NCBI GenBank assembly: GCA_902779455.1
Contig: CACZBS010000002.1
Coordinates: 186,001 to 250,000 of the forward strand
Direction: 5' to 3'
Origin: an uncultured Prevotellaceae bacterium
GTDB lineage: Bacteria; Bacteroidota; Bacteroidia; Bacteroidales; Bacteroidaceae
DNA: 64,000 nucleotides
In this document: positions 1-64,000 of the stretch, piece after piece
Numbering within the stretch: the first letter of the stretch is position 1
How the letters are laid out: each line of letters opens with the position of its first letter
Notes under the pieces: model-generated
Databases searched by the model: none
Seen by the model: only the letters and a program-made list of their open reading frames with translations
Told to the model about the DNA's origin: nothing
Program-made: the position numbers and the translations under genes

Positions 1-412
1 CAGCAAAGACAATCAGGCCGATCTTGTCGTCAGTGAAGTTGTCGACAAGGTTCTCGACCATCATCTTCGCACGGTCCAGTCGGCTGGGCACGACGTCCTT
101 GGCGCGCATCGAGTTGCTGATGTCGATGGCAATGACGGTCTCGATGCCCGAGCGCTTCTCCTCGCCGATCTTCTTGCCGTCCTGCGGACGGGCCAGCATG
201 ACGATGAGCAGGGCCAGGGCAGCCTCGAGCAGCCAGAACTTGACGCCGGGCCGCCAGCGCGACACGTCGGGCATCAGCTGGCGCAGCAGTTCCGGGTCGC
301 CGAACTTGCGCAGGCGGCGCTTCTGCCGGCTGTAGGTGATGAGTCGTATCAGGGCCAGCACGACAACGGCGGCGAGCAGATACAAGTATTGTGGGTCTTG
401 GAATCTGAACAT
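1..412 (-). CDS. batB: BatB-like VWA-domain membrane protein, 3' end cut by window edge
   Basis: Reading the minus strand from the ATG at 412 gives about 137 codons that stay open to base 1, so the C-terminal part lies outside the window. The N-terminus (MFRFQDPQYLYLLAAVVVLA) is a membrane segment followed by a basic stretch, a second hydrophobic segment (LLEAALALLIVMLARPQ) and the start of a von Willebrand A domain with the metal-site motif DISNSM. This is the arrangement of Bacteroidetes BatA/BatB proteins, linked in the literature to aerotolerance and envelope stress. Only 2 bp separate it from the preceding batA, so the two are surely co-transcribed and probably translationally coupled. 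The choice of BatB over another Bat-type VWA protein rests on its position directly after batA. Confidence 0.85.
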   Translation of the reverse strand, partial: MFRFQDPQYLYLLAAVVVLALIRLITYSRQKRRLRKFGDPELLRQLMPDVSRWRPGVKFWLLEAALALLIVMLARPQDGKKIGEEKRSGIETVIAIDISNSMRAKDVVPSRLDRAKMMVENLVDNFTDDKIGLIVFA

Positions 413-414
413 GG

Positions 415-1431
415 TTAGGGTATCCTCCTGAATATGGTTATACGAAGAAGAATCTCGAGCAGCAGGGCCAGCACGGCGCCGAGGGCGAAGGGCTGATAGG
501 CCTCATACTTGCGGTTGATGCGCTGCACGTTGAGCTTCGACTTCTCGAGCTTGTCGATTTCCTGATAGATGTTGCGCAGCTCCTCGGCATTGGTGGCACG
601 ATAGAACTGGCCCTTCGTCTCGCGGGCGATGTCGCCAAGCGTCTTCGTGTCGATCTCAACAGGCACCTGCACGTACTGTACGCCGCCACCCACCTGCATG
701 GGATACGGGGCCGTGCCGTTGGTGCCCACGCCGATGGTGTAGACGCGGATGCCCATGCTGCGGGCGATCTCGGCTGCCGTCATGGGCGAGATGTCGCCAC
801 GGTTGTTCGAGCCGTCGGTGAGCAGGATGACCACGCGGCTCTTGGCCTTCGAGTCCTTCAGTCGGCTGACGGCGTTGGCCAATCCCATGCCGATGGCGGT
901 GCCGTCCTCGATGAGCCCCTTGGCAGCTATGTCGGTGCGCACGTTCTGAAGCAACGAGAGCAGCGAGGCGTGGTCGATGGTCATGGGGCACTGCGTGAAG
1001 GCCTCGCCGGCAAAGATGGTCAGTCCGATGTTGTCGTCAGGACGGTCGCTGATGAACGACGAGGCGACGGCCTTGGCAGCCTCCAGTCGGTTCTTGATGC
1101 CCTGCGAGCGGTCCTTCAGGTCCTCAGCCAGCATCGAAGTCGACACGTCGATGGCCAGCATGATGTCGATGCCCTCGACGGTCTCGTTCTTCCATGAGTT
1201 GTGGGTCTGCGGGCGGGCCAGGGCGACGACCAGCAGCGTGAAGGCCAGCAGGCGCAACAGCAGCTGCACCGGCATGAGCACGACGCGCCATGAGCGGGGC
1301 GCAAAGCGGAAGGCCTGCGTGTCGGCCATGCGGATGGTGGGCTCGCTCTTCTTGCGATACATCACATACCATATTATATATGGCAGGATGAGCAGCAATA
1401 GCAGCAGATATTCTTTATTGGCAAATTCCAT
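415..1431 (-). CDS. batA: BatA-like VWA-domain inner-membrane protein
   Basis: 338 residues. Two hydrophobic segments lie near residues 7-25 and 54-72, followed by a von Willebrand A domain with a complete MIDAS: DVSTS at 95-99, a central Thr in the FTQCPMT stretch and TDGSNN near 206. A C-terminal membrane segment (about 316-336) closes the protein, so the VWA domain is predicted to face the periplasm. The family is the Bacteroidetes Bat (Bacteroides aerotolerance) group; the biochemical role is still unclear and is thought to involve complexes formed with MoxR ATPase. Upstream neighbour is a BatD-like protein (15-bp gap) and downstream is batB (2-bp gap). Confidence 0.9.
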   Translation of the reverse strand: MEFANKEYLLLLLLILPYIIWYVMYRKKSEPTIRMADTQAFRFAPRSWRVVLMPVQLLLRLLAFTLLVVALARPQTHNSWKNETVEGIDIMLAIDVSTSMLAEDLKDRSQGIKNRLEAAKAVASSFISDRPDDNIGLTIFAGEAFTQCPMTIDHASLLSLLQNVRTDIAAKGLIEDGTAIGMGLANAVSRLKDSKAKSRVVILLTDGSNNRGDISPMTAAEIARSMGIRVYTIGVGTNGTAPYPMQVGGGVQYVQVPVEIDTKTLGDIARETKGQFYRATNAEELRNIYQEIDKLEKSKLNVQRINRKYEAYQPFALGAVLALLLEILLRITIFRRIP

Positions 1432-1446
1432 ATTGATGCTTCAACT

Positions 1447-2535
1447 TTAGAGTAACTGAACGACGGTGATGACGACGTAGAGGAAGAGCACCAGCGACAT
1501 GAGCAGCAGATAGCCGATGGCCATCTTGAGCAGGAAGCGGCTCGACTGCGAGCGCTTCTGTTCGGCGGTGAGCTCCTCACGGACGACGCGCTCGCCCGTC
1601 TCGGCCTGGGGCGTCTCAATCTTCGTCTGATTGATGAACTCGACGGCGTTGACCAGGTTGGCGTCGTTCTCGTTGATGAGTGTCGAATATTTGGCAAACT
1701 TCACGAGGTCGGCCGTCTGGAACAGCTGGCGCAGCTCGTCGAGCGACTTGGGGTCGTCGGTCGACATGAGCCGCTGGATGATCTCCGACGAGGTCATCTC
1801 CATGGCCGAGAATCCGTAGCGCTCCTCGATGTAGTGGCGCAGCGTGTCGGTCAGTCGTGTGTAGTAATCCTTCGGGTCCTCAGCCTGAGCCATGTGCTCA
1901 GCCTTAATCTCCTCGATGGCCTCCATAGCCTTTTGGTGCGGCGGGATGCGCTTGACGATGCGTATGCGGGCGATGACGGGCTTGTTGTCGCGCAGCCGCA
2001 GGTAGAGGTAATACGACAGGGCCAGCAGCACGAGCATGAGCACGCTCAGCCAGAAGGGCAGGCGCCAGTCGTCCCACGAGAAAGGATTGTCCTGCACGGT
2101 CTTGGGTCCGTAGTAGCGGGGCCCCTGGAACTCGTCGACGAAGGTCGTATCGATATCGACATTCAACACCTTCAGTGCCAGCTTATTGGCTTCATACTCT
2201 TTACCGTCTACTTTAACCTTGAACGGGGGCAGATAGTAGAGCGTGTCGTCAAACGAGGTCAGCACGTAGCCACGCTGATAGCGCAGCATGCCGTCGTCGG
2301 CCTTCTCCGTCGGCATCTCGATGGCACCGAGGAATTCGATGCCGGCCGGCAGCTGGGCCTCCTTGGGAAACTCCACCTCGGCGTCCTTGGCGGCTGTGGC
2401 CGTGACGGTCAGCTGCACCTGCTGGCCGATGAGGATCTCGACGGCCGAAATGCTCGACTCGACCTTCACCTGAGCCCCCACGGAAGTGGCCGCAAGCGTC
2501 AGCAACATCAATACGTTTATGATGCGTTTCATCAA
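1447..2535 (-). CDS. BatD-like / Bat-operon membrane protein of unknown function
   Basis: 362 residues with a signal peptide (about 1-21, ending SVGAQ), an extracytoplasmic beta-rich part containing the pattern VEILIGQQVQLTVTATAAKDA that resembles BatD immunoglobulin-like domains, a membrane segment at about 176-197, a cytoplasmic helical part with YTRLTDTLRHYIEERYG, and a last membrane segment near 340-360. Proteins of this layout sit between the DUF58 and BatA genes in Bacteroidetes bat operons. It is shorter than full-length BatD and could equally be named only by position. A second Met directly follows the first; the first was kept. The 28-bp gap to the DUF58 gene is filled by AT-rich heptamer-like repeats. 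Confidence 0.75.
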   Translation of the reverse strand: MMKRIINVLMLLTLAATSVGAQVKVESSISAVEILIGQQVQLTVTATAAKDAEVEFPKEAQLPAGIEFLGAIEMPTEKADDGMLRYQRGYVLTSFDDTLYYLPPFKVKVDGKEYEANKLALKVLNVDIDTTFVDEFQGPRYYGPKTVQDNPFSWDDWRLPFWLSVLMLVLLALSYYLYLRLRDNKPVIARIRIVKRIPPHQKAMEAIEEIKAEHMAQAEDPKDYYTRLTDTLRHYIEERYGFSAMEMTSSEIIQRLMSTDDPKSLDELRQLFQTADLVKFAKYSTLINENDANLVNAVEFINQTKIETPQAETGERVVREELTAEQKRSQSSRFLLKMAIGYLLLMSLVLFLYVVITVVQLL

Positions 2536-2563
2536 ATATCTATTATCTTTTATCTCTTATCTA

Positions 2564-3429
2564 TTATCTTCTCTGAAACAGTCCCATCATCGACTTGACG
2601 TAGTCCTCGTCGGTAGCGATGGTGACGCTGTCGACGTTGCTCTTGGCAAACGTCTCCTTCAGGTCCTGCTGACGCTGAAGCCATTGCTTGCGATAGGCTT
2701 CGCGAAGCCGGCGGCTGCCCGTGTCGATATATTGCTCGAAACCGGTCTCGGCATCGACGACCTTCATCAGTCCGACGTCGGGCAGTTCGCGGGCACGCTT
2801 GTCGTAGACCTGGATGGCGACGACGTCATGCTTGCGGTTGGCGATCGTGAGCTGCTGCTCGAACGACTGGCGACTGTAGAAGTCGCTCATGATGAAGGCG
2901 GTGCAACGGCGCTTCGACACGCCCGTGAGGAACTCGACGGCCTGGGCCACGTCGGTGCGGCGGCTTTCGGCATGGAAGTCGAGCATCTCGCGGATGATGT
3001 AGAGGATGTGCTTGCGGCCCTTCTTGGGGGGAATATACTTCTCCACACGGTCAGAGAAGAAGATGACGCCGATCTTGTCGTTGTTCTGGATGGCCGAGAA
3101 GGCCAGCGTGGCGGCAATCTCGGTCACCATGTCGCGCTTCATCTGGCGCTGCGTGCCGAAGTCGAGCGAGCCGCTAACGTCGATGAGCAGCATGACGGTC
3201 AGCTCGCGCTCCTCCTCGAACACCTTGACGTAGGGCTTGTTGAAGCGTGCCGTCACGTTCCAGTCGATGTCGCGCACGTCGTCGCCATACTGATACTCGC
3301 GCACCTCCGAGAAGGCCATACCGCGGCCCTTGAAGGCCGAGTGGTACTGGCCAGCGAAGATGTTGGAGCTCAGGCCGCGCGCCTTGATCTCGATCTTGCG
3401 GACTTTCTTGATGATTTCCGATGTTTCCA

Positions 3430-3430
<1 letters not shown>
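2564..3430 (-). CDS. DUF58 domain protein of the MoxR/Bat operon
   Basis: 288 residues, soluble. It carries the DUF58 signature DDVRDIDWNVTAR followed by a VWA-like fold start, LLIDVSGSLDFG, and later FFSDRV and FIMSDFY, so it is a DUF58/VWA protein of normal length. DUF58 proteins almost always accompany MoxR AAA ATPases and are thought to be partners or substrates. The start codon overlaps the moxR stop codon by one base (TGATG), indicating translational coupling. Function beyond association with MoxR is inference. Confidence 0.92.
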
Positions 3431-4425
<995 letters not shown>

Positions 4426-4441
4426 TGTGTGTTAGTCTTAT

Positions 4442-5692
4442 TTATTTTTTACGTAAGTTCTTCTTCCATTCCAGTTTCGGGATCTTGATCTCCTGGCCGG
4501 GGGTGAGCGGCTGGCTCGACTTCAGTCCGTTGAGGGCTTCGACGTAGCACTCCATGTCGGGACCAAGGTAGCGACGTGAGATCTGCTTGAGGCTCTCGCC
4601 GGCACGGGCCTTCACCGTCTCCTGGACGCCGATGATGCGATAGGCTCCCAGGCGCACGCGGGCGTCCATATCCTCATATTTCTGCGAGTCGAAAGCGGGC
4701 ACGGCGGCTGTGGCGGACGCTACGGGCTCTGCGACGGCCGGCTCCTCTGCCTGCACAGCTTCCGGCTCTGAGGCGACCTCTGCGGGCTCTGCGACGGCGG
4801 GTGCTGCGACGGCGGTGTCAGCTGTCGGCTGGGCCACGGCTGCCGTGTCTGCCACCTGCTCGGCCTTCTGGATCACTTCGGGCTCAGTCGAAGCTGTTGC
4901 CTTGGCAAAGAGATAGCCAAGGAGGAAGCCGCCGATGGCTGCCACGAGAATCCATAGCCAGGGGAACGGCTGTTTTTCGGGTGCTGACGTCAGCGGAGCA
5001 GCGACGACGGGCTCAGGCTCGGGCTTTACAACGGGCTCGGGCTTAACAACGGGCTCGGGTTCAGGCTCAGTTTCGGGCTCAGGCTCAACAACGGGCTCAG
5101 GTTCGGGCTCAGGCTCAACGACAGGCTCGGGTTCAGGCTCAACGACAGGCTCGGGTTCAGGCTCAGGTTCAGGTTCTGGTTCAACGACAGGCTCAGGCTC
5201 TACAATGGGCTCAGGTTCGGGCTCGGCAATAGGTTCGGGCTCAGGCTCAACAACCGGCTCAGGCTCTGCAACCGGCTCAGGTTCAACAACCGGCTCAGGA
5301 TCAACGACTGGCTCGGGTTCGGGCTCCGTCTCCCCGACGGTCTCCTCCTGCGGCATATCGTCGAACTCCACGCCGTCGTTGAGTGCGACGGTCTCGAACT
5401 GCGAGAAAGGCTTGTTGACGAGCTCCTTCATGGCAGCATCGGGGGTGAACGAGAGCTTCGAGTGGCTGTCGATGACGACGCGCTCACCCGTGTTGACGTT
5501 GACACTCTCGCGGGCTCCGACGCCCACGATCTTAAACGTGCCCAGTCCCTTGATCTTCACTTGCTTATCGGCCTCGAGACCCTTGTGGATGGTCTCGATG
5601 ATGGCGTCGATGAAGAAGGCAGCCTCGCGCTTGTCGAGTCCGTGCTTCTCCATGAGGCGGGAAGCCAGGTCGGTCAGATTCAGCTTACTCAT
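4442..5692 (-). CDS. HU-type DNA-binding domain fused to PE-repeat linker, membrane segment and LysM
   Basis: 416 residues with an unusual order of parts. Residues 1-92 are an HU/IHF-like fold (GLGTFKIV, then [13 protein letters not shown], then [13 protein letters not shown]), which normally binds DNA. Residues 121-230 are almost only Pro-Glu-Val repeats. A membrane segment lies at about 245-263 ([19 protein letters not shown]), then an Ala/Val/Glu-rich linker, and at about 351-408 a LysM-like module ([18 protein letters not shown], then [11 protein letters not shown]). If the HU part is cytoplasmic the LysM part would be periplasmic and could touch peptidoglycan. Proteins with HU and LysM/SPOR parts are known in Bacteroidetes; the tethering role is inference. 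It overlaps the preceding HU gene by ATGA and precedes moxR by 16 bp. Confidence 0.85.
5003..5332 (-). repeat. In-gene tandem repeat coding a Pro-Glu-rich linker
   Basis: The coding sequence for residues 121-230 of the HU/LysM protein is built from irregular repeats of units such as EPEPEPVV and EPVV. The plus strand shows recurring GGCTCAGGTTCGGGCTC-like blocks. Such internal repeats can expand or shrink by slippage, so linker length may vary among strains. The opposite strand gives a long Ser/Gly open frame which is only a shadow. Confidence 0.9.
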
Positions 5693-5979
5693 ACGTCGGC
5701 TCCTCCTTTCTTTATTTTATCGCGCAACAGCATGTTGGGACGGAACGAGAGCACCAACTTCGGCGGCACAAGCATGCGCTGGCCCGTGTTGGGGTTGATC
5801 ATCACGCGTTCGAGCTTCTTCTTCACCTCGAACTGTCCGAAGCCTGTCAGCTGGATGCTGTCGCCTTCGAGGAAACTGTCGCCCATGGCCGTGATGAGGG
5901 TGTTCATCATGCGCTGAGTTTCGTCCTGACGCAGGCCCGTTCGTGCGGCCAGGTCGGCAATAAATTCCTTGTTGTTCAT
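5689..5979 (-). CDS. HU family DNA-binding protein
   Basis: 96 residues, the standard length of HU/IHF. Motifs are [14 protein letters not shown] in the helical dimerisation part, [10 protein letters not shown] in the saddle, the DNA-wrapping arm region [16 protein letters not shown] with the conserved NP, and VLSFRPN before the C-terminal helix. It overlaps rimO upstream and the HU/LysM gene downstream by 4-bp ATGA overlaps, so three successive genes are coupled. As a short stand-alone HU next to an HU-membrane fusion it might form mixed dimers with it; that is a guess. Confidence 0.93.
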
Positions 5980-7292
5980 ATCTCTTCTTGTACTATAGTG
6001 GCATAGAGGTCGAACTCCTCGGCCTCCGTGATTCTTGCTTTGTAGTAGTGGCCCACCTGGAGCTGGCCCTCGCTGCTATGGATGAGCACCTCGGGGTCGA
6101 CCTCGGGCGAGCAATATTCAGTGCGGGCGATGTAGTAGTCGCCCTCCTGGCGGTCGATGACGACGGTCATCACCTGCCCTATCTTCGCGGCCTCCACCTC
6201 GGCGCTGATCTGCTGCTGCAGCCGCATCAGGCGGTCCAGCCGGCGCTGCTTCACGTCCTCGGGCACGTCGTCCTGATAGTGCTCAGCCGAGTAGGTGCCG
6301 TCCTCCTCCGAATAGGCGAAGGCGCCCATGCGCTCGAAGCGGGCCCAGCGGGTGAAGTCGAGCAGCTGCTGGAAGTCGTCGTCCGTCTCGCCGGGGAATC
6401 CCACCATGAGCGTCGTGCGGATGTGCAGTCCGGACACCTCGCGACGCATGCGCTCAATGAGGTCGATGGTCTCCTGCCGCGTGACGTGGCGCTGCATGCG
6501 GCTGAGCATGTGGTCGCTGATGTGCTGCAGGGCGATGTCGAGGTAATTGCAGACGTTGTCGTTCTCGCGGATGACGCGCAGCAGGTCCCATGGGAAGTGG
6601 GCCGGATAGGCATAGTGGAGCCTGATCCAGCGGACGCCCTCGATCTTGGCCATGCGCTCGATGAGCTCCGCAATGCACTGACGGCCGTAGAGGTCGACGC
6701 CATAGTAGGTCAGCTCCTGAGCAATGATGTTGAACTCGCTGACGCCGCGGCCCACGAGCGCCCTGACCTCGTCGAGAATCTCCTCCATCGGGCGGCTCTG
6801 GTGGTGGCCCGTGATGAGCGGTATGGCGCAGTAGGCGCAGTGGCGGTCGCAGCCCTCCGAGATCTTGATGTAGGTGTAGTGCGGGGGCGTGGTGAGCTTT
6901 CTGTCAGAACCATTCTCCTCTCTACGCTCTACATTAGTCAGATCAGAGAGCAGCTGCTTGTAGTTGAACTTGCCGTACCACCCGTCGACCTCGGGAATCT
7001 CTTCCTCGAGCTCAGCCAGATAGCGCTCCGAGAGACAGCCCATGACGTAGACGCGGTCCACCTCGCCCAGCCTCTTACGCTCCGTCTGCTCGAGGATGCA
7101 GTTGATGCTCTCCTCCTTGGCGTCGGCGATGAATCCGCACGTGTTGACGACGACGATGCGGCCCTGAGGGTCCTCGGCGTCGTGGGTCACGCTGTAGCCA
7201 TGAGCCTCAAAGAGGCCCATGAGCATCTCGCTGTCTACGAGGTTCTTCGAGCAGCCCAGCGATATAAAGTCTATGGTCGTTTCACTCATCAT
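5976..7292 (-). CDS. rimO: Ribosomal protein S12 methylthiotransferase RimO
   Basis: 438 residues. The N-terminal methylthiotransferase domain has the three cysteines that bind the auxiliary cluster (SLGCSKN, VNTCGF, VMGCLSE). The radical SAM motif is CDRHCAYC in the stretch ISEGCDRHCAYCAIP, followed by SRP. A C-terminal TRAM-like part ends the protein. The start SLGCSKNLVDSE distinguishes RimO from MiaB. The enzyme adds a methylthio group to the conserved aspartate of ribosomal protein S12. It follows ftsY by 10 bp, a pairing common in Bacteroidetes. A second Met follows the first at 7289 and is an equally possible start. Confidence 0.96.
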   Translation of the reverse strand: MMSETTIDFISLGCSKNLVDSEMLMGLFEAHGYSVTHDAEDPQGRIVVVNTCGFIADAKEESINCILEQTERKRLGEVDRVYVMGCLSERYLAELEEEIPEVDGWYGKFNYKQLLSDLTNVERREENGSDRKLTTPPHYTYIKISEGCDRHCAYCAIPLITGHHQSRPMEEILDEVRALVGRGVSEFNIIAQELTYYGVDLYGRQCIAELIERMAKIEGVRWIRLHYAYPAHFPWDLLRVIRENDNVCNYLDIALQHISDHMLSRMQRHVTRQETIDLIERMRREVSGLHIRTTLMVGFPGETDDDFQQLLDFTRWARFERMGAFAYSEEDGTYSAEHYQDDVPEDVKQRRLDRLMRLQQQISAEVEAAKIGQVMTVVIDRQEGDYYIARTEYCSPEVDPEVLIHSSEGQLQVGHYYKARITEAEEFDLYATIVQEEI

Positions 7293-7302
7293 TCATCACT
7301 CA

Positions 7303-8265
7303 TCACTTATCACTCTTGAACAGGCTGTCGACGAAGTCGCGCTTGTTGAAGAGCTGCAGGTCGGTCATGCCCTCGCCCAGTCCGATATACTTCACGGGCA
7401 CCTTCAGCTGGTCGGAGATGCCGATGACGACGCCGCCCTTGGCCGTGCCGTCGAGCTTGGTGATGGCCAGCGACGTGATCTGCGTGACGGCGGCGAACTG
7501 GCGGGCCTGCTCGAAGGCATTCTGTCCGGTAGAGCCGTCGAGCACGAGGAGCACCTCGTCGGGGGCCGTCGGCAGCACCTTCTTCATCACGTCCTTGATC
7601 TTCTTCAGCTCGTTCATCAGGCCCACCTTGTTGTGCAGTCGGCCGGCCGTGTCGATGATGACCACGTCGGCCCCGTTGGCCACGGCGCTCTGCAGCGTGT
7701 CGAAGGCCACGGAGGCCGGGTCGCTGCCCATCTGCTGCTTCACCACAGGCACGCCAACGCGCTCGCCCCAGATGCAGAGCTGCTCGACGGCGGCCGCACG
7801 GAACGTGTCGGCAGCGCCCAGGTAGACCTTCTTGCCGGCCTCCTTGAACTGCCAGGCCAGCTTGCCGATGGTCGTCGTCTTCCCCACCCCGTTGACGCCC
7901 ACGACGAGGATGACGTAGGGCCTATGATCGGTGGGCAGGTCCCATTCGTCCATGTCGGTCGTATTGTTCTCTGCCAGCAGGGCGGCAATCTCCTCGCGGA
8001 GGATGTTGTTGAGTTCACTCGTCGACACATACTTGTCGCGAGCCACGCGCTCCTCGATGCGGCTGATGATCTTGAGCGTCGTGTCGACGCCCACGTCGCT
8101 GGTGATGAGCACCTCCTCGAGGTTGTCGAGCACGTCGTCGTCGACCTTCGACTTGCCTGCCACGGCGCGCGCCAGTTTGTCAAACACCGACGTCTTGGTC
8201 TTTTCCAACCCGCGGTCGAGTGTCTCCTGCTGTTTCTTCTTGCTGAATAATCCGAAAAATCCCAT
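7303..8265 (-). CDS. ftsY: Signal recognition particle receptor FtsY
   Basis: 320 residues from the chosen ATG at 8265 (MGFFGLFSKKKQQ); the frame is open to an upstream ATG at 8283, but the 8265 start gives the typical basic/amphipathic FtsY N-terminus. The G-domain motifs are GVNGVGKTTTIGKLA, DTFRAAAVEQL, DTAGR and TKLDGTAKGG, all characteristic of the SRP GTPase receptor. It docks ribosome-SRP complexes at the inner membrane for cotranslational insertion. It has its own promoter (8310-8340) and heads the long operon running to the window edge. In many Bacteroidetes ftsY follows rpmB-rpmG; here a mobile-element-like module lies upstream instead. Confidence 0.96.
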   Translation of the reverse strand: MGFFGLFSKKKQQETLDRGLEKTKTSVFDKLARAVAGKSKVDDDVLDNLEEVLITSDVGVDTTLKIISRIEERVARDKYVSTSELNNILREEIAALLAENNTTDMDEWDLPTDHRPYVILVVGVNGVGKTTTIGKLAWQFKEAGKKVYLGAADTFRAAAVEQLCIWGERVGVPVVKQQMGSDPASVAFDTLQSAVANGADVVIIDTAGRLHNKVGLMNELKKIKDVMKKVLPTAPDEVLLVLDGSTGQNAFEQARQFAAVTQITSLAITKLDGTAKGGVVIGISDQLKVPVKYIGLGEGMTDLQLFNKRDFVDSLFKSDK

Positions 8266-8309
8266 AATGCTTTTTGTATGCAATGCGTTTACACGCTTAT
8301 ATTAGAGTG

Positions 8310-8340
8310 CAAAGGTACTAAAAAAAGCGGACATATGCAA
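8310..8340 (-). promoter_or_regulatory. Bacteroidetes-type promoter of the ftsY operon
   Basis: On the minus strand TTG at 8340-8338 is followed after 20 bp by TACCTTTG at 8317-8310, matching the Bacteroidetes -33/-7 consensus. It lies about 45 bp before the ftsY ATG. Confidence 0.75.
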
Positions 8341-8419
8341 GAGTTATAACATTTCTTTACCACGTTTTCATATCATTAAGTGCGCTAAATCAATTTTTAC
8401 ACATCGATGAAACGGGGAA

Positions 8420-8521
8420 AAAGTGCCGCTTTTACGTGAAATAAAGCGGTGCTTTAGGCAACGAAAAGCGGTGCTTTACTCCACGAAAAGCGGTGCTTTT
8501 GGTTATGAAAAGCGGCGCTTT
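8420..8521. repeat. Array of five 13-bp cores with a 22-bp period (family A repeat)
   Basis: Cores start at 8420 (AAAGTGCCGCTTT, inverted type), 8443, 8465 and 8487 (each AAAGCGGTGCTTT) and 8509 (AAAGCGGCGCTTT). The last four are spaced by exactly 22 bp, the first by 23 bp. The 9-bp spacers differ from one another. The array abuts the primase-like gene: its TAA stop codon (8522-8520 on the minus strand) overlaps the last core. Similar arrays are at 48315 and 58897. Role unknown; each core is a small quasi-palindrome. Confidence 0.9.
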
Positions 8522-9479
8522 AACCGTCCCCCGCGATTGTCGCCGTGGGGTCAGCGAGCAGGAGGTCGGCCAGGTCGGTGTTGGGCGGGAACTGCTCGAG
8601 GGCGTCGGTGATGGTGAAGCTGACGCCCTCGGCCTGACGGAGACGGCGCTGCCAGTCGGCATAGCAGCCGCTGTCGGGGAAGACGGCGACGCGGCGCCCA
8701 CGCAGCGCCGCGAGCTTGTCGGGGGTCAGCCCCTTGCAGCCACTGGCCGCGAGCCACACCACGTCGGGGCGCAGGGCGGCCATGAGCAGGGCCGTCTTCT
8801 CGCCCTCGACGAGGCCCACCTGAGCCTCGGGGCGCTGCCGCAGCAAGTGTTCGCCGAAGAAGCACTGGCGCAGTTCGAAGTCGGGCGGCAGTCGCTTCTG
8901 GCGGATCAGCCGTGCGTGCACCCACGACTGATAGTCGCGGCGATGGCCGTCGTCGCGATAGCGCATGATATGGCCCGAGCGGACGCGCCCCTCGAGGTCG
9001 ATCTGCCAGTAGATGACGTCGCCCCGACGGGTGCCTCCGAGGCGATAGTCGTCGACGACTTTAGCGACGTCAGCTTCACTTAATCTAAAGATGTGTAAGC
9101 ACGTATCAGTAAACCAATTACGAAACGTGCTACCGCACGCCATGCTCCGCTCTACATATGCCATCGGGAGGGGCACGAGCGGTTTCTTCTGAGGCTCCTT
9201 CTGAGCCACGGGCGGACGGGCGTCACGGGCGTCATGGTCGGGTTTGAGCCAGGGGTGGTCGTGAAAGAATTCCGAGGGTCGGAGGTGGTAGCCGCACGAC
9301 TGTTCATGGTCGCATCGGCCACAGGTGTCGCTGACGTAGGCACAGTTGTTCTGAGTGTCGACATAGCGCACGAAGCAGTGGCGGCGCCCACACTGCGGGC
9401 AGGTCGTCTTCTGCTGTCGGCGGCCCGTCACGCGAGGTGAGTCGAGCCGGTAGCGATAGTCATTGCTGTTGTTCATCAT
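8520..9479 (-). CDS. Zinc-ribbon/TOPRIM primase-like protein (DUF6371-type) of a mobile element
   Basis: 319 residues from the paired ATGs at 9479/9476 (MMNNSNDYRYRLDSPRV); the frame is open further upstream but that part covers a strong hairpin and looks untranslated. A Cys-rich zinc ribbon (CPQCGRRHC, then CGRCDHEQSCGYH) is followed by a region with TOPRIM-like motifs VGLVEGEKTALLMA and VAVFPDSGCY, as in phage and plasmid primases. The protein is therefore probably a primase or primase-related replication protein. It follows the RecA-like ATPase gene, a pair commonly carried by Bacteroidales mobile elements. No integrase, relaxase or other transfer gene is nearby, so the pair may be a remnant. 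Family naming is from memory of the pattern. Confidence 0.7.
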   Translation of the reverse strand: MMNNSNDYRYRLDSPRVTGRRQQKTTCPQCGRRHCFVRYVDTQNNCAYVSDTCGRCDHEQSCGYHLRPSEFFHDHPWLKPDHDARDARPPVAQKEPQKKPLVPLPMAYVERSMACGSTFRNWFTDTCLHIFRLSEADVAKVVDDYRLGGTRRGDVIYWQIDLEGRVRSGHIMRYRDDGHRRDYQSWVHARLIRQKRLPPDFELRQCFFGEHLLRQRPEAQVGLVEGEKTALLMAALRPDVVWLAASGCKGLTPDKLAALRGRRVAVFPDSGCYADWQRRLRQAEGVSFTITDALEQFPPNTDLADLLLADPTATIAGDG

Positions 9480-9554
9480 TTGCGATGTCTGAGGTGTTAA
9501 AATGGTCGGTTGGAACATTCCTATCAGCAGGCTGACAGCTGCCTGAGCGTCCAA

Positions 9555-9590
9555 CCGTCCAAACCCATAAGTATATGGGGATTTGGACGG
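9555..9590 (-). promoter_or_regulatory. Strong hairpin in the leader of the primase-like gene
   Basis: CCGTCCAAA (9555-9563) pairs with TTTGGACGG (9582-9590), and inside it CCCATA (9564-9569) pairs with TATGGG (9574-9579) around a 4-nt loop AGTA, giving a 15-bp stem with a 2-nt bulge. It sits between the ATPase stop and the primase-like start, and could control its translation or mark an RNA-processing site. Adjacent GTCCAACCGTCCAAAC repeats part of the arm. Confidence 0.65.
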
Positions 9591-9611
9591 ATTAGACGGT
9601 TCAGGCACGCG

Positions 9612-10817
9612 TCAGAACGGCATCTTCTCATAGCCCGCCAGACTGACGAGTCCGTTCTGCTCAGTCATCGTGAAGCCGATCTGGCTCTTGATGAAACTCG
9701 AGGCAGTGCTGCGACTGATGTCAGCCCGCTTCTGAAGCTCCTTGCGGAGGTCGGGCTTCGCCATGCAGCCGCCGTGCTCCTTGATGATGTCGGAGGCATG
9801 CTTCAGTCGCTCGGCACGACGCTCGTCGTAGATCTCCTTCAGGCGGGCCGACGCATCCTGAAGATGCTGCTCATTGCGCAGCTGGAGCAGCTCGTCGGCA
9901 GGCTGCAGATGGCCCTCGGCATCGAACGTGATGGCCCACTGAGGCATGGCGCCGTGGCGGGCGTCGGAGGTGGTGACGACGATGACGTCCTTCTGCTTCT
10001 GACACTGCAGCACGGTGCCGGACTTCTGAGCCAGGACGGTGCCCAGGTGGCCGCGCATGTTCTGGTCGTCGATCGCCTTGTTCTCGTGGAGCACGTTGAC
10101 GATGGCACATTCAAACTCGTCGCACATGACGAGCAGGTCGTGGACCAGCTGGCGCGAGGCCACCTCGTCGTTGAACGAGTCGACATAGTCGACCAGTCCG
10201 TCGATGACGACCACCTGCGGGCGCACCATGTCGATGATCTCGCGCGTGTCGGCCACGAGCGTGTCGTAGCTCAGGCGGCGCAGCGTGAAGAGCCACAGGC
10301 GGTCGTCGAGCGTCGCATCGCTAACGCCCGACATGAGCTTCACCTCGTCGAGCACCAGGCGCACGTCGGCTGCCTGCTGCTCCGTGTCGAGGAAGAGCAC
10401 GCGCGGCGACTTCAGCAGCGACTGGACGCGCCCCTGCTCACCGCCGAGCAAGGCTGCCGCACACCACTTCAGCATGGCGCTCTTGCCGCTCTTCTGCTTG
10501 CCTTTGACGGCGTGGATGTCCTTCAGGGCGAAGAAGCCGACGCCGTCGACGGCGAGCGTGAACTGCTCGGGCTCCACCACCGTGTCGCTCTTGATGCGCA
10601 GCGCCTCGAGCTGCTCACGGCGCTCCCGCCGCTTCTGCTCCTCCTCGGTGGGCTGGCTGAGCGTCTGGGCCACGATGGCCTCCGCCGTCTGAATGTTCAT
10701 CACCGTCTCCTTGTTCATCACTGGTTGTGTGTTCATCACTGGCATTTCCTTCGGGGCTTCCGACGATGGAATCGGCTGCCCTGCTTTCATCTTGCTGTTC
10801 ACGTCCTTAGAGTTCAT
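9612..10817 (-). CDS. RecA/RepA-like AAA ATPase of a mobile element
   Basis: 401 residues. The N-terminus is low complexity with repeated VMN units (about 27-40). The P-loop is GKQKSGKS at about 106-113, with FLDTEQQAADV after it and Walker B VVVIDGLVD near 202-210, then NVLHENKA and QKSGTVLQCQK. This is the RecA-fold pattern of RepA-type replicative helicases and related ATPases of plasmids and prophages. A C-terminal winged-helix-like part (about 345-395, ISRSTASSFIKSQIG) may bind DNA. It precedes the primase-like gene. Iteron-like repeats lie upstream. Whether it still replicates anything cannot be told from the window. Confidence 0.75.
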   Translation of the reverse strand: MNSKDVNSKMKAGQPIPSSEAPKEMPVMNTQPVMNKETVMNIQTAEAIVAQTLSQPTEEEQKRRERREQLEALRIKSDTVVEPEQFTLAVDGVGFFALKDIHAVKGKQKSGKSAMLKWCAAALLGGEQGRVQSLLKSPRVLFLDTEQQAADVRLVLDEVKLMSGVSDATLDDRLWLFTLRRLSYDTLVADTREIIDMVRPQVVVIDGLVDYVDSFNDEVASRQLVHDLLVMCDEFECAIVNVLHENKAIDDQNMRGHLGTVLAQKSGTVLQCQKQKDVIVVTTSDARHGAMPQWAITFDAEGHLQPADELLQLRNEQHLQDASARLKEIYDERRAERLKHASDIIKEHGGCMAKPDLRKELQKRADISRSTASSFIKSQIGFTMTEQNGLVSLAGYEKMPF

Positions 10818-10939
10818 GACTCAAACTTGACCGTTAAAGGGTGAACATCCTTTAGCGTTTCCCGCTCAGTGTGAAGGATGCTTACACACCTTGCGGGCGG
10901 AAACCACGCTGGGGTTTGCTCCCGATGATTAATCGGCTG

Positions 10940-10947
10940 CAAAGGTA
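10940..10947 (-). promoter_or_regulatory. -7 element of a Bacteroidetes promoter before the ATPase gene
   Basis: TACCTTTG followed by CAG on the minus strand, about 120 bp before the ATPase ATG. No good -33 element is visible 19-20 bp upstream, so activity may depend on a regulator. Confidence 0.5.
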
Positions 10948-10978
10948 ATACACGAAATCGGGATTGCAGCCGCCCAAC

Positions 10979-11027
10979 GGGCGAGACATAGGGCGAGACA
11001 TAGGGCGAGATTACAGGCGAGATTGCA
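10979..11027. repeat. Four iteron-like 12-13 bp direct repeats
   Basis: GGGCGAGACATA occurs twice in a row (10979-10990, 10991-11002), followed by GGGCGAGATTACA (11003-11015) and GGCGAGATTGCA (11016-11027). Directly repeated short units upstream of a replication ATPase gene resemble iterons or operator repeats. The 10818-11153 interval otherwise holds the promoter element and the inverted repeat but no gene that can be supported. Confidence 0.7.
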
Positions 11028-11064
11028 GGCTGCATCTTTTTGGAGCCCTATACGTACAAATACA

Positions 11065-11121
11065 GGATCAGTCTCAAATGACAGTTGCAAATCATGCGCA
11101 GCTGTCATTTGAGACTGATCC
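11065..11121. repeat. Perfect inverted repeat, 20-bp arms and 17-bp loop
   Basis: The arm GGATCAGTCTCAAATGACAG (11065-11084) is exactly mirrored at 11102-11121. It lies 33 bp behind the lipoprotein stop codon. No T-run follows in either direction, so it is not a standard intrinsic terminator; it may be a miniature inverted-repeat element or the joined ends of one. Confidence 0.9.
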
Positions 11122-11153
11122 CCAAAAAACGGAAATGTACTAAGGAAACGGCC

Positions 11154-11387
11154 CTACATAGCCTCTTCGGGCGATGCTGCCTCCTGGGCAGACGCATCCG
11201 CGGCTTCAGCCGGCATGTCGCTGACCTTCGCACCGAGTGAATCGACGACCTCAGCGTCGTCGAGATAGTGCAGTTCGGACTGTGGCGGCGCATAGCAGGC
11301 CACGAGCATCAGCGGCGAGGCGAAGCCGAGGGCATAGAGCAGGCCCGTCAGCAAGCGGCTCTGGAATGAACGGAACCTCTTACTCAT
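11154..11387 (-). CDS. Small lipoprotein of unknown function
   Basis: 77 residues. A basic start (MSKRFRSFQSR) is followed by a hydrophobic stretch LLTGLLYALGFASPLMLVAC with a plausible lipobox (LVAC) at about residues 28-31. The mature part is short and acidic (ELHYLDDAEVVDSLGAKV, then Ala/Glu-rich). It lies 11 bp after nadC and seems to be the last gene of that unit. The N-terminal pattern (LLxxLLxxLGF, then Cys-Tyr-Ala-Pro) recalls small lipoproteins of the Bacteroidetes radical-SAM/lipoprotein peptide system, but no radical SAM maturase is adjacent. No function is assigned. Confidence 0.6.
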   Translation of the reverse strand: MSKRFRSFQSRLLTGLLYALGFASPLMLVACYAPPQSELHYLDDAEVVDSLGAKVSDMPAEAADASAQEAASPEEAM

Positions 11388-11398
11388 ATTTCTCTTTG

Positions 11399-12250
11399 TC
11401 AGAAGGTTGCCTTGAACGACATGTCGAGGCCCTTGACGCTGTGGGTCAGCGCTCCGACGGACACGTAGTCGACGCCCTGCTCGGCATACTGGCGGATGGT
11501 GTCGAAGGTGATGCCTCCAGACGACTCCGTCTCGTAGCGGTGGTCGATGAGTCGGACAGCCTTGCCGGTGTCCTCAACGGTGAAGTTGTCGAGCATGATG
11601 CGGTCGACGCCGCCGTGGTCGAGCACCTGCTGGAGCTCGTCGAAGGAGCGCACCTCGATCTCGATCTTCAGGTGGAGCCCTTTCTCCTCGAGATAGCGGT
11701 GGCAGCGGTCGATGGCATTGGTGATGCCTCCGGCAAAGTCGACGTGGTTGTCCTTGAGCAGGATCATGTCGAAGAGTCCGATGCGGTGGTTGCATCCGCC
11801 GCCGATCTTGACGGCCTGCTTCTCGAGCATGCGCATGCCCGGGGTGGTCTTACGTGTGTCGAGCACGCGGGTGCCCGTGCCTTCGAGCAGCTTGACGTAG
11901 CGGTTGGTCATGGTGGCGATGCCGCTCATGCGCTGCATGATGTTGAGCATGAGGCGCTCCGTCTGGAGGAGCGAGCGCACGCGCCCCGTGACGATCATGG
12001 CCACGTCGCCCTTCTTGACGGGCGTGCCGTCGCCCATGAGCACCTCGACCTGCAGGTCGGGGTCGAATCTGCGGAACACCTCCTTAGCCACCTCGACGCC
12101 GGCCAGGATGCCGTCCTCCTTGATGAGCAGGCGCGAGCGGCCCATGGCGTCCTCGGGAATGCAGCAGAGGGTGGTATGGTCGCCGTCGCCGATGTCCTCG
12201 GCGAACGACAGGTCGATGAGTCGGTCGACCAGTTCTTCTACACTAAGCAT
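11399..12250 (-). CDS. nadC: Nicotinate-nucleotide pyrophosphorylase (carboxylating)
   Basis: 283 residues, the normal length. Recognisable motifs are AEDIGDGDHTTL near the N-terminus, RLMLNIMQRMSGIAT, DTRKTTPGMRMLEKQAVKIGGGCNHR (substrate-binding Arg/Lys/His cluster) and IEIEVRSFDEL with IMLDNF. The enzyme converts quinolinate and phosphoribosyl pyrophosphate to nicotinate mononucleotide, CO2 and pyrophosphate in NAD synthesis. nadA and nadB are not in the window. The gene ends 11 bp before the small lipoprotein. Confidence 0.96.
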   Translation of the reverse strand: MLSVEELVDRLIDLSFAEDIGDGDHTTLCCIPEDAMGRSRLLIKEDGILAGVEVAKEVFRRFDPDLQVEVLMGDGTPVKKGDVAMIVTGRVRSLLQTERLMLNIMQRMSGIATMTNRYVKLLEGTGTRVLDTRKTTPGMRMLEKQAVKIGGGCNHRIGLFDMILLKDNHVDFAGGITNAIDRCHRYLEEKGLHLKIEIEVRSFDELQQVLDHGGVDRIMLDNFTVEDTGKAVRLIDHRYETESSGGITFDTIRQYAEQGVDYVSVGALTHSVKGLDMSFKATF

Positions 12251-12292
12251 GTTTCTTTAATAAATAATGTATAAAGTACGATGTACAATCTG

Positions 12293-12793
12293 TTACTCGA
12301 AGTAGATGCCCAGTCCGATGCGGATGCCGAAGCCGCTGTAGTCGCTGTGGTTCTTGAGGCTCTGGTTGTAGTAGACCTCAGGCTCGAGCGTGACGGTGCG
12401 GTTGAGGAAGAAGGCATAGCCGAGCTGCACGGTGGGCAGGAGGTCGTCGTAGCTGTGATGATGCACGTAGTTGGCTCCGGCACCGAGATAGAGTCCGTTC
12501 TGCTCGATGTAGTAGCGCAGTCCGGCTCCGAGGCTGAAGTCGTTGTAGCCGTGCTGACGATAGTCGTAGCCGATATTGCCGGTGACCATCCAGTTGTCCT
12601 CAAAGAGATAGCCACCCTTGACCTGGCCGCCGAAGTTCCACTTCTCGCAGCCCGTATAGGACAGTCCGAGATTGGAGAAGCTGGCGCCGACATACACTTT
12701 GTCCTGGCCGAACGGCGGACGATCCTTCACTTGGGCAGCCACGGTCAGCGACATGACGAGTCCGCAGACGAGGAGCATGATTGATTTCTTCAT
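12293..12793 (-). CDS. Outer-membrane beta-barrel protein
   Basis: 166 residues from the ATG at 12793 (MKKSIMLLVCGLVMSLTVAAQ), which gives a clean signal peptide; the frame is open upstream into the cstA end but that start has no signal sequence. The mature protein alternates aromatic and polar residues in beta strands (KVYVGASFSNLGLSYTG, GLYLGAGANYVHHHSY, GFGIRIGLGIYFE) and ends in an aromatic-rich strand, typical of small 8-strand outer-membrane barrels. Ligand unknown. Confidence 0.8.
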   Translation of the reverse strand: MKKSIMLLVCGLVMSLTVAAQVKDRPPFGQDKVYVGASFSNLGLSYTGCEKWNFGGQVKGGYLFEDNWMVTGNIGYDYRQHGYNDFSLGAGLRYYIEQNGLYLGAGANYVHHHSYDDLLPTVQLGYAFFLNRTVTLEPEVYYNQSLKNHSDYSGFGIRIGLGIYFE

Positions 12794-12815
12794 AATTGAT
12801 TGATGATTAAGGGGG

Positions 12816-14282
12816 TTATTGATTATTGTTAATGTTCTTTCTATACCACACGACGAACCAGCAGAAGGCCACCACGGTGGCGAGTCCGCCAATGGTGTAG
12901 GAGATGGTCTCGGGCAGTCCGAAGGCGATGTGCGACACGCAGAGGAACGAGGCGCAGACGCTGGTCATGAACAGGGCCGGGATGAGCGTGATGAGATAGG
13001 GCTTGCGGCGCTGTGCGAGATAGACGGTGGCGGCCCATAGCATGATGACCGAGAGGGTCTGGTTGCTCCATCCGAAGTATTGCCAGATGGTGTTGAAGCC
13101 GTTGGGATTCTCGACCTGCCAGAAGAGCAGGGCCATCGAGGCGGCGAAGAGGGGCAGGCCGATGAGCAGGCGCTTGGCGATGGGCTTCTGGCTGACGCCG
13201 AAGGCCTCGGCAATGATGAGTCGGGCGGAGCGGAAGGCGGTGTCGCCGCTGGTGATGGGGGCTGCCACGACGCCGAGCACGGCGAGCACGCCGCCGACGA
13301 TGCCGAGCCAGTGGTTGCACATGATGTTGACCACGGCCGGAGCCGACGTATGGAAGCCGTTGTTGCCGACGGCCTCGATGATCTCGTAGCCGGGGGCGGG
13401 ATTGCCATAGAAGAAATACATCGAGACGGTGCACCAGACGAGGGCGACGATGCCTTCGGTGATCATCGAGCCATAGAAGACGGGGCGCCCCATGCGCTCC
13501 GACTTGAGGCAGCGGGCCATCAGGGGGCTCTGGGTGGCGTGGAAGCCACTGAGCGCACCACAGGCAATGGTGATGAACAGACAGGGATAGATCTGGTCGG
13601 TGAAGCCTTCGGGATCAGTCTCCATGCCCATGTTGCCGATATTGGTCCACAGCTCGGGCAGCTCGGGCCAGGCGATGATCAGGGCACCCATCAGTCCGGC
13701 TGCCATGAAGAGCAGCGAGAAGGCAAAGAGGGGATAGAAGCGCCCGATGATCTTGTCGATGGGCAGCATCGTCGCCAGCACGTAGTAGCAGAAGATGATG
13801 ATGACCCACATGAAGGTGCCGCCGCCGAAGCCATGCAGGATCTCGGCAGGACTGTAGACGAAGACCGTGCCGACCATGAGCAGCAGCACGACGCTGAAGA
13901 CGAGCATCAGCCGCCGGGCACCGTTGCCCATGTACTGGCCGACGATTTCAGGACAGCTGGCGCCGTCATGGCGCATCGAGAGCATGCCGACGAGATAGTC
14001 GTGGACGGCCCCCGCGAAGATGCACCCGAAGACAATCCAGAGGTAGGCCGAGGGGCCGAACTTGGCACCCATGATGGCTCCGAAGATGGGGCCCGTGCCG
14101 GCAATGTTGAGAAACTGGATCATGAAGACCTTCCATGACGGCAGGGCTATATAGTCGACGCCATCGGCCTTCGCGACGGCTGGTGTCACACGGTCGTCAG
14201 GTCCGAACACACGCTCCACGAACCGACCGTAGAGCAGATAACCAAGAAAGAGAGCCACGAGGCTCAGACAAAACGTAATCAT
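12816..14282 (-). CDS. cstA: Carbon starvation protein CstA family transporter
   Basis: 488 residues, shorter than the about 700 residues of E. coli CstA, like other short Bacteroidetes forms. It begins MITFCLSLVALFLGYLLYGRFVERVFG and carries the family stretches FLNIAGTGPIFGAIMGA, GAVHDYLVGMLSMRHDG and SGDTAFRSARLIIAE, with about 13 hydrophobic segments. The family imports pyruvate and has been connected with peptide uptake during carbon starvation. A -7 element on the minus strand (TACTTTTG, 14324-14317) lies about 35 bp before the ATG. The outer-membrane protein gene follows after 22 bp. Confidence 0.92.
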   Translation of the reverse strand: MITFCLSLVALFLGYLLYGRFVERVFGPDDRVTPAVAKADGVDYIALPSWKVFMIQFLNIAGTGPIFGAIMGAKFGPSAYLWIVFGCIFAGAVHDYLVGMLSMRHDGASCPEIVGQYMGNGARRLMLVFSVVLLLMVGTVFVYSPAEILHGFGGGTFMWVIIIFCYYVLATMLPIDKIIGRFYPLFAFSLLFMAAGLMGALIIAWPELPELWTNIGNMGMETDPEGFTDQIYPCLFITIACGALSGFHATQSPLMARCLKSERMGRPVFYGSMITEGIVALVWCTVSMYFFYGNPAPGYEIIEAVGNNGFHTSAPAVVNIMCNHWLGIVGGVLAVLGVVAAPITSGDTAFRSARLIIAEAFGVSQKPIAKRLLIGLPLFAASMALLFWQVENPNGFNTIWQYFGWSNQTLSVIMLWAATVYLAQRRKPYLITLIPALFMTSVCASFLCVSHIAFGLPETISYTIGGLATVVAFCWFVVWYRKNINNNQ

Positions 14283-14316
14283 GGTTGTTTTTTCTCTTTT
14301 CGTTCTATTCGATGTG

Positions 14317-14324
14317 CAAAAGTA
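14317..14324 (-). promoter_or_regulatory. -7 element of the cstA promoter
   Basis: TACTTTTG followed by CAC on the minus strand. It faces the plus-strand promoter at 14334-14364, so the two divergent units share about 100 bp. Confidence 0.55.
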
Positions 14325-14333
14325 ACGTTTTTA

Positions 14334-14364
14334 TTTGAAATATGAAAAAAAAAACTTAACTTTG
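14334..14364 (+). promoter_or_regulatory. Bacteroidetes-type promoter of the family-10-like hydrolase
   Basis: TTTG at 14334-14337, 19 bp, then TAACTTTG at 14357-14364, a full match to the Bacteroidetes consensus. It overlaps an apparent TTG-started N-terminal extension of the next gene and thereby rules that start out. Confidence 0.85.
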
Positions 14365-14385
14365 CACTTTAAAAAAAGAAAAAAG

Positions 14386-16014
14386 ATGAAATACACCTTC
14401 GTATGGCTGCTTTTGCTGAGCATTTTCCTCCCCATGGCAGCCCAATCTCCCAAATATGAGGTGAGGGCTGTCTGGCTCACCACCATCGGCGGCATCGACT
14501 GGCCACGCTCGACCAAGGCCGACGAACAGAAGCAGGAACTGACGGCGACGCTCGACCGGCTGCAGCAGGCCGGCGTCAACACAGTGATGATCCAGGCCCG
14601 CGTCAGGGCCACGACCATCTATCCCTCGTCTTTGGAGCCATGGGATGTCTGCATGACGGGACAGGCCGGACGGTCGCCAGGCTACGATGCGCTCCAGCTC
14701 GTCGTCGACGAGTGTCACCGCCGCGGCATGGAGTGCCATGCGTGGGTGGTGACCATCCCTGTCGGCAAATGGAACAAGCTGGGCTGCCAGCAGTTGCGCA
14801 AGAAGTATCCGAAGCTGATCCGCCACATCGGCGAGGAGGGCTATATGGACCCGGAGCAGCCGCAGACGGGCGACTACCTGGCTGAGATATGCCGCGAGAT
14901 CGTCACGCGCTACGACGTCGACGGCATCCACCTCGACTATATCCGCTATCCTGAGACGTGGCCAAAGGGTCGCCGCACCACGCCGGCCGCCCAACGGCGC
15001 AGCTATATCACCAGCATCGTGCGCAAGATCCATGAGGCCGTCAAGGCCGAGAAGCCCTGGGTGAAGCTGTCGTGCTCGCCCATCGGTAAGCACGACGACC
15101 TGACGCGCTATAAGTCAGGCGGATGGAACGCCCGTTCGGCCGTCAGCCAGGATGCCCAGCTGTGGCTGCGCGAGGGACTGATGGACGCGCTGTTCCCCAT
15201 GATGTATTTTCAGGGCAACAACTTCTTCCCCTTTGCCATCGACTGGCAGGAGCAGGCGGCAGGCCGCATCGTCTGCCCCGGACTGGGCATCTACTTCCTC
15301 GACCCGCGTGAGGGCAAGTGGACGCTGCCCGTCGTGGAGCGCGAGATGCACGTGCTGCGCCAGCTGGGACTGGGGCATGCCTACTTCCGGTCGAAGTTCC
15401 TGACTGACAACGTGAAGGGCGTCTACGACTTTGCCGCCCGCTTCGACGAGGTGCCGGCGCTGGTGCCGCCCATGACGTGGGCCACCGACGACGTGCCTGC
15501 AGCCCCCCGCCAGCTGAGTCTTGACGAGACACGGCTCAGCTGGGACGCCGTGGAGGACGGCAGCGGCGCACCTTATATGTTATATAATGTATATGGCTCG
15601 CTGACCTACCCCGTCGACACCGACGACCCGCACAACCTGATGGCCTGGCGGCTGACGTCGACGTCGCTCAACGTGCTGCCCGACCGCTACTATGCCGTGA
15701 GGGCCATGAACCGCTACGGCCGCGAGGGCGAAGCCGTGCAGATGGGCTCAGGCTCCGAGCCGCGCCATAAGCCGGTCAGCGGCAAGCAGCTCTATCGCGT
15801 GGGCAACGGCCAGCTGCGGCTGCCGCGCCCCTCGACGCTCGATGCCGCCTACATCGTCGTCGAGGACATGCAGGGACGCCAGGTCTGTGTGCTGCCCTGG
15901 ACCCCGGCCATCGACCTCTCCGCCCTACCCGACGGCTTCTATCAGCTGCGGTCCATCGGCCGCAAGGGACGCAACCACCGGATGGGATTCCTCTATAAGC
16001 GACAGGAAAATTGA
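14386..16014 (+). CDS. Secreted family-10-like glycosyl hydrolase (DUF187/GHL10)
   Basis: 542 residues from the ATG at 14386, chosen because the frame upstream contains the promoter and because MKYTFVWLLLLSIFLPMAAQ is a signal peptide. The catalytic-like TIM barrel follows with EVRAVWLTTIGGIDWPRS, AGVNTVMIQARVRATTIYPS, GMECHAWVV and DVDGIHLDYIRYPE, the hallmarks of GHL10 (PF02638-type) proteins, some of which act on peptidoglycan-derived or other glycans. A fibronectin-like part covers about 360-440. The last 80 residues (DMQGRQVCVLPW, IDLSALPDGFYQL, then a basic tail) resemble a type-A C-terminal sorting domain of the type IX secretion system. Substrate unknown. Confidence 0.85.
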   Translation: MKYTFVWLLLLSIFLPMAAQSPKYEVRAVWLTTIGGIDWPRSTKADEQKQELTATLDRLQQAGVNTVMIQARVRATTIYPSSLEPWDVCMTGQAGRSPGYDALQLVVDECHRRGMECHAWVVTIPVGKWNKLGCQQLRKKYPKLIRHIGEEGYMDPEQPQTGDYLAEICREIVTRYDVDGIHLDYIRYPETWPKGRRTTPAAQRRSYITSIVRKIHEAVKAEKPWVKLSCSPIGKHDDLTRYKSGGWNARSAVSQDAQLWLREGLMDALFPMMYFQGNNFFPFAIDWQEQAAGRIVCPGLGIYFLDPREGKWTLPVVEREMHVLRQLGLGHAYFRSKFLTDNVKGVYDFAARFDEVPALVPPMTWATDDVPAAPRQLSLDETRLSWDAVEDGSGAPYMLYNVYGSLTYPVDTDDPHNLMAWRLTSTSLNVLPDRYYAVRAMNRYGREGEAVQMGSGSEPRHKPVSGKQLYRVGNGQLRLPRPSTLDAAYIVVEDMQGRQVCVLPWTPAIDLSALPDGFYQLRSIGRKGRNHRMGFLYKRQEN

Positions 16015-16096
16015 GGCCCGTATGGAAAAATTATTGGCTTTTCCGCTCTTTATTCGGCAAAAATGACTAATTTTGTAAGCGAATTGTTACAGGATT

Positions 16097-18343
16097 ATGA
16101 CAGAGAAGCTTGAATTTACGACTGAGGAGCGCCAGCAGGCTTTGGCGCTCTACGATCAGCTGAAGAATAGAATGGACGCATCGCTATCGCCCGACGACGA
16201 GCAACTGATGCGCCGACAGCTCGACTGCGCCATCAGCGCCGGACTGACCCATCGCGACGCCTTCGGGCTCAACCCTATCGTGACGAGCCTGCAGACGGCC
16301 CTGCTGGCTGTCGAGGAGATCGGGCTGCGCCGCGATGCCGTCATGGCCATCATGCTGCGGGCCTGCGCCGACCAGGAGTCGCTCACCGTCGACGAGGCCT
16401 CCCGCCGCTTCGGGCCTGTCGTAGGCCGCATCCTCCACGGCTTGCGCCGCATCGAGGAGCTCTATCAGAACAACCCCGTCGCCGAGAGCGAGCGCGCCAA
16501 CTTCGTGCGCCAGCAGGGCGAGAACTTCCGCAACCTGCTGCTCTCCTTCGCCGAGGACATGCGCGTCATCCTCATCATGATTGCCGACCGCGTCAACATG
16601 ATGCGCCAGATCCGTGATGCCGAGAACGACGAGGCCCGCCGCATCATGAGCGAGGAGGCTGCCTATCTCTACGCCCCGCTGGCCCACAAGCTGGGCCTCT
16701 ATAAGCTGAAGTCGGAGCTCGAGGATCTCTCGCTGAAGTATCTGGAGCACGACGCCTACTACATGATCCGCGAGAAGCTCAACGCGACGAAGAAGTCGCG
16801 CGACGCCTACATCGAGCGGTTCATCGGCCCCATAGAGAAGAAACTGACTGACGCCGGACTGAAGTTTCACATGAAGGGACGCACCAAGTCGATCCACTCC
16901 ATCTGGCAGAAGATGAAGAAGCAGCACTGCCAGTTCGAGGGCGTCTATGACCTCTTTGCCATCCGCATCATCATCGACTGCCCGCCGGAGAAGGAGAAGA
17001 TGAGCTGCTGGCAGACCTTCGCACTCATCACCGACATGTACACCTCTAACCCCAAGCGCATGCGCGACTGGCTCACCGTGCCCAAGTCGAACGGCTACGA
17101 GAGCCTGCACATCACCGTCCTGGGCCCGGAGGACAAGTGGGTCGAGGTGCAGATACGCACCGAGCGCATGGACGAGATAGCAGAGCGCGGCGTCGCAGCC
17201 CACTGGCGCTATAAGGGCGTCCGTCAGGCTGAGGGCGGCATGGACGAGTGGCTGGCCGGCATCCGCCAGATGCTCGAGCATGCCGACAGCGGTCTCGAGG
17301 CGATGGACAACTTCGTCGGCGAGCTGCAGGAGGACGAGGTCTACGTCTTCACGCCCAAGGGCGACCTGATGCGGTTCCCCAAGGGTGCCACGGTGCTCGA
17401 CATGGCTTACTATATCCACTCGAAGGTGGGGTCGGCCTGCACCGGCGCGCGCATCAACAACAAGCTGGTCACCTTCCGTCAGGAGCTGCGCTCCGGCGAC
17501 CAGGTCGAGATCATGACGTCGACCACGCAGCGGCCCCGTCAGGAGTGGCTCCAGATCGTCAAGACGAGCCGCGCCAAGTCGAAGATCCGGCTGGCCCTCA
17601 AGGAGACGCAGCAGAAGGAGGCCCTCATGGTCAAGGAGATGCTCGAGCGTCGCTTCCGCAACCGCAAGATCGAGCAGGACGAGGCGCTCATGATGCGCAC
17701 CATCAAGAAGCTCGGCTATAAGGAGACGAGCGACTTCTACCGCGACATCGCCCAGGGCACGCTCGACACGCAGACCGTGCTCGACCGCTACGTCGAGATG
17801 CAGCAGGGCGAGCGCGGCGTCACGGGCGACAACGTAGCCCGGTCGGCTGAGGAGTTCGTCCTCGAGGACCACCTCGCACCCGCGACGCCGCAGAACGACG
17901 ACGTGCTCGTCATCGACCGCAACCTGAAGGGCATCGACTACATGCTGGCCCGATGCTGCAACCCCATCTACGGCGACCCCGTCTTCGGCTTCGTCACCTC
18001 CGGCGGCGGCATCAAGATCCATCGCTGCGACTGCCCCAACGCCCCCGAGATGCGCCGCCGCTTCGGCTATCGCATCGTCCGCGCGGCTTGGAGCGGCAAG
18101 GGCTCATCCCAGTATCAGATCACGCTGCGCGTCATCGGCAACGACGACCTGGGCATCGTCAACAACCTGACCAGCATCATCTCGAAGGACGAGAAGCTCA
18201 TCCTGCGCAGCATCAACATCGACTCCAACGACGGACTGTTCCGGGGCAACCTCGTCGTCATGCTCAACGACAACACGCGCCTCGAGGGTCTCATCAAGAA
18301 GCTGCGCACCGTGCGGGGCGTCAAGAGTGTAGAAAGAATTTAA
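16097..18343 (+). CDS. relA: RelA/SpoT-family (p)ppGpp synthetase with degenerate hydrolase domain
   Basis: 748 residues. Order: N-terminal HD-like domain (about 45-200), synthetase domain (about 245-365: GRTKSIHSIWQKM at 261-273, YDLFAIRIII, then SNGYESLHITV and WVEVQIRT), TGS (about 413-475, VYVFTPKGDLMRFPKGATVLD), a Cys-containing region (MLARCCNPIYGD to HRCDCPN) and a C-terminal ACT domain (about 668-748). In the HD domain the expected HP and HD-xx-ED residues read NP (59-60) and LRACADQ (87-93), while the last ADR is kept (163-165), so the pppGpp hydrolase should be dead. The synthetase has RMRD (321-324), nearer the RxKD type of bifunctional enzymes. It makes the stringent-response alarmone from ATP and GTP/GDP. 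A separate SpoT is expected elsewhere. Confidence 0.93.
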   Translation: MTEKLEFTTEERQQALALYDQLKNRMDASLSPDDEQLMRRQLDCAISAGLTHRDAFGLNPIVTSLQTALLAVEEIGLRRDAVMAIMLRACADQESLTVDEASRRFGPVVGRILHGLRRIEELYQNNPVAESERANFVRQQGENFRNLLLSFAEDMRVILIMIADRVNMMRQIRDAENDEARRIMSEEAAYLYAPLAHKLGLYKLKSELEDLSLKYLEHDAYYMIREKLNATKKSRDAYIERFIGPIEKKLTDAGLKFHMKGRTKSIHSIWQKMKKQHCQFEGVYDLFAIRIIIDCPPEKEKMSCWQTFALITDMYTSNPKRMRDWLTVPKSNGYESLHITVLGPEDKWVEVQIRTERMDEIAERGVAAHWRYKGVRQAEGGMDEWLAGIRQMLEHADSGLEAMDNFVGELQEDEVYVFTPKGDLMRFPKGATVLDMAYYIHSKVGSACTGARINNKLVTFRQELRSGDQVEIMTSTTQRPRQEWLQIVKTSRAKSKIRLALKETQQKEALMVKEMLERRFRNRKIEQDEALMMRTIKKLGYKETSDFYRDIAQGTLDTQTVLDRYVEMQQGERGVTGDNVARSAEEFVLEDHLAPATPQNDDVLVIDRNLKGIDYMLARCCNPIYGDPVFGFVTSGGGIKIHRCDCPNAPEMRRRFGYRIVRAAWSGKGSSQYQITLRVIGNDDLGIVNNLTSIISKDEKLILRSINIDSNDGLFRGNLVVMLNDNTRLEGLIKKLRTVRGVKSVERI

Positions 18344-18358
18344 CATTAAGCCTTTGAT

Positions 18359-19375
18359 ATGAAACAACCTAAATTTGTTACTTTTGGAGAACTGCTTCTC
18401 CGCTTCTCGAAGAACGACCACGCCCGACTCTCACAGGGCGACTACTTCACCAGCAAGTACGGCGGAAGCGAGGCCAACGTGGCCGTGTCGCTCGCCACGC
18501 TGGGCGACCACGTGGAATACATCACCCGGCTGCCCGACAACCCCATCGGACATGCCGGCGCACAGACGCTCATGCAGTATGGCGTCGACACACGCCGCGT
18601 CCTCTACGGCGGTGGACGCATCGGCACCTACTACTTCGAGCCGGCCGCAGGCATGCGCTCGGCCAAGGTCATCTACGACCGCAGCGGCTCGGCCTACTAT
18701 GAACTGAAGCCCGGCATGATCCCCTGGCGTGAGATCCTCCGCGACGCCGATGTGCTCCATGTCTCAGGCATCACGGCAGCCATCTCCCGCGACGCGGCCG
18801 ACGCCACCTTCGAGGCCCTCGACGTGGCCGACGAGCTGGGCGTACGCGTCAGCTTCGACATCAACTACCGCAAGAACCTCTGGCGCTATGGCGCCGACCC
18901 CAGGCAGACGCTCCGTCGCATGCTCAGCCGCTGCGACATGATGTTCGGCGACGCTATCGAGTTTGAGTTTCTCTGCCAGCGCAGTCAGCCGCCCTTCACG
19001 GCGCAGGACGCGTCCTTCGAGATGCAGATGGCGGAGTACGGCGAATGGTTCGACCAGCTGCATGCCGAGTTCCCCCGCTGCAGCAAGTGGCTCATGGGCA
19101 TGCGCAACATGGTGGCCTCCAATCATCACCTGCTGACCGCCCTCCTCTATTCTGACGGCCAGCTCCTCAAGGCCCCTATCATGGACATCCCTGACGTCAT
19201 CGACCCTGTGGGCGTCGGCGATGCCTTCATGGCCGGACTGCTCCACACCATCTATGCCTGCCCCGGCGACGACCAGCTGGCCCTCAACTACGCCCTCGCT
19301 GCCGCCACGGTGAAGAACACCATCTGTGGCGACTTCAACCTGGGCACCGACGAGGAGATCAGAGCTCTGCTCTGA
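18359..19375 (+). CDS. kdgK: PfkB-family sugar kinase, probable 2-keto-3-deoxygluconate kinase
   Basis: 338 residues. PfkB motifs are GGSEANVAVSLATLG near the N-terminus and the catalytic anion-hole motif DPVGVGDAFMAGL near the C-terminus, with SFDINYRKNLW in between as in KDG kinases. The reaction expected is phosphorylation of 2-keto-3-deoxygluconate to KDPG in uronate breakdown. The aldolase and uronate isomerase genes are not in the window, so the substrate is inferred from motif similarity. It starts 15 bp after relA and may be co-transcribed; the bidirectional terminator at 19411 ends it. Confidence 0.8.
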   Translation: MKQPKFVTFGELLLRFSKNDHARLSQGDYFTSKYGGSEANVAVSLATLGDHVEYITRLPDNPIGHAGAQTLMQYGVDTRRVLYGGGRIGTYYFEPAAGMRSAKVIYDRSGSAYYELKPGMIPWREILRDADVLHVSGITAAISRDAADATFEALDVADELGVRVSFDINYRKNLWRYGADPRQTLRRMLSRCDMMFGDAIEFEFLCQRSQPPFTAQDASFEMQMAEYGEWFDQLHAEFPRCSKWLMGMRNMVASNHHLLTALLYSDGQLLKAPIMDIPDVIDPVGVGDAFMAGLLHTIYACPGDDQLALNYALAAATVKNTICGDFNLGTDEEIRALL

Positions 19376-19410
19376 CTCTCGCTTTTCGCGGCTAATAAAC
19401 AAAAAAAAAG

Positions 19411-19446
19411 AACTGCCCAGACTCCCTATCGGGAATCTAGGCAGTT
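19411..19446. terminator. Bidirectional intrinsic terminator
   Basis: AACTGCCCAGACTCCC (19411-19426), loop TATC, and GGGAATCTAGGCAGTT (19431-19446) pair at 14 of 16 positions. An A-run precedes and a T-rich stretch follows, so it can serve the kinase gene (plus) and the outer-membrane gene (minus). Confidence 0.9.
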
Positions 19447-19470
19447 TTGTTTATCAGTCAATCGCTGGCC

Positions 19471-20013
19471 TTAGAAGCTGTAGTACAGACCGAAGGTCAC
19501 GTTGTTGCCATCGAGGTCGAGGCCGAACATGCTGGTGTTGTTGTCGTCGCCATCGGGGTTCCAGAGCCGGTAGCCGACGAAACCGACATGCGAGACGAGG
19601 CTCAGCTTGTCGCTCAGGCTGACAGCCAGACCGGGCTTGAAGCCGATGCCGAGGTTGGTCTGATCCGACTTCGTGCAGCTGGTGAAGTCAACACCACCGT
19701 CGACGAAGAGGCTCACCTTGCCAAGGTTGGCAAACGTGTAACGAGCATAGGGGTTGAAGGTGAAAGCGCTCTCGTGAGCACCGTTCCACTTGTTGCTCGA
19801 ATAGCCGATAACGGTACCGATAGCCCACTCGTCGCTCAGGTTATAGCCGATCTCAGGCATGATGCTGAAGACGGTCTCGCTCTGATCAGGATGAGCCATG
19901 TTGAACTTCTCGCCGCTCCAAGCCTGGAATGCGATGTTACCACCCAGATAAACCTGTGCGCTCATGCTCACTGCGACGAAGGCAGCTGCGATTGTCATCA
20001 AAATCTTTTTCAT
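19471..20013 (-). CDS. Outer-membrane beta-barrel (OmpA/OprF-like porin fold) protein
   Basis: 180 residues with signal peptide MKKILMTIAAAFVAVSMSAQ and then alternating beta strands (VYLGGNIAFQAWSG, MPEIGYNLSDEWAIGTVIGY, RYTFANLGKVSLFVDGGVDF), ending NNVTFGLYYSF with the terminal Phe typical of outer-membrane barrels. It has its own good promoter (20102-20132) and the bidirectional terminator, so it is a single-gene unit and may be abundantly made. Function unknown. Confidence 0.85.
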   Translation of the reverse strand: MKKILMTIAAAFVAVSMSAQVYLGGNIAFQAWSGEKFNMAHPDQSETVFSIMPEIGYNLSDEWAIGTVIGYSSNKWNGAHESAFTFNPYARYTFANLGKVSLFVDGGVDFTSCTKSDQTNLGIGFKPGLAVSLSDKLSLVSHVGFVGYRLWNPDGDDNNTSMFGLDLDGNNVTFGLYYSF

Positions 20014-20101
20014 TTTGTCTTACTTTATTATTTAAATTAGACATTGCCACGATACTTATAAAAGAGTGGTGGCGTTAACTATTTGGTTTCTAAAACCGCT
20101 G

Positions 20102-20132
20102 CAAAGGTACGCCAAAGTTTGAAAACTGCAAA
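20102..20132 (-). promoter_or_regulatory. Bacteroidetes-type promoter of the outer-membrane protein gene
   Basis: On the minus strand TTTG (20132-20129), 19 bp, TACCTTTG (20109-20102). About 90 bp of leader precede the ATG. Confidence 0.8.
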
Positions 20133-20180
20133 ACTTTGGACAAGTTTTTTCGCTTTTTCGGGCTATTTTCTTGATTTAGC

Positions 20181-20211
20181 TTGCTTATTTCGCCTAAAAT
20201 TCGTAATTTTG
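20181..20211 (+). promoter_or_regulatory. Promoter of kdsA-kdsD
   Basis: TTG at 20181-20183, 20 bp, then TAATTTTG at 20204-20211, 24 bp before the kdsA ATG at 20235. It lies inside a possible upstream extension of the kdsA frame, which argues for the later start. Confidence 0.7.
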
Positions 20212-20234
20212 CACGTCAAAAACATTGTCAACGT

Positions 20235-20990
20235 ATGATAACACTCATTGCAGGACCATGTGTCATTGAATCAGAAGAACTGCTCGACCAGGTGGCCGCC
20301 CGACTCGTCGACATCAACCGACGGCTGGGCACGGACATCATCTTCAAGGCTTCGTTCGACAAGGCTAACCGCACCTCGATCCACTCCTTCCGCGGCCCGG
20401 GCATCGACAAGGGGCTGCAGATGCTGGGCGACGTCAAGAAGAAGTGGGGCCTGAAGATCCTGACCGACATCCACGAGGCATGGCAGGCCGAGGCGGCGGG
20501 CCAGGTGTGCGACGTGCTGCAGATTCCGGCCTTCCTCTGCCGACAGACCGACCTGCTCGTGGCTGCTGCCCGCACGGGGCGGACGGTCAACATCAAGAAG
20601 GCGCAGTTCCTGGCCGGCCGCGACATGCGCTACCCGGTAGAGAAGGCCCGCGACGCCGGCGCACGGGAGGTGTGGCTGACGGAGCGCGGCAACATGATGG
20701 GCTACGGCACGCTCGTCGTCGACTTCCGCAACATCCAGGACATGCTCGAGATCGTGCCCACCGTCATCATGGACTGCACCCACTCCGTGCAGCGCCCTGA
20801 CGCCCAGGGCGGCAAGACGGGCGGCGACCGCCGCTATGTGCCGATGATGGCCATGGCGGCCAAGGCCTTCGGCGCCACGGGCTACTTCTTCGAGGTGCAC
20901 CCGACGCCCGACCAGGGCCTGAGCGATGCCGCCAACATGCTGGAGCTCGACAAGCTGGAAGGGCTGGTCAGGAGACTGATTGAGAAGTGA
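20235..20990 (+). CDS. kdsA: 3-deoxy-8-phosphooctulonate synthase
   Basis: 251 residues from ATG 20235 (MITLIAGPCVIESEE); the frame upstream overlaps the promoter. Motifs: IIFKASFDKANRTS, FRGPGIDKGL, VNIKKAQFLAGRDM, LTERGNMMGYGTLVVDFRN and VIMDCTHSVQRP with a final HPTPDQGLSDAANML. The enzyme condenses arabinose 5-phosphate and phosphoenolpyruvate to KDO 8-phosphate, the first committed step of the lipid A core sugar KDO. Its partner kdsD, which makes arabinose 5-phosphate, follows after 47 bp. Confidence 0.96.
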   Translation: MITLIAGPCVIESEELLDQVAARLVDINRRLGTDIIFKASFDKANRTSIHSFRGPGIDKGLQMLGDVKKKWGLKILTDIHEAWQAEAAGQVCDVLQIPAFLCRQTDLLVAAARTGRTVNIKKAQFLAGRDMRYPVEKARDAGAREVWLTERGNMMGYGTLVVDFRNIQDMLEIVPTVIMDCTHSVQRPDAQGGKTGGDRRYVPMMAMAAKAFGATGYFFEVHPTPDQGLSDAANMLELDKLEGLVRRLIEK

Positions 20991-21037
20991 GAAGTGAGAG
21001 GTGGGAATTGAGAATTGAGAACTGAGAATTGAGAATT
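20985..21037 (+). repeat. Purine-rich heptamer repeats in front of kdsD
   Basis: Units GAGAAGT, GAGAATT and similar GA-rich heptamers/octamers run from the end of kdsA up to the kdsD ATG. The same texture occurs before rimO, the BatD-like gene and the PLD gene. It is either slippage-made sequence or a translation-enhancing leader. Confidence 0.7.
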
Positions 21038-21985
21038 ATGACATCACGTGAAATAGGCATACAAGCCATACGCGACGAGGCTCAGGCGCTGCTTGACCTC
21101 ATTCCTAAGATGGACGACGGGTTCGACCGCGCCGTCGACCTCATGTACGACTGCCACGGTAAGGTCATTGTCACGGGCGTCGGCAAGAGCGGACACATCG
21201 GAGCGAAGATAGCGGCCACGCTGGCCTCCACCGGCACACCGGCCTTCTTCGTCAACCCCCTCGACGTCTATCATGGCGACCTGGGCGTCATCACGCCTGA
21301 CGACGTCGTCATTGCCATCTCCAACTCGGGCCAGACGGACGAGCTGCTGCGCTTCATCCCCATGGTGCTCCACATCGGCTCGCCCATCATCGCCATGAGC
21401 GGCAACCCGCAGTCGCTGCTGGCCAAGTACAGCACGTGCCACCTTAATATAAGTGTCGCGCGCGAGGCTTGTCCGCTTAACCTCGCTCCCACGAGCTCCA
21501 CCACCGCCACGCTGGCCATGGGCGACGCACTGGCCATCGCACTGATGCAGAAGCGCAACTTCCGCCCGCAGGACTTTGCACACTTCCATCCCGGCGGCGA
21601 GCTGGGCCGCAAGCTGCTGACGACGGCGGCCGACGTCATGCATCGCGACGACCTGCCCCTGCTACGGCCCGACACGCATCTGGGCGAGGCCGTCATCCTC
21701 GTCAGCAAGGGCAAGCTGGGGCTGGGCGTGGCTGTCGACGACGACCGCCGCATCCTCGGACTCATCACCGACGGCGACATACGCCGCGCCATGGAGCGAT
21801 GGCAGGCGCAGTTCTTCGACCGCACCGTCGCCGACATCATGACCCGCGAGCCTAAGACCGTCGGCCCCGACACGAAGATCAGCGACGTACAGCGGCTGCA
21901 GCAACAGCACAAGATTCACTCGGTCCTCGTCGTCGACGCCGACCGCCATCTGCTCGGCATCGTAGACCATTATTCGTGCTTCTAG
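21038..21985 (+). CDS. kdsD: D-arabinose-5-phosphate isomerase (KpsF/GutQ family)
   Basis: 315 residues from ATG 21038 (MTSREIGIQ); a TTG three codons earlier lies in the purine repeats. An N-terminal SIS domain has TGVGKSGHIGAKIAATLASTGTPAFF, then ISNSGQTDELL and the SSTTATLAMGDALA stretch with FHPGGELGRKL; two CBS domains follow (about 205-315). It interconverts ribulose 5-phosphate and arabinose 5-phosphate and so feeds KdsA, its operon neighbour. Confidence 0.95.
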   Translation: MTSREIGIQAIRDEAQALLDLIPKMDDGFDRAVDLMYDCHGKVIVTGVGKSGHIGAKIAATLASTGTPAFFVNPLDVYHGDLGVITPDDVVIAISNSGQTDELLRFIPMVLHIGSPIIAMSGNPQSLLAKYSTCHLNISVAREACPLNLAPTSSTTATLAMGDALAIALMQKRNFRPQDFAHFHPGGELGRKLLTTAADVMHRDDLPLLRPDTHLGEAVILVSKGKLGLGVAVDDDRRILGLITDGDIRRAMERWQAQFFDRTVADIMTREPKTVGPDTKISDVQRLQQQHKIHSVLVVDADRHLLGIVDHYSCF

Positions 21986-21989
21986 AGTT

Positions 21990-22089
21990 TAGAATTTAGA
22001 GTTTAGAATTTAGAGTTGTTCTCGCTTCGCTGCGATTAAGAGTTTTGAGTTAAGAATTTAGAGTTGAGAATTTAGAGTTGAGAGTTTAG
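21990..22089 (+). repeat. Low-complexity heptamer stretch (TTTAGAG/GAATTTA)
   Basis: About ten imperfect copies of GAGTTTAGAATTTA-like units fill the start of the gap between kdsD and the PLD gene; a further GTGAAGA series occupies 22210-22275 directly before the PLD ATG. No gene is supported in 21986-22275. Confidence 0.8.
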
Positions 22090-22188
22090 AGTTTCGCTTG
22101 TACTAATTATCTGATAATGAGTGTCACTTCGTGACAGAAATCTAGCAAATCTTTTCAAATCTTCCAAAGCAGATTTGTTTGATTTGTT
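22090..22188. repeat. 99-bp direct repeat, left copy
   Basis: This block and the one at 23635-23733 agree at 98 of 99 positions and have the same orientation, flanking the PLD gene. The block begins AGTTTCGCTTGTACTAATTA, contains the palindrome TGTCACTTCGTGACA and ends in AAATC/GATTT-rich sequence. Confidence 0.95.
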
Positions 22189-22275
22189 GTTGAGTTAAGA
22201 ATTTAGAGGGAAAAGTGAAGAGTGAAAAGTGAAAAATTTGCTACCGCTGATTAAGTGAAGAGTGAAGAGTGAAGA

Positions 22276-23544
22276 ATGAAACGATATATACTATTGATAT
22301 TATGGGGGCTGCAGGGGGGACTGACGGCCAGCGGACAGATCGTCACGGCCGACTCGGCCATCTACTACATGCTCCGCGACTACGGCATCCAGTTCACGCG
22401 CGACAACAGCGTCGCCCTGCTCATGTCCGGACAGGAGAAGTTCGATGACATGTTCAGTGCCATACGCCAGGCACGACGCTCCGTCCACCTCGAGTACTTC
22501 AACTTCCGCAACGACTCCATCGCTGAGCTGCTCTTCGACCTCCTGAGGCAGAAACGACGTGAAGGCGTGGAGGTGCGGGCCCTCTTCGACGGCTTCGGCA
22601 ACGACTCCAACAACCGCCCGCTGCAGAAGCACCACATCGCAGCCCTGCGCCGCGACTCCATCGACATTCATGAGTTCGACCCCATCCGCTTCCCATGGGT
22701 CAACCACATCTGGCCCCGCGACCACCGCAAGATTGTCGTCATCGACGGCAACGTGGCCTACACGGGGGGCATGAACGTGGCCGACTATTACATCAAAGGG
22801 ACGGAGCAGGTGGGCGAGTGGCGCGACATGCACTGCCGCATCGAGGGCAGCGCGGTGGAGCAGCTGCAGCACATCTTTGCCACCATCTGGCTGGAGGTGA
22901 CCGGCGAGAACCTCTTCCGACCCGAATACTTCCGTGCCCATGAGCCGGTAGAGATCAGCGGCCTCAAGCCTGACACGACCAGCACGCGCGGCCATAAGCT
23001 GGTGGGCATCGTCAACCGCGAGCCCCACATCACGAACGACGTCATGCGCTACTTCTACGTCAACGCGATCAACTCGGCCCACGACTCGCTGCGCATCATC
23101 AACCCCTACTTCACGCTCATCCCGTCAGTCAAGCGGGCCCTGAAGCGTGCCTTACGGCGCGGCGTCAAGGTGGAGCTGATGATCTCGGCCAAGAGCGACA
23201 TCCCCCTGACGCCCGACTGCGCCTTCTACAACATGCACAAGATGATGAAGCGCGGCGCACACGTCTGGCTCTACCAGCCAGGCTTCCACCACTCAAAGGT
23301 CATGATGGTCGACGGCCGCTTCTGCACCGTCGGCAGCACTAACCTCGACGCCCGCTCGCTGCGCTTCGACTATGAGGAGAACGCCGTCATCATCGACCGC
23401 CCCACCACCCTCGAGCTCGACCGCATGTTCGACCGCGACAAGCGGCAGAGCGTCTACCTCACTCAGGAGGAGTGGCGCCGCTTCCGCACACCATGGCAGC
23501 GCTTCCGCGGATGGCTGGCCCATCTGCTGCAGCCCTTCCTCTGA
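22276..23544 (+). CDS. Secreted phospholipase D / cardiolipin synthase-like protein
   Basis: 422 residues. Two HKD motifs are present: HRKIVVIDG (His150, Lys152, Asp157) and HSKVMMVDG (His339, Lys341, Asp346), each followed by the family glycine/serine pattern (YTGGMN; TVGSTNLDARS). The fold is therefore that of PLD-type cardiolipin synthases. Unlike ClsA it has no pair of N-terminal membrane helices but a cleavable-looking signal peptide (MKRYILLILWGLQGGLTASGQ), suggesting a periplasmic or exported enzyme. It stands alone between 99-bp direct repeats and ends in a strong terminator. Phosphatidyl-transfer versus hydrolysis cannot be decided. Confidence 0.88.
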   Translation: MKRYILLILWGLQGGLTASGQIVTADSAIYYMLRDYGIQFTRDNSVALLMSGQEKFDDMFSAIRQARRSVHLEYFNFRNDSIAELLFDLLRQKRREGVEVRALFDGFGNDSNNRPLQKHHIAALRRDSIDIHEFDPIRFPWVNHIWPRDHRKIVVIDGNVAYTGGMNVADYYIKGTEQVGEWRDMHCRIEGSAVEQLQHIFATIWLEVTGENLFRPEYFRAHEPVEISGLKPDTTSTRGHKLVGIVNREPHITNDVMRYFYVNAINSAHDSLRIINPYFTLIPSVKRALKRALRRGVKVELMISAKSDIPLTPDCAFYNMHKMMKRGAHVWLYQPGFHHSKVMMVDGRFCTVGSTNLDARSLRFDYEENAVIIDRPTTLELDRMFDRDKRQSVYLTQEEWRRFRTPWQRFRGWLAHLLQPFL

Positions 23545-23575
23545 CCGTCCCCATCCCCTTTTTGGGAAATATGGA

Positions 23576-23614
23576 GAAGCGGCACCTCTCTTCACAGAGG
23601 AGTGCCGCTTTTTC
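23576..23614 (+). terminator. Terminator behind the PLD gene, built from two inverted family-A cores
   Basis: GAAGCGGCACCTC (23576-23588) and GGAGTGCCGCTTT (23599-23611) form a hairpin followed by TTTCTTT. The two arms are variants of the 13-bp core seen in the 22-bp arrays, in opposite orientation and 23 bp apart. Confidence 0.85.
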
Positions 23615-23634
23615 TTTATCAATATGGTGATTCA

Positions 23635-23733
23635 AGTTTCGCTTGTACTAATTATCTGATAATGAGTGTCACTTCGTGACAGAAATCTAGCAAATCTTTT
23701 CAAATTTTCCAAAGCAGATTTGTTTGATTTGTT
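23635..23733. repeat. 99-bp direct repeat, right copy
   Basis: One mismatch from the copy at 22090-22188. It is followed by unrelated sequence including a short hairpin CTTTCGCATGCTTGCGAAAG (23777-23796). Confidence 0.95.
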
Positions 23734-23800
23734 CAGATTTGAAGGATTTCTCGCCGTAGGCGACTAAAATCAAGGCTTTCGCATGCTTGCGAAAGTTGAG

Positions 23801-24263
23801 TATGGTGATAAATGCCCGAGATTTCAACGCCCCCCTGCCCCCTCTAATCTTAGAGGGGGAGTTGGTTACTACCGCAGGAGCAGATGCTTAGAGGAAGAGT
23901 CAACGCCCCCCTGCCCCCCTCTAATCTTAGAGGGGGAGTTGGTTACTACCGCAGGAGCAGATGCTTAGAGGGAGAGTCAACGCCCCCCTGCCCCCCTCTA
24001 ATCTTAGAGGGGGAGTTGGATACCACCGCAGGAGCAGATGCTTAGAGGGAGCCTCTAATATTAGAGGGGGAGTTGGTTACTACCGCAGGAGCAGATGGGC
24101 GCAGTGACACCAGCGGATGCGGGCGGCATGCACGCTAACTGACTCCCCCTCTAAGATTAGAGGGGGGCAGGGGGGCGTTGACAGCTGTCGGGAACTTATC
24201 GCCACATTGAGTTTTCTTTTGTCACGGGGCAGGGGGGCGTTGAAATCTCGGGAACTTATCGCC
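23801..24263. repeat. GC-rich repeat island with 76-77 bp tandem units and inverted ends
   Basis: Units start at 23825, 23901 and 23978 (CAACGCCCCCCTGCCCC), each with the hairpin CCCCCTCTAA-TC-TTAGAGGGGG and then GAGTTGGTTACTACCGCAGG. A partial copy lies at 24052-24096 and inverted partial copies at 24137-24181 and 24226-24263. The first 38 bp (from 23801) are matched in reverse complement by 24226-24263 at roughly nine of ten positions. No coding sequence is supported in 23545-24266. Confidence 0.85.
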
Positions 24264-24266
24264 ATG

Positions 24267-27167
24267 TCACGGGGCGAGGGCGGGCTTCAGCTCGTCAGGC
24301 GACTCGCGGGTGAACATATCGACGGGCGGGGCCTGCTCGGTGAAGAACCTGCGGATCGTGGCTGGCTCGAGCTGGAGGGAAGGACTGAAGTCCGGGCTCA
24401 TCATGTAGTCGATGATGGCGTGGCGCATCTGCCGGGCCACGGGGCGACGGCTGAGGTCGCGGCTGATGTCCATGGTGGTCATCAGGAGGCGCCCGCCGCC
24501 GACGCGCGCTTCGATGAGCATGCCCAGCTTACGTGAGACGTGCCACGTGTCGATGGGCTGTATGGGCGACTGATAGTCGGCGGGCAAGTGCATCAGATTC
24601 ATCACCTGAGCCTTGTTGAGGAGTTCCCACCAGTTGAGGTTCGACCAGTCGTCGGTGGGGAATCCGTGGCGGAAGAGGGGGTGGTCGCGATGGATGTAGG
24701 CGCCCGTCGTGTGAGGCGGCCGCATCTTGAACCACGACGTGTTCCAGAAGACGGGCAGATAGCTCTGGCGGACGTCGCTGCCCAGCGTGACGCGTCCGGC
24801 AGCGGTGAGGAGCACGCGTCCCCCACCCTGCAGCACCTCGATGGCGTGCTGGTCGAGGGTGTCAGCAATGTAAAGTTCGTCGGCCCCGGGCTCGGGCTCG
24901 TCCTCAAAGTTGGCGGGATAGACCCAGAAGTCCCAGTGGTTGCGCACGATGTTGCCGACGACGAGCGTCAGCTTGGCTGGCTGGCGTATGCCGGCCAGGT
25001 CGAAGACGACGGTGCCGAGAGGATGGTTCTTGCCGATGGGCACGTCGACCGTTGAGAGCGTGTCCTCGCACACGAGCAACGAGTCGTCGCGCCAGATCTG
25101 CCAGGTCGTCGTGCAGTCCTTCAGGTGTCCGTAGAAGGCGTTCATCATCTCCACGGGCACGCTGAGCGTCTCGTTGTCAGTATAGACGAACTTGGGGAAT
25201 CGGGCCAGCACGACGAGGGGTGAGCAGAACTCGCGCCAGTCACGGCTTTTGACGTAGCCCTTCTCGCGCCAGAAGACGTTGAGGGGTCCGACGAGAGCCG
25301 TCCCCTGTCCGCTGTAGTCATTGAGAGCCAGGAGCTGGAACCCGGCATAGTCCTTGGTACGCAGGTTGCGCTCTATCTCGTACTTGTAGCAGAGGGTCTG
25401 CAGGCGTCCGCTGGCCATGAGGAAAGGCCGGGCCATAGAGGCCATCCCGTGGTCGCGGAGCAGGTCGCGGAAGATCTCGAAGTTGGCAGCTTTGTAGACG
25501 CCCGTGTACTGGGAAATCTCGCTGAAGTCAGGGAAGGCGCACCACTGGCCCTGCTCGTGAGCGAGGATGGGCGACTGGCAGGGCACGGTGTCCTTATAGT
25601 TGCGGGGGAACTCAATCTGGGCATAGTAGTCGTCGTCGGACGAGGGGGCATGCCGGTCCCAGTCGAGGCCGCGGGCGCCGCCCTTCACGTGATATTCCGA
25701 CCCGTCATCCCATGCCCATCCGCCACCGACGGAGGCGCCGCAATAGACCTTGGTGGAGTCGTAGGCATGCATCTCCTTCACCCAGTCGCGACAATAGCTG
25801 ACCCAATCGCCGGCCGGCTCATTGCCTGCGGCCATCATCACGAACGAGGGGTGGTTGCCATAGGTGTCGACAATGCGCTTCGACTCGGCCAGCAGGTATT
25901 CGTCGATCTTCATCCCCCGGCGCAACTTCACGCCGTGGTTGGGCCAGCTGGGGCCCTCGGGCTGGAGATAGATGCCGAGGCGGTCGGCCGCATCGAAGGC
26001 CGCCTCGGGCGGGCAATAGCTATGGAAGCGCACCATGTTGAGCCCATACTCCTTGCATTTGCGGAAGATGCGCATCCACTCCGTCGTGTCCATCGGAGCG
26101 AAGCCTGTCTCGGGGAAGCAGCAATTCTCGACGGTGCCGCGGATGAACGTGGGGCGGCCGTTGACCATGAACTGTCGGCCCTGGATGCGGATATCGCGGA
26201 AGCCGAAGGTCGTCGTATAGGAATCCTCGCCGGCATAGACGGTCAGCCGATAGAAGACGGGCGTGAACTCATCCCACAGCTGAAACTTGTCCATCGGGAT
26301 TGTGAACTCCATCTCCTCCCCTTTGAGTTCATGGCGCCAGTGTCCCTTGACGGCATGCTCGCCTTTGGGAGAAATCTCCTCGAGTGTGTATTCAAGGCCA
26401 TACTCATAGACCTGCATGAAATGGACAGACATGCCGAGGTTGACGTGATTCTCGAGACTGACCTTGACGACAGCCTTATGGTTGGGCAGGTCGGGATAGA
26501 CGCGCACCTGACGGATGTTGATGTGGCGAGAATGTGACTGCAGCTCCAGCCGGCCGACGATGCCGTTCCAGTTGCCCTGCGTCTGGTCGGTGACGGAATG
26601 GGAGTCCTGGCCTACGCAGACATTCTCGATGCCGTTGTAGACGCGGATGGCTATCTCGTTCTGACGTCCGGGGCGGATGAGCTTGCTGACATCATAGACG
26701 TGTGGGGTTGAGAGCGACATCTGATGGCCGGCGTCGCACCCGTTGACGTAGACGGTGGTCTCGATGTGGGGGCGCTCCAGGAAGAGCATGATGCGACGGC
26801 GCTTCCAGTCCTTGGGCACGTAGACGCGACGCCGATACCACGCCGCCCCGACATAGTGGCGCTCAGGGGTCAGGAAGAAGGGGAACTTCATCTTGCCCTC
26901 GACGCGATACGGGGCCATGTAGGGATTGAAGTAGTAGCTGGAGTCGTAGAGCGAGCCCGTCCACTGAGTGGCTGTGCTGACAGGGTCGCCCTTGCCGTTG
27001 GTCAGCATCGAGCCCGGCAGGATCGCATAGTCGTCATAACGTGTGGAGTCGCCCACGGCCAGTTGCCATGAGCCGGCCAGCGAGATAATGTCCTGAGCCA
27101 GGAGGGCCGAGGGCGAAAGGAGGCATGATAATAATATAATAAGGTGTCGTTTCATATAGGTTTTCAT
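24267..27167 (-). CDS. Glycoside hydrolase family 2 enzyme, secreted
   Basis: 966 residues with a signal peptide (about 1-25). The sugar-binding jelly roll includes AAWYRRRVYVPKDWKRRRIMLFLERPHIETTVYVNG (around 109-143), then an Ig-like domain and the TIM barrel (FRDIRIQGRQFMVNGRP to about 620). Catalytic residues: acid/base in AAGNEPAGD (Glu450) and probable nucleophile in LAHEQGQW (Glu538). A long C-terminal part follows. The family covers beta-galactosidase, glucuronidase and similar activities; the substrate is not determinable. The start at 27167 overlaps the GH35 stop by ATGA, so it is translated from the same mRNA as GH35. No SusC/SusD pair is present. Confidence 0.9.
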   Translation of the reverse strand: MKTYMKRHLIILLSCLLSPSALLAQDIISLAGSWQLAVGDSTRYDDYAILPGSMLTNGKGDPVSTATQWTGSLYDSSYYFNPYMAPYRVEGKMKFPFFLTPERHYVGAAWYRRRVYVPKDWKRRRIMLFLERPHIETTVYVNGCDAGHQMSLSTPHVYDVSKLIRPGRQNEIAIRVYNGIENVCVGQDSHSVTDQTQGNWNGIVGRLELQSHSRHINIRQVRVYPDLPNHKAVVKVSLENHVNLGMSVHFMQVYEYGLEYTLEEISPKGEHAVKGHWRHELKGEEMEFTIPMDKFQLWDEFTPVFYRLTVYAGEDSYTTTFGFRDIRIQGRQFMVNGRPTFIRGTVENCCFPETGFAPMDTTEWMRIFRKCKEYGLNMVRFHSYCPPEAAFDAADRLGIYLQPEGPSWPNHGVKLRRGMKIDEYLLAESKRIVDTYGNHPSFVMMAAGNEPAGDWVSYCRDWVKEMHAYDSTKVYCGASVGGGWAWDDGSEYHVKGGARGLDWDRHAPSSDDDYYAQIEFPRNYKDTVPCQSPILAHEQGQWCAFPDFSEISQYTGVYKAANFEIFRDLLRDHGMASMARPFLMASGRLQTLCYKYEIERNLRTKDYAGFQLLALNDYSGQGTALVGPLNVFWREKGYVKSRDWREFCSPLVVLARFPKFVYTDNETLSVPVEMMNAFYGHLKDCTTTWQIWRDDSLLVCEDTLSTVDVPIGKNHPLGTVVFDLAGIRQPAKLTLVVGNIVRNHWDFWVYPANFEDEPEPGADELYIADTLDQHAIEVLQGGGRVLLTAAGRVTLGSDVRQSYLPVFWNTSWFKMRPPHTTGAYIHRDHPLFRHGFPTDDWSNLNWWELLNKAQVMNLMHLPADYQSPIQPIDTWHVSRKLGMLIEARVGGGRLLMTTMDISRDLSRRPVARQMRHAIIDYMMSPDFSPSLQLEPATIRRFFTEQAPPVDMFTRESPDELKPALAP

Positions 27168-29218
27168 TTGTCTTGCAATAGTCCTTCGTATGTGATTTCA
27201 ACCCGCTTCACGCCCTCGCCAGCCGTACGGTCGGCTTCGCGTGGCAGATAGACAGGGGCATCGGGCTGCATGGGCAGGATGCGAAGCTCGAGGCGCGTGG
27301 TGCCCGCAGGCAGACGCCAGAGGCCATAGAGCATGGGGCGGCCATACTGGAAGTGGTCGGCAATGAGCCGGCCGTCGCAGTAGAGCCGGGCACAGTCGCC
27401 ACGATAATCAATGCGCAGCAGGCGGTGCCACTGGCTGACGGCCTGCTCAGGGATGCTGATCTGATAGACAGCGGCCTGCTCCCAGTCGGCCTCGCTGGGG
27501 GCTTCGGCCACCTTGGCAGGTCCCTTGGCAATCTGTCGCAGAGGACCGGGTTCGCGAAGCTTGGTGACGGTGGTCTCAAAGCCAATGTCTTCGTGATCGC
27601 TCAAGGGTAGGAAGAGGTGCCCGGCCTCCTCCTGCGAAAGCAGGTAGATGTTGTCATAGACAGGTTGCGAAGCGCCCTTCGGACGCAAGTTCTTGAGTGT
27701 CTTCCCATTCTGCAGGCAGATGACAGTGGGCAGCCCTTTGATTTGCATCATATAGATTTTCCCATCGCGCTTGGCCACCAGCTGGGCCGTGGCATAGCGC
27801 ATGCCCTCGATATTGACAGGCAGGATAGCCATGCAGCCGGAGGGAATCGTGAGCGGGGGCAGCGTCACGCCGCAGGCAGTCAGCCGGACGCCCTTCTTGG
27901 CGGAGAGGTTTTGCAGACGCTCGTAGTTGTTGATGAAGATGAAGCCACTGTCGCCGGTCGACCTGACGGCCCAGCGCAGACCCGTGTCCTCGCCTTTCTT
28001 GAGATCCTGCGAGGCAGGGAAGGAAGCCGCCATCGGGGCCAGTTGCTCGCCATAATCACGCATAAAGAGATGGAGCGGACGCAGCGTATAATATTGGGGC
28101 CACGTTTGACCAAACTCGCCCAGGGGCGCCTGGAAGTCGTAGGTCTTGACAGGCAGGTCGTTATTGGCGGTGCCGGGGGTGCGCTGGGTCTCATTCAGGG
28201 TGATGCCGGTCGTGCTCTCAGGATTAGTGCCACCATGATACATGTAATAGCCCAGCAGATTGCTGCCGGAGCCCAGCTTGACCAGCGCCATCGAGTAGGC
28301 ATCCTCAGGATAGATAAAGGGCCGGCGATGATAGGCCGTGGCCATGCCTCCACCCAGCTCGCAAGTGAAGTAAGGATAGGCTTCGTCGCCCTTGCCGATG
28401 CGCTCTTGCTGCAGGCCGAGCAGGTCGGTGCCGATGGCGGTTGAGGAGCGGAAAGCCTTGAAGTTGAACGCCTTATAATAATTACCGGCCGTTTCAGCCG
28501 TCGACTTCTCCCAGAAGCCGTCAGCATAGTCGCCATATAGGGGCAGCAGCTCGCCGAAAGGCACAGGCTTCGAGAGCTCCGGCCACCCTGTGCGGGTGTA
28601 GAAAGGCAGGTCGAAACCTATGGTCAAGGCCATGCGCTTCAGGGTCATCAGATAGTCGCCAGAGCCGCGATATTCATTGTCGAACTGACAAGCGATAATG
28701 GGGCCGCCGTCCTTCCACTGGAGCCCCATGACCTGGGAATAGATCTGACGATAGAGCCGTTCGACACATGCCAGGAACGTCGGGTCCTGCGAACGGAGCT
28801 TGCAGCCCTTCAGGAACACCCAGTCAGGGATGCCGCCATTGCGCACCTCGCCGTGACAGAACGGGCCGATGCGCAGGATGACGGGCATCTGCTCGTCACG
28901 ACAGGTCTCAAGGAAGCGTCGCAAGTCGCGCTGGCCGTCCCAACGGTAGATGCCTTCCTGCTCCTCGATGTGATTCCAGAACACATAGGTGGCCAGGATG
29001 GTCACCCCGCCTGACTTCATGTTCCTCACTGCCGATGCCCACTCGTCAGCAGGCAGACGACTGTAGTGCACCTCGCCCATCACGGGGACGACTCTGCGGC
29101 CGCCAATGATCAGGCTTTGCTGATCCCAGCCGACAGGGTCGCCAAGCTTTCCCTGCACTGACGTGAAAGTCATCATGGCAACGCCGGCTGCGATAATCAG
29201 TCTTAGAGATCCTTGCAT
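27164..29218 (-). CDS. Glycoside hydrolase family 35 beta-galactosidase-like enzyme
   Basis: 684 residues, signal peptide at the N-terminus (MQGSLRLIIAAGVAMMTFTS). GH35 hallmarks: GEVHYSRLP (48-56), ATYVFWNHIEEQEG, RIGPFCHGEVRNGGIPDW, acid/base motif CQFDNEYRG with Glu182 (most members have QIENEYG), and nucleophile region FTCELGGGM with Glu287. C-terminal jelly-roll parts follow. It would release terminal beta-galactose from plant polymers. It heads the two-gene unit with GH2; a TACCTTTG element at 29265-29258 marks the promoter. An exported glycan-degradation pair is the likely role. Confidence 0.92.
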   Translation of the reverse strand: MQGSLRLIIAAGVAMMTFTSVQGKLGDPVGWDQQSLIIGGRRVVPVMGEVHYSRLPADEWASAVRNMKSGGVTILATYVFWNHIEEQEGIYRWDGQRDLRRFLETCRDEQMPVILRIGPFCHGEVRNGGIPDWVFLKGCKLRSQDPTFLACVERLYRQIYSQVMGLQWKDGGPIIACQFDNEYRGSGDYLMTLKRMALTIGFDLPFYTRTGWPELSKPVPFGELLPLYGDYADGFWEKSTAETAGNYYKAFNFKAFRSSTAIGTDLLGLQQERIGKGDEAYPYFTCELGGGMATAYHRRPFIYPEDAYSMALVKLGSGSNLLGYYMYHGGTNPESTTGITLNETQRTPGTANNDLPVKTYDFQAPLGEFGQTWPQYYTLRPLHLFMRDYGEQLAPMAASFPASQDLKKGEDTGLRWAVRSTGDSGFIFINNYERLQNLSAKKGVRLTACGVTLPPLTIPSGCMAILPVNIEGMRYATAQLVAKRDGKIYMMQIKGLPTVICLQNGKTLKNLRPKGASQPVYDNIYLLSQEEAGHLFLPLSDHEDIGFETTVTKLREPGPLRQIAKGPAKVAEAPSEADWEQAAVYQISIPEQAVSQWHRLLRIDYRGDCARLYCDGRLIADHFQYGRPMLYGLWRLPAGTTRLELRILPMQPDAPVYLPREADRTAGEGVKRVEITYEGLLQDK

Positions 29219-29257
29219 GAGTTATAGTGATATTTGCTTGTTTTGATTTTACGAGTG

Positions 29258-29265
29258 CAAAGGTA
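29258..29265 (-). promoter_or_regulatory. -7 element of the GH35-GH2 unit
   Basis: TACCTTTG then CAC on the minus strand, about 40 bp before the GH35 ATG. A clear -33 element was not found, which may mean activation by a regulator. Confidence 0.6.
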
Positions 29266-29373
29266 ATCTTTTTTGGCGACAATAGCACATACATAGAGAC
29301 GACAAAAGGTTAAATAAAATTAATAATTAGCACAAGTAACAAGGGATTAAGCCATTATATGCAGTATTTTTTG

Positions 29374-29381
29374 TACCTTTG
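29374..29381 (+). promoter_or_regulatory. -7 element of the rplU-rpmA promoter
   Basis: TACCTTTG followed by CAC at 29374-29383. About 90 nt of leader separate it from the rplU ATG. Confidence 0.65.
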
Positions 29382-29383
29382 CA

Positions 29384-29460
29384 CCTCGAATTGAGTCCGT
29401 GGAGGCTGGGTGAAGTGTGCGCGAACGCGTGCCGCCTTGCGGAAAAACCCCTAAAATACA
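29384..29460 (+). promoter_or_regulatory. GC-rich structured 5' leader of rplU
   Basis: In AT-rich surroundings the leader is GC-rich with self-complementary pieces: GCGCGAACGCG, CCGCCTTGCGG, and GGGT pairing with ACCCC near the end. Ribosomal-protein operons often carry autoregulatory leaders, and L21 leaders are known in other phyla; whether this is one is open. Confidence 0.45.
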
Positions 29461-29474
29461 AATAAACAAAAGCA

Positions 29475-29792
29475 ATGTACGCAATTGTAGAAATCCAGGG
29501 TCAGCAGTTCAAGGCCGAAGAGGGCAAGAAGCTCTTCGTCCACCACATCAAGGACGTGGAAGCCGGCAAGACTGTTGAATTTGACAAGGTGCTGCTCATT
29601 GATGCAGACGGCGCCGTCAAGGTAGGTGCACCCACCGTAGAAGGTGCAAAGGTAGTAGTTGAAGTAGTGAACCCGCTCGTGAAGGGCGACAAGGTGATTG
29701 TCTTCAAGATGAAGCGTCGCAAGGACTCTCGCAAGAAGAACGGCCACCGCGAACAGTTCACTCAGGTTGAAGTCAAACAAGTAATCGCTTAA
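29475..29792 (+). CDS. rplU: 50S ribosomal protein L21
   Basis: 105 residues, standard length. The start [20 protein letters not shown] and the C-terminal [21 protein letters not shown] are classical L21 sequence. It is part of the large subunit and binds 23S rRNA. rpmA follows after 15 bp with an AGGAGG-like stretch (TAAAGGAGGACC) before its ATG, a rare clear Shine-Dalgarno for this phylum. Confidence 0.98.
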
Positions 29793-29807
29793 AGGAGGAC
29801 CCACATT

Positions 29808-30071
29808 ATGGCACATAAAAAAGGTGTAGGTAGTTCGAAGAACGGTCGTGAGAGCGCAGCTCAGCGACTTGGCGTGAAAATCTGGGGCGGTCAGCAGTGC
29901 GTCGCCGGCAACATCATCGTTCGCCAGCGCGGTACGCACCACAACCCTGGCAATAACGTTGGTATCGGTAAGGACGACACGCTCTATGCCCTCGTTGACG
30001 GCACCGTGAATTTCCATAAGGGAAAGCGCGACAAGAGCGTCGTTTCAGTTATTCCTAACGCTGAAGCCTAA
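29808..30071 (+). CDS. rpmA: 50S ribosomal protein L27
   Basis: 87 residues starting [22 protein letters not shown] with GVKIWGGQ-type sequence and [26 protein letters not shown], diagnostic for L27. Its N-terminal tail reaches the peptidyl transferase centre; no cleavable extension as in Firmicutes is present. The rplU-rpmA pair ends at the hairpin at 30114. Confidence 0.98.
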
Positions 30072-30113
30072 CACACGCACTTACAAACAAAACTTATTCC
30101 AAACAAACAACAG

Positions 30114-30150
30114 AGTCCCTGCTCCGCCTGACGGCGAGCAGGGACTTCTG
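30114..30150 (+). terminator. Terminator of rplU-rpmA
   Basis: AGTCCCTGCTC (30114-30124) pairs perfectly with GAGCAGGGACT (30136-30146) around an 11-nt loop; TCTGCTTTCT follows. Confidence 0.85.
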
Positions 30151-30186
30151 CTTTCTGACGGAAAGGTTCCGCTTCGCAGAAACAAG

Positions 30187-30218
30187 AAGCTGGCATATCT
30201 CATTTGATACGCCAGCTT
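30187..30218 (-). terminator. Hairpin terminator of the ATP synthase operon
   Basis: AAGCTGGCATATC (30187-30199) and GATACGCCAGCTT (30206-30218) pair at 12 of 13 positions around a 6-nt loop, 33 bp past the atpG stop codon; a T-rich stretch follows on the minus strand. Confidence 0.8.
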
Positions 30219-30251
30219 GATGTAAATAATAACGGGAAATAGCCGCGCAAA

Positions 30252-31226
30252 CTAATTATTGACGGAACCGCCAACGATGTCGAGGAGCTCGCTCGTGATG
30301 GCCTGCTGTCGACTCTTGTTGTACTGCAGGTTGAGCTGGCGCAACAATTCGTCGGCATTGTCGGTAGCCGTCTGCATGGCCACCATGCGGGCAGCATGTT
30401 CGGAGGCGACACTGTCGAGCAGGGCTGTATAGAGCATCAGGTGGGCCAGCTTGGGCATGAGCTGGGAAAGGACAGTGTTCATGTCGGGCTCCACGATAAA
30501 GTTATCGTTGAGGGGCACGACTTCCTGCTCCTGACCGACGGTCTGGTGCGTGCGCTGGTTCTTCTTCTGATATTCCTGCGACTTCCTCGTGGCAATGTTG
30601 GTCGTGAGGTCGCGCTCATGATCGCGCTCCAGCTCGCTCTCCACATCGATGGGGAGGAAGGTCTTGCGTGTCAGGATCTGACTGCCGGCACTCTTGAAGT
30701 GATGGTATATCAGCTCCACGCGATCGATTTCGCCGCTGGCAAAGCGACGCCCAAGCTCCATCGCCAGGTTGATGCAGTCGTGCACGTTAGGCTTGTCAAC
30801 CATGGCCGAACCGTCGCCCTTGACCAGATAGCCCAGCTTGCGAGCTTTCTCGGCCACCTTGCGGCCTACGGGATAAATCTCGACGTTCTCCTGTCCCAAC
30901 TCGTCGGCATAGGCCTTGACGGACTGCATCATCAGTCGGATAACGTTGGCATTGAAACCACCGCAAAGTGACGAGTTGGAGGAATAGACAACGAGTGCGA
31001 CGCGCTTGACGGGGCGCTCCTGATCATAGATCGTCTGTGCCTCTGCCTCGGCTGCAAGGAACGACTTGAGGATGTGCTCCAGCAGCGTCTCGTAGGGCAG
31101 CATGTTCTGGATGGCCACCTGTGCGTGGTGCAACTTCGAACTGGCCACCATCTTCATGGCGGAAGTAATCTTACGCGTCGAGTTGACTGAAGCTATACGT
31201 CCTTTAATCTCCTTTAATGATGGCAT
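30252..31226 (-). CDS. atpG: ATP synthase F1 gamma subunit
   Basis: 324 residues, longer than the about 290 of E. coli, as in other Bacteroidetes. N-terminus MPSLKEIKGRIASVNSTRKITSAMKMVA and C-terminus YNKSRQQAITSELLDIVGG are the two helices of the central shaft; SSNSSLCGGFNANV matches the family. It rotates inside the alpha3beta3 ring. Last gene of the atp operon, 6 bp after atpA, followed by a terminator hairpin. Confidence 0.97.
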   Translation of the reverse strand: MPSLKEIKGRIASVNSTRKITSAMKMVASSKLHHAQVAIQNMLPYETLLEHILKSFLAAEAEAQTIYDQERPVKRVALVVYSSNSSLCGGFNANVIRLMMQSVKAYADELGQENVEIYPVGRKVAEKARKLGYLVKGDGSAMVDKPNVHDCINLAMELGRRFASGEIDRVELIYHHFKSAGSQILTRKTFLPIDVESELERDHERDLTTNIATRKSQEYQKKNQRTHQTVGQEQEVVPLNDNFIVEPDMNTVLSQLMPKLAHLMLYTALLDSVASEHAARMVAMQTATDNADELLRQLNLQYNKSRQQAITSELLDIVGGSVNN

Positions 31227-31232
31227 AGGCGG

Positions 31233-32819
31233 TTAGGCTTTAAATGTTGCGGCGATGTCGGCCATTGTGGCCTCAATCTTCTGCGTGGTCTCGTCGTCGA
31301 TTTTGCCGCTACCGAGGGTCTCAATAACCTCGGGCTTGGTGGAACGCAACTTCTCGAGGAACTGATCTTGACACTGGCGCACCTTGTCGATGGGCACGTC
31401 GCGCATCAGTCCGTGGACGCCACAGTAGAGAATGGCCACCTGTTCGCCGACAGGCATGGGGCTATACTGTGGCTGGATGAGCAGCTGGTTGTTCTTGCGA
31501 CCGCGGTCGAGGGTCATAGCCGTGACAGCATCCATGTCGCTGGAGAACTTCGAGAAGGCCTCGAGCTCACGATACTGTGCCTGGTCAATCTTCAGCGTTC
31601 CGGCCACTTTCTTCATCGACTTTATCTGTGCCGAGCCACCGACACGCGAGACGGAGATACCGACGTTGATGGCGGGGCGGAAGCCCTGGTTGAAGAGGTC
31701 GCTCTCGAGGAATATCTGTCCGTCTGTGATGGAGATGACGTTAGTCGGGATGTAGGCCGACACGTCGCCTGCTTGCGTTTCGATGATAGGCAGAGCTGTC
31801 AGCGAACCGCCACCACGTACATGTCCTTTCATGCACTCGGGCAGGTCGTTCATCTGTTCGGCCACTTCCTGCTGCTCGTTCATCTTGGCTGCACGCTCCA
31901 GAAGACGTGAGTGGAGATAGAACACGTCGCCAGGATAGGCCTCGCGGCCCGAGGGACGGCGCAGAATCAGCGACACTTCTCGATAGGCGACAGCCTGCTT
32001 AGACAGGTCGTCGTAGACAACGAGTGCGGGCAGTCCACGATCACGGAAGTACTCACCGATGGCAGCACCGGCGAAGGGGGCATAATACTGCATGGCGGCG
32101 GGATCGGCAGCCGTGGCGGCTACGATGATGGTGTAAGGCAGTGCACCGTGCTCCTTCAGGTTCTGGACGAGTGCTGCTACGGTGGATGCCTTCTGGCCGA
32201 TGGCGACGTAGATACAATAGACGGGCTTGCCAGCCTCATAGAAACTCTTCTGGTTGATGATGGTGTCGACGGCGATGGCGGTCTTACCCGTCTGGCGGTC
32301 ACCAATGATGAGCTCACGCTGGCCGCGGCCGATGGGAATCATCGAGTCGATAGCCTTGAGGCCTGTCTGGAGCGGCTCCTTCACGGGCTGACGGTAGATG
32401 ACGCCAGGGGCCTTGCGGTCGAGCGGCATCTCGAATGATTCCTTGAGGTCAATCTCGCCCTTGCCGTCGATGGCCTGTCCGAGGGGATTGATGACACGTC
32501 CGAGCATGTTGTCGTTGACGCGGATGGAGGCGATACGGCGCGTACGCTTGACGACCATGCCCTCCTTGATGCCCGACGTCTGGCCCAGCAGGACGCATCC
32601 GACGTTATCCTCCTCGAGGTTCATCACGATGGCCATCGTGCCGTTCTCGAACTCTAGCAGCTCGTTGGCCTCGGCATTGCGAAGGCCGTAGATGCGGGCT
32701 ACGCCGTCGCTGACCTGTAGGACGGTCCCCACTTCGTCGAACTGTTCGCCGCTGGAGATACCCTTGAGCTGGTCGAGCAGCACCTGGCTGACTTCGCTTG
32801 GTTTAATTTTATCTGACAT
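31233..32819 (-). CDS. atpA: ATP synthase F1 alpha subunit
   Basis: 528 residues. The P-loop is [11 protein letters not shown] and the catalytic-site-contributing arginine region [18 protein letters not shown] is intact (visual arginine finger). Forms the non-catalytic sites of the hexamer. It lies 6 bp after atpH and 6 bp before atpG. Confidence 0.98.
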
Positions 32820-32825
32820 TGATGT

Positions 32826-33365
32826 TTACTTTTTTAGTGTGTTAAGAATATTGTTGAGCTTCGACTTCACACTGGCGTCCATGCGGAACGTGTCGTATTC
32901 GAGGATGAAACCGCCGATAATGTCGGGGTTGACCTCTGTCTCAAACTCCACAGTACCTTGAGTCTTGCTTTCCACCATTTGGCGCATCTTTTGCTCCATC
33001 TGCGGTGACACGGCCACGGCGGTGGTCAGCTTTCCACGGATGATATTCTTCTGCTTGCGATAGAGCGTGACGTAAGAATTGGCCATGAACTGGATCATAC
33101 TCTCACGATCCTCACGCAACACTAAGGCAACGAAGGCTTTTGTCAGGGGAGAGGCTTGCTCGCCGCCGACTGCGGTGAGCAGGAGCATCTCCTTCTTGTC
33201 CTTCGAGAGCATCGGGTTGTCTATCGTCTGGCGGAGCGTAGGCACCTCGATGTAGCTCTCTGCCAAGAGCATCATCTGATCGTATACGGCATCCTCGATG
33301 CAAGCGTCGGACGCGCTCTTAAGCAGCGCCCGCGCATATCTCACCGAAATGACTCCTATATCCAT
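32826..33365 (-). CDS. atpH: ATP synthase F1 delta subunit
   Basis: 179 residues, normal length. N-terminal MDIGVISVRYARALLKSA is the typical delta/OSCP start, and the C-terminal TAVAVSPQMEQKMRQMVESKTQGTVEF to GGFILEYDTFRMDASVKSKLNNI matches the family. It connects the peripheral stalk (AtpF) to the top of F1. Confidence 0.96.
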   Translation of the reverse strand: MDIGVISVRYARALLKSASDACIEDAVYDQMMLLAESYIEVPTLRQTIDNPMLSKDKKEMLLLTAVGGEQASPLTKAFVALVLREDRESMIQFMANSYVTLYRKQKNIIRGKLTTAVAVSPQMEQKMRQMVESKTQGTVEFETEVNPDIIGGFILEYDTFRMDASVKSKLNNILNTLKK

Positions 33366-33380
33366 ACGCTTTCCGGTTAA

Positions 33381-33878
33381 TTACTTGTTAGCAGAAGCTT
33401 CATCCAGCATACGGTCAATCAAATCCATCTGTGCCTTGTCGTCCTGGAGGTTCTGACGCAGCACCTTCTCGGCTATCTCGACGCTCAACGTAGCTACTTG
33501 GCGACGGATGTCGGCAATGGCGGCCGCCTTCTCTTGTTCAATGGCCTGACGGGCATCACTGAGCAAACGGGCACCCTCCTCGCGGGCCTTGTCCTGTGCT
33601 TTCTCTACGATAGCGTCGCGCGTCTGGGCAGCCTCTTTCAATATCTGAGCCTGCTTCTCGCGAGCCTCCTGAAGGATGGATTCACCTTCTCTCTGTATGT
33701 TGGCCAGTCGCTCGTTAGCCTCATGCGCCTTGCGCAGAGACTCATTTATGAAGGCCTCGCGGTCGTTCACCATCTTCACAATCACCGGGAAGCCATACTT
33801 CCACAGGATGAACAGGACGATGAGGAAGACGACGGTCATCCAGAAGAAGAGTCCAAAGTCAGGTGTGATTAATGACAT
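33381..33878 (-). CDS. atpF: ATP synthase Fo subunit b
   Basis: 165 residues. One N-terminal membrane helix (FFWMTVVFLIVLFILWKYGFPVI) followed by a long charged coiled coil rich in Ala/Glu/Lys/Arg, ending KVLRQNLQDDKAQMDLIDRMLDE. It is the membrane-anchored peripheral stalk. Located 15 bp before atpH and 60 bp after atpE. Confidence 0.96.
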   Translation of the reverse strand: MSLITPDFGLFFWMTVVFLIVLFILWKYGFPVIVKMVNDREAFINESLRKAHEANERLANIQREGESILQEAREKQAQILKEAAQTRDAIVEKAQDKAREEGARLLSDARQAIEQEKAAAIADIRRQVATLSVEIAEKVLRQNLQDDKAQMDLIDRMLDEASANK

Positions 33879-33938
33879 AAACTGGTCTTCTTATCGTTAA
33901 TAAAAGATTGAGTGTCCCCTACCCTTTCGCCTCTTTTC

Positions 33939-34181
33939 TTAGACGAAAAGGGCAAGGATGGAGATCACCAGTGCCAGGAACGTGGCACCCTCTACGAGGG
34001 CAGCTGCCAAGATCATCGACGACTGCAGACCACCCATCTTTTCGGGCTGACGTGCCATAGCGTCCATGGCTGAACCACCAATACGACCGATGCCGATACC
34101 TGCACCGATAACTGCCAAACCACCACCTACAGTTGCACCGAGCTTAGCGAGTGCGTCTGCTGCTAATAATAATGAAATCAT
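33939..34181 (-). CDS. atpE: ATP synthase Fo subunit c
   Basis: 80 residues forming two membrane helices around the loop ARQPEKMGG. The ion-binding glutamate is in AALVEGATF in helix two. The residues that mark sodium-binding rings (a Gln in helix one and Ser/Thr after the Glu) are Ile and Gly here, so proton coupling is the better guess. This matters because the window also encodes subunits of a sodium-pumping decarboxylase. Confidence 0.97.
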   Translation of the reverse strand: MISLLLAADALAKLGATVGGGLAVIGAGIGIGRIGGSAMDAMARQPEKMGGLQSSMILAAALVEGATFLALVISILALFV

Positions 34182-34244
34182 AATCTTTAAAGTTTTTTAA
34201 TTGTTAATATTTTAATTCTTAAATTCTCACTATTCGTTCTTCAC

Positions 34245-35369
34245 TTATGCGTGATGTGCCTTGACGTGCGACATAGAGATGAAGACAGCTGAGAGCATGG
34301 TGAATACCATAGCCTGGATGTAGCACACAAGCACCTCGAGCAGCATCATGAAGATACTAAGGAAGACGCTCACAGGGGTCATCACGCCACCCAGCACATT
34401 GCCCATCACGCCGCCCAGAGCGAACATGATGAAGATGATGCACGAGAGGGAGATTGCGATGACATGACCGGCCAGCATGTTGGCAAAGAGTCGGATCATT
34501 AGGGCGATGGGCTTGGTGAAGATGCCGAAGAACTCGATGAAAGGCATCAAGGGCACAGGCACCTTGAGCCACCAGGGCACGTCACCCCAGAAAATTTCCT
34601 TCCAGTAAGCCCGCGTCCCAGTCACGTTGACGATGAGGAAAGTGCAGAGGGCCAGGAACATCGTACATGTGATATTGCCCGTCAGGTTGCCGCCTCCCGG
34701 AGGGAACGGTACGACACCCATCAGGTTAGTAATAAAGATAAAGAAGAAGCACGTCAGCAGGTAGGGGGCATACTTCGGTGCCTCCTCGCCGAGTGGCTGC
34801 TTTATCATATCATTATAGACAGACATGACAAACATGTGGACTAGTCCGACAAATCCCTTCGGAGCAGGGTCGTCGATCTTGTGATTCTTGCACCAGCGGG
34901 CTGCCGTCAGGATGCATGCAAGTAGCAACAGGGCATTGATGAAGAGGATCATCACCGTCTTGGTTATAGATATGTCCAGACAGACTGGCTGTAACTGGCC
35001 TTCGACCATCTCCACGATACGTCCCTTTTCGTCCTCTGCACCTTGGATGAAGAATCCGTCTGGTCCTTCACGCAGCAGTTCAGCATTAGGCTCATGGGCA
35101 AACTGCGACGAGCAGTAGGCATGGAATCCGCTCTGCTGGGAATAGAAAATCATGGGCAGTGGGATAATCAGTGGGTGGCCACCGAAGTCGGTGACATGCC
35201 ACTGATAGGAATCCTGCACATGTCCGAACAAGATCTCCTTCAGGTTAATGCCGCCCTCTTCTTCCTTTGCCTCAGCCTCTTGGGCGTGAAGCGCAGGAGC
35301 TGCGAGCAACATTAAAGCCAGCACGAGTAGTGTCTTCAGACGACTGCGTCGGTTGTTTGTTTGTTTCAT
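34245..35369 (-). CDS. atpB: ATP synthase Fo subunit a with N-terminal signal peptide and extra domain
   Basis: 374 residues against about 270 in E. coli. The first 30 residues look like a signal peptide (LKTLLVLALMLLAAPALHAQ), followed by about 100 residues of extracytoplasmic sequence before the first Fo helix; this extension is usual in Bacteroidetes. The half-channel helix has the essential arginine in KPIALMIRLFANMLAGH. It overlaps the preceding AtpI-like gene by 4 bp. Confidence 0.96.
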   Translation of the reverse strand: MKQTNNRRSRLKTLLVLALMLLAAPALHAQEAEAKEEEGGINLKEILFGHVQDSYQWHVTDFGGHPLIIPLPMIFYSQQSGFHAYCSSQFAHEPNAELLREGPDGFFIQGAEDEKGRIVEMVEGQLQPVCLDISITKTVMILFINALLLLACILTAARWCKNHKIDDPAPKGFVGLVHMFVMSVYNDMIKQPLGEEAPKYAPYLLTCFFFIFITNLMGVVPFPPGGGNLTGNITCTMFLALCTFLIVNVTGTRAYWKEIFWGDVPWWLKVPVPLMPFIEFFGIFTKPIALMIRLFANMLAGHVIAISLSCIIFIMFALGGVMGNVLGGVMTPVSVFLSIFMMLLEVLVCYIQAMVFTMLSAVFISMSHVKAHHA

Positions 35370-35776
35370 TGGATACTCTTATTTTTACTTACTTTTGCAA
35401 AGAATATTGCATCGAAAATGAGCATGACGAGGTAATAGACGATGAACACGATGGTGAACCATCGGATAGCATCAATGTCGGCTCGCTTCAGTACGCAGAC
35501 GACAAGCAGTACTATTGCTGCTGCCATGAGACGGGATGCCGACCCTGCGAGGTAGTATTTGGGCAGTGTCTCAGGTGAACGTCGTGCCAAAGCCCGCCAA
35601 CCTGTGATGTAGGCGAGGGAGCAGAAGGCATGAAATACGCCTGTGACTATCAGCATCCATCCCAAGCCGGCTCCTGTCATAAGACTCAGCACAGCACCCG
35701 CAAATGTGAGTGCGACAAGCAGTCCCGATGCAATCTTTTTATATGTTGCGCAGGTTCTGTCAATGTACGTCATCAC
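35366..35776 (-). CDS. Four-helix membrane protein in the AtpI position
   Basis: 136 residues with about four hydrophobic segments (for example GLLVALTFAGAVLSLMTGAGLGWML and LMAAAIVLLVVCVL) and a basic tail. It sits between atpC and atpB where other bacteria carry the subunit I/Z assembly factor, and overlaps atpB by ATGA. The sequence has no clear AtpI signature, so an assembly role for the c-ring is inferred from position only. A second Met directly follows the first. Confidence 0.7.
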   Translation of the reverse strand: MMTYIDRTCATYKKIASGLLVALTFAGAVLSLMTGAGLGWMLIVTGVFHAFCSLAYITGWRALARRSPETLPKYYLAGSASRLMAAAIVLLVVCVLKRADIDAIRWFTIVFIVYYLVMLIFDAIFFAKVSKNKSIQ

Positions 35777-35790
35777 GTCCTTTGCTTCCG

Positions 35791-36036
35791 TCAGTCGTTG
35801 ATTTCCACGCAGAGCGAGACAACATTCTGTTGCACCTCAACAAAGCCGCCAAGGATGTCCAGACGCTCCTTCACTCCCTTCACGCCATACTCCACATAGC
35901 CCTTCTGCAAGGTTGAAATGATGGGTGCATGGTCATTGAGAATTTCAAACTGACCTTGGGTGCCTGGCACCAGCACACTCTCGGCCTCGCCTTCGAACTC
36001 CACCCTTTCGGGCGATACAATCTTCAGTTTCAGCAT
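35791..36036 (-). CDS. atpC: ATP synthase F1 epsilon subunit (short form)
   Basis: 81 residues covering only the N-terminal beta-sandwich (VSPERVEFEGEAESVLVPGTQGQFEILNDHAPII); the C-terminal helical hairpin that inhibits E. coli ATPase is absent. Short epsilon subunits are typical of Bacteroidetes, meaning regulation by the hairpin is not available. It lies 6 bp after atpD. Confidence 0.95.
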   Translation of the reverse strand: MLKLKIVSPERVEFEGEAESVLVPGTQGQFEILNDHAPIISTLQKGYVEYGVKGVKERLDILGGFVEVQQNVVSLCVEIND

Positions 36037-36042
36037 AGTCTA

Positions 36043-37572
<1,530 letters not shown>

Positions 37573-37619
37573 CTAATAATGTATTTAAGTATTATTTTTA
37601 GATTTCGATTGTCCGTGTG

Positions 37620-37650
37620 CAAAGGTAGCAATAATTTTCCAAATGGCAAA
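37620..37650 (-). promoter_or_regulatory. Promoter of the ATP synthase operon
   Basis: On the minus strand TTTG (37650-37647), 19 bp, TACCTTTG (37627-37620), a full consensus match, 50 bp before the atpD ATG. Confidence 0.85.
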
Positions 37651-37744
37651 CGCTTTTGGGAAAAATCTTCCAAAAACTTATTGAGCCTTATCTGTGTTTT
37701 TGGGAAATACTTTTTAGGAACCAATGTAAAATATACAAAACCTC

Positions 37745-38611
37745 TCAGTCGAAGCGACGAAGTTCGGCACTGATGAGTCCGTCAATCGGGCTACGCATTA
37801 CCATATCAAGACGAATGCCTTCTTCCCTGGCTGCAATGTCGAGTTGCTTCTGATAGTGGAAAGCGATGCTTCCTACTGCTCTTAGTGGCAGGTAGTTACG
37901 TCCGTAAGGAAGGATGTTGTGACGGATAAAATCCCTGAAGTTGTCAATGACCAATGATTCGACTGAGGGCGAATCCAAATGGGCATGTATGTAAACAGAG
38001 AGCGACGCCAGCCATCTGTTTGCCAGAGGTTGTCGATAAACCCGAGTGATAACTTGGTCCATTGTCATCCCTGCCCATTGCTCAAAAGATTCACGAAGAG
38101 AAGTCTCAAGGCGCCCTTTGTAAAGAGCATTAAGGAAATGGCGTCCTAAGACAGCTCCACTTCCCTCATCGCCGAGGATGTAGCCTAAAGGAGGTGTGTT
38201 GGCCACTAACTCATGTCCATCGTAAATACAACTGTTAGCCCCTGTTCCGAGAATGCATGCAATACCCATCTCATTTCCATAGAGGGCACGGGCAGCCCCC
38301 AATAGGTCACCACGAGCCTGTACATCTGTTGCAGACGGGAACGACTGGCTCAACAGACTTTCCATAAGCCCCTGCTGCTCTGGCCGGACACCACTCCCAT
38401 AGAAACGGATGCGCTCAATTCTCCCGACGGCGTCAAGCTGTGGTAGGAGTTCTTCTGTGAGAATACGACGGATACTAGAAGCATCCTGATGGAATGGGTT
38501 GATGCCCTGAGTGGTCAGACGCCGTACGGAGGCATCGGATGCTGAGTTGATGAGCGCCCAGTCGGTCTTGGTGCTGCCACTGTCGGCTATGAGCGATTGA
38601 TGGTTTGTCAC
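37745..38611 (-). CDS. BadF/BadG/BcrA/BcrD-type ATPase, probable N-acetylglucosamine kinase-like protein
   Basis: 288 residues of the ASKHA fold. Phosphate-1 motif ADSGSTKTDWAL near the start, phosphate-2 motif ILGTGANSCIYDG, then PLGYILGDEGSGAVLGRHFL, which is characteristic of the Bacteroidetes members annotated as NAGK-like. It follows the MltF-like transglycosylase by 16 bp, which fits a role in recycling of peptidoglycan amino sugars. The substrate has not been shown. Confidence 0.8.
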   Translation of the reverse strand: MTNHQSLIADSGSTKTDWALINSASDASVRRLTTQGINPFHQDASSIRRILTEELLPQLDAVGRIERIRFYGSGVRPEQQGLMESLLSQSFPSATDVQARGDLLGAARALYGNEMGIACILGTGANSCIYDGHELVANTPPLGYILGDEGSGAVLGRHFLNALYKGRLETSLRESFEQWAGMTMDQVITRVYRQPLANRWLASLSVYIHAHLDSPSVESLVIDNFRDFIRHNILPYGRNYLPLRAVGSIAFHYQKQLDIAAREEGIRLDMVMRSPIDGLISAELRRFD

Positions 38612-38627
38612 TGTGATTCGAATTATC

Positions 38628-39683
38628 TTATGGTCTTACTTTCTTACGATATTGCTGGTAGCGTTGACGAATCTTGTCGACATAGTCGGCCGTTTCACTG
38701 CCGCGCATATAGCCATAATGCACCAAGGTGTCTTGATAATACCTTGGTTCTGCAAGGCGAAGTATATAGGTACGCACGTCAGACCAGCGAGAGGGACTTA
38801 AACCGTCGCGCTCTGCTAACCTCATTGCATCGCGGACGTGGTGAATGCCACCATTGTAGGCTGCCAGCATCAGATTCTGTCGTTCTTGCCTATCGCAAAT
38901 CCCAGAGAACTCACGATCCAGTTCCTTCAGATAACGGACCGCTGCTTCAATGTTGGGTTCCGGCTTGTTGAGATCAGTGCGAGCCAAGCCAAGATGGTCG
39001 GCCGTCTGTGGCATAATTTGCATCAACCCCTGTGCACCTGCCCAAGAACGGGCGTTGGGGTCAAAGGTTGACTCCTGATAACACTGAGCAGCTAAGAGAC
39101 GCCAATCCCATCCGATACGTTTGCAGTAGAGTTTGAACAGTGCATCATAGCGAGATATAACGCCGCTGGAGAGCATAGGTGCAAAAATGCGGCGATGCAC
39201 ACGAGGCTGGCTGAGAAGTTGCTTTTCCAGTTGTCGTGTCGAAGACAACATCGAGGGCTCATACCATGATGTGAGTGCTTCACTTAGTTCTGGCTTATTT
39301 GCCCCGAGAAGCCAGCCTGGCGATAATGAGTCGTGAGAAAAGTCGATGGCAGCCAGGTCAACATCGCCATCAGCTAATCGGCTAAGAAGCTCTACAGTGT
39401 CACGACATGTCTCTATACGCAGCTTCACGCCAAGATGACGTGCGAACTGTTCGCAGAGCAGATAGTGGAGTCCCAACTGGCGCCCACGGAATTCATAATA
39501 GGTCTCAGGTCCGGACAGCGTCACGGCAATCAGTTCGCCAGCCTGTTCTATCTGTGGCAGATCGAACTCGTCCGTAGTGAGCGTGTCCTCCTGGCTGATC
39601 CACGGAGGCGAAACAGGCTCTTGCCGCTGGGTGCATCCCAGCAACAAGAGCCCTATAGCGACGTATGAACAATAGCGTCTCAA
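38628..39683 (-). CDS. MltF-like membrane-bound lytic murein transglycosylase
   Basis: 351 residues. A lipoprotein signal (VAIGLLLLGC, Cys17) is followed by part of a solute-binding-protein-like domain (about 45-165) and an SLT lysozyme-like domain: CYQESTFDPNARS with catalytic Glu204, AGAQGLMQIMPQTADHLG and AAYNGGIHHV. MltF usually has a binding domain of about 220 residues; here it is roughly half that, so it looks trimmed. It would cleave the MurNAc-GlcNAc bond to 1,6-anhydro products. Placed between OadB and the kinase with short gaps. Confidence 0.88.
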   Translation of the reverse strand: MRRYCSYVAIGLLLLGCTQRQEPVSPPWISQEDTLTTDEFDLPQIEQAGELIAVTLSGPETYYEFRGRQLGLHYLLCEQFARHLGVKLRIETCRDTVELLSRLADGDVDLAAIDFSHDSLSPGWLLGANKPELSEALTSWYEPSMLSSTRQLEKQLLSQPRVHRRIFAPMLSSGVISRYDALFKLYCKRIGWDWRLLAAQCYQESTFDPNARSWAGAQGLMQIMPQTADHLGLARTDLNKPEPNIEAAVRYLKELDREFSGICDRQERQNLMLAAYNGGIHHVRDAMRLAERDGLSPSRWSDVRTYILRLAEPRYYQDTLVHYGYMRGSETADYVDKIRQRYQQYRKKVRP

Positions 39684-39704
39684 TTTCTCATCCTTAAGCC
39701 TTCA

Positions 39705-40856
39705 TTAGGAAAGGAATCCCAACAATGCACCAGCGGCCACAGCAGAACCGATCACACCAGCCACATTGGGGCCCATTGCATGCATCAAGAGGAAGTTGTG
39801 ACGGTCGTACTCCAATCCCAGATTGTTTGAGATGCGTGCCGACATGGGAACTGCGCTCACACCAGCATTACCAATCAGAGGATTGAGTTTCTTGCCTTCA
39901 GGCAGGAACAGATTCATCAGCTTGACGAACAGCACGCCACTCATCGTTGCTATGGCAAATGCAGCTGCACCAATTACAAAGATGAAGACCGTGTTCCATG
40001 TGAGGAACTCTGATGCTTGAGTCGAGCAGCCGACTGTCAGACCAAGCAGCATCACCACAATGTCATTCAGGGCTGCACCAGCCGTTTTGGCCAGACGTGT
40101 TGTCTTACCGCTCTCTTTCAACAGATTGCCGAAGAAAAGCATTCCCAGCAGAGGCAGGCCCGAGGGTACGATAAACGTAGTCATGAGCAATCCGATGATG
40201 GGGAAGAGAATACGCTCTGTCTGAGATACCTCACGACCGGGCTTCATCTTGATGACTCGCTCTTTCTTAGTAGTGAGCAGGCGCATGAGAGGGGGCTGAA
40301 TCAGCGGTACAAGAGCCATATAGCTATAAGCACATACAGCAATAGCTCCCATCAGGTTGGGGGCCAGCTTAGAGGAAAGGAAAATTGCCGTAGGACCGTC
40401 TGCACCACCGATGATGGCAATGCCTGCAGCCTGATTAGGCTCGAATCCGATGGCGAGAGCGAACATGTAGGCACCAAAGATGCCAAACTGAGCAGCAGCA
40501 CCAATAAGTACCAGCTTGGGGTTGGCGAGCAGGGCCGTAAAGTCGGTCATTGCACCAATTCCCAGGAAGATAAGAGGCGGATACCATCCCTGACGCACAC
40601 CCTGATAGAATATATTCAACACCGAATTGTCCTCATAGAGGCCTATTTCCAAGCCAGCGTCGGCACGGAAGGGAATGTTGCCGAGAATGATGCCCAACCC
40701 GATTGGCACGAGCAGCAGGGGTTCAAAGTCTTTCTTGATGGCGAGGTAGATGAACAACGCTCCTACAAGAATCATAATAAGGTTGCCCACCTCGGCATTA
40801 GCAAAGCCTGTATAGGTGAGGAACTCCTGGAAGTTTTCAACAATAAAAGTCCACAT
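39705..40856 (-). CDS. Sodium-translocating decarboxylase beta subunit (OadB/MmdB/GcdB family)
   Basis: 383 residues with about nine to eleven hydrophobic segments. Family stretches: LLLVPIGLGIILGNIPF, PLIFLGIGAMTDFTALLANPKL, GIAIIGGADGPTAIFLSSKLAP, and NAGVSAVPMSARI. The GGADGPT motif is in the Na+ path. The beta subunit uses carboxybiotin decarboxylation to export Na+. It follows the biotin carrier gene (59-bp gap) and the OadG-like gene. Whether the substrate is oxaloacetate, methylmalonyl-CoA or glutaconyl-CoA cannot be read here. Confidence 0.95.
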   Translation of the reverse strand: MWTFIVENFQEFLTYTGFANAEVGNLIMILVGALFIYLAIKKDFEPLLLVPIGLGIILGNIPFRADAGLEIGLYEDNSVLNIFYQGVRQGWYPPLIFLGIGAMTDFTALLANPKLVLIGAAAQFGIFGAYMFALAIGFEPNQAAGIAIIGGADGPTAIFLSSKLAPNLMGAIAVCAYSYMALVPLIQPPLMRLLTTKKERVIKMKPGREVSQTERILFPIIGLLMTTFIVPSGLPLLGMLFFGNLLKESGKTTRLAKTAGAALNDIVVMLLGLTVGCSTQASEFLTWNTVFIFVIGAAAFAIATMSGVLFVKLMNLFLPEGKKLNPLIGNAGVSAVPMSARISNNLGLEYDRHNFLLMHAMGPNVAGVIGSAVAAGALLGFLS

Positions 40857-40915
40857 AGGATAACTCTGAATTATGAATTATGCATTTATGCTTGTGCTAA
40901 GCGGAAAATCAGGGT

Positions 40916-41383
40916 TCAACCAATAGTCATCAGAACAGTACCTTCCATGACGGTGTCGCCTGGTTTCACGACAATGGAGGTCACCTTTCCGCCCTGCTCA
41001 GCCTCAATATTGTTCTGCATCTTCATAGCCTCGAGAATGAGGAGCACGTCTCCCTGAGCAACCTGCTGGCCGACGGTCACCTTTATGTCGGTGATTGTGC
41101 CAGGCAATGGAGCTTTCACAGGCATACCTGCTCCTGCAGGAGCTGCTGGTTGTGGAGCGGGCTGTGCTACAGGTGCAACAGGCGCAGCGGCCACTGGGGC
41201 AGCCTGCTGTGCTGCCTGGATGCGGTGCTTGGCCAGTGATGGGTGCTTAGCCACATTGATAGGCTTTTCCATCTCCAGTTCAAAGGAGATGCCGTTGACG
41301 TTCACTTTGGCTATACGGCCTTCTACATCGGCAATTTCGACTACATAGTCGTCGCCGTTCACTTTGTATTTGTAAGTATTCAT
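40916..41383 (-). CDS. Biotin carrier (biotinyl/lipoyl attachment) subunit of the decarboxylase
   Basis: 155 residues. A Pro/Ala-rich hinge (about 60-88, with repeated APVA) connects an N-terminal part to the biotinyl domain with the attachment motif EAMKMQN, Lys being the biotinylation site. It shuttles CO2 between the carboxyltransferase and the OadB subunit. It is 14 bp after the OadG-like gene. Confidence 0.95.
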
Positions 41384-41397
41384 GTCTTATCTGAGAT

Positions 41398-42414
41398 TTA
41401 ATGGAGTTCAGGGGTTGTTGGAATATGAGGAGCGGAATGATCGGAAGGACGCTTGGCCTCATGGAAGTGCGTCATCTGGGAATACTCATCATCCCAGTCC
41501 GTATCCTTAGACATGATGGTGATGACTCCGCTTTCCACGTCGTGCACATCGTCTTCATATTGTTTCAGGGCCATGCCAATAACGGCCAAATAGAGCTCCA
41601 TGTCGATGCCCTTCTTGCTGAGCCCCTCCTGCAGGATATTACTGGTTTTGTGGCCAAGTTCCGCCGTTTTCTCTACTGTCTTGGTAATAGGCTTCATCGG
41701 CTGCTTATTCTTTGAACTTTCAATCTTTCGCATCACGTTTCCAAAGATGGTGAAGAATATCCAAAGTAGAGCCAGGCAGGAGAAAACGATGCCCATTGCC
41801 ATGATGGCCATTGCAAAGCCATGAGGGTCTTCGCGTTTAAACTTCTCAACCTTTGTCTCGTCAGCCTTGATGAAGTTCTCAATGCCGGGAGTAACGTTGT
41901 CGGCCGACTTGACTGACCAGACCTTGCCGCCACGAGCCCACGACTCGTCGGCGTTGAGTGCAGGGACGGACACAGAGTCGATAAGTTCAACACCGTTGCC
42001 ATTGTAAAGAGCGATCCACACAGGCTCCGACATGGGAACCTCAACCGAGAGGTGCAACTTGCCCTGCTGGGGATTAGAGTTGCAGAAAAGAATCAGGTGC
42101 TTGCGCGCCCCCATCGCAGTACGATCATCGCCACTTGGGATGATGCTCATGCGCGAGATTCGTTCTGGTGCAGAGAGCGACTTGTCGAGAACTGATCGGT
42201 CTGTGGTGATGTACATACCACGGACGTTGTAAGTGGTGAAGGATGTGTTCTCAAGTTCAATCCAAGCCTCTCGCTGTCCGAACTCATCGACAATGCTCTG
42301 GGTGTTGTTGGTCAGGACCTCACTGATGACGATGTTCCTAGCTCCTTGGCCAAGTACGTTCGCCGTCGATGAAACCATCAACGCTGCTCCGAGCAGAAGT
42401 CTTAACTTGTTCAT
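41398..42414 (-). CDS. OadG-like subunit with N-terminal lamin-tail domain
   Basis: 338 residues. Signal peptide (LRLLLGAALMVSSTANVLGQ) then a lamin-tail-like beta domain of about 100 residues (NIVISEVLTNNTQS, REAWIELENTSFTTYNVRGMYIT), a membrane helix near 205-225 (AIMAMGIVFSCLALLWIFFTIFG) that resembles OadG/gamma subunits, and a basic then acidic cytoplasmic tail. OadG proteins of enterobacteria are only about 80 residues, so this is a fused form. It precedes the biotin carrier and OadB genes. The extracytoplasmic lamin-tail part may bind partner proteins; unproven. Confidence 0.82.
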   Translation of the reverse strand: MNKLRLLLGAALMVSSTANVLGQGARNIVISEVLTNNTQSIVDEFGQREAWIELENTSFTTYNVRGMYITTDRSVLDKSLSAPERISRMSIIPSGDDRTAMGARKHLILFCNSNPQQGKLHLSVEVPMSEPVWIALYNGNGVELIDSVSVPALNADESWARGGKVWSVKSADNVTPGIENFIKADETKVEKFKREDPHGFAMAIMAMGIVFSCLALLWIFFTIFGNVMRKIESSKNKQPMKPITKTVEKTAELGHKTSNILQEGLSKKGIDMELYLAVIGMALKQYEDDVHDVESGVITIMSKDTDWDDEYSQMTHFHEAKRPSDHSAPHIPTTPELH

Positions 42415-42461
42415 TTTGCTTTGCGTGTATTATTAATTATGTATATTATATTTAGCGATCA

Positions 42462-44138
42462 TCATCCACAGAAGAACAGAACGATCAGCTGTGCCGTCAG
42501 AATGCGCAGGAACATCGCAAGCGGATAGACCGTAGAATAGCCCACGGCAGGAGCCTCCTTGGAACAGATGCTGTTGGCGTAGGCCAAGGCGGGAGGATCG
42601 GTGTACGTGCCGGCCAGCATACCAGCGAGCGTGAAGTAGTTGAATTTAAACCGCACCCTGGCAATAGGGCCTATAATAAGAATAGGTATGACGGTAATGA
42701 GGAATCCTGTCAGCACATAGAGCAGTCCGTCACCCTGCATGACCGTCTCGACGAAACTGCCGCCCGCCTTGATGCCCACTGAGGCGAGGAAGAGCACAAG
42801 TCCTATTTCACGCAGCATCATGTTGGCAGATGTGGTAGTATAGGTGACGAGCTTGATACGATAACCATAGCGTCCAATAAGGATAGCCACGATGAGCGGT
42901 CCTCCGGCAATACCCAGCTTCATCAGCGGCATACCAGGTATGAAGGGTAGCGAGCCAAAGATGATGCCAAGCGTGATGCCGACAAAGATGGTGGCGATGT
43001 TAGGCGCGTCGAGACGCTTGATGCTGTTGCCCATAAGTGATGCCACACGCTCAACAGCATCCTCAGGACCGACAACCATGATACGGTCGCCCACCTGTAG
43101 ATTGAGGCTTGGTGATGCGAAGATGTCCATGCCATGACGAGTGACACGCGTGACATTGACGCCACTGGCACGGGAGAAGTGCATGCCGCCAAGCGTTTTG
43201 CCGTTGTATTTGGGGTTGGTGACGAGGATACGCTTCGATACCATTGGCTGGTCCTGATGATCCCAGTCTACTTCAACGATAGGGCCGATGAAGGCAACGA
43301 TAGCTTCATAGTCGTTTTCTGCACATACGATACTCATCTGATCGCCCTCATGGAATACTGTGTCGCGATTGGGTATCGTCACATGCCCATCGTGCAGCAT
43401 GCGCGAGACCACAAAGTCGCGGTTCAGGAAGTTATGCACCTGCAGGAGTGTCTTGCCTTCAAGATATTTGTTGGTCACCTCGAGGTGCATCTTGTGCGGT
43501 TTCTTATTGAGATTGGCATTAGCCTGTGCCTCAAGTTCCGCCTCCTCGCGTTCGAGCTTCACCTTCGTCAGATAGCGCACAAGGACAATACCGCCGATGA
43601 TGCCCAGCACGCCCAGCGGATAAGCGCAGGCGTATGCTGAAGCGATGGGAGGTGCACTCTGTCCGAAGAGTGAGGTAAGGGCCTCGTTGGCCGCACCAAG
43701 ACCCGGAGTGTTGGTCACGGCGCCATAGAGCGTACCCACCATCATTGGCAGGTTCATGGCATCGCTGGTGTCAAAGAAGACGTAGTAGCATCCGAACATC
43801 ACAAGGATGTTGAGCAGGATCAGCGCAGCGGCCAGGCCGTTGAGCTTGATGCCGGCTTTTCCGAAGCTCTCAAAGAAGCCCGGTCCCACCTGCAAGCCGA
43901 TCATGAAGACAAAGAGGATGAGGCCGAAGTCCTGAATGAACGTCAGTATCGGCGTCGGGGCAGTGAATCCGAAGTGGCCTGCAACGATGCCGGCAAAGAG
44001 CACGAAGGTGACGCCAAGCGATATACCCATCACCTTCAGCTTGCCGAGATAGACTCCGACAGCAATGACAATGGCATAAAGCAAGGCTATGTGAGCCACT
44101 GACTCCGTGTTTACGAAGAGATTTGTCAGCCAATCCAT
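42462..44138 (-). CDS. AspT/YidE-type antiporter with two TrkA-C domains
   Basis: 558 residues. Two membrane halves of about five to six helices flank two RCK_C (TrkA-C) domains at about 205-380 ([28 protein letters not shown] and [27 protein letters not shown]). The second half repeats signatures of the first ([17 protein letters not shown]), as in aspartate:alanine exchangers. The family exchanges amino acids or dicarboxylates; substrate unknown. It begins one base before the valS stop codon, so it is in the valS transcript. Association with a decarboxylase would fit precursor/product exchange, but that is inference. Confidence 0.85.
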
Positions 44139-44139
44139 T

Positions 44140-46851
<2,712 letters not shown>

Positions 46852-46882
46852 ACCTATTTTATAAGCTTTCTCTTTTGGGGTG

Positions 46883-46890
46883 CAAAGTTA
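46883..46890 (-). promoter_or_regulatory. -7 element of the valS promoter
   Basis: TAACTTTG followed by CAC on the minus strand, about 32 bp before the valS ATG. The nearest TTG is only 16 bp upstream, shorter than the usual spacing. Confidence 0.6.
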
Positions 46891-47005
46891 CAAAAAAAAA
46901 ATCATTCAAGGAAATACTATGTCGATTTAATGTGCAAAAAACGTTAATCGCAAACTTATCATCACGCTGTCAATATGGGCGGAAGACATCTTTTTTGCCC
47001 AAATA

Positions 47006-47037
47006 TTTGGTAGGCTACATTATTTTTCGTACCTTTG
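47006..47037 (+). promoter_or_regulatory. Promoter of the CE12 esterase
   Basis: TTTG (47006-47009), 20 bp, TACCTTTG (47030-47037). Short leader of about 28 nt. Confidence 0.8.
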
Positions 47038-47065
47038 CATTGCATTTCAAAAAACACCTCAAAAG

Positions 47066-48316
47066 ATGATGAAATTAAGAGAGATACTGACGATGCTCGC
47101 CTTGACGCCGCTCGTCTTGACGGCTCAGACGTTCGACTTTGACTTAACAAAACAGCAGCCCACATATAACGCCCGCGACGGCTACGGATACGACCTGCTG
47201 CCCGCTCCCAACGTAAAGAAGCCCACGGCCGACCCGTTCTATTTCTCGGTGCGCGTGCCTGACGGCAACTATCGCGTGCGCATCGTGCTGGGTGGCATCA
47301 AGAAGTCCAACACGACGGTCCGTGCAGAGGGGCGCCGGCTGATGATGGACAACGTGACGACCAAGAAGAAGAAAGACACCCGCACGGTGGAATTCACTGT
47401 CAACAAGCGTTCTCCGCTTATTGAAGGCGATAAGTTCGTGAAGATCAAGGACCGAGAGAAGGACTATCTGGCATGGGACGACAAGCTGACGCTGGAGTTC
47501 AACGGCCCTCAGCCCGCCGTACAATCCATTCACATCGAGCGCGACGACAAGGTGCCGACAGTCTATCTTTGCGGCAACTCCACTGTCGTTGACCAAAACA
47601 ATGAGCCCTGGGCCTCATGGGGACAGATGATCACCCGATGGTTTGGCCCTGAGGTGGCCATCTCGAATCACGCCGAGAGCGGCCTGACAGCCCGCACGTT
47701 CATCGGCTCTTACCGTCTGGACAAGATTCTCCAGACGCTGAAGCCTGGCGATTACGTCTTTGTGGAATTCGGCCATAACGACGAGAAAGAGAAGCGTCCT
47801 GGCGACGGCGCGTGGTATCACTACCAGTATCAGCTGAAGATTTTCGTTGACCAAGTGCGTCAGAAAGGGGCTACGATCGTCTTCTGTACGCCAACGCAGC
47901 GTCGTGCCTTTGAAAATGACAACAAGACTATCCGCAACACCCACGGCGATTTCCCCGCAGCCATGAAGGACGTGGCAGAGCGCGAACACGTGCCCCTCAT
48001 CGATCTTAACCAGATGACGAAGACGTTCTTCGAGACTCTTGGCTATGAGAACTCCAAGCGGGCACTGGTGCACTATGCCGCCAACACATTCCCCGAACAG
48101 GACAAGGAGCTGGCCGATAACACGCACTTCAATCCCTACGGGGCCTATGAGGTGGCCAAGTGTGTCGTCATGGGCATCAAGCAGCTCAAGCTGCCGCTGG
48201 CCGACCTGCTGCGCTCGGACTGGCGCGACTTCAATCCTGCCAAGCCTGACGATTGGCGAACGTTCCAGTGGGCGCCTGCCCGCAATGCCGACCTAATTAA
48301 ACCTGACGGAAATTAA
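47066..48316 (+). CDS. Secreted CE12-type rhamnogalacturonan acetylesterase
   Basis: 416 residues with signal peptide (about 1-20) and an N-terminal beta domain (about 21-160). The GDSL/SGNH domain has block I GNSTV (Ser172), block II-type AESGLTART, block III FGHNDE (about 236-241) and the catalytic Asp351/His354 in ADNTHFNPYG. This set and the sequence around it fit carbohydrate esterase family 12, which removes acetyl groups from rhamnogalacturonan. A GH106 rhamnosidase gene follows. The TAA stop codon is embedded in the first repeat core of the array at 48315. The second Met (47069) is also a possible start. Confidence 0.88.
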   Translation: MMKLREILTMLALTPLVLTAQTFDFDLTKQQPTYNARDGYGYDLLPAPNVKKPTADPFYFSVRVPDGNYRVRIVLGGIKKSNTTVRAEGRRLMMDNVTTKKKKDTRTVEFTVNKRSPLIEGDKFVKIKDREKDYLAWDDKLTLEFNGPQPAVQSIHIERDDKVPTVYLCGNSTVVDQNNEPWASWGQMITRWFGPEVAISNHAESGLTARTFIGSYRLDKILQTLKPGDYVFVEFGHNDEKEKRPGDGAWYHYQYQLKIFVDQVRQKGATIVFCTPTQRRAFENDNKTIRNTHGDFPAAMKDVAEREHVPLIDLNQMTKTFFETLGYENSKRALVHYAANTFPEQDKELADNTHFNPYGAYEVAKCVVMGIKQLKLPLADLLRSDWRDFNPAKPDDWRTFQWAPARNADLIKPDGN

Positions 48317-48393
48317 AGCGGTACTTTGAGCATCTCAAAGCGGTGCTTTGAGCATCGCAAAGCGGTCCTTTGAACATGTCAAAGCGGCCCTTC
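48315..48393. repeat. Array of four 13-bp cores with exact 22-bp period (family A repeat)
   Basis: Cores begin at 48315 (AAAGCGGTACTTT), 48337 (AAAGCGGTGCTTT), 48359 (AAAGCGGTCCTTT) and 48381 (AAAGCGGCCCTTC), all in the same orientation and precisely 22 bp apart; 9-bp spacers are GAGCATCTC, GAGCATCGC and GAACATGTC. The array starts within the esterase stop codon and lies in the 131-bp gap before the GH106 gene. Confidence 0.93.
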
Positions 48394-48447
48394 GTTTATA
48401 AGAGATTAACGGAACAAAAATCGTAACAAGCAAAAACCTTCCATTCG

Positions 48448-51144
48448 ATGAAAAAGATATTGACGACCTTGGCCATCGCAGTAATGTCGATGACAGCTAC
48501 GGCACAAAGTTGGCCAACACCCACGACGGAAGCAAAACCGGGATTGCGGTGGTGGTGGCTGGGGTCAGCTGTCGACAAGGCCAACCTCAAGTGGAATCTG
48601 CAGCAATATGCAAATCATGGTGCCGGCGCCGTGGAGATCACTCCCATCTATGGTGTGCAGGGCAACGAGAAGAACAATATCGACTATCTTTCCGATCAAT
48701 GGATGGAGATGCTGCGCTATACCGCTGAACAGTGTCGGCAAAACGGAATAGAGCTCGACATGGCCACCGGCACGGGCTGGCCATTCGGTGGCCCCTGGGT
48801 GCCGCTGGAAGAGAGTGCCTGTCGCGCCGTTTTCGTGGAGAAGACCATAGACGCCGATGGTGTCTGGAGCACCGTCAACGGGAAAAAGGGGCTGCAGCCT
48901 GACACCAAGGATGTCAGCGCCATTGATCTCTCCCTTACAGAGAAGGACGCCAAGAACGCCGTCCTGCACAAGGTGATGCTTTACACCGCTGACGGCAAGA
49001 CCACTGACGTCACAAGCAACGTAAAGGACAGCAAGTTGGATTGTGACGCCCTCTTCCCTTCAAAGAAGGCTCCGCTCGAATCCCAACTTATTGCCATATA
49101 TATTAAATATGGTGTCATGAAGGTAAAGCGAGCAGCCCCTGGCGGTGAAGGACTCGTCGTCGACCACTTCGACAAGAATGCTGTGGCCAACTACCTGAAG
49201 CACATCGAGGAGGCCTTTGAGCGTACACGCACCCCCTACCCTCACACTTTCTTCAATGACTCCTACGAGGTAGAGGCTGCCACATGGACCCCCACGCTGT
49301 TCCAGGAGTTTGAGCGCCGTCGTGGCTACAAACTCGAAGACCATCTGCCCGAACTGCTTGTTTCTTTTAACAGTAAGTCCACAGAAGCTACAGCGGGGAC
49401 CGCTAAGAAAGCCATCTGCGTTCTCTCCGACTATCGCGAGACTCTTGGCGACCTGATCCTCGAGAACTTCACTGAGCAATGGACGGCATGGGCTCACAGT
49501 CATGGAGCCATCACCCGCAACCAGGCCCACGGCTCGCCAGCCAACCTCATTGACTGCTATGCTGCCGTCGACATCCCAGAGATCGAGGGATTCGGGCTCA
49601 GCGACCTCGGCATCAAGGGGTTGCGCACCGACCCTGGCAAGACGCGCAAGAACGACTCTGACTACTCGATGTTCAAGTATGCACCCAGCGCTGCCCACGT
49701 CTGCGGCAAACCCTATACATCGAGCGAGACGTTCACATGGCTCACGGAGCACTTCCGCACATCGCTCTCACAGCTGAAGCCTGACCTCGACCTGATGTTT
49801 TGTGCAGGAGTGAACCACATGTTCTTCCACGGCACATGCTATAGCCCCAAGGACGACGAGTGGCCCGGATGGAAGTTCTACGCTTCCATCGACATGAGTC
49901 CCACGAACTCTATCTGGCGCGACGCTCCCTATTTCATGCAGTATGTGGAGCGCTGCCAGAGTTTCCTGCAATGGGGCGAGCCTGACAACGACTTCCTGGT
50001 GCTGCTGCCCATCCGCGATGCCTGGAAGAAGCCCAACGGCAAACTGCTCATGCAGTTCACGATCCATGCCATGGGCAAACTGATGCCTGAGTTCCGCGAG
50101 GCCATCCTTGAGATTGACAAGGCAGGTTTCGATTGCGACTATATCTCCGAGCGCCTGCTTATGCAGACCACCTGCAAGAACGGACAGCTCATCACATCGG
50201 GCGGCACCAGCTATAAGGGACTGATCATCCCTGGCAGCGGCGAGATGCCTGAAGCCGTCAGGCAGCATATCGAACGGCTCAAGGAACAAGGCGCCCACAT
50301 CATGTATGGCATCGATACCGACGAGATGGCAAAGGTTGCTAAGCCTGAGCCAATGAAACTGAACTTCGGACTGAAAGCCATCCGACGGAAGAACCCGACA
50401 GGTCACCACTACTTCATCGCCAATCTGACGCCCGACGACATCAGCGGCGTCTGCGACGTGGCTGCCGGCAAGAGCGTCGACGCTCTCTGGTTTAATCCTC
50501 TCACGGGCGAGATCACACCAGCCGAAACTGACGATGATGGCTTCCAAATCAACCTCCACAGCGGCGAATCGATGATCCTGCAGACCTTTGACGAACCTAT
50601 GAAGTTCGAAAAGGAAACTCTGGCGACCAGCGAAACGCCCCAACAGGAAGAGATTGAGATTGAAGGTCCCTGGACCTTGTCATTCATTGAGGAAGCCCCC
50701 AAGGTCGATAAGACCTATCAACTCGATGAACTTCAGACTTGGGAAGACCTTGATGATCAGACCCGAGTGACGATGGGTACTGGCGTCTACACCACGACCT
50801 TCAAGATGTCGAAGAAGCAAGATCCCGCTGGTCCATGGATGATAGACCTTGGAGACGTACGCGAGTCGGCCCGTGTCTACATCAACGGTCAGTTTATTGG
50901 CTGCGCCTGGAGCGTGCCCTTCATCCTTGACACCAAGGGCGCACTCAAAGTGGGTGCCAACGAACTGCGTATCGAGGTGACCAACCTGCCGGCAAACCGC
51001 ATCAGCGATCTCGACCGCAAGAACGTCAAATGGCGTAAGATGGAAGAGATCAACGTTGTCGACATCAACTACAAAAAGACGCTTTACGACCAATGGACTC
51101 CAGTGCCAAGCGGTCTGAACTCAGAAGTTAAACTAATTAGGTAA
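48448..51144 (+). CDS. GH106-like alpha-L-rhamnosidase, secreted
   Basis: 898 residues with signal peptide (MKKILTTLAIAVMSMTATAQ). The family begins with PGLRWWWLGSAVDKANLKWNLQQYANHGAGAVEITPIYG and TGTGWPFGGPWVP, both hallmarks of GH106 (large Bacteroidetes rhamnosidases). A middle part includes FFNDSYEVEAATWTPTLFQEF and HGSPANLIDCYA; the C-terminal about 150 residues form a jelly-roll with MIDLGDVRESARVYINGQFIG. It should remove rhamnose from rhamnogalacturonan or similar glycans and pairs with the CE12 esterase upstream. The catalytic residues were not identified by eye. Confidence 0.87.
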   Translation: MKKILTTLAIAVMSMTATAQSWPTPTTEAKPGLRWWWLGSAVDKANLKWNLQQYANHGAGAVEITPIYGVQGNEKNNIDYLSDQWMEMLRYTAEQCRQNGIELDMATGTGWPFGGPWVPLEESACRAVFVEKTIDADGVWSTVNGKKGLQPDTKDVSAIDLSLTEKDAKNAVLHKVMLYTADGKTTDVTSNVKDSKLDCDALFPSKKAPLESQLIAIYIKYGVMKVKRAAPGGEGLVVDHFDKNAVANYLKHIEEAFERTRTPYPHTFFNDSYEVEAATWTPTLFQEFERRRGYKLEDHLPELLVSFNSKSTEATAGTAKKAICVLSDYRETLGDLILENFTEQWTAWAHSHGAITRNQAHGSPANLIDCYAAVDIPEIEGFGLSDLGIKGLRTDPGKTRKNDSDYSMFKYAPSAAHVCGKPYTSSETFTWLTEHFRTSLSQLKPDLDLMFCAGVNHMFFHGTCYSPKDDEWPGWKFYASIDMSPTNSIWRDAPYFMQYVERCQSFLQWGEPDNDFLVLLPIRDAWKKPNGKLLMQFTIHAMGKLMPEFREAILEIDKAGFDCDYISERLLMQTTCKNGQLITSGGTSYKGLIIPGSGEMPEAVRQHIERLKEQGAHIMYGIDTDEMAKVAKPEPMKLNFGLKAIRRKNPTGHHYFIANLTPDDISGVCDVAAGKSVDALWFNPLTGEITPAETDDDGFQINLHSGESMILQTFDEPMKFEKETLATSETPQQEEIEIEGPWTLSFIEEAPKVDKTYQLDELQTWEDLDDQTRVTMGTGVYTTTFKMSKKQDPAGPWMIDLGDVRESARVYINGQFIGCAWSVPFILDTKGALKVGANELRIEVTNLPANRISDLDRKNVKWRKMEEINVVDINYKKTLYDQWTPVPSGLNSEVKLIR

Positions 51145-51163
51145 GTAATATAGATTTATTATT

Positions 51164-51361
51164 ATGGTATCACAGAGTGACACACATCATCATCATCACC
51201 ACCACCATTCCCACCAAATGGACAGCGCCAGTCGTTTCAAATATGAGAGTCTGCAGGCCATCAAGAGGCGTAAACTTATAGCAAAATGGGGCTTCAGGGC
51301 ACTTTTTACCGTTGCCGTCCTATCTGTCATTGCCCTCGTCGTAGTCTATATCATAGATTAA
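51164..51361 (+). CDS. Small single-pass membrane protein with natural poly-His stretch
   Basis: 65 residues. The N-terminal MVSQSDTHHHHHHHHSHQ carries eight histidines in a row; it is followed by a basic segment (YESLQAIKRRKLIAKWG) and one hydrophobic helix at about 44-64 (ALFTVAVLSVIALVVVYII). The start is a good ATG 19 bp behind the GH106 stop. His-rich tails often bind Zn/Ni/Cu, but no function is assigned. Its stop codon overlaps the convergent nitrilase stop codon (shared TTAA). Confidence 0.65.
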   Translation: MVSQSDTHHHHHHHHSHQMDSASRFKYESLQAIKRRKLIAKWGFRALFTVAVLSVIALVVVYIID

Positions 51362-52083
51362 AGGTCGCAATCGGCAAGAACTTGGAAGTGGCTTCTTAGC
51401 TTGTGGAGACGATCCATACTGATTTCGTCGACCACTTTCCCCGTCGGATCTATCAAGCAGGAACCGCCTTCGTAATAGGCAAGCGGATCGCTTCCTATGC
51501 GATTGACGGCCACTACGTAGCACTGGTTTTCAATAGCCCGTGCTCGTATGAGGGTGTCCCATGCGAGTTGACGTGAGGCGGGCCAGTTGGCTACATATAT
51601 AATAGCATCATATTCGCCAGCTCTGCCCCAGCGTGAAAAGACAGGGAAACGCAAGTCGTAGCATGTCTGCAATAGGAAGCGTACGCCCTGCCAGGAGACG
51701 ATAACAGCAGATTCGCCTGCTACGTAATGACGATTCTCACCACCATGCGTAAAGAGGTGATGTTTGTCATAAAACGTGACACTGTCAGGCGTGACGAAGT
51801 AATGGCGGTTGCGATAGCTCTTATCCTCAGCCGACTTGATCGCCAGACTGCCGCTTATGGCACACTTTCGCTCGCATGCAGTCGACTTCATCCATTGTAA
51901 GGCCAACGACGCAGTCTCGTCTTCTATGCAGCTTTCTGGCTCGACGACAAAGCCTGTCGCCCACATCTCTGGCAACACATAAAGATCGGCAGAGGGCTGC
52001 GAAGCAATTCGCCGTTCGGCTTCTGCGATGTTATCTTCAGGACTAGCCCAAGCCAAGTCCATCTCCAAGAGGCATACTCTCAT
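51358..52083 (-). CDS. Carbon-nitrogen hydrolase (nitrilase family, omega-amidase/YafV-like)
   Basis: 241 residues from ATG 52083; the frame is open for 46 more codons but that start lies inside the methyltransferase gene, and the 4-bp ATGA overlap with its stop supports 52083. The Glu-Lys-Cys triad is visible: LPEMW (Glu39), DKHHLF (Lys107) and QTCYDLRFP (Cys141). CYDLRFPVFSRW is the version found in YafV/Nit2-type omega-amidases, which hydrolyse alpha-ketoglutaramate or similar. Substrate inferred. Confidence 0.88.
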   Translation of the reverse strand: MRVCLLEMDLAWASPEDNIAEAERRIASQPSADLYVLPEMWATGFVVEPESCIEDETASLALQWMKSTACERKCAISGSLAIKSAEDKSYRNRHYFVTPDSVTFYDKHHLFTHGGENRHYVAGESAVIVSWQGVRFLLQTCYDLRFPVFSRWGRAGEYDAIIYVANWPASRQLAWDTLIRARAIENQCYVVAVNRIGSDPLAYYEGGSCLIDPTGKVVDEISMDRLHKLRSHFQVLADCDL

Positions 52084-52754
52084 ATGTAAAAATCTTTCGT
52101 TAATTTTTCGTACCATTCGGAACCAATGATGCCTTCCCCTTTCTCGAGTTCTGCATGATGCTTTCGGAAGGCCATCAGATAGCGTCTGGGCTTCTTCGTC
52201 GCCGTAGTCTTTATCGCCCATTCGCGCACTTTGAAGAATCCCCTCATCACTGCCTCCATTTCCAAGTGGGATTTGCAGTCAAAAGGGATAATTACAGAGA
52301 ACTCCCCATCTTCAGTCAGTAGTCGCCAGCCACTGTCCATTAGGGCGGCATACGTCAGCATCGATGTGTGGCGTGCCAATGTGCGACGAGCATCAGAACT
52401 CTCTAAAGAGTCAATGAAATAAGGAGGATTGCTAACGATAGCATCAAATAATGGTGCTTCGTACTGCTTCACATCTGAATGTTCAATGGCGATTCGCTCA
52501 GCAAATGGTGACGACATGACATTCTCTCTTGCCTGAACGACTGCCTCTGCATCAATATCGATGCCTACGACCCGTGCTTCTGCATAGCGCTGAGCCATCA
52601 TCAGGGCGATCAGTCCTGTTCCTGTGCCGATGTCAAGCACACGCTTTCCTCCTCTTGCCCATGCGCCAAGGATTGTTCCGTCAGTGCCGACCTTCATTGC
52701 GCAGAGCGACTGTCTGACGGTGAATTGCTTGAATTGAAAATAGTCATTCGCCAT
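52080..52754 (-). CDS. trmN6: tRNA1(Val) (adenine-N6)-methyltransferase-like protein
   Basis: 224 residues. SAM-binding motif I VLDIGTGTGLIAL, motif GIDIDAEAV and the amino-methyltransferase motif NPPYF are present; the beginning FQFKQFTVRQSLCAMKVGTDGTILGAW is typical for YfiC/TrmN6, which methylates A37 of tRNA-Val. It has a -7 element (TAACTTTG, 52772-52765) and is followed by the nitrilase via ATGA overlap. Confidence 0.87.
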   Translation of the reverse strand: MANDYFQFKQFTVRQSLCAMKVGTDGTILGAWARGGKRVLDIGTGTGLIALMMAQRYAEARVVGIDIDAEAVVQARENVMSSPFAERIAIEHSDVKQYEAPLFDAIVSNPPYFIDSLESSDARRTLARHTSMLTYAALMDSGWRLLTEDGEFSVIIPFDCKSHLEMEAVMRGFFKVREWAIKTTATKKPRRYLMAFRKHHAELEKGEGIIGSEWYEKLTKDFYI

Positions 52755-52764
52755 AAAATCGAGG

Positions 52765-52772
52765 CAAAGTTA
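52765..52772 (-). promoter_or_regulatory. -7 element of the trmN6-nitrilase unit
   Basis: TAACTTTG followed by CCT on the minus strand, about 10 bp before the ATG, so the leader would be very short. Confidence 0.5.
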
Positions 52773-52825
52773 CTAATAATTTGTTAATTATCAAATTCTA
52801 ATTCTTAATTCTTAATTTTATTTAG

Positions 52826-52833
52826 TACCTTTG
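52826..52833 (+). promoter_or_regulatory. -7 element of the lon promoter
   Basis: TACCTTTG followed by CAT, about 60 bp before the lon ATG; the leader is purine-rich (AGAAGAAAG-type units). No obvious -33 element. Confidence 0.6.
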
Positions 52834-52896
52834 CATCCTCAATTCAGAAGAAAGAAGTTTAGAAGTAAGAAGAAAGAGCAAGAAGAAACATAAGAA

Positions 52897-55349
52897 ATGA
52901 GTGACAATCAGAATAACAATGCTTTCTCGATGATTGCCGACATTGACGGTGACTTTACTGACCTGATGAATGTCGACGTTCCCAGCGAACTGCCTATCCT
53001 GCCTGTTAGGAACCTGGTGCTTTTCCCAGGTGTGGTCGACCCTATTCTCATCGGGCGCGATTCAAGCATGAAACTCATCCGCAGGGCAGAGCGCTCAGGC
53101 GACATCATCGCCATTATCTGCCAGAAAGACCCAGACGTAGAAGAGCCCATCACTGAAGACCTTTATGAATATGGCATCTTTGCACGTGTCGTCAAGCATA
53201 TCACCTTGCCCAACAACGGCGTCACCGCAATCCTGCAGGGCCTGGGCCGTTTACGCCTGGTCCGTCTTACGAAGGATACGCCCTATCTGTATGGTGAGGT
53301 AAAGGCCGTCCCAGAGCTTATGCCAGACAAGCATGACAAGGAATGGCGTACGGCGATGGACGACCTTCGTCGTATGGCACGTGAATATATCTCTGTCAGC
53401 GACGACATCCCTGACGAGGCCAACTTTGCCATCAGCAACATCTCGAATGATGTGATGGCACTCAACTTTGTGTGCACCAACATGCCGTTCAGCATACAGG
53501 AGAAAGTGAAGCTGCTCAGTATGGAGTCTGTCAAAGAACGGCTGTTCAGCACAATGAAAGCCCTCGATCGCGAAATCACCCTTCAGAGGCTTAAGGCTGA
53601 CATACGTAACAAGACTCGTCAGGATATCGACGAACAGCAGAAGAACTATTTCCTGCAACAGCAGATCAAGAATCTCCAAGCAGAGATAGGAAATGAGACA
53701 TCGCCTGAGCGTGACAAACTGATAGAGAAAGCCTCCCACAAGAAGTGGAGCGATGAGGTAGAGCAGCAATTCTATAAGGAGATAGAGAAACTTGACAGTC
53801 TGCAGCCCCAGTCTCCCGACTACAATGTCCAGCTGAGCTATCTGCAAACCTATGTGTCACTGCCATGGAACGAGTATACTCAGGACGACCTCAACCTGAA
53901 GCGTGCGCAAAAGATTCTTGATCATGACCACTACGGAATGGAGAAGGTGAAGGAGCGCATACTCGAATATATGTCGGTGTTGGCCCTGCGCGGCGACCTC
54001 AAGTCGCCCATTCTGTGCCTCTATGGCCCTCCAGGTGTTGGTAAGACATCGTTGGGAAAATCCATTGCTGAGGCCATGAAACGCAAATATGTCCGCATTT
54101 CGCTGGGCGGACTTCACGACGAGGCCGAGATTCGCGGTCATCGACGCACCTATGTTGGAGCTATGCCAGGCCGTATCCTTAAGAGCATCCAAAAGGCAGG
54201 CTCCAGCAACCCTGTCTTCATACTCGACGAGATTGACAAGATCACTCAGGCTACTCTCAACGGCGACCCAGCCTCGGCCTTGCTTGAGGTCCTTGATCCG
54301 GAGCAGAACAATGCATTCCACGACAACTACCTCGACGTCGATTACGACCTTTCTAAGGTTCTCTTCATCGCGACAGCCAACAACCTGTCGACGATTCCAC
54401 GCCCATTGCTCGACCGCATGGAAATCATCGAAGTCAGCGGCTATATCACGGAGGAGAAGATAGAGATAGCCAAGCGCCACCTCATCCCTCGCGAGCTCGA
54501 GAACACAGGCTTGAAGCAGCTTTCTAAGAAGCCTCGTTTCAATAAGACAAGCATCGAGAAAATCATCGAACAGTACACCCGTGAGAGCGGCGTACGCCAG
54601 TTGGAAAAGCAGATCAACAAGGCGATGCGCAAGATGGCCTACAAGTATCAGGTCGACGGAGAGAACCTTGACTGGAAGGTTACGCCTGAGTCGCTTGAGG
54701 ACCTGCTGGGCAAACCGCCCTTCTATCGTGACATCTATCAAGGCAACGATTATGCAGGTGTGGTGACTGGTCTGGCTTGGACGAGCGTCGGCGGCGAGAT
54801 CCTCTTCATCGAGACTTCACTCTCGAAAGGCAAGGGCGCCAAGCTCACCTTGACGGGCAATCTGGGCGACGTGATGAAGGAGTCAGCCGTCCTGGCTCTG
54901 GAATATGTGAAGGCCCATGCCGACTTGCTGAATATCGATTATCGCATCTTTGACAACTGGAACATTCATATCCATGTGCCAGAGGGTGCCACACCTAAGG
55001 ATGGTCCTTCAGCAGGCATCACGATCGCTACATCGATAGCTTCGGCCCTGACCCAGCGCAAGGTACGTAAGAATACAGCTATGACAGGCGAGATTACCCT
55101 TCGCGGCAAGGTGCTGCCTGTTGGCGGTATCAAGGAGAAAATCTTGGCAGCCAAGCGTGCAGGCATCACTGATATCGTCATGTGCTGCGAGAATGAGAAG
55201 GACATTCAGGAGATTCCCGAGATCTATTTGCAAGGCGTCAGTTTCCACTACGTCGAGAACATTCAGGATGTATGGGATTTCGCCCTCACCAATGAGATTG
55301 TTTCTAATCCCACAATCTTCACCATTGACGAAGAAAAGGAACAGAAGAA

Positions 55350-55353
<4 letters not shown>
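52897..55353 (+). CDS. lon: ATP-dependent protease Lon
   Basis: 818 residues. N-terminal LON domain ([23 protein letters not shown]), coiled-coil region, AAA+ module with Walker [19 protein letters not shown] and Walker [10 protein letters not shown], and a C-terminal protease domain with the Ser-Lys dyad: DGPSAG (Ser705) and [14 protein letters not shown] (Lys748). It degrades misfolded and regulatory proteins. It ends with ATGA overlap onto tgt. Confidence 0.97.
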
Positions 55354-56473
<1,120 letters not shown>

Positions 56474-56477
<4 letters not shown>

Positions 56478-57583
56478 AGAATCCGTTAGGCAAACTGCTC
56501 ACTCGGCTCGACCGCTACATCATCGGCAAGTTCATCGGCACGTACATCTACTCCATCGTGCTGATTATCAGCATATCCATCGTTTTCGACTTCAACGAGA
56601 ACATGGCCAAGTTTGCCACCTATCATGCACCATGGCGCGCTATCATCTTCGACTACTACGCCAACTTCGTGCCCTACTTTGCCAATCTCTTCTCCCCTCT
56701 CTTCGTCTTCATTGCCGTCATCTTCTTCACCTCCAAGCTGGCGGGCAACAGCGAGATCATTGCCATGCTGGCCTGTGGTACGAGTTTTCGTCGGCTTATG
56801 CGGCCCTACATGCTGTCAGCCGCACTCATTGCCGCTCTCAACTTCTACCTAGGCGCCTACATTATTCCCCATGGCAACGTCGTCCGCCAGAACTTCGAGA
56901 CACTCTATAAGAACAAGAAGAAGAATACGTCGGCCTCTAACGTCCAGCTACAGGTCGGTCCAGGCATCATCGCCTACCTGCAGCAATACGACAACAACAC
57001 CAAGCGCGGCTATGGCTTCTCGCTCGACAAGTTTGAGAACAAGAAGCTCGTCAGCCACATGACCGCTAACGTCGCACAATATGACACCATCGCCGACGAG
57101 CGCTATCACTGGAAGCTCATCAACTATAAGATACGTACGCTCAAGGGCTTGCGCGAGAAGATCGAGACAGGTCAGGAGCTCGACACGCTCATCATGATGG
57201 AGCCAATGGATCTCGTCTTCTCGAAGGGGCAGCAAGAGACATTCACGTCGCCAGAGCTCAAACGCTACATCTCCAAGCAGCAGGAACGCGGATCAGTCAA
57301 CGTCGTGCAATACGAGGTTGAATATCACAAGCGTATTGCCACCTCATTTGCCTCGTTCATCCTCACCGTCATTGGTGCCTCGCTCTCATCACGGAAGCGC
57401 AAAGGCGGCATGGGACTTTACCTTGGCATCGGACTGGCCCTCTCGTTCACCTACATCCTACTCCAGACCATCAGCGCCACCTTTGCCATCAACGCTGGCT
57501 GGCCTGCCTGGCTGGCAGCCTGGCTTCCTAATATCATTTACGTTTTCATTGCCTACTTCTGCTACAGACAGGCACCGAATTAG
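56474..57583 (+). CDS. LptF/LptG-type permease (YjgP/YjgQ family)
   Basis: 369 residues with six hydrophobic segments: three near the N-terminus (YIIGKFIGTYIYSIVLIISISIVFDF and following) and three near the end (FILTVIGASLSSRKRKGGMGLYLGIGLALSF), and a periplasmic domain between. This is the layout of the LptFG permeases of lipopolysaccharide transport to the outer membrane. Whether it is F or G was not settled. It overlaps tgt by 4 bp. Confidence 0.9.
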
Positions 57584-57595
57584 TTCAATTTAATA

Positions 57596-58882
57596 ATGAC
57601 ATTCGAACAAACATATCTCAATGACAACATCCTCGACGCGCTCTACGACATGCACTTCGAGGAGATGACTCCTATCCAGGAGAAGTGTATCCCGCAGATC
57701 CTCGACGGACACGACGTGCTCGGCGTAGCTCAGACAGGCACAGGCAAGACGGCGGCATACCTGCTGCCCATCCTGTCGATGCTCGACGACGGCGACTACC
57801 CCGAAGATGCCATCAACTGCGTCGTCATGTCGCCCACACGCGAACTTGCCCAACAAATTGACCAGGCCATGGAGGGCTTCAGCTACTATCTTGACGACGT
57901 CTCGTCCATAGCTGTCTATGGCGGCAACGACGGCACCCGTTTCGACCAGGAAATGAAAAGCTTGCGTGGCGGAGCTCCTGTCGTTATTGCCACGCCAGGC
58001 CGACTGCTCAGCCACCTGAAGGTAGGCAACCTTGACCTCTCGCGCACCTCTTTCTTCGTGCTCGACGAGGCCGACCGTATGCTCGACATGGGCTTCTCTG
58101 ACGACATCCTGCAGATCAACGCCCTGCTGCCTAAGGACTGCCAGCGCGTCATGTTCTCTGCCACGATGCCTCAGAAGATCCGCGAGCTGGCTGTCACCCT
58201 GCTCCACGACCCTGTCGAGGTGAAGCTCAAGGTCAGCCGTCCTGCTGATAAGATTCACCAGACGGCCTACGTCTGCTATGAGCCGCAAAAGCTCAAGATC
58301 ATACAGCACATCTTCCGTCAGGGCGACCTGCAGCGCGTCATCATCTTCTGCGGCAAGAAAGAGCGCGTCAAGGATGTCACGCGTGAGCTGAAGCGCATGA
58401 AGATCAACTGCGCAGCCATGCACTCCGACCTCACCCAACCTGAACGCGACGACGTGATGCGCCGCTTCAAGGCTGGACATAACGACGTGCTCTGTGCGAC
58501 TGACATCGTCTCGCGTGGCATCGACATCGATGACATCCGGATGGTGCTCAACTACGACGTGCCTCACGACGACGAGGATTACGTTCATCGCATCGGACGC
58601 ACGGCCCGCGCCGATCGTGATGGCGAGGCCGTCACGCTGGTCAGCGACCGCGATATTCGCCGTTTCATGCAGATTGAGAAGTTCCTTGGCCGCGAGGTCG
58701 AGAAGACACCGCTGCCTGAAGGACTGGGCGATGCCCCTGCCTACAAGGCATCCGAACGTGGCGGCGAAAGTAAGTCACGCAGTGGCAGGAATCGTGGGCG
58801 AAGCGGACGAGGCCATAGCCGCGGACGAGGCAGAAACAGCGGCAAGAAGGGCGGAAAACCGTCTCCAACGGTCGAAAGCTGA
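57596..58882 (+). CDS. DEAD-box RNA helicase, RhlE-like
   Basis: 428 residues. Q motif region TPIQEKCIPQIL, motif I AQTGTGKTAAYLLP, Ia PTRELAQQI, II VLDEADRMLDMGF, III SATMP, IV-VI including ATDIVSRGIDI and HRIGRTARADR. The C-terminus is Arg/Gly-rich (SRSGRNRGRSGRGHSRGRGR), an RNA-binding tail. It probably remodels structured RNA in ribosome assembly or cold. It is 12 bp after the permease gene and a family-A repeat array begins right behind it. Confidence 0.94.
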   Translation: MTFEQTYLNDNILDALYDMHFEEMTPIQEKCIPQILDGHDVLGVAQTGTGKTAAYLLPILSMLDDGDYPEDAINCVVMSPTRELAQQIDQAMEGFSYYLDDVSSIAVYGGNDGTRFDQEMKSLRGGAPVVIATPGRLLSHLKVGNLDLSRTSFFVLDEADRMLDMGFSDDILQINALLPKDCQRVMFSATMPQKIRELAVTLLHDPVEVKLKVSRPADKIHQTAYVCYEPQKLKIIQHIFRQGDLQRVIIFCGKKERVKDVTRELKRMKINCAAMHSDLTQPERDDVMRRFKAGHNDVLCATDIVSRGIDIDDIRMVLNYDVPHDDEDYVHRIGRTARADRDGEAVTLVSDRDIRRFMQIEKFLGREVEKTPLPEGLGDAPAYKASERGGESKSRSGRNRGRSGRGHSRGRGRNSGKKGGKPSPTVES

Positions 58883-58896
58883 TGCTTCTTTGCAGC

Positions 58897-58975
58897 AAAG
58901 GACCGCTTTGACCTTAACAAAGGACCGTTGTGTGCCCAACACAACGGTCCTTCTTGTATGTCGAAGGACCGTTTT
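58897..58975. repeat. Array of four 13-bp cores with exact 22-bp period (family A repeat), mixed orientation
   Basis: Cores start at 58897 (AAAGGACCGCTTT), 58919 (AAAGGACCGTTGT), 58941 (ACAACGGTCCTTC) and 58963 (GAAGGACCGTTTT). Spacing is exactly 22 bp. The third is inverted relative to the others, so copies two and three form a 13-bp perfect stem with a 7-nt loop, a probable terminator of the helicase gene. The array begins 15 bp after the stop codon. Confidence 0.9.
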
Positions 58976-58997
58976 GAAATGATAAATGAGGTGGTTG

Positions 58998-59029
58998 TTT
59001 GGTGATTTAGTTTTTATTTCGTATCTTTG
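58998..59029 (+). promoter_or_regulatory. Promoter of rsmG-MBL-mgtC
   Basis: TTTG (58998-59001), 20 bp, TATCTTTG (59022-59029), about 23 bp before the rsmG ATG; it overlaps an apparent upstream extension of the rsmG frame. Confidence 0.8.
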
Positions 59030-59051
59030 CAGCAAAATCTTATTATCTCGA

Positions 59052-59672
59052 ATGGAACTAATAGAGAAATACTTCACCAAACTTAGCGAGCGGCAGCGCC
59101 AGCAACTGGATGCCCTCGAGGGACTCTATCGTGAGTGGAACGAGAAAATCAATGTCATCTCGCGGAAGGATATCGACAACCTCTACCTGCACCATGTGCT
59201 CCACTCAATGGCCATCGGACGCTTTGTCAACTTCAGACCAGGCACCGAGGTGCTCGACTTCGGCACGGGCGGCGGGTTCCCAGGCATCCCCCTGGCCATT
59301 CTGTTCCCTGAATGTCAGTTCACGCTCATCGACGGCACAGGAAAGAAAATCCGTGTGGCACAGGAGGTCTGTCAGGCTATCGGACTCAGCAACTGCAAGC
59401 CAGAACATCGTCGCGGCGAAGAGGAGCGAGGCCACTATGAGTTTGTGGTGAGTCGCGCCGTCATGCCCCTACCCGACCTGGTCAAGATTGTCCGCAAAAA
59501 CATCTCGCGGACGCAACGCAACGCCCTGCCTAACGGAATTATCTGCCTGAAAGGAGGCGACGTTCAGAGTGAGATACAGCCATTCAGGAAGATTGCCGAA
59601 GTCAGCGAGGTGAGCCAATGGTTCAGCGAAGAGTGGTTTAAAGAGAAACATTGCATCTACGTACCCCTATGA
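59052..59672 (+). CDS. rsmG: 16S rRNA (guanine-527-N7)-methyltransferase
   Basis: 206 residues from ATG 59052 (MELIEKYFTKLSERQRQQ), chosen because the upstream part of the frame contains the promoter. Motifs: EWNEKINVISRKDIDNLYLHHVLHSM and VLDFGTGGGFPGIPLAILFP (SAM binding) and VVSRAV, the RsmG signature. It methylates 16S rRNA G527 (E. coli numbering). Overlaps the MBL gene by ATGA. Confidence 0.95.
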   Translation: MELIEKYFTKLSERQRQQLDALEGLYREWNEKINVISRKDIDNLYLHHVLHSMAIGRFVNFRPGTEVLDFGTGGGFPGIPLAILFPECQFTLIDGTGKKIRVAQEVCQAIGLSNCKPEHRRGEEERGHYEFVVSRAVMPLPDLVKIVRKNISRTQRNALPNGIICLKGGDVQSEIQPFRKIAEVSEVSQWFSEEWFKEKHCIYVPL

Positions 59673-60313
59673 TAGATATCAAGTGCTTTAGTGTCAACAT
59701 GTTGCAGGAGAATTGCTATATCGTGAGCGATGCTACCTGCGAAGCCGTCATCATTGACTGCGGCGCCTACTATGAAGCCGAGCGCAAGGCAATTGTCGAC
59801 TATGTTCGCAAACAGCAGCTGAAGCCTCGCCACCTGCTCTGCACTCATGGCCACATGGATCATGTTTTTGGCGTGGACACCATCTACGAAGAATTTGGGC
59901 TTAAGCCAGAGATTCATGTTGACGATGCAGAACTGCTGCTCAATGTCGACCAACAGACGCGTGACATGATTGGCATCGGCTATGATCACCTTATACCACC
60001 ATTGGGCGACTACTTGAAAGACGGCGACGAGGTCTCATTCGGAACCCACCTCCTGAAAGTGATCCACACCCCAGGGCATTCGCCTGGCGGCGTCGTGTTC
60101 TGGTGTGAGGCAGAGCAGGCCGTCTTCACTGGCGACACGCTTTTCCGCATGAGCGTAGGCCGCACCGATTTGCATCGCGGCTCGTGGCCCCAGCTGATGG
60201 AGAGTCTCACGACGCGATTGGCCCACCTGCCGGCTGAGACCATTGTCTATCCAGGCCATGGTCCACAGTCGAGAATCGGCGATGAGGTGCGAATGAACCC
60301 CTTCTTCAGATAA
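59669..60313 (+). CDS. MBL-fold (glyoxalase II-type) hydrolase
   Basis: 214 residues from ATG 59669, which overlaps the rsmG stop codon by ATGA. Metal-binding motif THGHMDH followed by HTPGHSPGG, FTGDTLF and YPGHGP: the full set of a metallo-beta-lactamase fold with two metal ions. Small stand-alone members like this are often hydroxyacylglutathione hydrolase-like; the substrate here is unknown since Bacteroidales usually lack glutathione. Confidence 0.9.
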   Translation: MIDIKCFSVNMLQENCYIVSDATCEAVIIDCGAYYEAERKAIVDYVRKQQLKPRHLLCTHGHMDHVFGVDTIYEEFGLKPEIHVDDAELLLNVDQQTRDMIGIGYDHLIPPLGDYLKDGDEVSFGTHLLKVIHTPGHSPGGVVFWCEAEQAVFTGDTLFRMSVGRTDLHRGSWPQLMESLTTRLAHLPAETIVYPGHGPQSRIGDEVRMNPFFR

Positions 60314-60332
60314 AAGACATCATTTAGAGACA

Positions 60333-60776
60333 ATGAACAGCGAATACATTCTAAGCATTTTCATTGCCGCCATGCTGGGTGGCATCATCGGGTTTGAACG
60401 CGAATACAGGTCGAAGGAGGCAGGCTTCCGCACTCATTTCCTCGTAGGGTTGGGCAGCGGACTGTTCATGATTCTCTCGCTTCACGGGTTCGACGACTTC
60501 GTTGGCATACAAGGCATACAGCGCGACCCAAGCCGCATCGCGGCTCAGGTCGTCAGTGGTATGGGCTTTATTGGTGCCGGCACCATAATTTTCCAGAAGA
60601 ATGTGGTGAAAGGATTGACTACGGCAGCAGGGCTATGGGTGACATCGGCCATTGGCATGACAGCCGGAGCAGGCATGTATGGGCTTGCTGGCGTGTCGAC
60701 ATTGCTCGTCATCCTCTGCCTCGAAGGCTCCAACTTCATTCATCATCGCATCTTCCATGAGAAGCCTGAGGATTAG
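60333..60776 (+). CDS. MgtC/SapB family membrane protein
   Basis: 147 residues with about four helices. The family N-terminus LGGIIGFEREYRSKEAGFRTH with LVGLGSGLFMILSLHG and RIAAQVVSGMGFIGAGTIIFQ is intact. It lacks the long C-terminal ACT-like domain of Salmonella MgtC, as do many small family members. Role in Mg2+ homeostasis is inferred. It ends 15 bp before the convergent TPR gene's stop codon. Confidence 0.93.
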   Translation: MNSEYILSIFIAAMLGGIIGFEREYRSKEAGFRTHFLVGLGSGLFMILSLHGFDDFVGIQGIQRDPSRIAAQVVSGMGFIGAGTIIFQKNVVKGLTTAAGLWVTSAIGMTAGAGMYGLAGVSTLLVILCLEGSNFIHHRIFHEKPED

Positions 60777-60791
60777 GCTTCTTCTTCACTC

Positions 60792-62456
60792 CTACTTCGA
60801 GTATTTCTCGATGAGTTCGTCGGCCTGCGTATCGCCGAGTTCTTTGGCCTTCTGCAGGTTCTTGATGCCATCTGCCTTCTGGCCTTTCAGACATTGAGCC
60901 ACGCCAAGGAACAGGTAGCCATCGCTGAAGTCCGGAGCCACGGCAATGCACTGTTGTGCAGATTGAATGGCCTCGTCGAAATAGCCTACGCGCACCTCGA
61001 GCGAAGCTTTTTCTGCATAGTAAAGCTCCTCCGTAGGATTGATCTCAGTAGCGCGGGTGATGTCGTTGAGGGCCTGTTGGAAGAGTCGTCCACCCAGTTC
61101 CGCCTGATAGCGAAGATAATAGAAATTGTCATTCACCTGAGTCTTCATCAATTCTTCGTATTCATTCAGGTCTGTGACTGCTGCCCGATATTTCCCCGCA
61201 TCCAGACAAGCCTGGGCGCGAGCCAGCAAATAGGTGGAGGCCTCCTTTAGATAAGGACGAGAGAAAGTAGCCACAGCGCTGTCCAACAGGGCAATCTGGC
61301 CAATGGTGTCGCCCTGCATCACCTTACACCTCGATGCTTCATAGAATATCTCTGGTGAACGAAGCGACGACTGGAACAGTTGCTCATAAATATTGCTGGC
61401 CTTAGCGTATTCTTTCTGGGCAAAGAGAATATAGGCCTTATGCTGCAGGAAGCCAGGCTGCGGATTGATCTCGTAGGCTTTGTCGACTTCCTGAAGGGCC
61501 TGTTCGTAGTTCCACGCATCATAGGAAACTTGGGGCTTGTAGAGCGCTTTCTGATACATCAGCCTCGAATACGTGAAGTGAACTTCTTCTGGTCGCGTGG
61601 CTGTTTTTAGCGCCTGTGCAATATAGCGGTCTGCCTCTTCATACTTGTCGCCACCTGCTGCCAGTTGGGCCTTATAGATATAGCCGTCTTGCTCTGTCGG
61701 GAACTGACGAATGAAATCATCTACAAGGGTTGCGTAGCTGACTGAATCAAGTGTCGAGGCTGCCACGTAAAGCGTCAATAGAGCCTGTCCGACCTCTGCT
61801 GGCAGGGCTTTCTTTATATATGTAGAGCGAAGCACAGGGTCGTTGATGCTGAGTCCAGTCAGACGAAGGCTGTCAGCAAAGCGGGCGCTGACTGCATAGC
61901 TCGTGGCGCTGTTGCCTGCAGAAGATTGCATGAGACCAACCACCTCGCCTGCTTCATTGAGCAAGGGCGCACTGAGGGAGTTCTCGGGCATGGCCATATT
62001 AAGCGTATAGTACGCATAGTCGCCGTTGAACAATTCTGCCTTCGTGACCTCGCCTTTTTTCATGAGCTTCATGTCTCGATAGGGCAAGAGCCAGACGGGC
62101 GCGTGCTCAGCCTGCATGTTGAGGGCAATGGGCAGTGCAACCGCCTTCTTAATGTCAACGCGGAACTTGGCGACATCATAGGTCTCGTTAGCTCCGAGGA
62201 TATGAGTCACTTCGTATTCCTTTCCTGATGCATCGATAACCACTGCACGCTGAGCCCCCTTGAAAGGCTGGAAACTGCTAACGGCGTCACCTGTCTCATT
62301 GACGAAGAAGCCATTGGCGTCGCCAAGTAGTGTTCCGTCAGGCGCAAAGGTTTTCAATAGGAAAACAGACTTGAGGGCTTTCTTGCTCCATGAGGGCTGA
62401 GAATAGGCTACGATAGAAATAAGGAATAAGCTAAATAACAAATATATACGTTTCAT
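60792..62456 (-). CDS. Pseudo-trypsin-like domain with TPR repeats, exported
   Basis: 554 residues. Signal peptide (MKRIYLLFSLFLISIVAYSQ) then a trypsin/HtrA-like fold (about 21-190): GFFVNETGDAVSSFQPFKGA, YDVAKFRV and ENSLSAPLLNEAGEVVGLM. In active enzymes these carry His, Asp and Ser; here the His position is occupied by Gln/Pro, Leu161 stands at the Ser position, and only Asp94 is kept. Residues from about 240 on are TPR repeats (DGYIYKAQLAAGGDKYEEADRYIAQAL and several more). A scaffold or binding role is likely. The start overlaps the recN stop codon by ATGA. Confidence 0.82.
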   Translation of the reverse strand: MKRIYLLFSLFLISIVAYSQPSWSKKALKSVFLLKTFAPDGTLLGDANGFFVNETGDAVSSFQPFKGAQRAVVIDASGKEYEVTHILGANETYDVAKFRVDIKKAVALPIALNMQAEHAPVWLLPYRDMKLMKKGEVTKAELFNGDYAYYTLNMAMPENSLSAPLLNEAGEVVGLMQSSAGNSATSYAVSARFADSLRLTGLSINDPVLRSTYIKKALPAEVGQALLTLYVAASTLDSVSYATLVDDFIRQFPTEQDGYIYKAQLAAGGDKYEEADRYIAQALKTATRPEEVHFTYSRLMYQKALYKPQVSYDAWNYEQALQEVDKAYEINPQPGFLQHKAYILFAQKEYAKASNIYEQLFQSSLRSPEIFYEASRCKVMQGDTIGQIALLDSAVATFSRPYLKEASTYLLARAQACLDAGKYRAAVTDLNEYEELMKTQVNDNFYYLRYQAELGGRLFQQALNDITRATEINPTEELYYAEKASLEVRVGYFDEAIQSAQQCIAVAPDFSDGYLFLGVAQCLKGQKADGIKNLQKAKELGDTQADELIEKYSK

Positions 62457-64000
62457 ATTTTAAGTAATTCTTTAGCGTTCTGAATAGCGGCATCTGTCAC
62501 GTCGGAGCCACTGAGCATTTGGGCAATTTCGTTTATCCGCTCGTCTGGGCCGAGCTGCAGCATGTGGCTGGTAGTACCTTGAGGCGTCTCATCCTTATAT
62601 ACCTTATAGTGCGTCGAACCTTTGGCGGCTATCTGGGGCAAATGCGTGATACTGATAACCTGACGGTCCTGCGCCCCCATCTCCTGCATCATCTGAGCCA
62701 TTTGTTCAGCAATCTTGCCACTGACGCCTGTATCAATCTCGTCAAAGATAATGGTGGGCAGTTTGACAGCACCGCTAATCATCGCCTTCAAGGCCAGCAT
62801 GACTCGGGCAATCTCACCGCCTGAGGCAACCTGTGCAACAGGCTGTAATGGCGTAGAAGAGTTGGCACTGAACAGGAATGCCACCTTGTCCTGTCCAGTC
62901 CTCTGTAATTCACTCTTGGAAAGCTCTATCTGGAATCTCACCTTTGGCATACCAAGAGGAACAAGTCGTTTTAGCATCTGTTGCTCGATGAGCTCCGAGG
63001 CGGCTTTGCGCTTACTGGTCAGTTCATTAGCTAACGTGATGCATAACTGATGAGCTTTTTCGACTTGTTGCTTAAGCTCGTCGACCGCATCGGCGCTGTT
63101 TTCCATCTGCGAGATGCGTCGCTCCAGGTCTTTCTGGATGGCCAACAGTTCTTCAACAGTCTGAACGCGATACTTCTTTTCCAGATCATAGATCCGATCC
63201 AGCCTTGCATTGATGGCATCCATTTCGGCGGGGTCGAAATCGATATTCTCCAAACATGTGCTGACCTCGTCAGCTATATCCTTCAGTTCAATATAAGAAC
63301 TCTGCAGCCGTTCTGCAAGTTCTTTGGCCTTAGGATAGACGTGTTCAATGTCATGCAATGCTGTTGTCGTCCATTTCAATCGCGCCACCACCCCACTCTC
63401 TTCGTCGAGGAGGTGATTCTCCGCTTTGAAGAAGGCCTGCTTGATGTCTTCTGCATGCGTCATCGTGTCGGCACGCGCTTCCAGATCCTCCTGCTCGTCA
63501 GCAACCAATCGTGCTGCCGTGAGTTCTTCAAACTGGAACTGCAGAAAATCTTTGTTGCGCTCATTCTGCTCAATCTCGTCAAGCAACATCTGCAAGCGAC
63601 GCTGAAGCTCCTGATAGTCAGCGTATGAACGGGCATACGCTTCCAACTCATTACTGTCTTGTGCGATAATATCAACGACTTGCAGCTGAAAGTCGTGCTT
63701 GTTGATGAGCAGGTTCTGATGCTGTGAGTGGACGTCGACCAGCCTCTCACCCAACTCTTTGAGAAGTGTGAGCGCCACGGGCGAATCATTGACGAAGGCA
63801 CGGCTCTTACCCGATGCCGTCAATTCGCGGCGAATAATAGTGTCCGTAGCGTCGTATTCTATGTCATTCTGTTCGAAGAATGGCTTCATCTTATAACGTG
63901 ACAGATCAAAGTGTGCTTCAATGATGCATTTATCTGCCCCCTGCTTGATGGTCTTCAAATCGGCCCTCTGTCCCAGAAGCAGGCCGATAGCTCCCAGTAT
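62453..64000 (-). CDS. recN: DNA repair protein RecN, 5' end cut by window edge
   Basis: 516 codons are present, open to base 64000; the first visible residues are ILGAIGLLLGQRADLKTIKQGADK, just after the Walker A of the SMC-like ATPase. Then SGKSRAFVNDSPVALTLLKELGERLVDVHSQHQNLLI, long coiled coils (about 140-340), PLQPVAQVASGGEIARVMLALKAMI (ABC signature) and PTIIFDEIDTGVSGKIAEQMA (Walker B). RecN acts in double-strand break repair. The pseudo-protease/TPR gene follows by ATGA overlap. Confidence 0.96.
   Translation of the reverse strand: MLGAIGLLLGQRADLKTIKQGADKCIIEAHFDLSRYKMKPFFEQNDIEYDATDTIIRRELTASGKSRAFVNDSPVALTLLKELGERLVDVHSQHQNLLINKHDFQLQVVDIIAQDSNELEAYARSYADYQELQRRLQMLLDEIEQNERNKDFLQFQFEELTAARLVADEQEDLEARADTMTHAEDIKQAFFKAENHLLDEESGVVARLKWTTTALHDIEHVYPKAKELAERLQSSYIELKDIADEVSTCLENIDFDPAEMDAINARLDRIYDLEKKYRVQTVEELLAIQKDLERRISQMENSADAVDELKQQVEKAHQLCITLANELTSKRKAASELIEQQMLKRLVPLGMPKVRFQIELSKSELQRTGQDKVAFLFSANSSTPLQPVAQVASGGEIARVMLALKAMISGAVKLPTIIFDEIDTGVSGKIAEQMAQMMQEMGAQDRQVISITHLPQIAAKGSTHYKVYKDETPQGTTSHMLQLGPDERINEIAQMLSGSDVTDAAIQNAKELLKI

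Follow-up and report, generated by a model that had tools for sequence, protein, structure and literature searches.

A dispersed family of 22-bp-phased tandem repeat arrays, probably of mobile origin, in Prevotella and related Bacteroidales

Repeat arrays and neighboring genes in the window

The window, i.e., the whole stretch of 64,000 nucleotides of an uncultured Prevotellaceae bacterium that was analyzed, contains three arrays of short cores repeated in steps of 22 bp. The arrays, the genes around them and a terminator with core-like arms are listed below.

7303..8283, minus strand: SRP54-type GTPase (PF00448, PF02881), which we take to be FtsY-like
8420..8432, no strand assigned: inverted core AAAGTGCCGCTTT, 23 bp before 8443
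8443..8521, no strand assigned: array 1, four 22-bp units; the last core (8509-8521) overlaps the TAA (8520-8522) of the minus-strand ORF 8520-9608
8520..9608, minus strand: DUF6371 and zinc-ribbon protein, neighbor of array 1
23576..23611, plus strand: intrinsic terminator with core-like arms (-27.1 kcal/mol), a doubtful family member
47066..48316, plus strand: GDSL lipase/acylhydrolase, neighbor of array 2
48315..48393, no strand assigned: array 2, four 22-bp-phased units; the first core overlaps the TAA (48314-48316) of ORF 47066-48316
48448..51144, plus strand: glycoside hydrolase family 106, neighbor of array 2
57596..58882, plus strand: DEAD-box helicase, neighbor of array 3
58897..58975, no strand assigned: array 3, four 22-bp-phased units, three of them degenerate
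58986..59672, plus strand: GidB, small-subunit rRNA methyltransferase G, neighbor of array 3

In array 1, AAAGCGGTGCTTT was found exactly at 8443, 8465 and 8487 and AAAGCGGCGCTTT exactly at 8509, all in steps of 22 bp, in agreement with the original prediction for this DNA. The inverted core that had been predicted at 8420 is present but off phase by one base, since its distance to 8443 is 23 bp. The same core family and period had been claimed at 48315 and 58897, and both arrays indeed keep the 22-bp phase, although the last three cores of array 3 deviate from the AAAG/CTTT ends. Array 3 starts 14 bp past the stop at 58882. Its cores 2 and 3 form a 14-bp inverted pair, a terminator-like hairpin that fits the intrinsic-terminator pattern (a G+C-rich hairpin followed by a T run) and whose two arms show the same departure from the consensus. 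A fourth family member had been proposed at 23576-23611. Each arm of this hairpin matches the core only with 2-3 mismatches and the arms are 23 bp apart; we regard it as an ordinary intrinsic terminator, doubtful as a member, and left it out of the array family. The predicted location of all four loci at gene ends was confirmed, and so was the presence of a TAA stop codon in a terminal core of arrays 1 and 2 (the last and the first core, respectively).

The AAAGN5CTTT pattern occurs 10 times in the window, compared with 0.65 expected and a maximum of 2 over 100 shuffles, and Tandem Repeats Finder reported period 22 at 8443-8522 and 48315-48392. No RNA family of Rfam matched the window at gathering score.

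Other repeats were also observed in the window. A lone AAAGGTAATCTTT core at 29259-29271 is probably due to chance. A 77-bp unit is repeated three times head-to-tail (97% alike) at 23824-24051, in the gap beside the 23576 terminator, and an imperfect GGCTCAGGCTCA-type repeat at 5007-5314 lies in or over the minus-strand ORF 4442-5692. Runs of 7-bp repeats are located between genes (20979-21037, 21983-22094, 22210-22280 and 52794-52888), and intergenic lags of 7-bp multiples are also common in this genome and in two others, G022 and G464.

Copy number and anatomy of the unit

The source genome of the window (G000) is a 3.7-Mb assembly in 49 contigs. Using the same pattern read backwards as a control, genome-wide scans identified 353 pairs of cores 22 bp apart at up to 2 mismatches (72 in the reversed control) and 75 at up to 1 mismatch (11 in the control); three successive cores at up to 1 mismatch were found 20 times, compared with 0. 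Near-core pairs (up to 1 mismatch) in a 400-kb sample of this genome numbered 45 at a lag of 22 bp, 28 at 44 bp and 15 at 66 bp, with at most 2 at each of the other lags between 5 and 43 bp. The original prediction had made the family depend on finding the 22-bp spacing outside the window; this spacing was found genome-wide and in related genomes.

The unit is an AAAG-N5-CTTT core with a 9-bp spacer, 22 bp in all. Among 27 source-genome arrays of at least three units, a set in which 15 of 35 loci, plus C1 stretches among the remaining 20, were picked for holding matches, 19 had four units, six had five, one had three and one had six. The arrays of named genomes (n = 130) gave a similar picture, with four units in 78, three in 26, five in 25 and six in one. 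The AAAG/CTTT ends and the 22-bp pitch were imposed by the search and are hence common to all arrays; the N5 center was not imposed. We found that species share the frame and the usual four units and that each has a typical N5: P. bivia has an RTNAC-type center, P. histicola RYGCC, G402 CTGTC and CGGTR, G511 WGSCW and the source genome CGGYN. In the latter, 87 of 101 cores start with CGG in one orientation (mostly CGGTA, CGGCA, CGGTG and CGGTC), and in oriented cores the fixed half carries 1.5, 1.6 and 1.7 bits per base and the variable half 0.5 and 1.0. The outer spacer positions are dyad-related (T..A in P. bivia and P. histicola, G..C in the source genome), which, in addition to the core, gives a dyad every 11 bp. 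Flanks and most spacer positions diverge, whereas the frame and a coherent center within each species are kept.

Distribution of the arrays

Of 299 genomes sampled from the genus, which appears to be Prevotella in the wide sense, 66 contained three cores at up to 1 mismatch, including 41 of the 131 good-quality ones; the reversed control matched 9 of 299. Up to 229 array matches per genome were found in this sample, and 233 of the 299 genomes had none. In the family sample, 11 of 201 genomes (5 of 30 genera) matched at the same setting, and the only match among 296 genomes of the phylum sample was the source genome itself. When named species genomes were scanned for three exact cores, the matches listed (at least 120 stretches) were all from Bacteroidales; these were mostly Prevotella/Prevotellaceae, together with Xylanibacter, Leyella, Marseilla, Mediterranea and Bacteroides. 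The distribution is patchy even among close relatives: 6 of 20 near relatives of the source genome had any two-core match, and G402 alone had 398. Within the P. bivia chromosome, arrays appeared by eye to be spread along its length.

Phage was considered as a vehicle and rejected, as 3 viral stretches matched compared with 5 for the reversed control, i.e., no enrichment. A plasmid search with one 401-bp array region of P. bivia gave no match. One contig from a viral collection carries two clear four-unit CATAG arrays (L386:6507-6585 and L387:6883-6961), of which one begins right after a stop codon and the other has the stop in its first core. The short gene after the second of these arrays (L387) is presumably HU-like, judging by its look.

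Species without, or nearly without, the AAAGN5CTTT frame have other intergenic 20-22-bp tandem repeats of unrelated sequence, several of which are quasi-palindromic. Examples of 21-22 bp are AATAAGTGGCACTTATTTTCG in G022 and GGCAGCGGCCGCTGCCAATAAT in G464, and loci with such repeats are given below.

G022, other 20-22-bp tandem repeats: L325, L330, L340, L341, L324, L331
G464, other 20-22-bp tandem repeats: L352, L354, L361, L350, L351, L355, L362

This observation suggests that the 21-22-bp quasi-palindromic repeats and the arrays may belong to a wider class.

Gene context

Genes were called with a custom script based on ORFs and hexamers, not a standard gene finder. With identical arrays counted once and 44 arrays at locus edges and 2 in ORF calls set aside, 135 arrays from four sets had two called neighbors, which were convergent in 45 cases, co-directional in 66 and divergent in 24. 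Convergent gaps were over-represented in loci that were partly picked for arrays and whose gaps are lengthened accordingly; gap number predicts 24 of them and gap length 31 (p 0.005 relative to length). Divergent gaps (22 expected by gap number, 30 by gap length) were not fewer than predicted by number and not significantly fewer by length. The source-genome subset of this count showed no convergent excess (2 of 9).

When all 27 arrays of the source genome were considered, 22 had a called gene on each side (12 co-directional, 8 convergent and 2 divergent), four were in ORF calls and look like background, and one was at a locus edge. For 13 of the 20 arrays flanked by the 3' end of a gene, the distance to the stop was 30 bp or less, and four of the eight convergent gaps consisted largely of the array itself. 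Location at gene ends is a tendency, strong in the source genome, and not a rule. Such a bias would be expected if insertions survive where genes and start regions stay unbroken. One gene end that holds an array in the source genome is occupied in G022 by a 21-bp array of that genome's own, and in G357, G464 and G274 by strong hairpins.

Insertion and dispersed elements

At the site of array 2, all 16 relatives that could be compared have both neighboring genes side by side without the array, with a stop-to-start distance of 5-104 bp compared with 134 bp in the source genome. These 16 remained from 20 loci after L266 (unrelated), L267 (same genome as L257) and L263 and L264 (second gene absent) were set aside; none of the 20 loci contained an array of the family at any position. 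The array-rich G402 is among the relatives that are empty at this site. Since the site is empty in 16 of 16 relatives, we conclude that arrays arise by insertion.

The array can also be part of a dispersed element of ~250-270 bp, as seen in some species. At least 40 copies were found in G511 (40 of 69 candidates were scored), with left ends 95-100% identical. Their length from end to end was 265-266 bp in 28 of 40 parsed copies; 33 copies had four units, three had three, three had two, and one was cut by a contig end. The shorter copies of 244 and 222 bp correspond to three and two units, respectively, and the element ends are inverted (CGTGAAACA/TGTTTCACG). In G402 and the named MAG RUI320, the arms that flank the array on either side are conserved among 21 copies. 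Bare, direct arrays with 4-7 units are present in G402 as well. Terminal inverted repeats were seen only in G511; the arms in G402 look directly repeated by eye, and visual inspection revealed no target duplication. In P. histicola, one flank of the array carries a conserved TTGATTATC...GTTACAAA module. Around the bare arrays of the source genome no flanking sequence was conserved, which leaves their ends undefined. A further ~23-bp tandem repeat (CCCTTTCTGCGGACATGAAAAAG) was noticed by eye in L176, just outside the left end of the element.

Three arrays are kept in place between sister species at 94-95% identity. In these three orthologous pairs, which are too few for a firm statement, changes in N5 were by eye not fewer than changes in the spacer. 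A linked autonomous element was also considered and found no support: clustering of 409 proteins encoded near arrays gave no recurrent transposase-like family or other candidate mobilizer, the largest cluster having five members.

Base pairing and RNA structure

Variation in the center of the core had been read in the original prediction as covariation. We found no base-pair compensation of this kind. In oriented cores, positions 1/5 and 2/4 showed no association in the source genome (for example, 14 of 56 complementary and 14.0 expected), P. bivia, P. histicola and G402, so the core halves are independent in four of five species sets. G511 was the exception, with an excess of complementary bases at positions 1/5 (93 of 120 compared with 67) among copies that are near-identical and for which shuffles are not independent. 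An excess of complementary core pairs in the pooled multi-species test was an effect of composition differing between species, and the pair deficit that the unoriented within-species test gave in several sets was an artefact of mixed orientations. In the unoriented test, spacer positions 1/9 were above shuffle in the source genome (18 of 23 compared with 12.8) and in G511. For co-directional arrays, each of the four spacer pairs showed G-T and A-C equally often on the sense strand, i.e., no RNA strand was favored. On either strand, the folding of arrays was much stronger than that of shuffles (mean z -4.3 to -6.3), which is expected of any near-palindrome. Adjacent cores were more alike in direct sense in 181 cases and in inverted sense in 120, with 46 ties.

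Independent core halves, parity of G-T and A-C pairs and the direct sense of neighbors together point to recognition of the unit as double-stranded DNA with a direction, not as an RNA helix, and an RNA hairpin as the main constraint was rejected on these grounds. Array 3 is an exception, as its inverted cores, with their shared departure from the consensus, pair into the 14-bp stem. The original prediction had offered protein binding and a 3'-end RNA element as two possible roles. A protein on double-stranded DNA appears to fit the data better, whereas a purely 3'-end RNA role fits poorly because 24 of the 135 arrays lie between divergent genes.

Origin and possible role of the arrays

Taken together, the arrays are probably a dispersed non-coding repeat family of mobile origin, similar to REP, BIME and MITE sequences, with a unit that works at the level of DNA and is probably a protein-bound site. 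The family would belong to Prevotella and close Bacteroidales, and one copy would normally have four (3-5) tandem 22-bp units. Most likely, a protein recognizes the units as double-stranded DNA and meets each of them on one and the same helix face. The AAAG/CTTT ends would then be the common protein contacts, and the species-specific center, with one half fixed and one variable, would provide specificity and direction. The array would travel inside the ~250-270-bp element with conserved arms in some species and stand alone in others, including the source genome. Mobilization could be carried out in trans by an enzyme, and the location at gene ends may reflect the selective loss of insertions that hit genes or start regions.

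Four other explanations were weighed against this one. The arrays might be terminators (possibly bidirectional) or stabilizers of mRNA ends made of tandem small hairpins, i.e., a 3'-end RNA element. Proximity to stop codons in the source genome (13 of 20 arrays), the convergent gaps that are largely array (4 of 8) and the excess of convergent gaps (45 of 135) are consistent with this idea, as are folding above shuffles on both strands, the terminator-like stem of array 3 with its matching arms, and the strong hairpins of G357, G464 and G274 at a gene end where the source genome has an array. We nevertheless consider it unlikely, given the arrays between divergent genes (24 of 135), the independence of core halves in four of five species sets, the equal frequency of G-T and A-C pairs and the closer similarity of neighboring cores in direct than in inverted sense. 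In addition, array 2 lies inside a tight two-gene unit, and a separate hairpin terminator was seen by eye between the gene and the array in 5 of 11 readable flanks of P. histicola. Somewhat less probable still is that the arrays, whatever their origin, have been recruited by the host as binding sites for a nucleoid, insulator or chromosome-positioning protein and are maintained by selection. A phase fixed at two helical turns, a fixed unit number, the spread of arrays along the P. bivia chromosome (by eye), and a frame and species center that are kept while flanks and most spacer positions diverge would all suit such sites; the very patchy occurrence in close relatives, with 233 of 299 genomes lacking a match, and the three orthologous pairs, which gave no sign of constraint, would not.

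An origin as REP elements mobilized by RAYT (TnpA_REP, a Y1 transposase), in which AAAG would replace the GTAG tag, is disfavored and appears improbable. The arrays do share with REPs palindromic units of ~20 bp that are intergenic, clustered and species-typical, and it has been reported that TnpA_REP subclass 2.6, mostly from Bacteroidetes, has atypical secondary structures on its flanks, copies of which occur at other places in the genome (PMC6006769). Genome content argues otherwise: the array-bearing G000, G003, G012 (237 pair matches) and G017 had no Y1_Tnp (PF01797) match, and array-free genomes can carry several. Arrays were also absent from all 12 loci around Y1_Tnp matches, the G011 locus having GTAG-like REPs instead (by eye). 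Least credible of all are neutral minisatellites produced by replication slippage at near-palindromes. Near-identical G511 copies do differ by whole units, and other Prevotella species do have different 21-22-bp quasi-palindromic tandem repeats; but the unit number is strongly fixed, a single frame is used in species with differing centers, and dozens to more than 100 sites are found per genome, whereas slippage alone cannot disperse repeats.

Returning to a mobile, protein-recognized family, we tentatively raise a further possibility, for which the odds are clearly lower: the arrays might serve as a DNA address that is specific to each species. Four-site arrays, numbering dozens to hundreds and with a fixed 22-bp frame, would have their center rewritten genome-wide in each species, tracking a fast-changing DNA-binding protein (a transposase of a new type or a chromosome protein), with AAAG/CTTT as the fixed grip and the center as the changeable code. 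If true, a genus common in gut, mouth and rumen would have an apparently undescribed class of dispersed repeats with an unusual architecture, namely a near-constant unit number, a constant pitch and a species-typical center. A search of literature limited to open-licence PMC articles found no description of 22-bp AAAGN5CTTT arrays, which is weak evidence of absence. The idea would also predict a protein, yet to be discovered, that has changed its specificity repeatedly with the frame unchanged, and would offer a tractable system for studying DNA recognition and its co-evolution. The arrays provide species-typical sequence tags. They are also possible traps in assembly and annotation and should not be called terminators without a test.

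Comparison with known systems

Arrays resemble intrinsic bidirectional terminators in their location at gene ends, self-complementary DNA and A-rich left and T-rich right sides. Unlike these terminators, they are mostly direct tandem repeats, also occur in divergent gaps and, in four of the five species sets, lack covariation of paired bases. The right end of Tn7 has several adjacent TnsB sites of ~22 bp in about 90 bp, and the arrays likewise consist of adjacent ~22-bp units, putative protein sites, in about 90 bp. They differ in being scattered without a transposon, and no Tn7-type ends or transposition genes were seen beside them. A CRISPR array, which has been described as having repeats of 24-48 bp, long unique spacers and one or few loci (PMC3733652), was rejected as an identity for the arrays, which have a 22-bp pitch, a 9-bp spacer, about four units and many loci.

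REP and BIME sequences are divided into GTAG and CGTC superfamilies in the same report (PMC3733652). As described there, they too have short palindromic units that are present in high copy, intergenic and clustered, with families varying by species, and the arrays are indeed made of short, palindromic, extragenic, high-copy units. In contrast to the unpaired GTAG/CGTC tag of that description, the arrays have AAAG/CTTT ends; they also keep a strict 22-bp tandem pitch with about four units and a center that in most species is not self-complementary. The arrays differ from the RAYT-associated REPs in two respects, as their stem arms showed no pairing constraint in four of five species sets and no RAYT link was found, either in the genome or beside the repeat. 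An apparently ordinary GTAG-type REP/RAYT pair was seen by eye in G011 (L367:1000-2300), where a Y1_Tnp gene is flanked by GTAGGGGCGCCC-like palindromes.

BrickBuilt MITEs of Porphyromonas gingivalis are reported to contain a 23-nt minisatellite with the consensus AGAYCATARTATCCTCTCRTRTG and to comprise 19 elements in one species (PMC4596501). Compared with that account, the arrays have another consensus, about four units and a frame found in dozens of species, and they also occur bare. In both, tandem units of ~22-23 bp lie within a dispersed element that is small, non-coding and bordered by arms; terminal inverted repeats were seen in the G511 element. Small, dispersed, non-coding and near-identical copies were found in both G511 and G402, and in these two genomes the arrays belong in part with MITEs.
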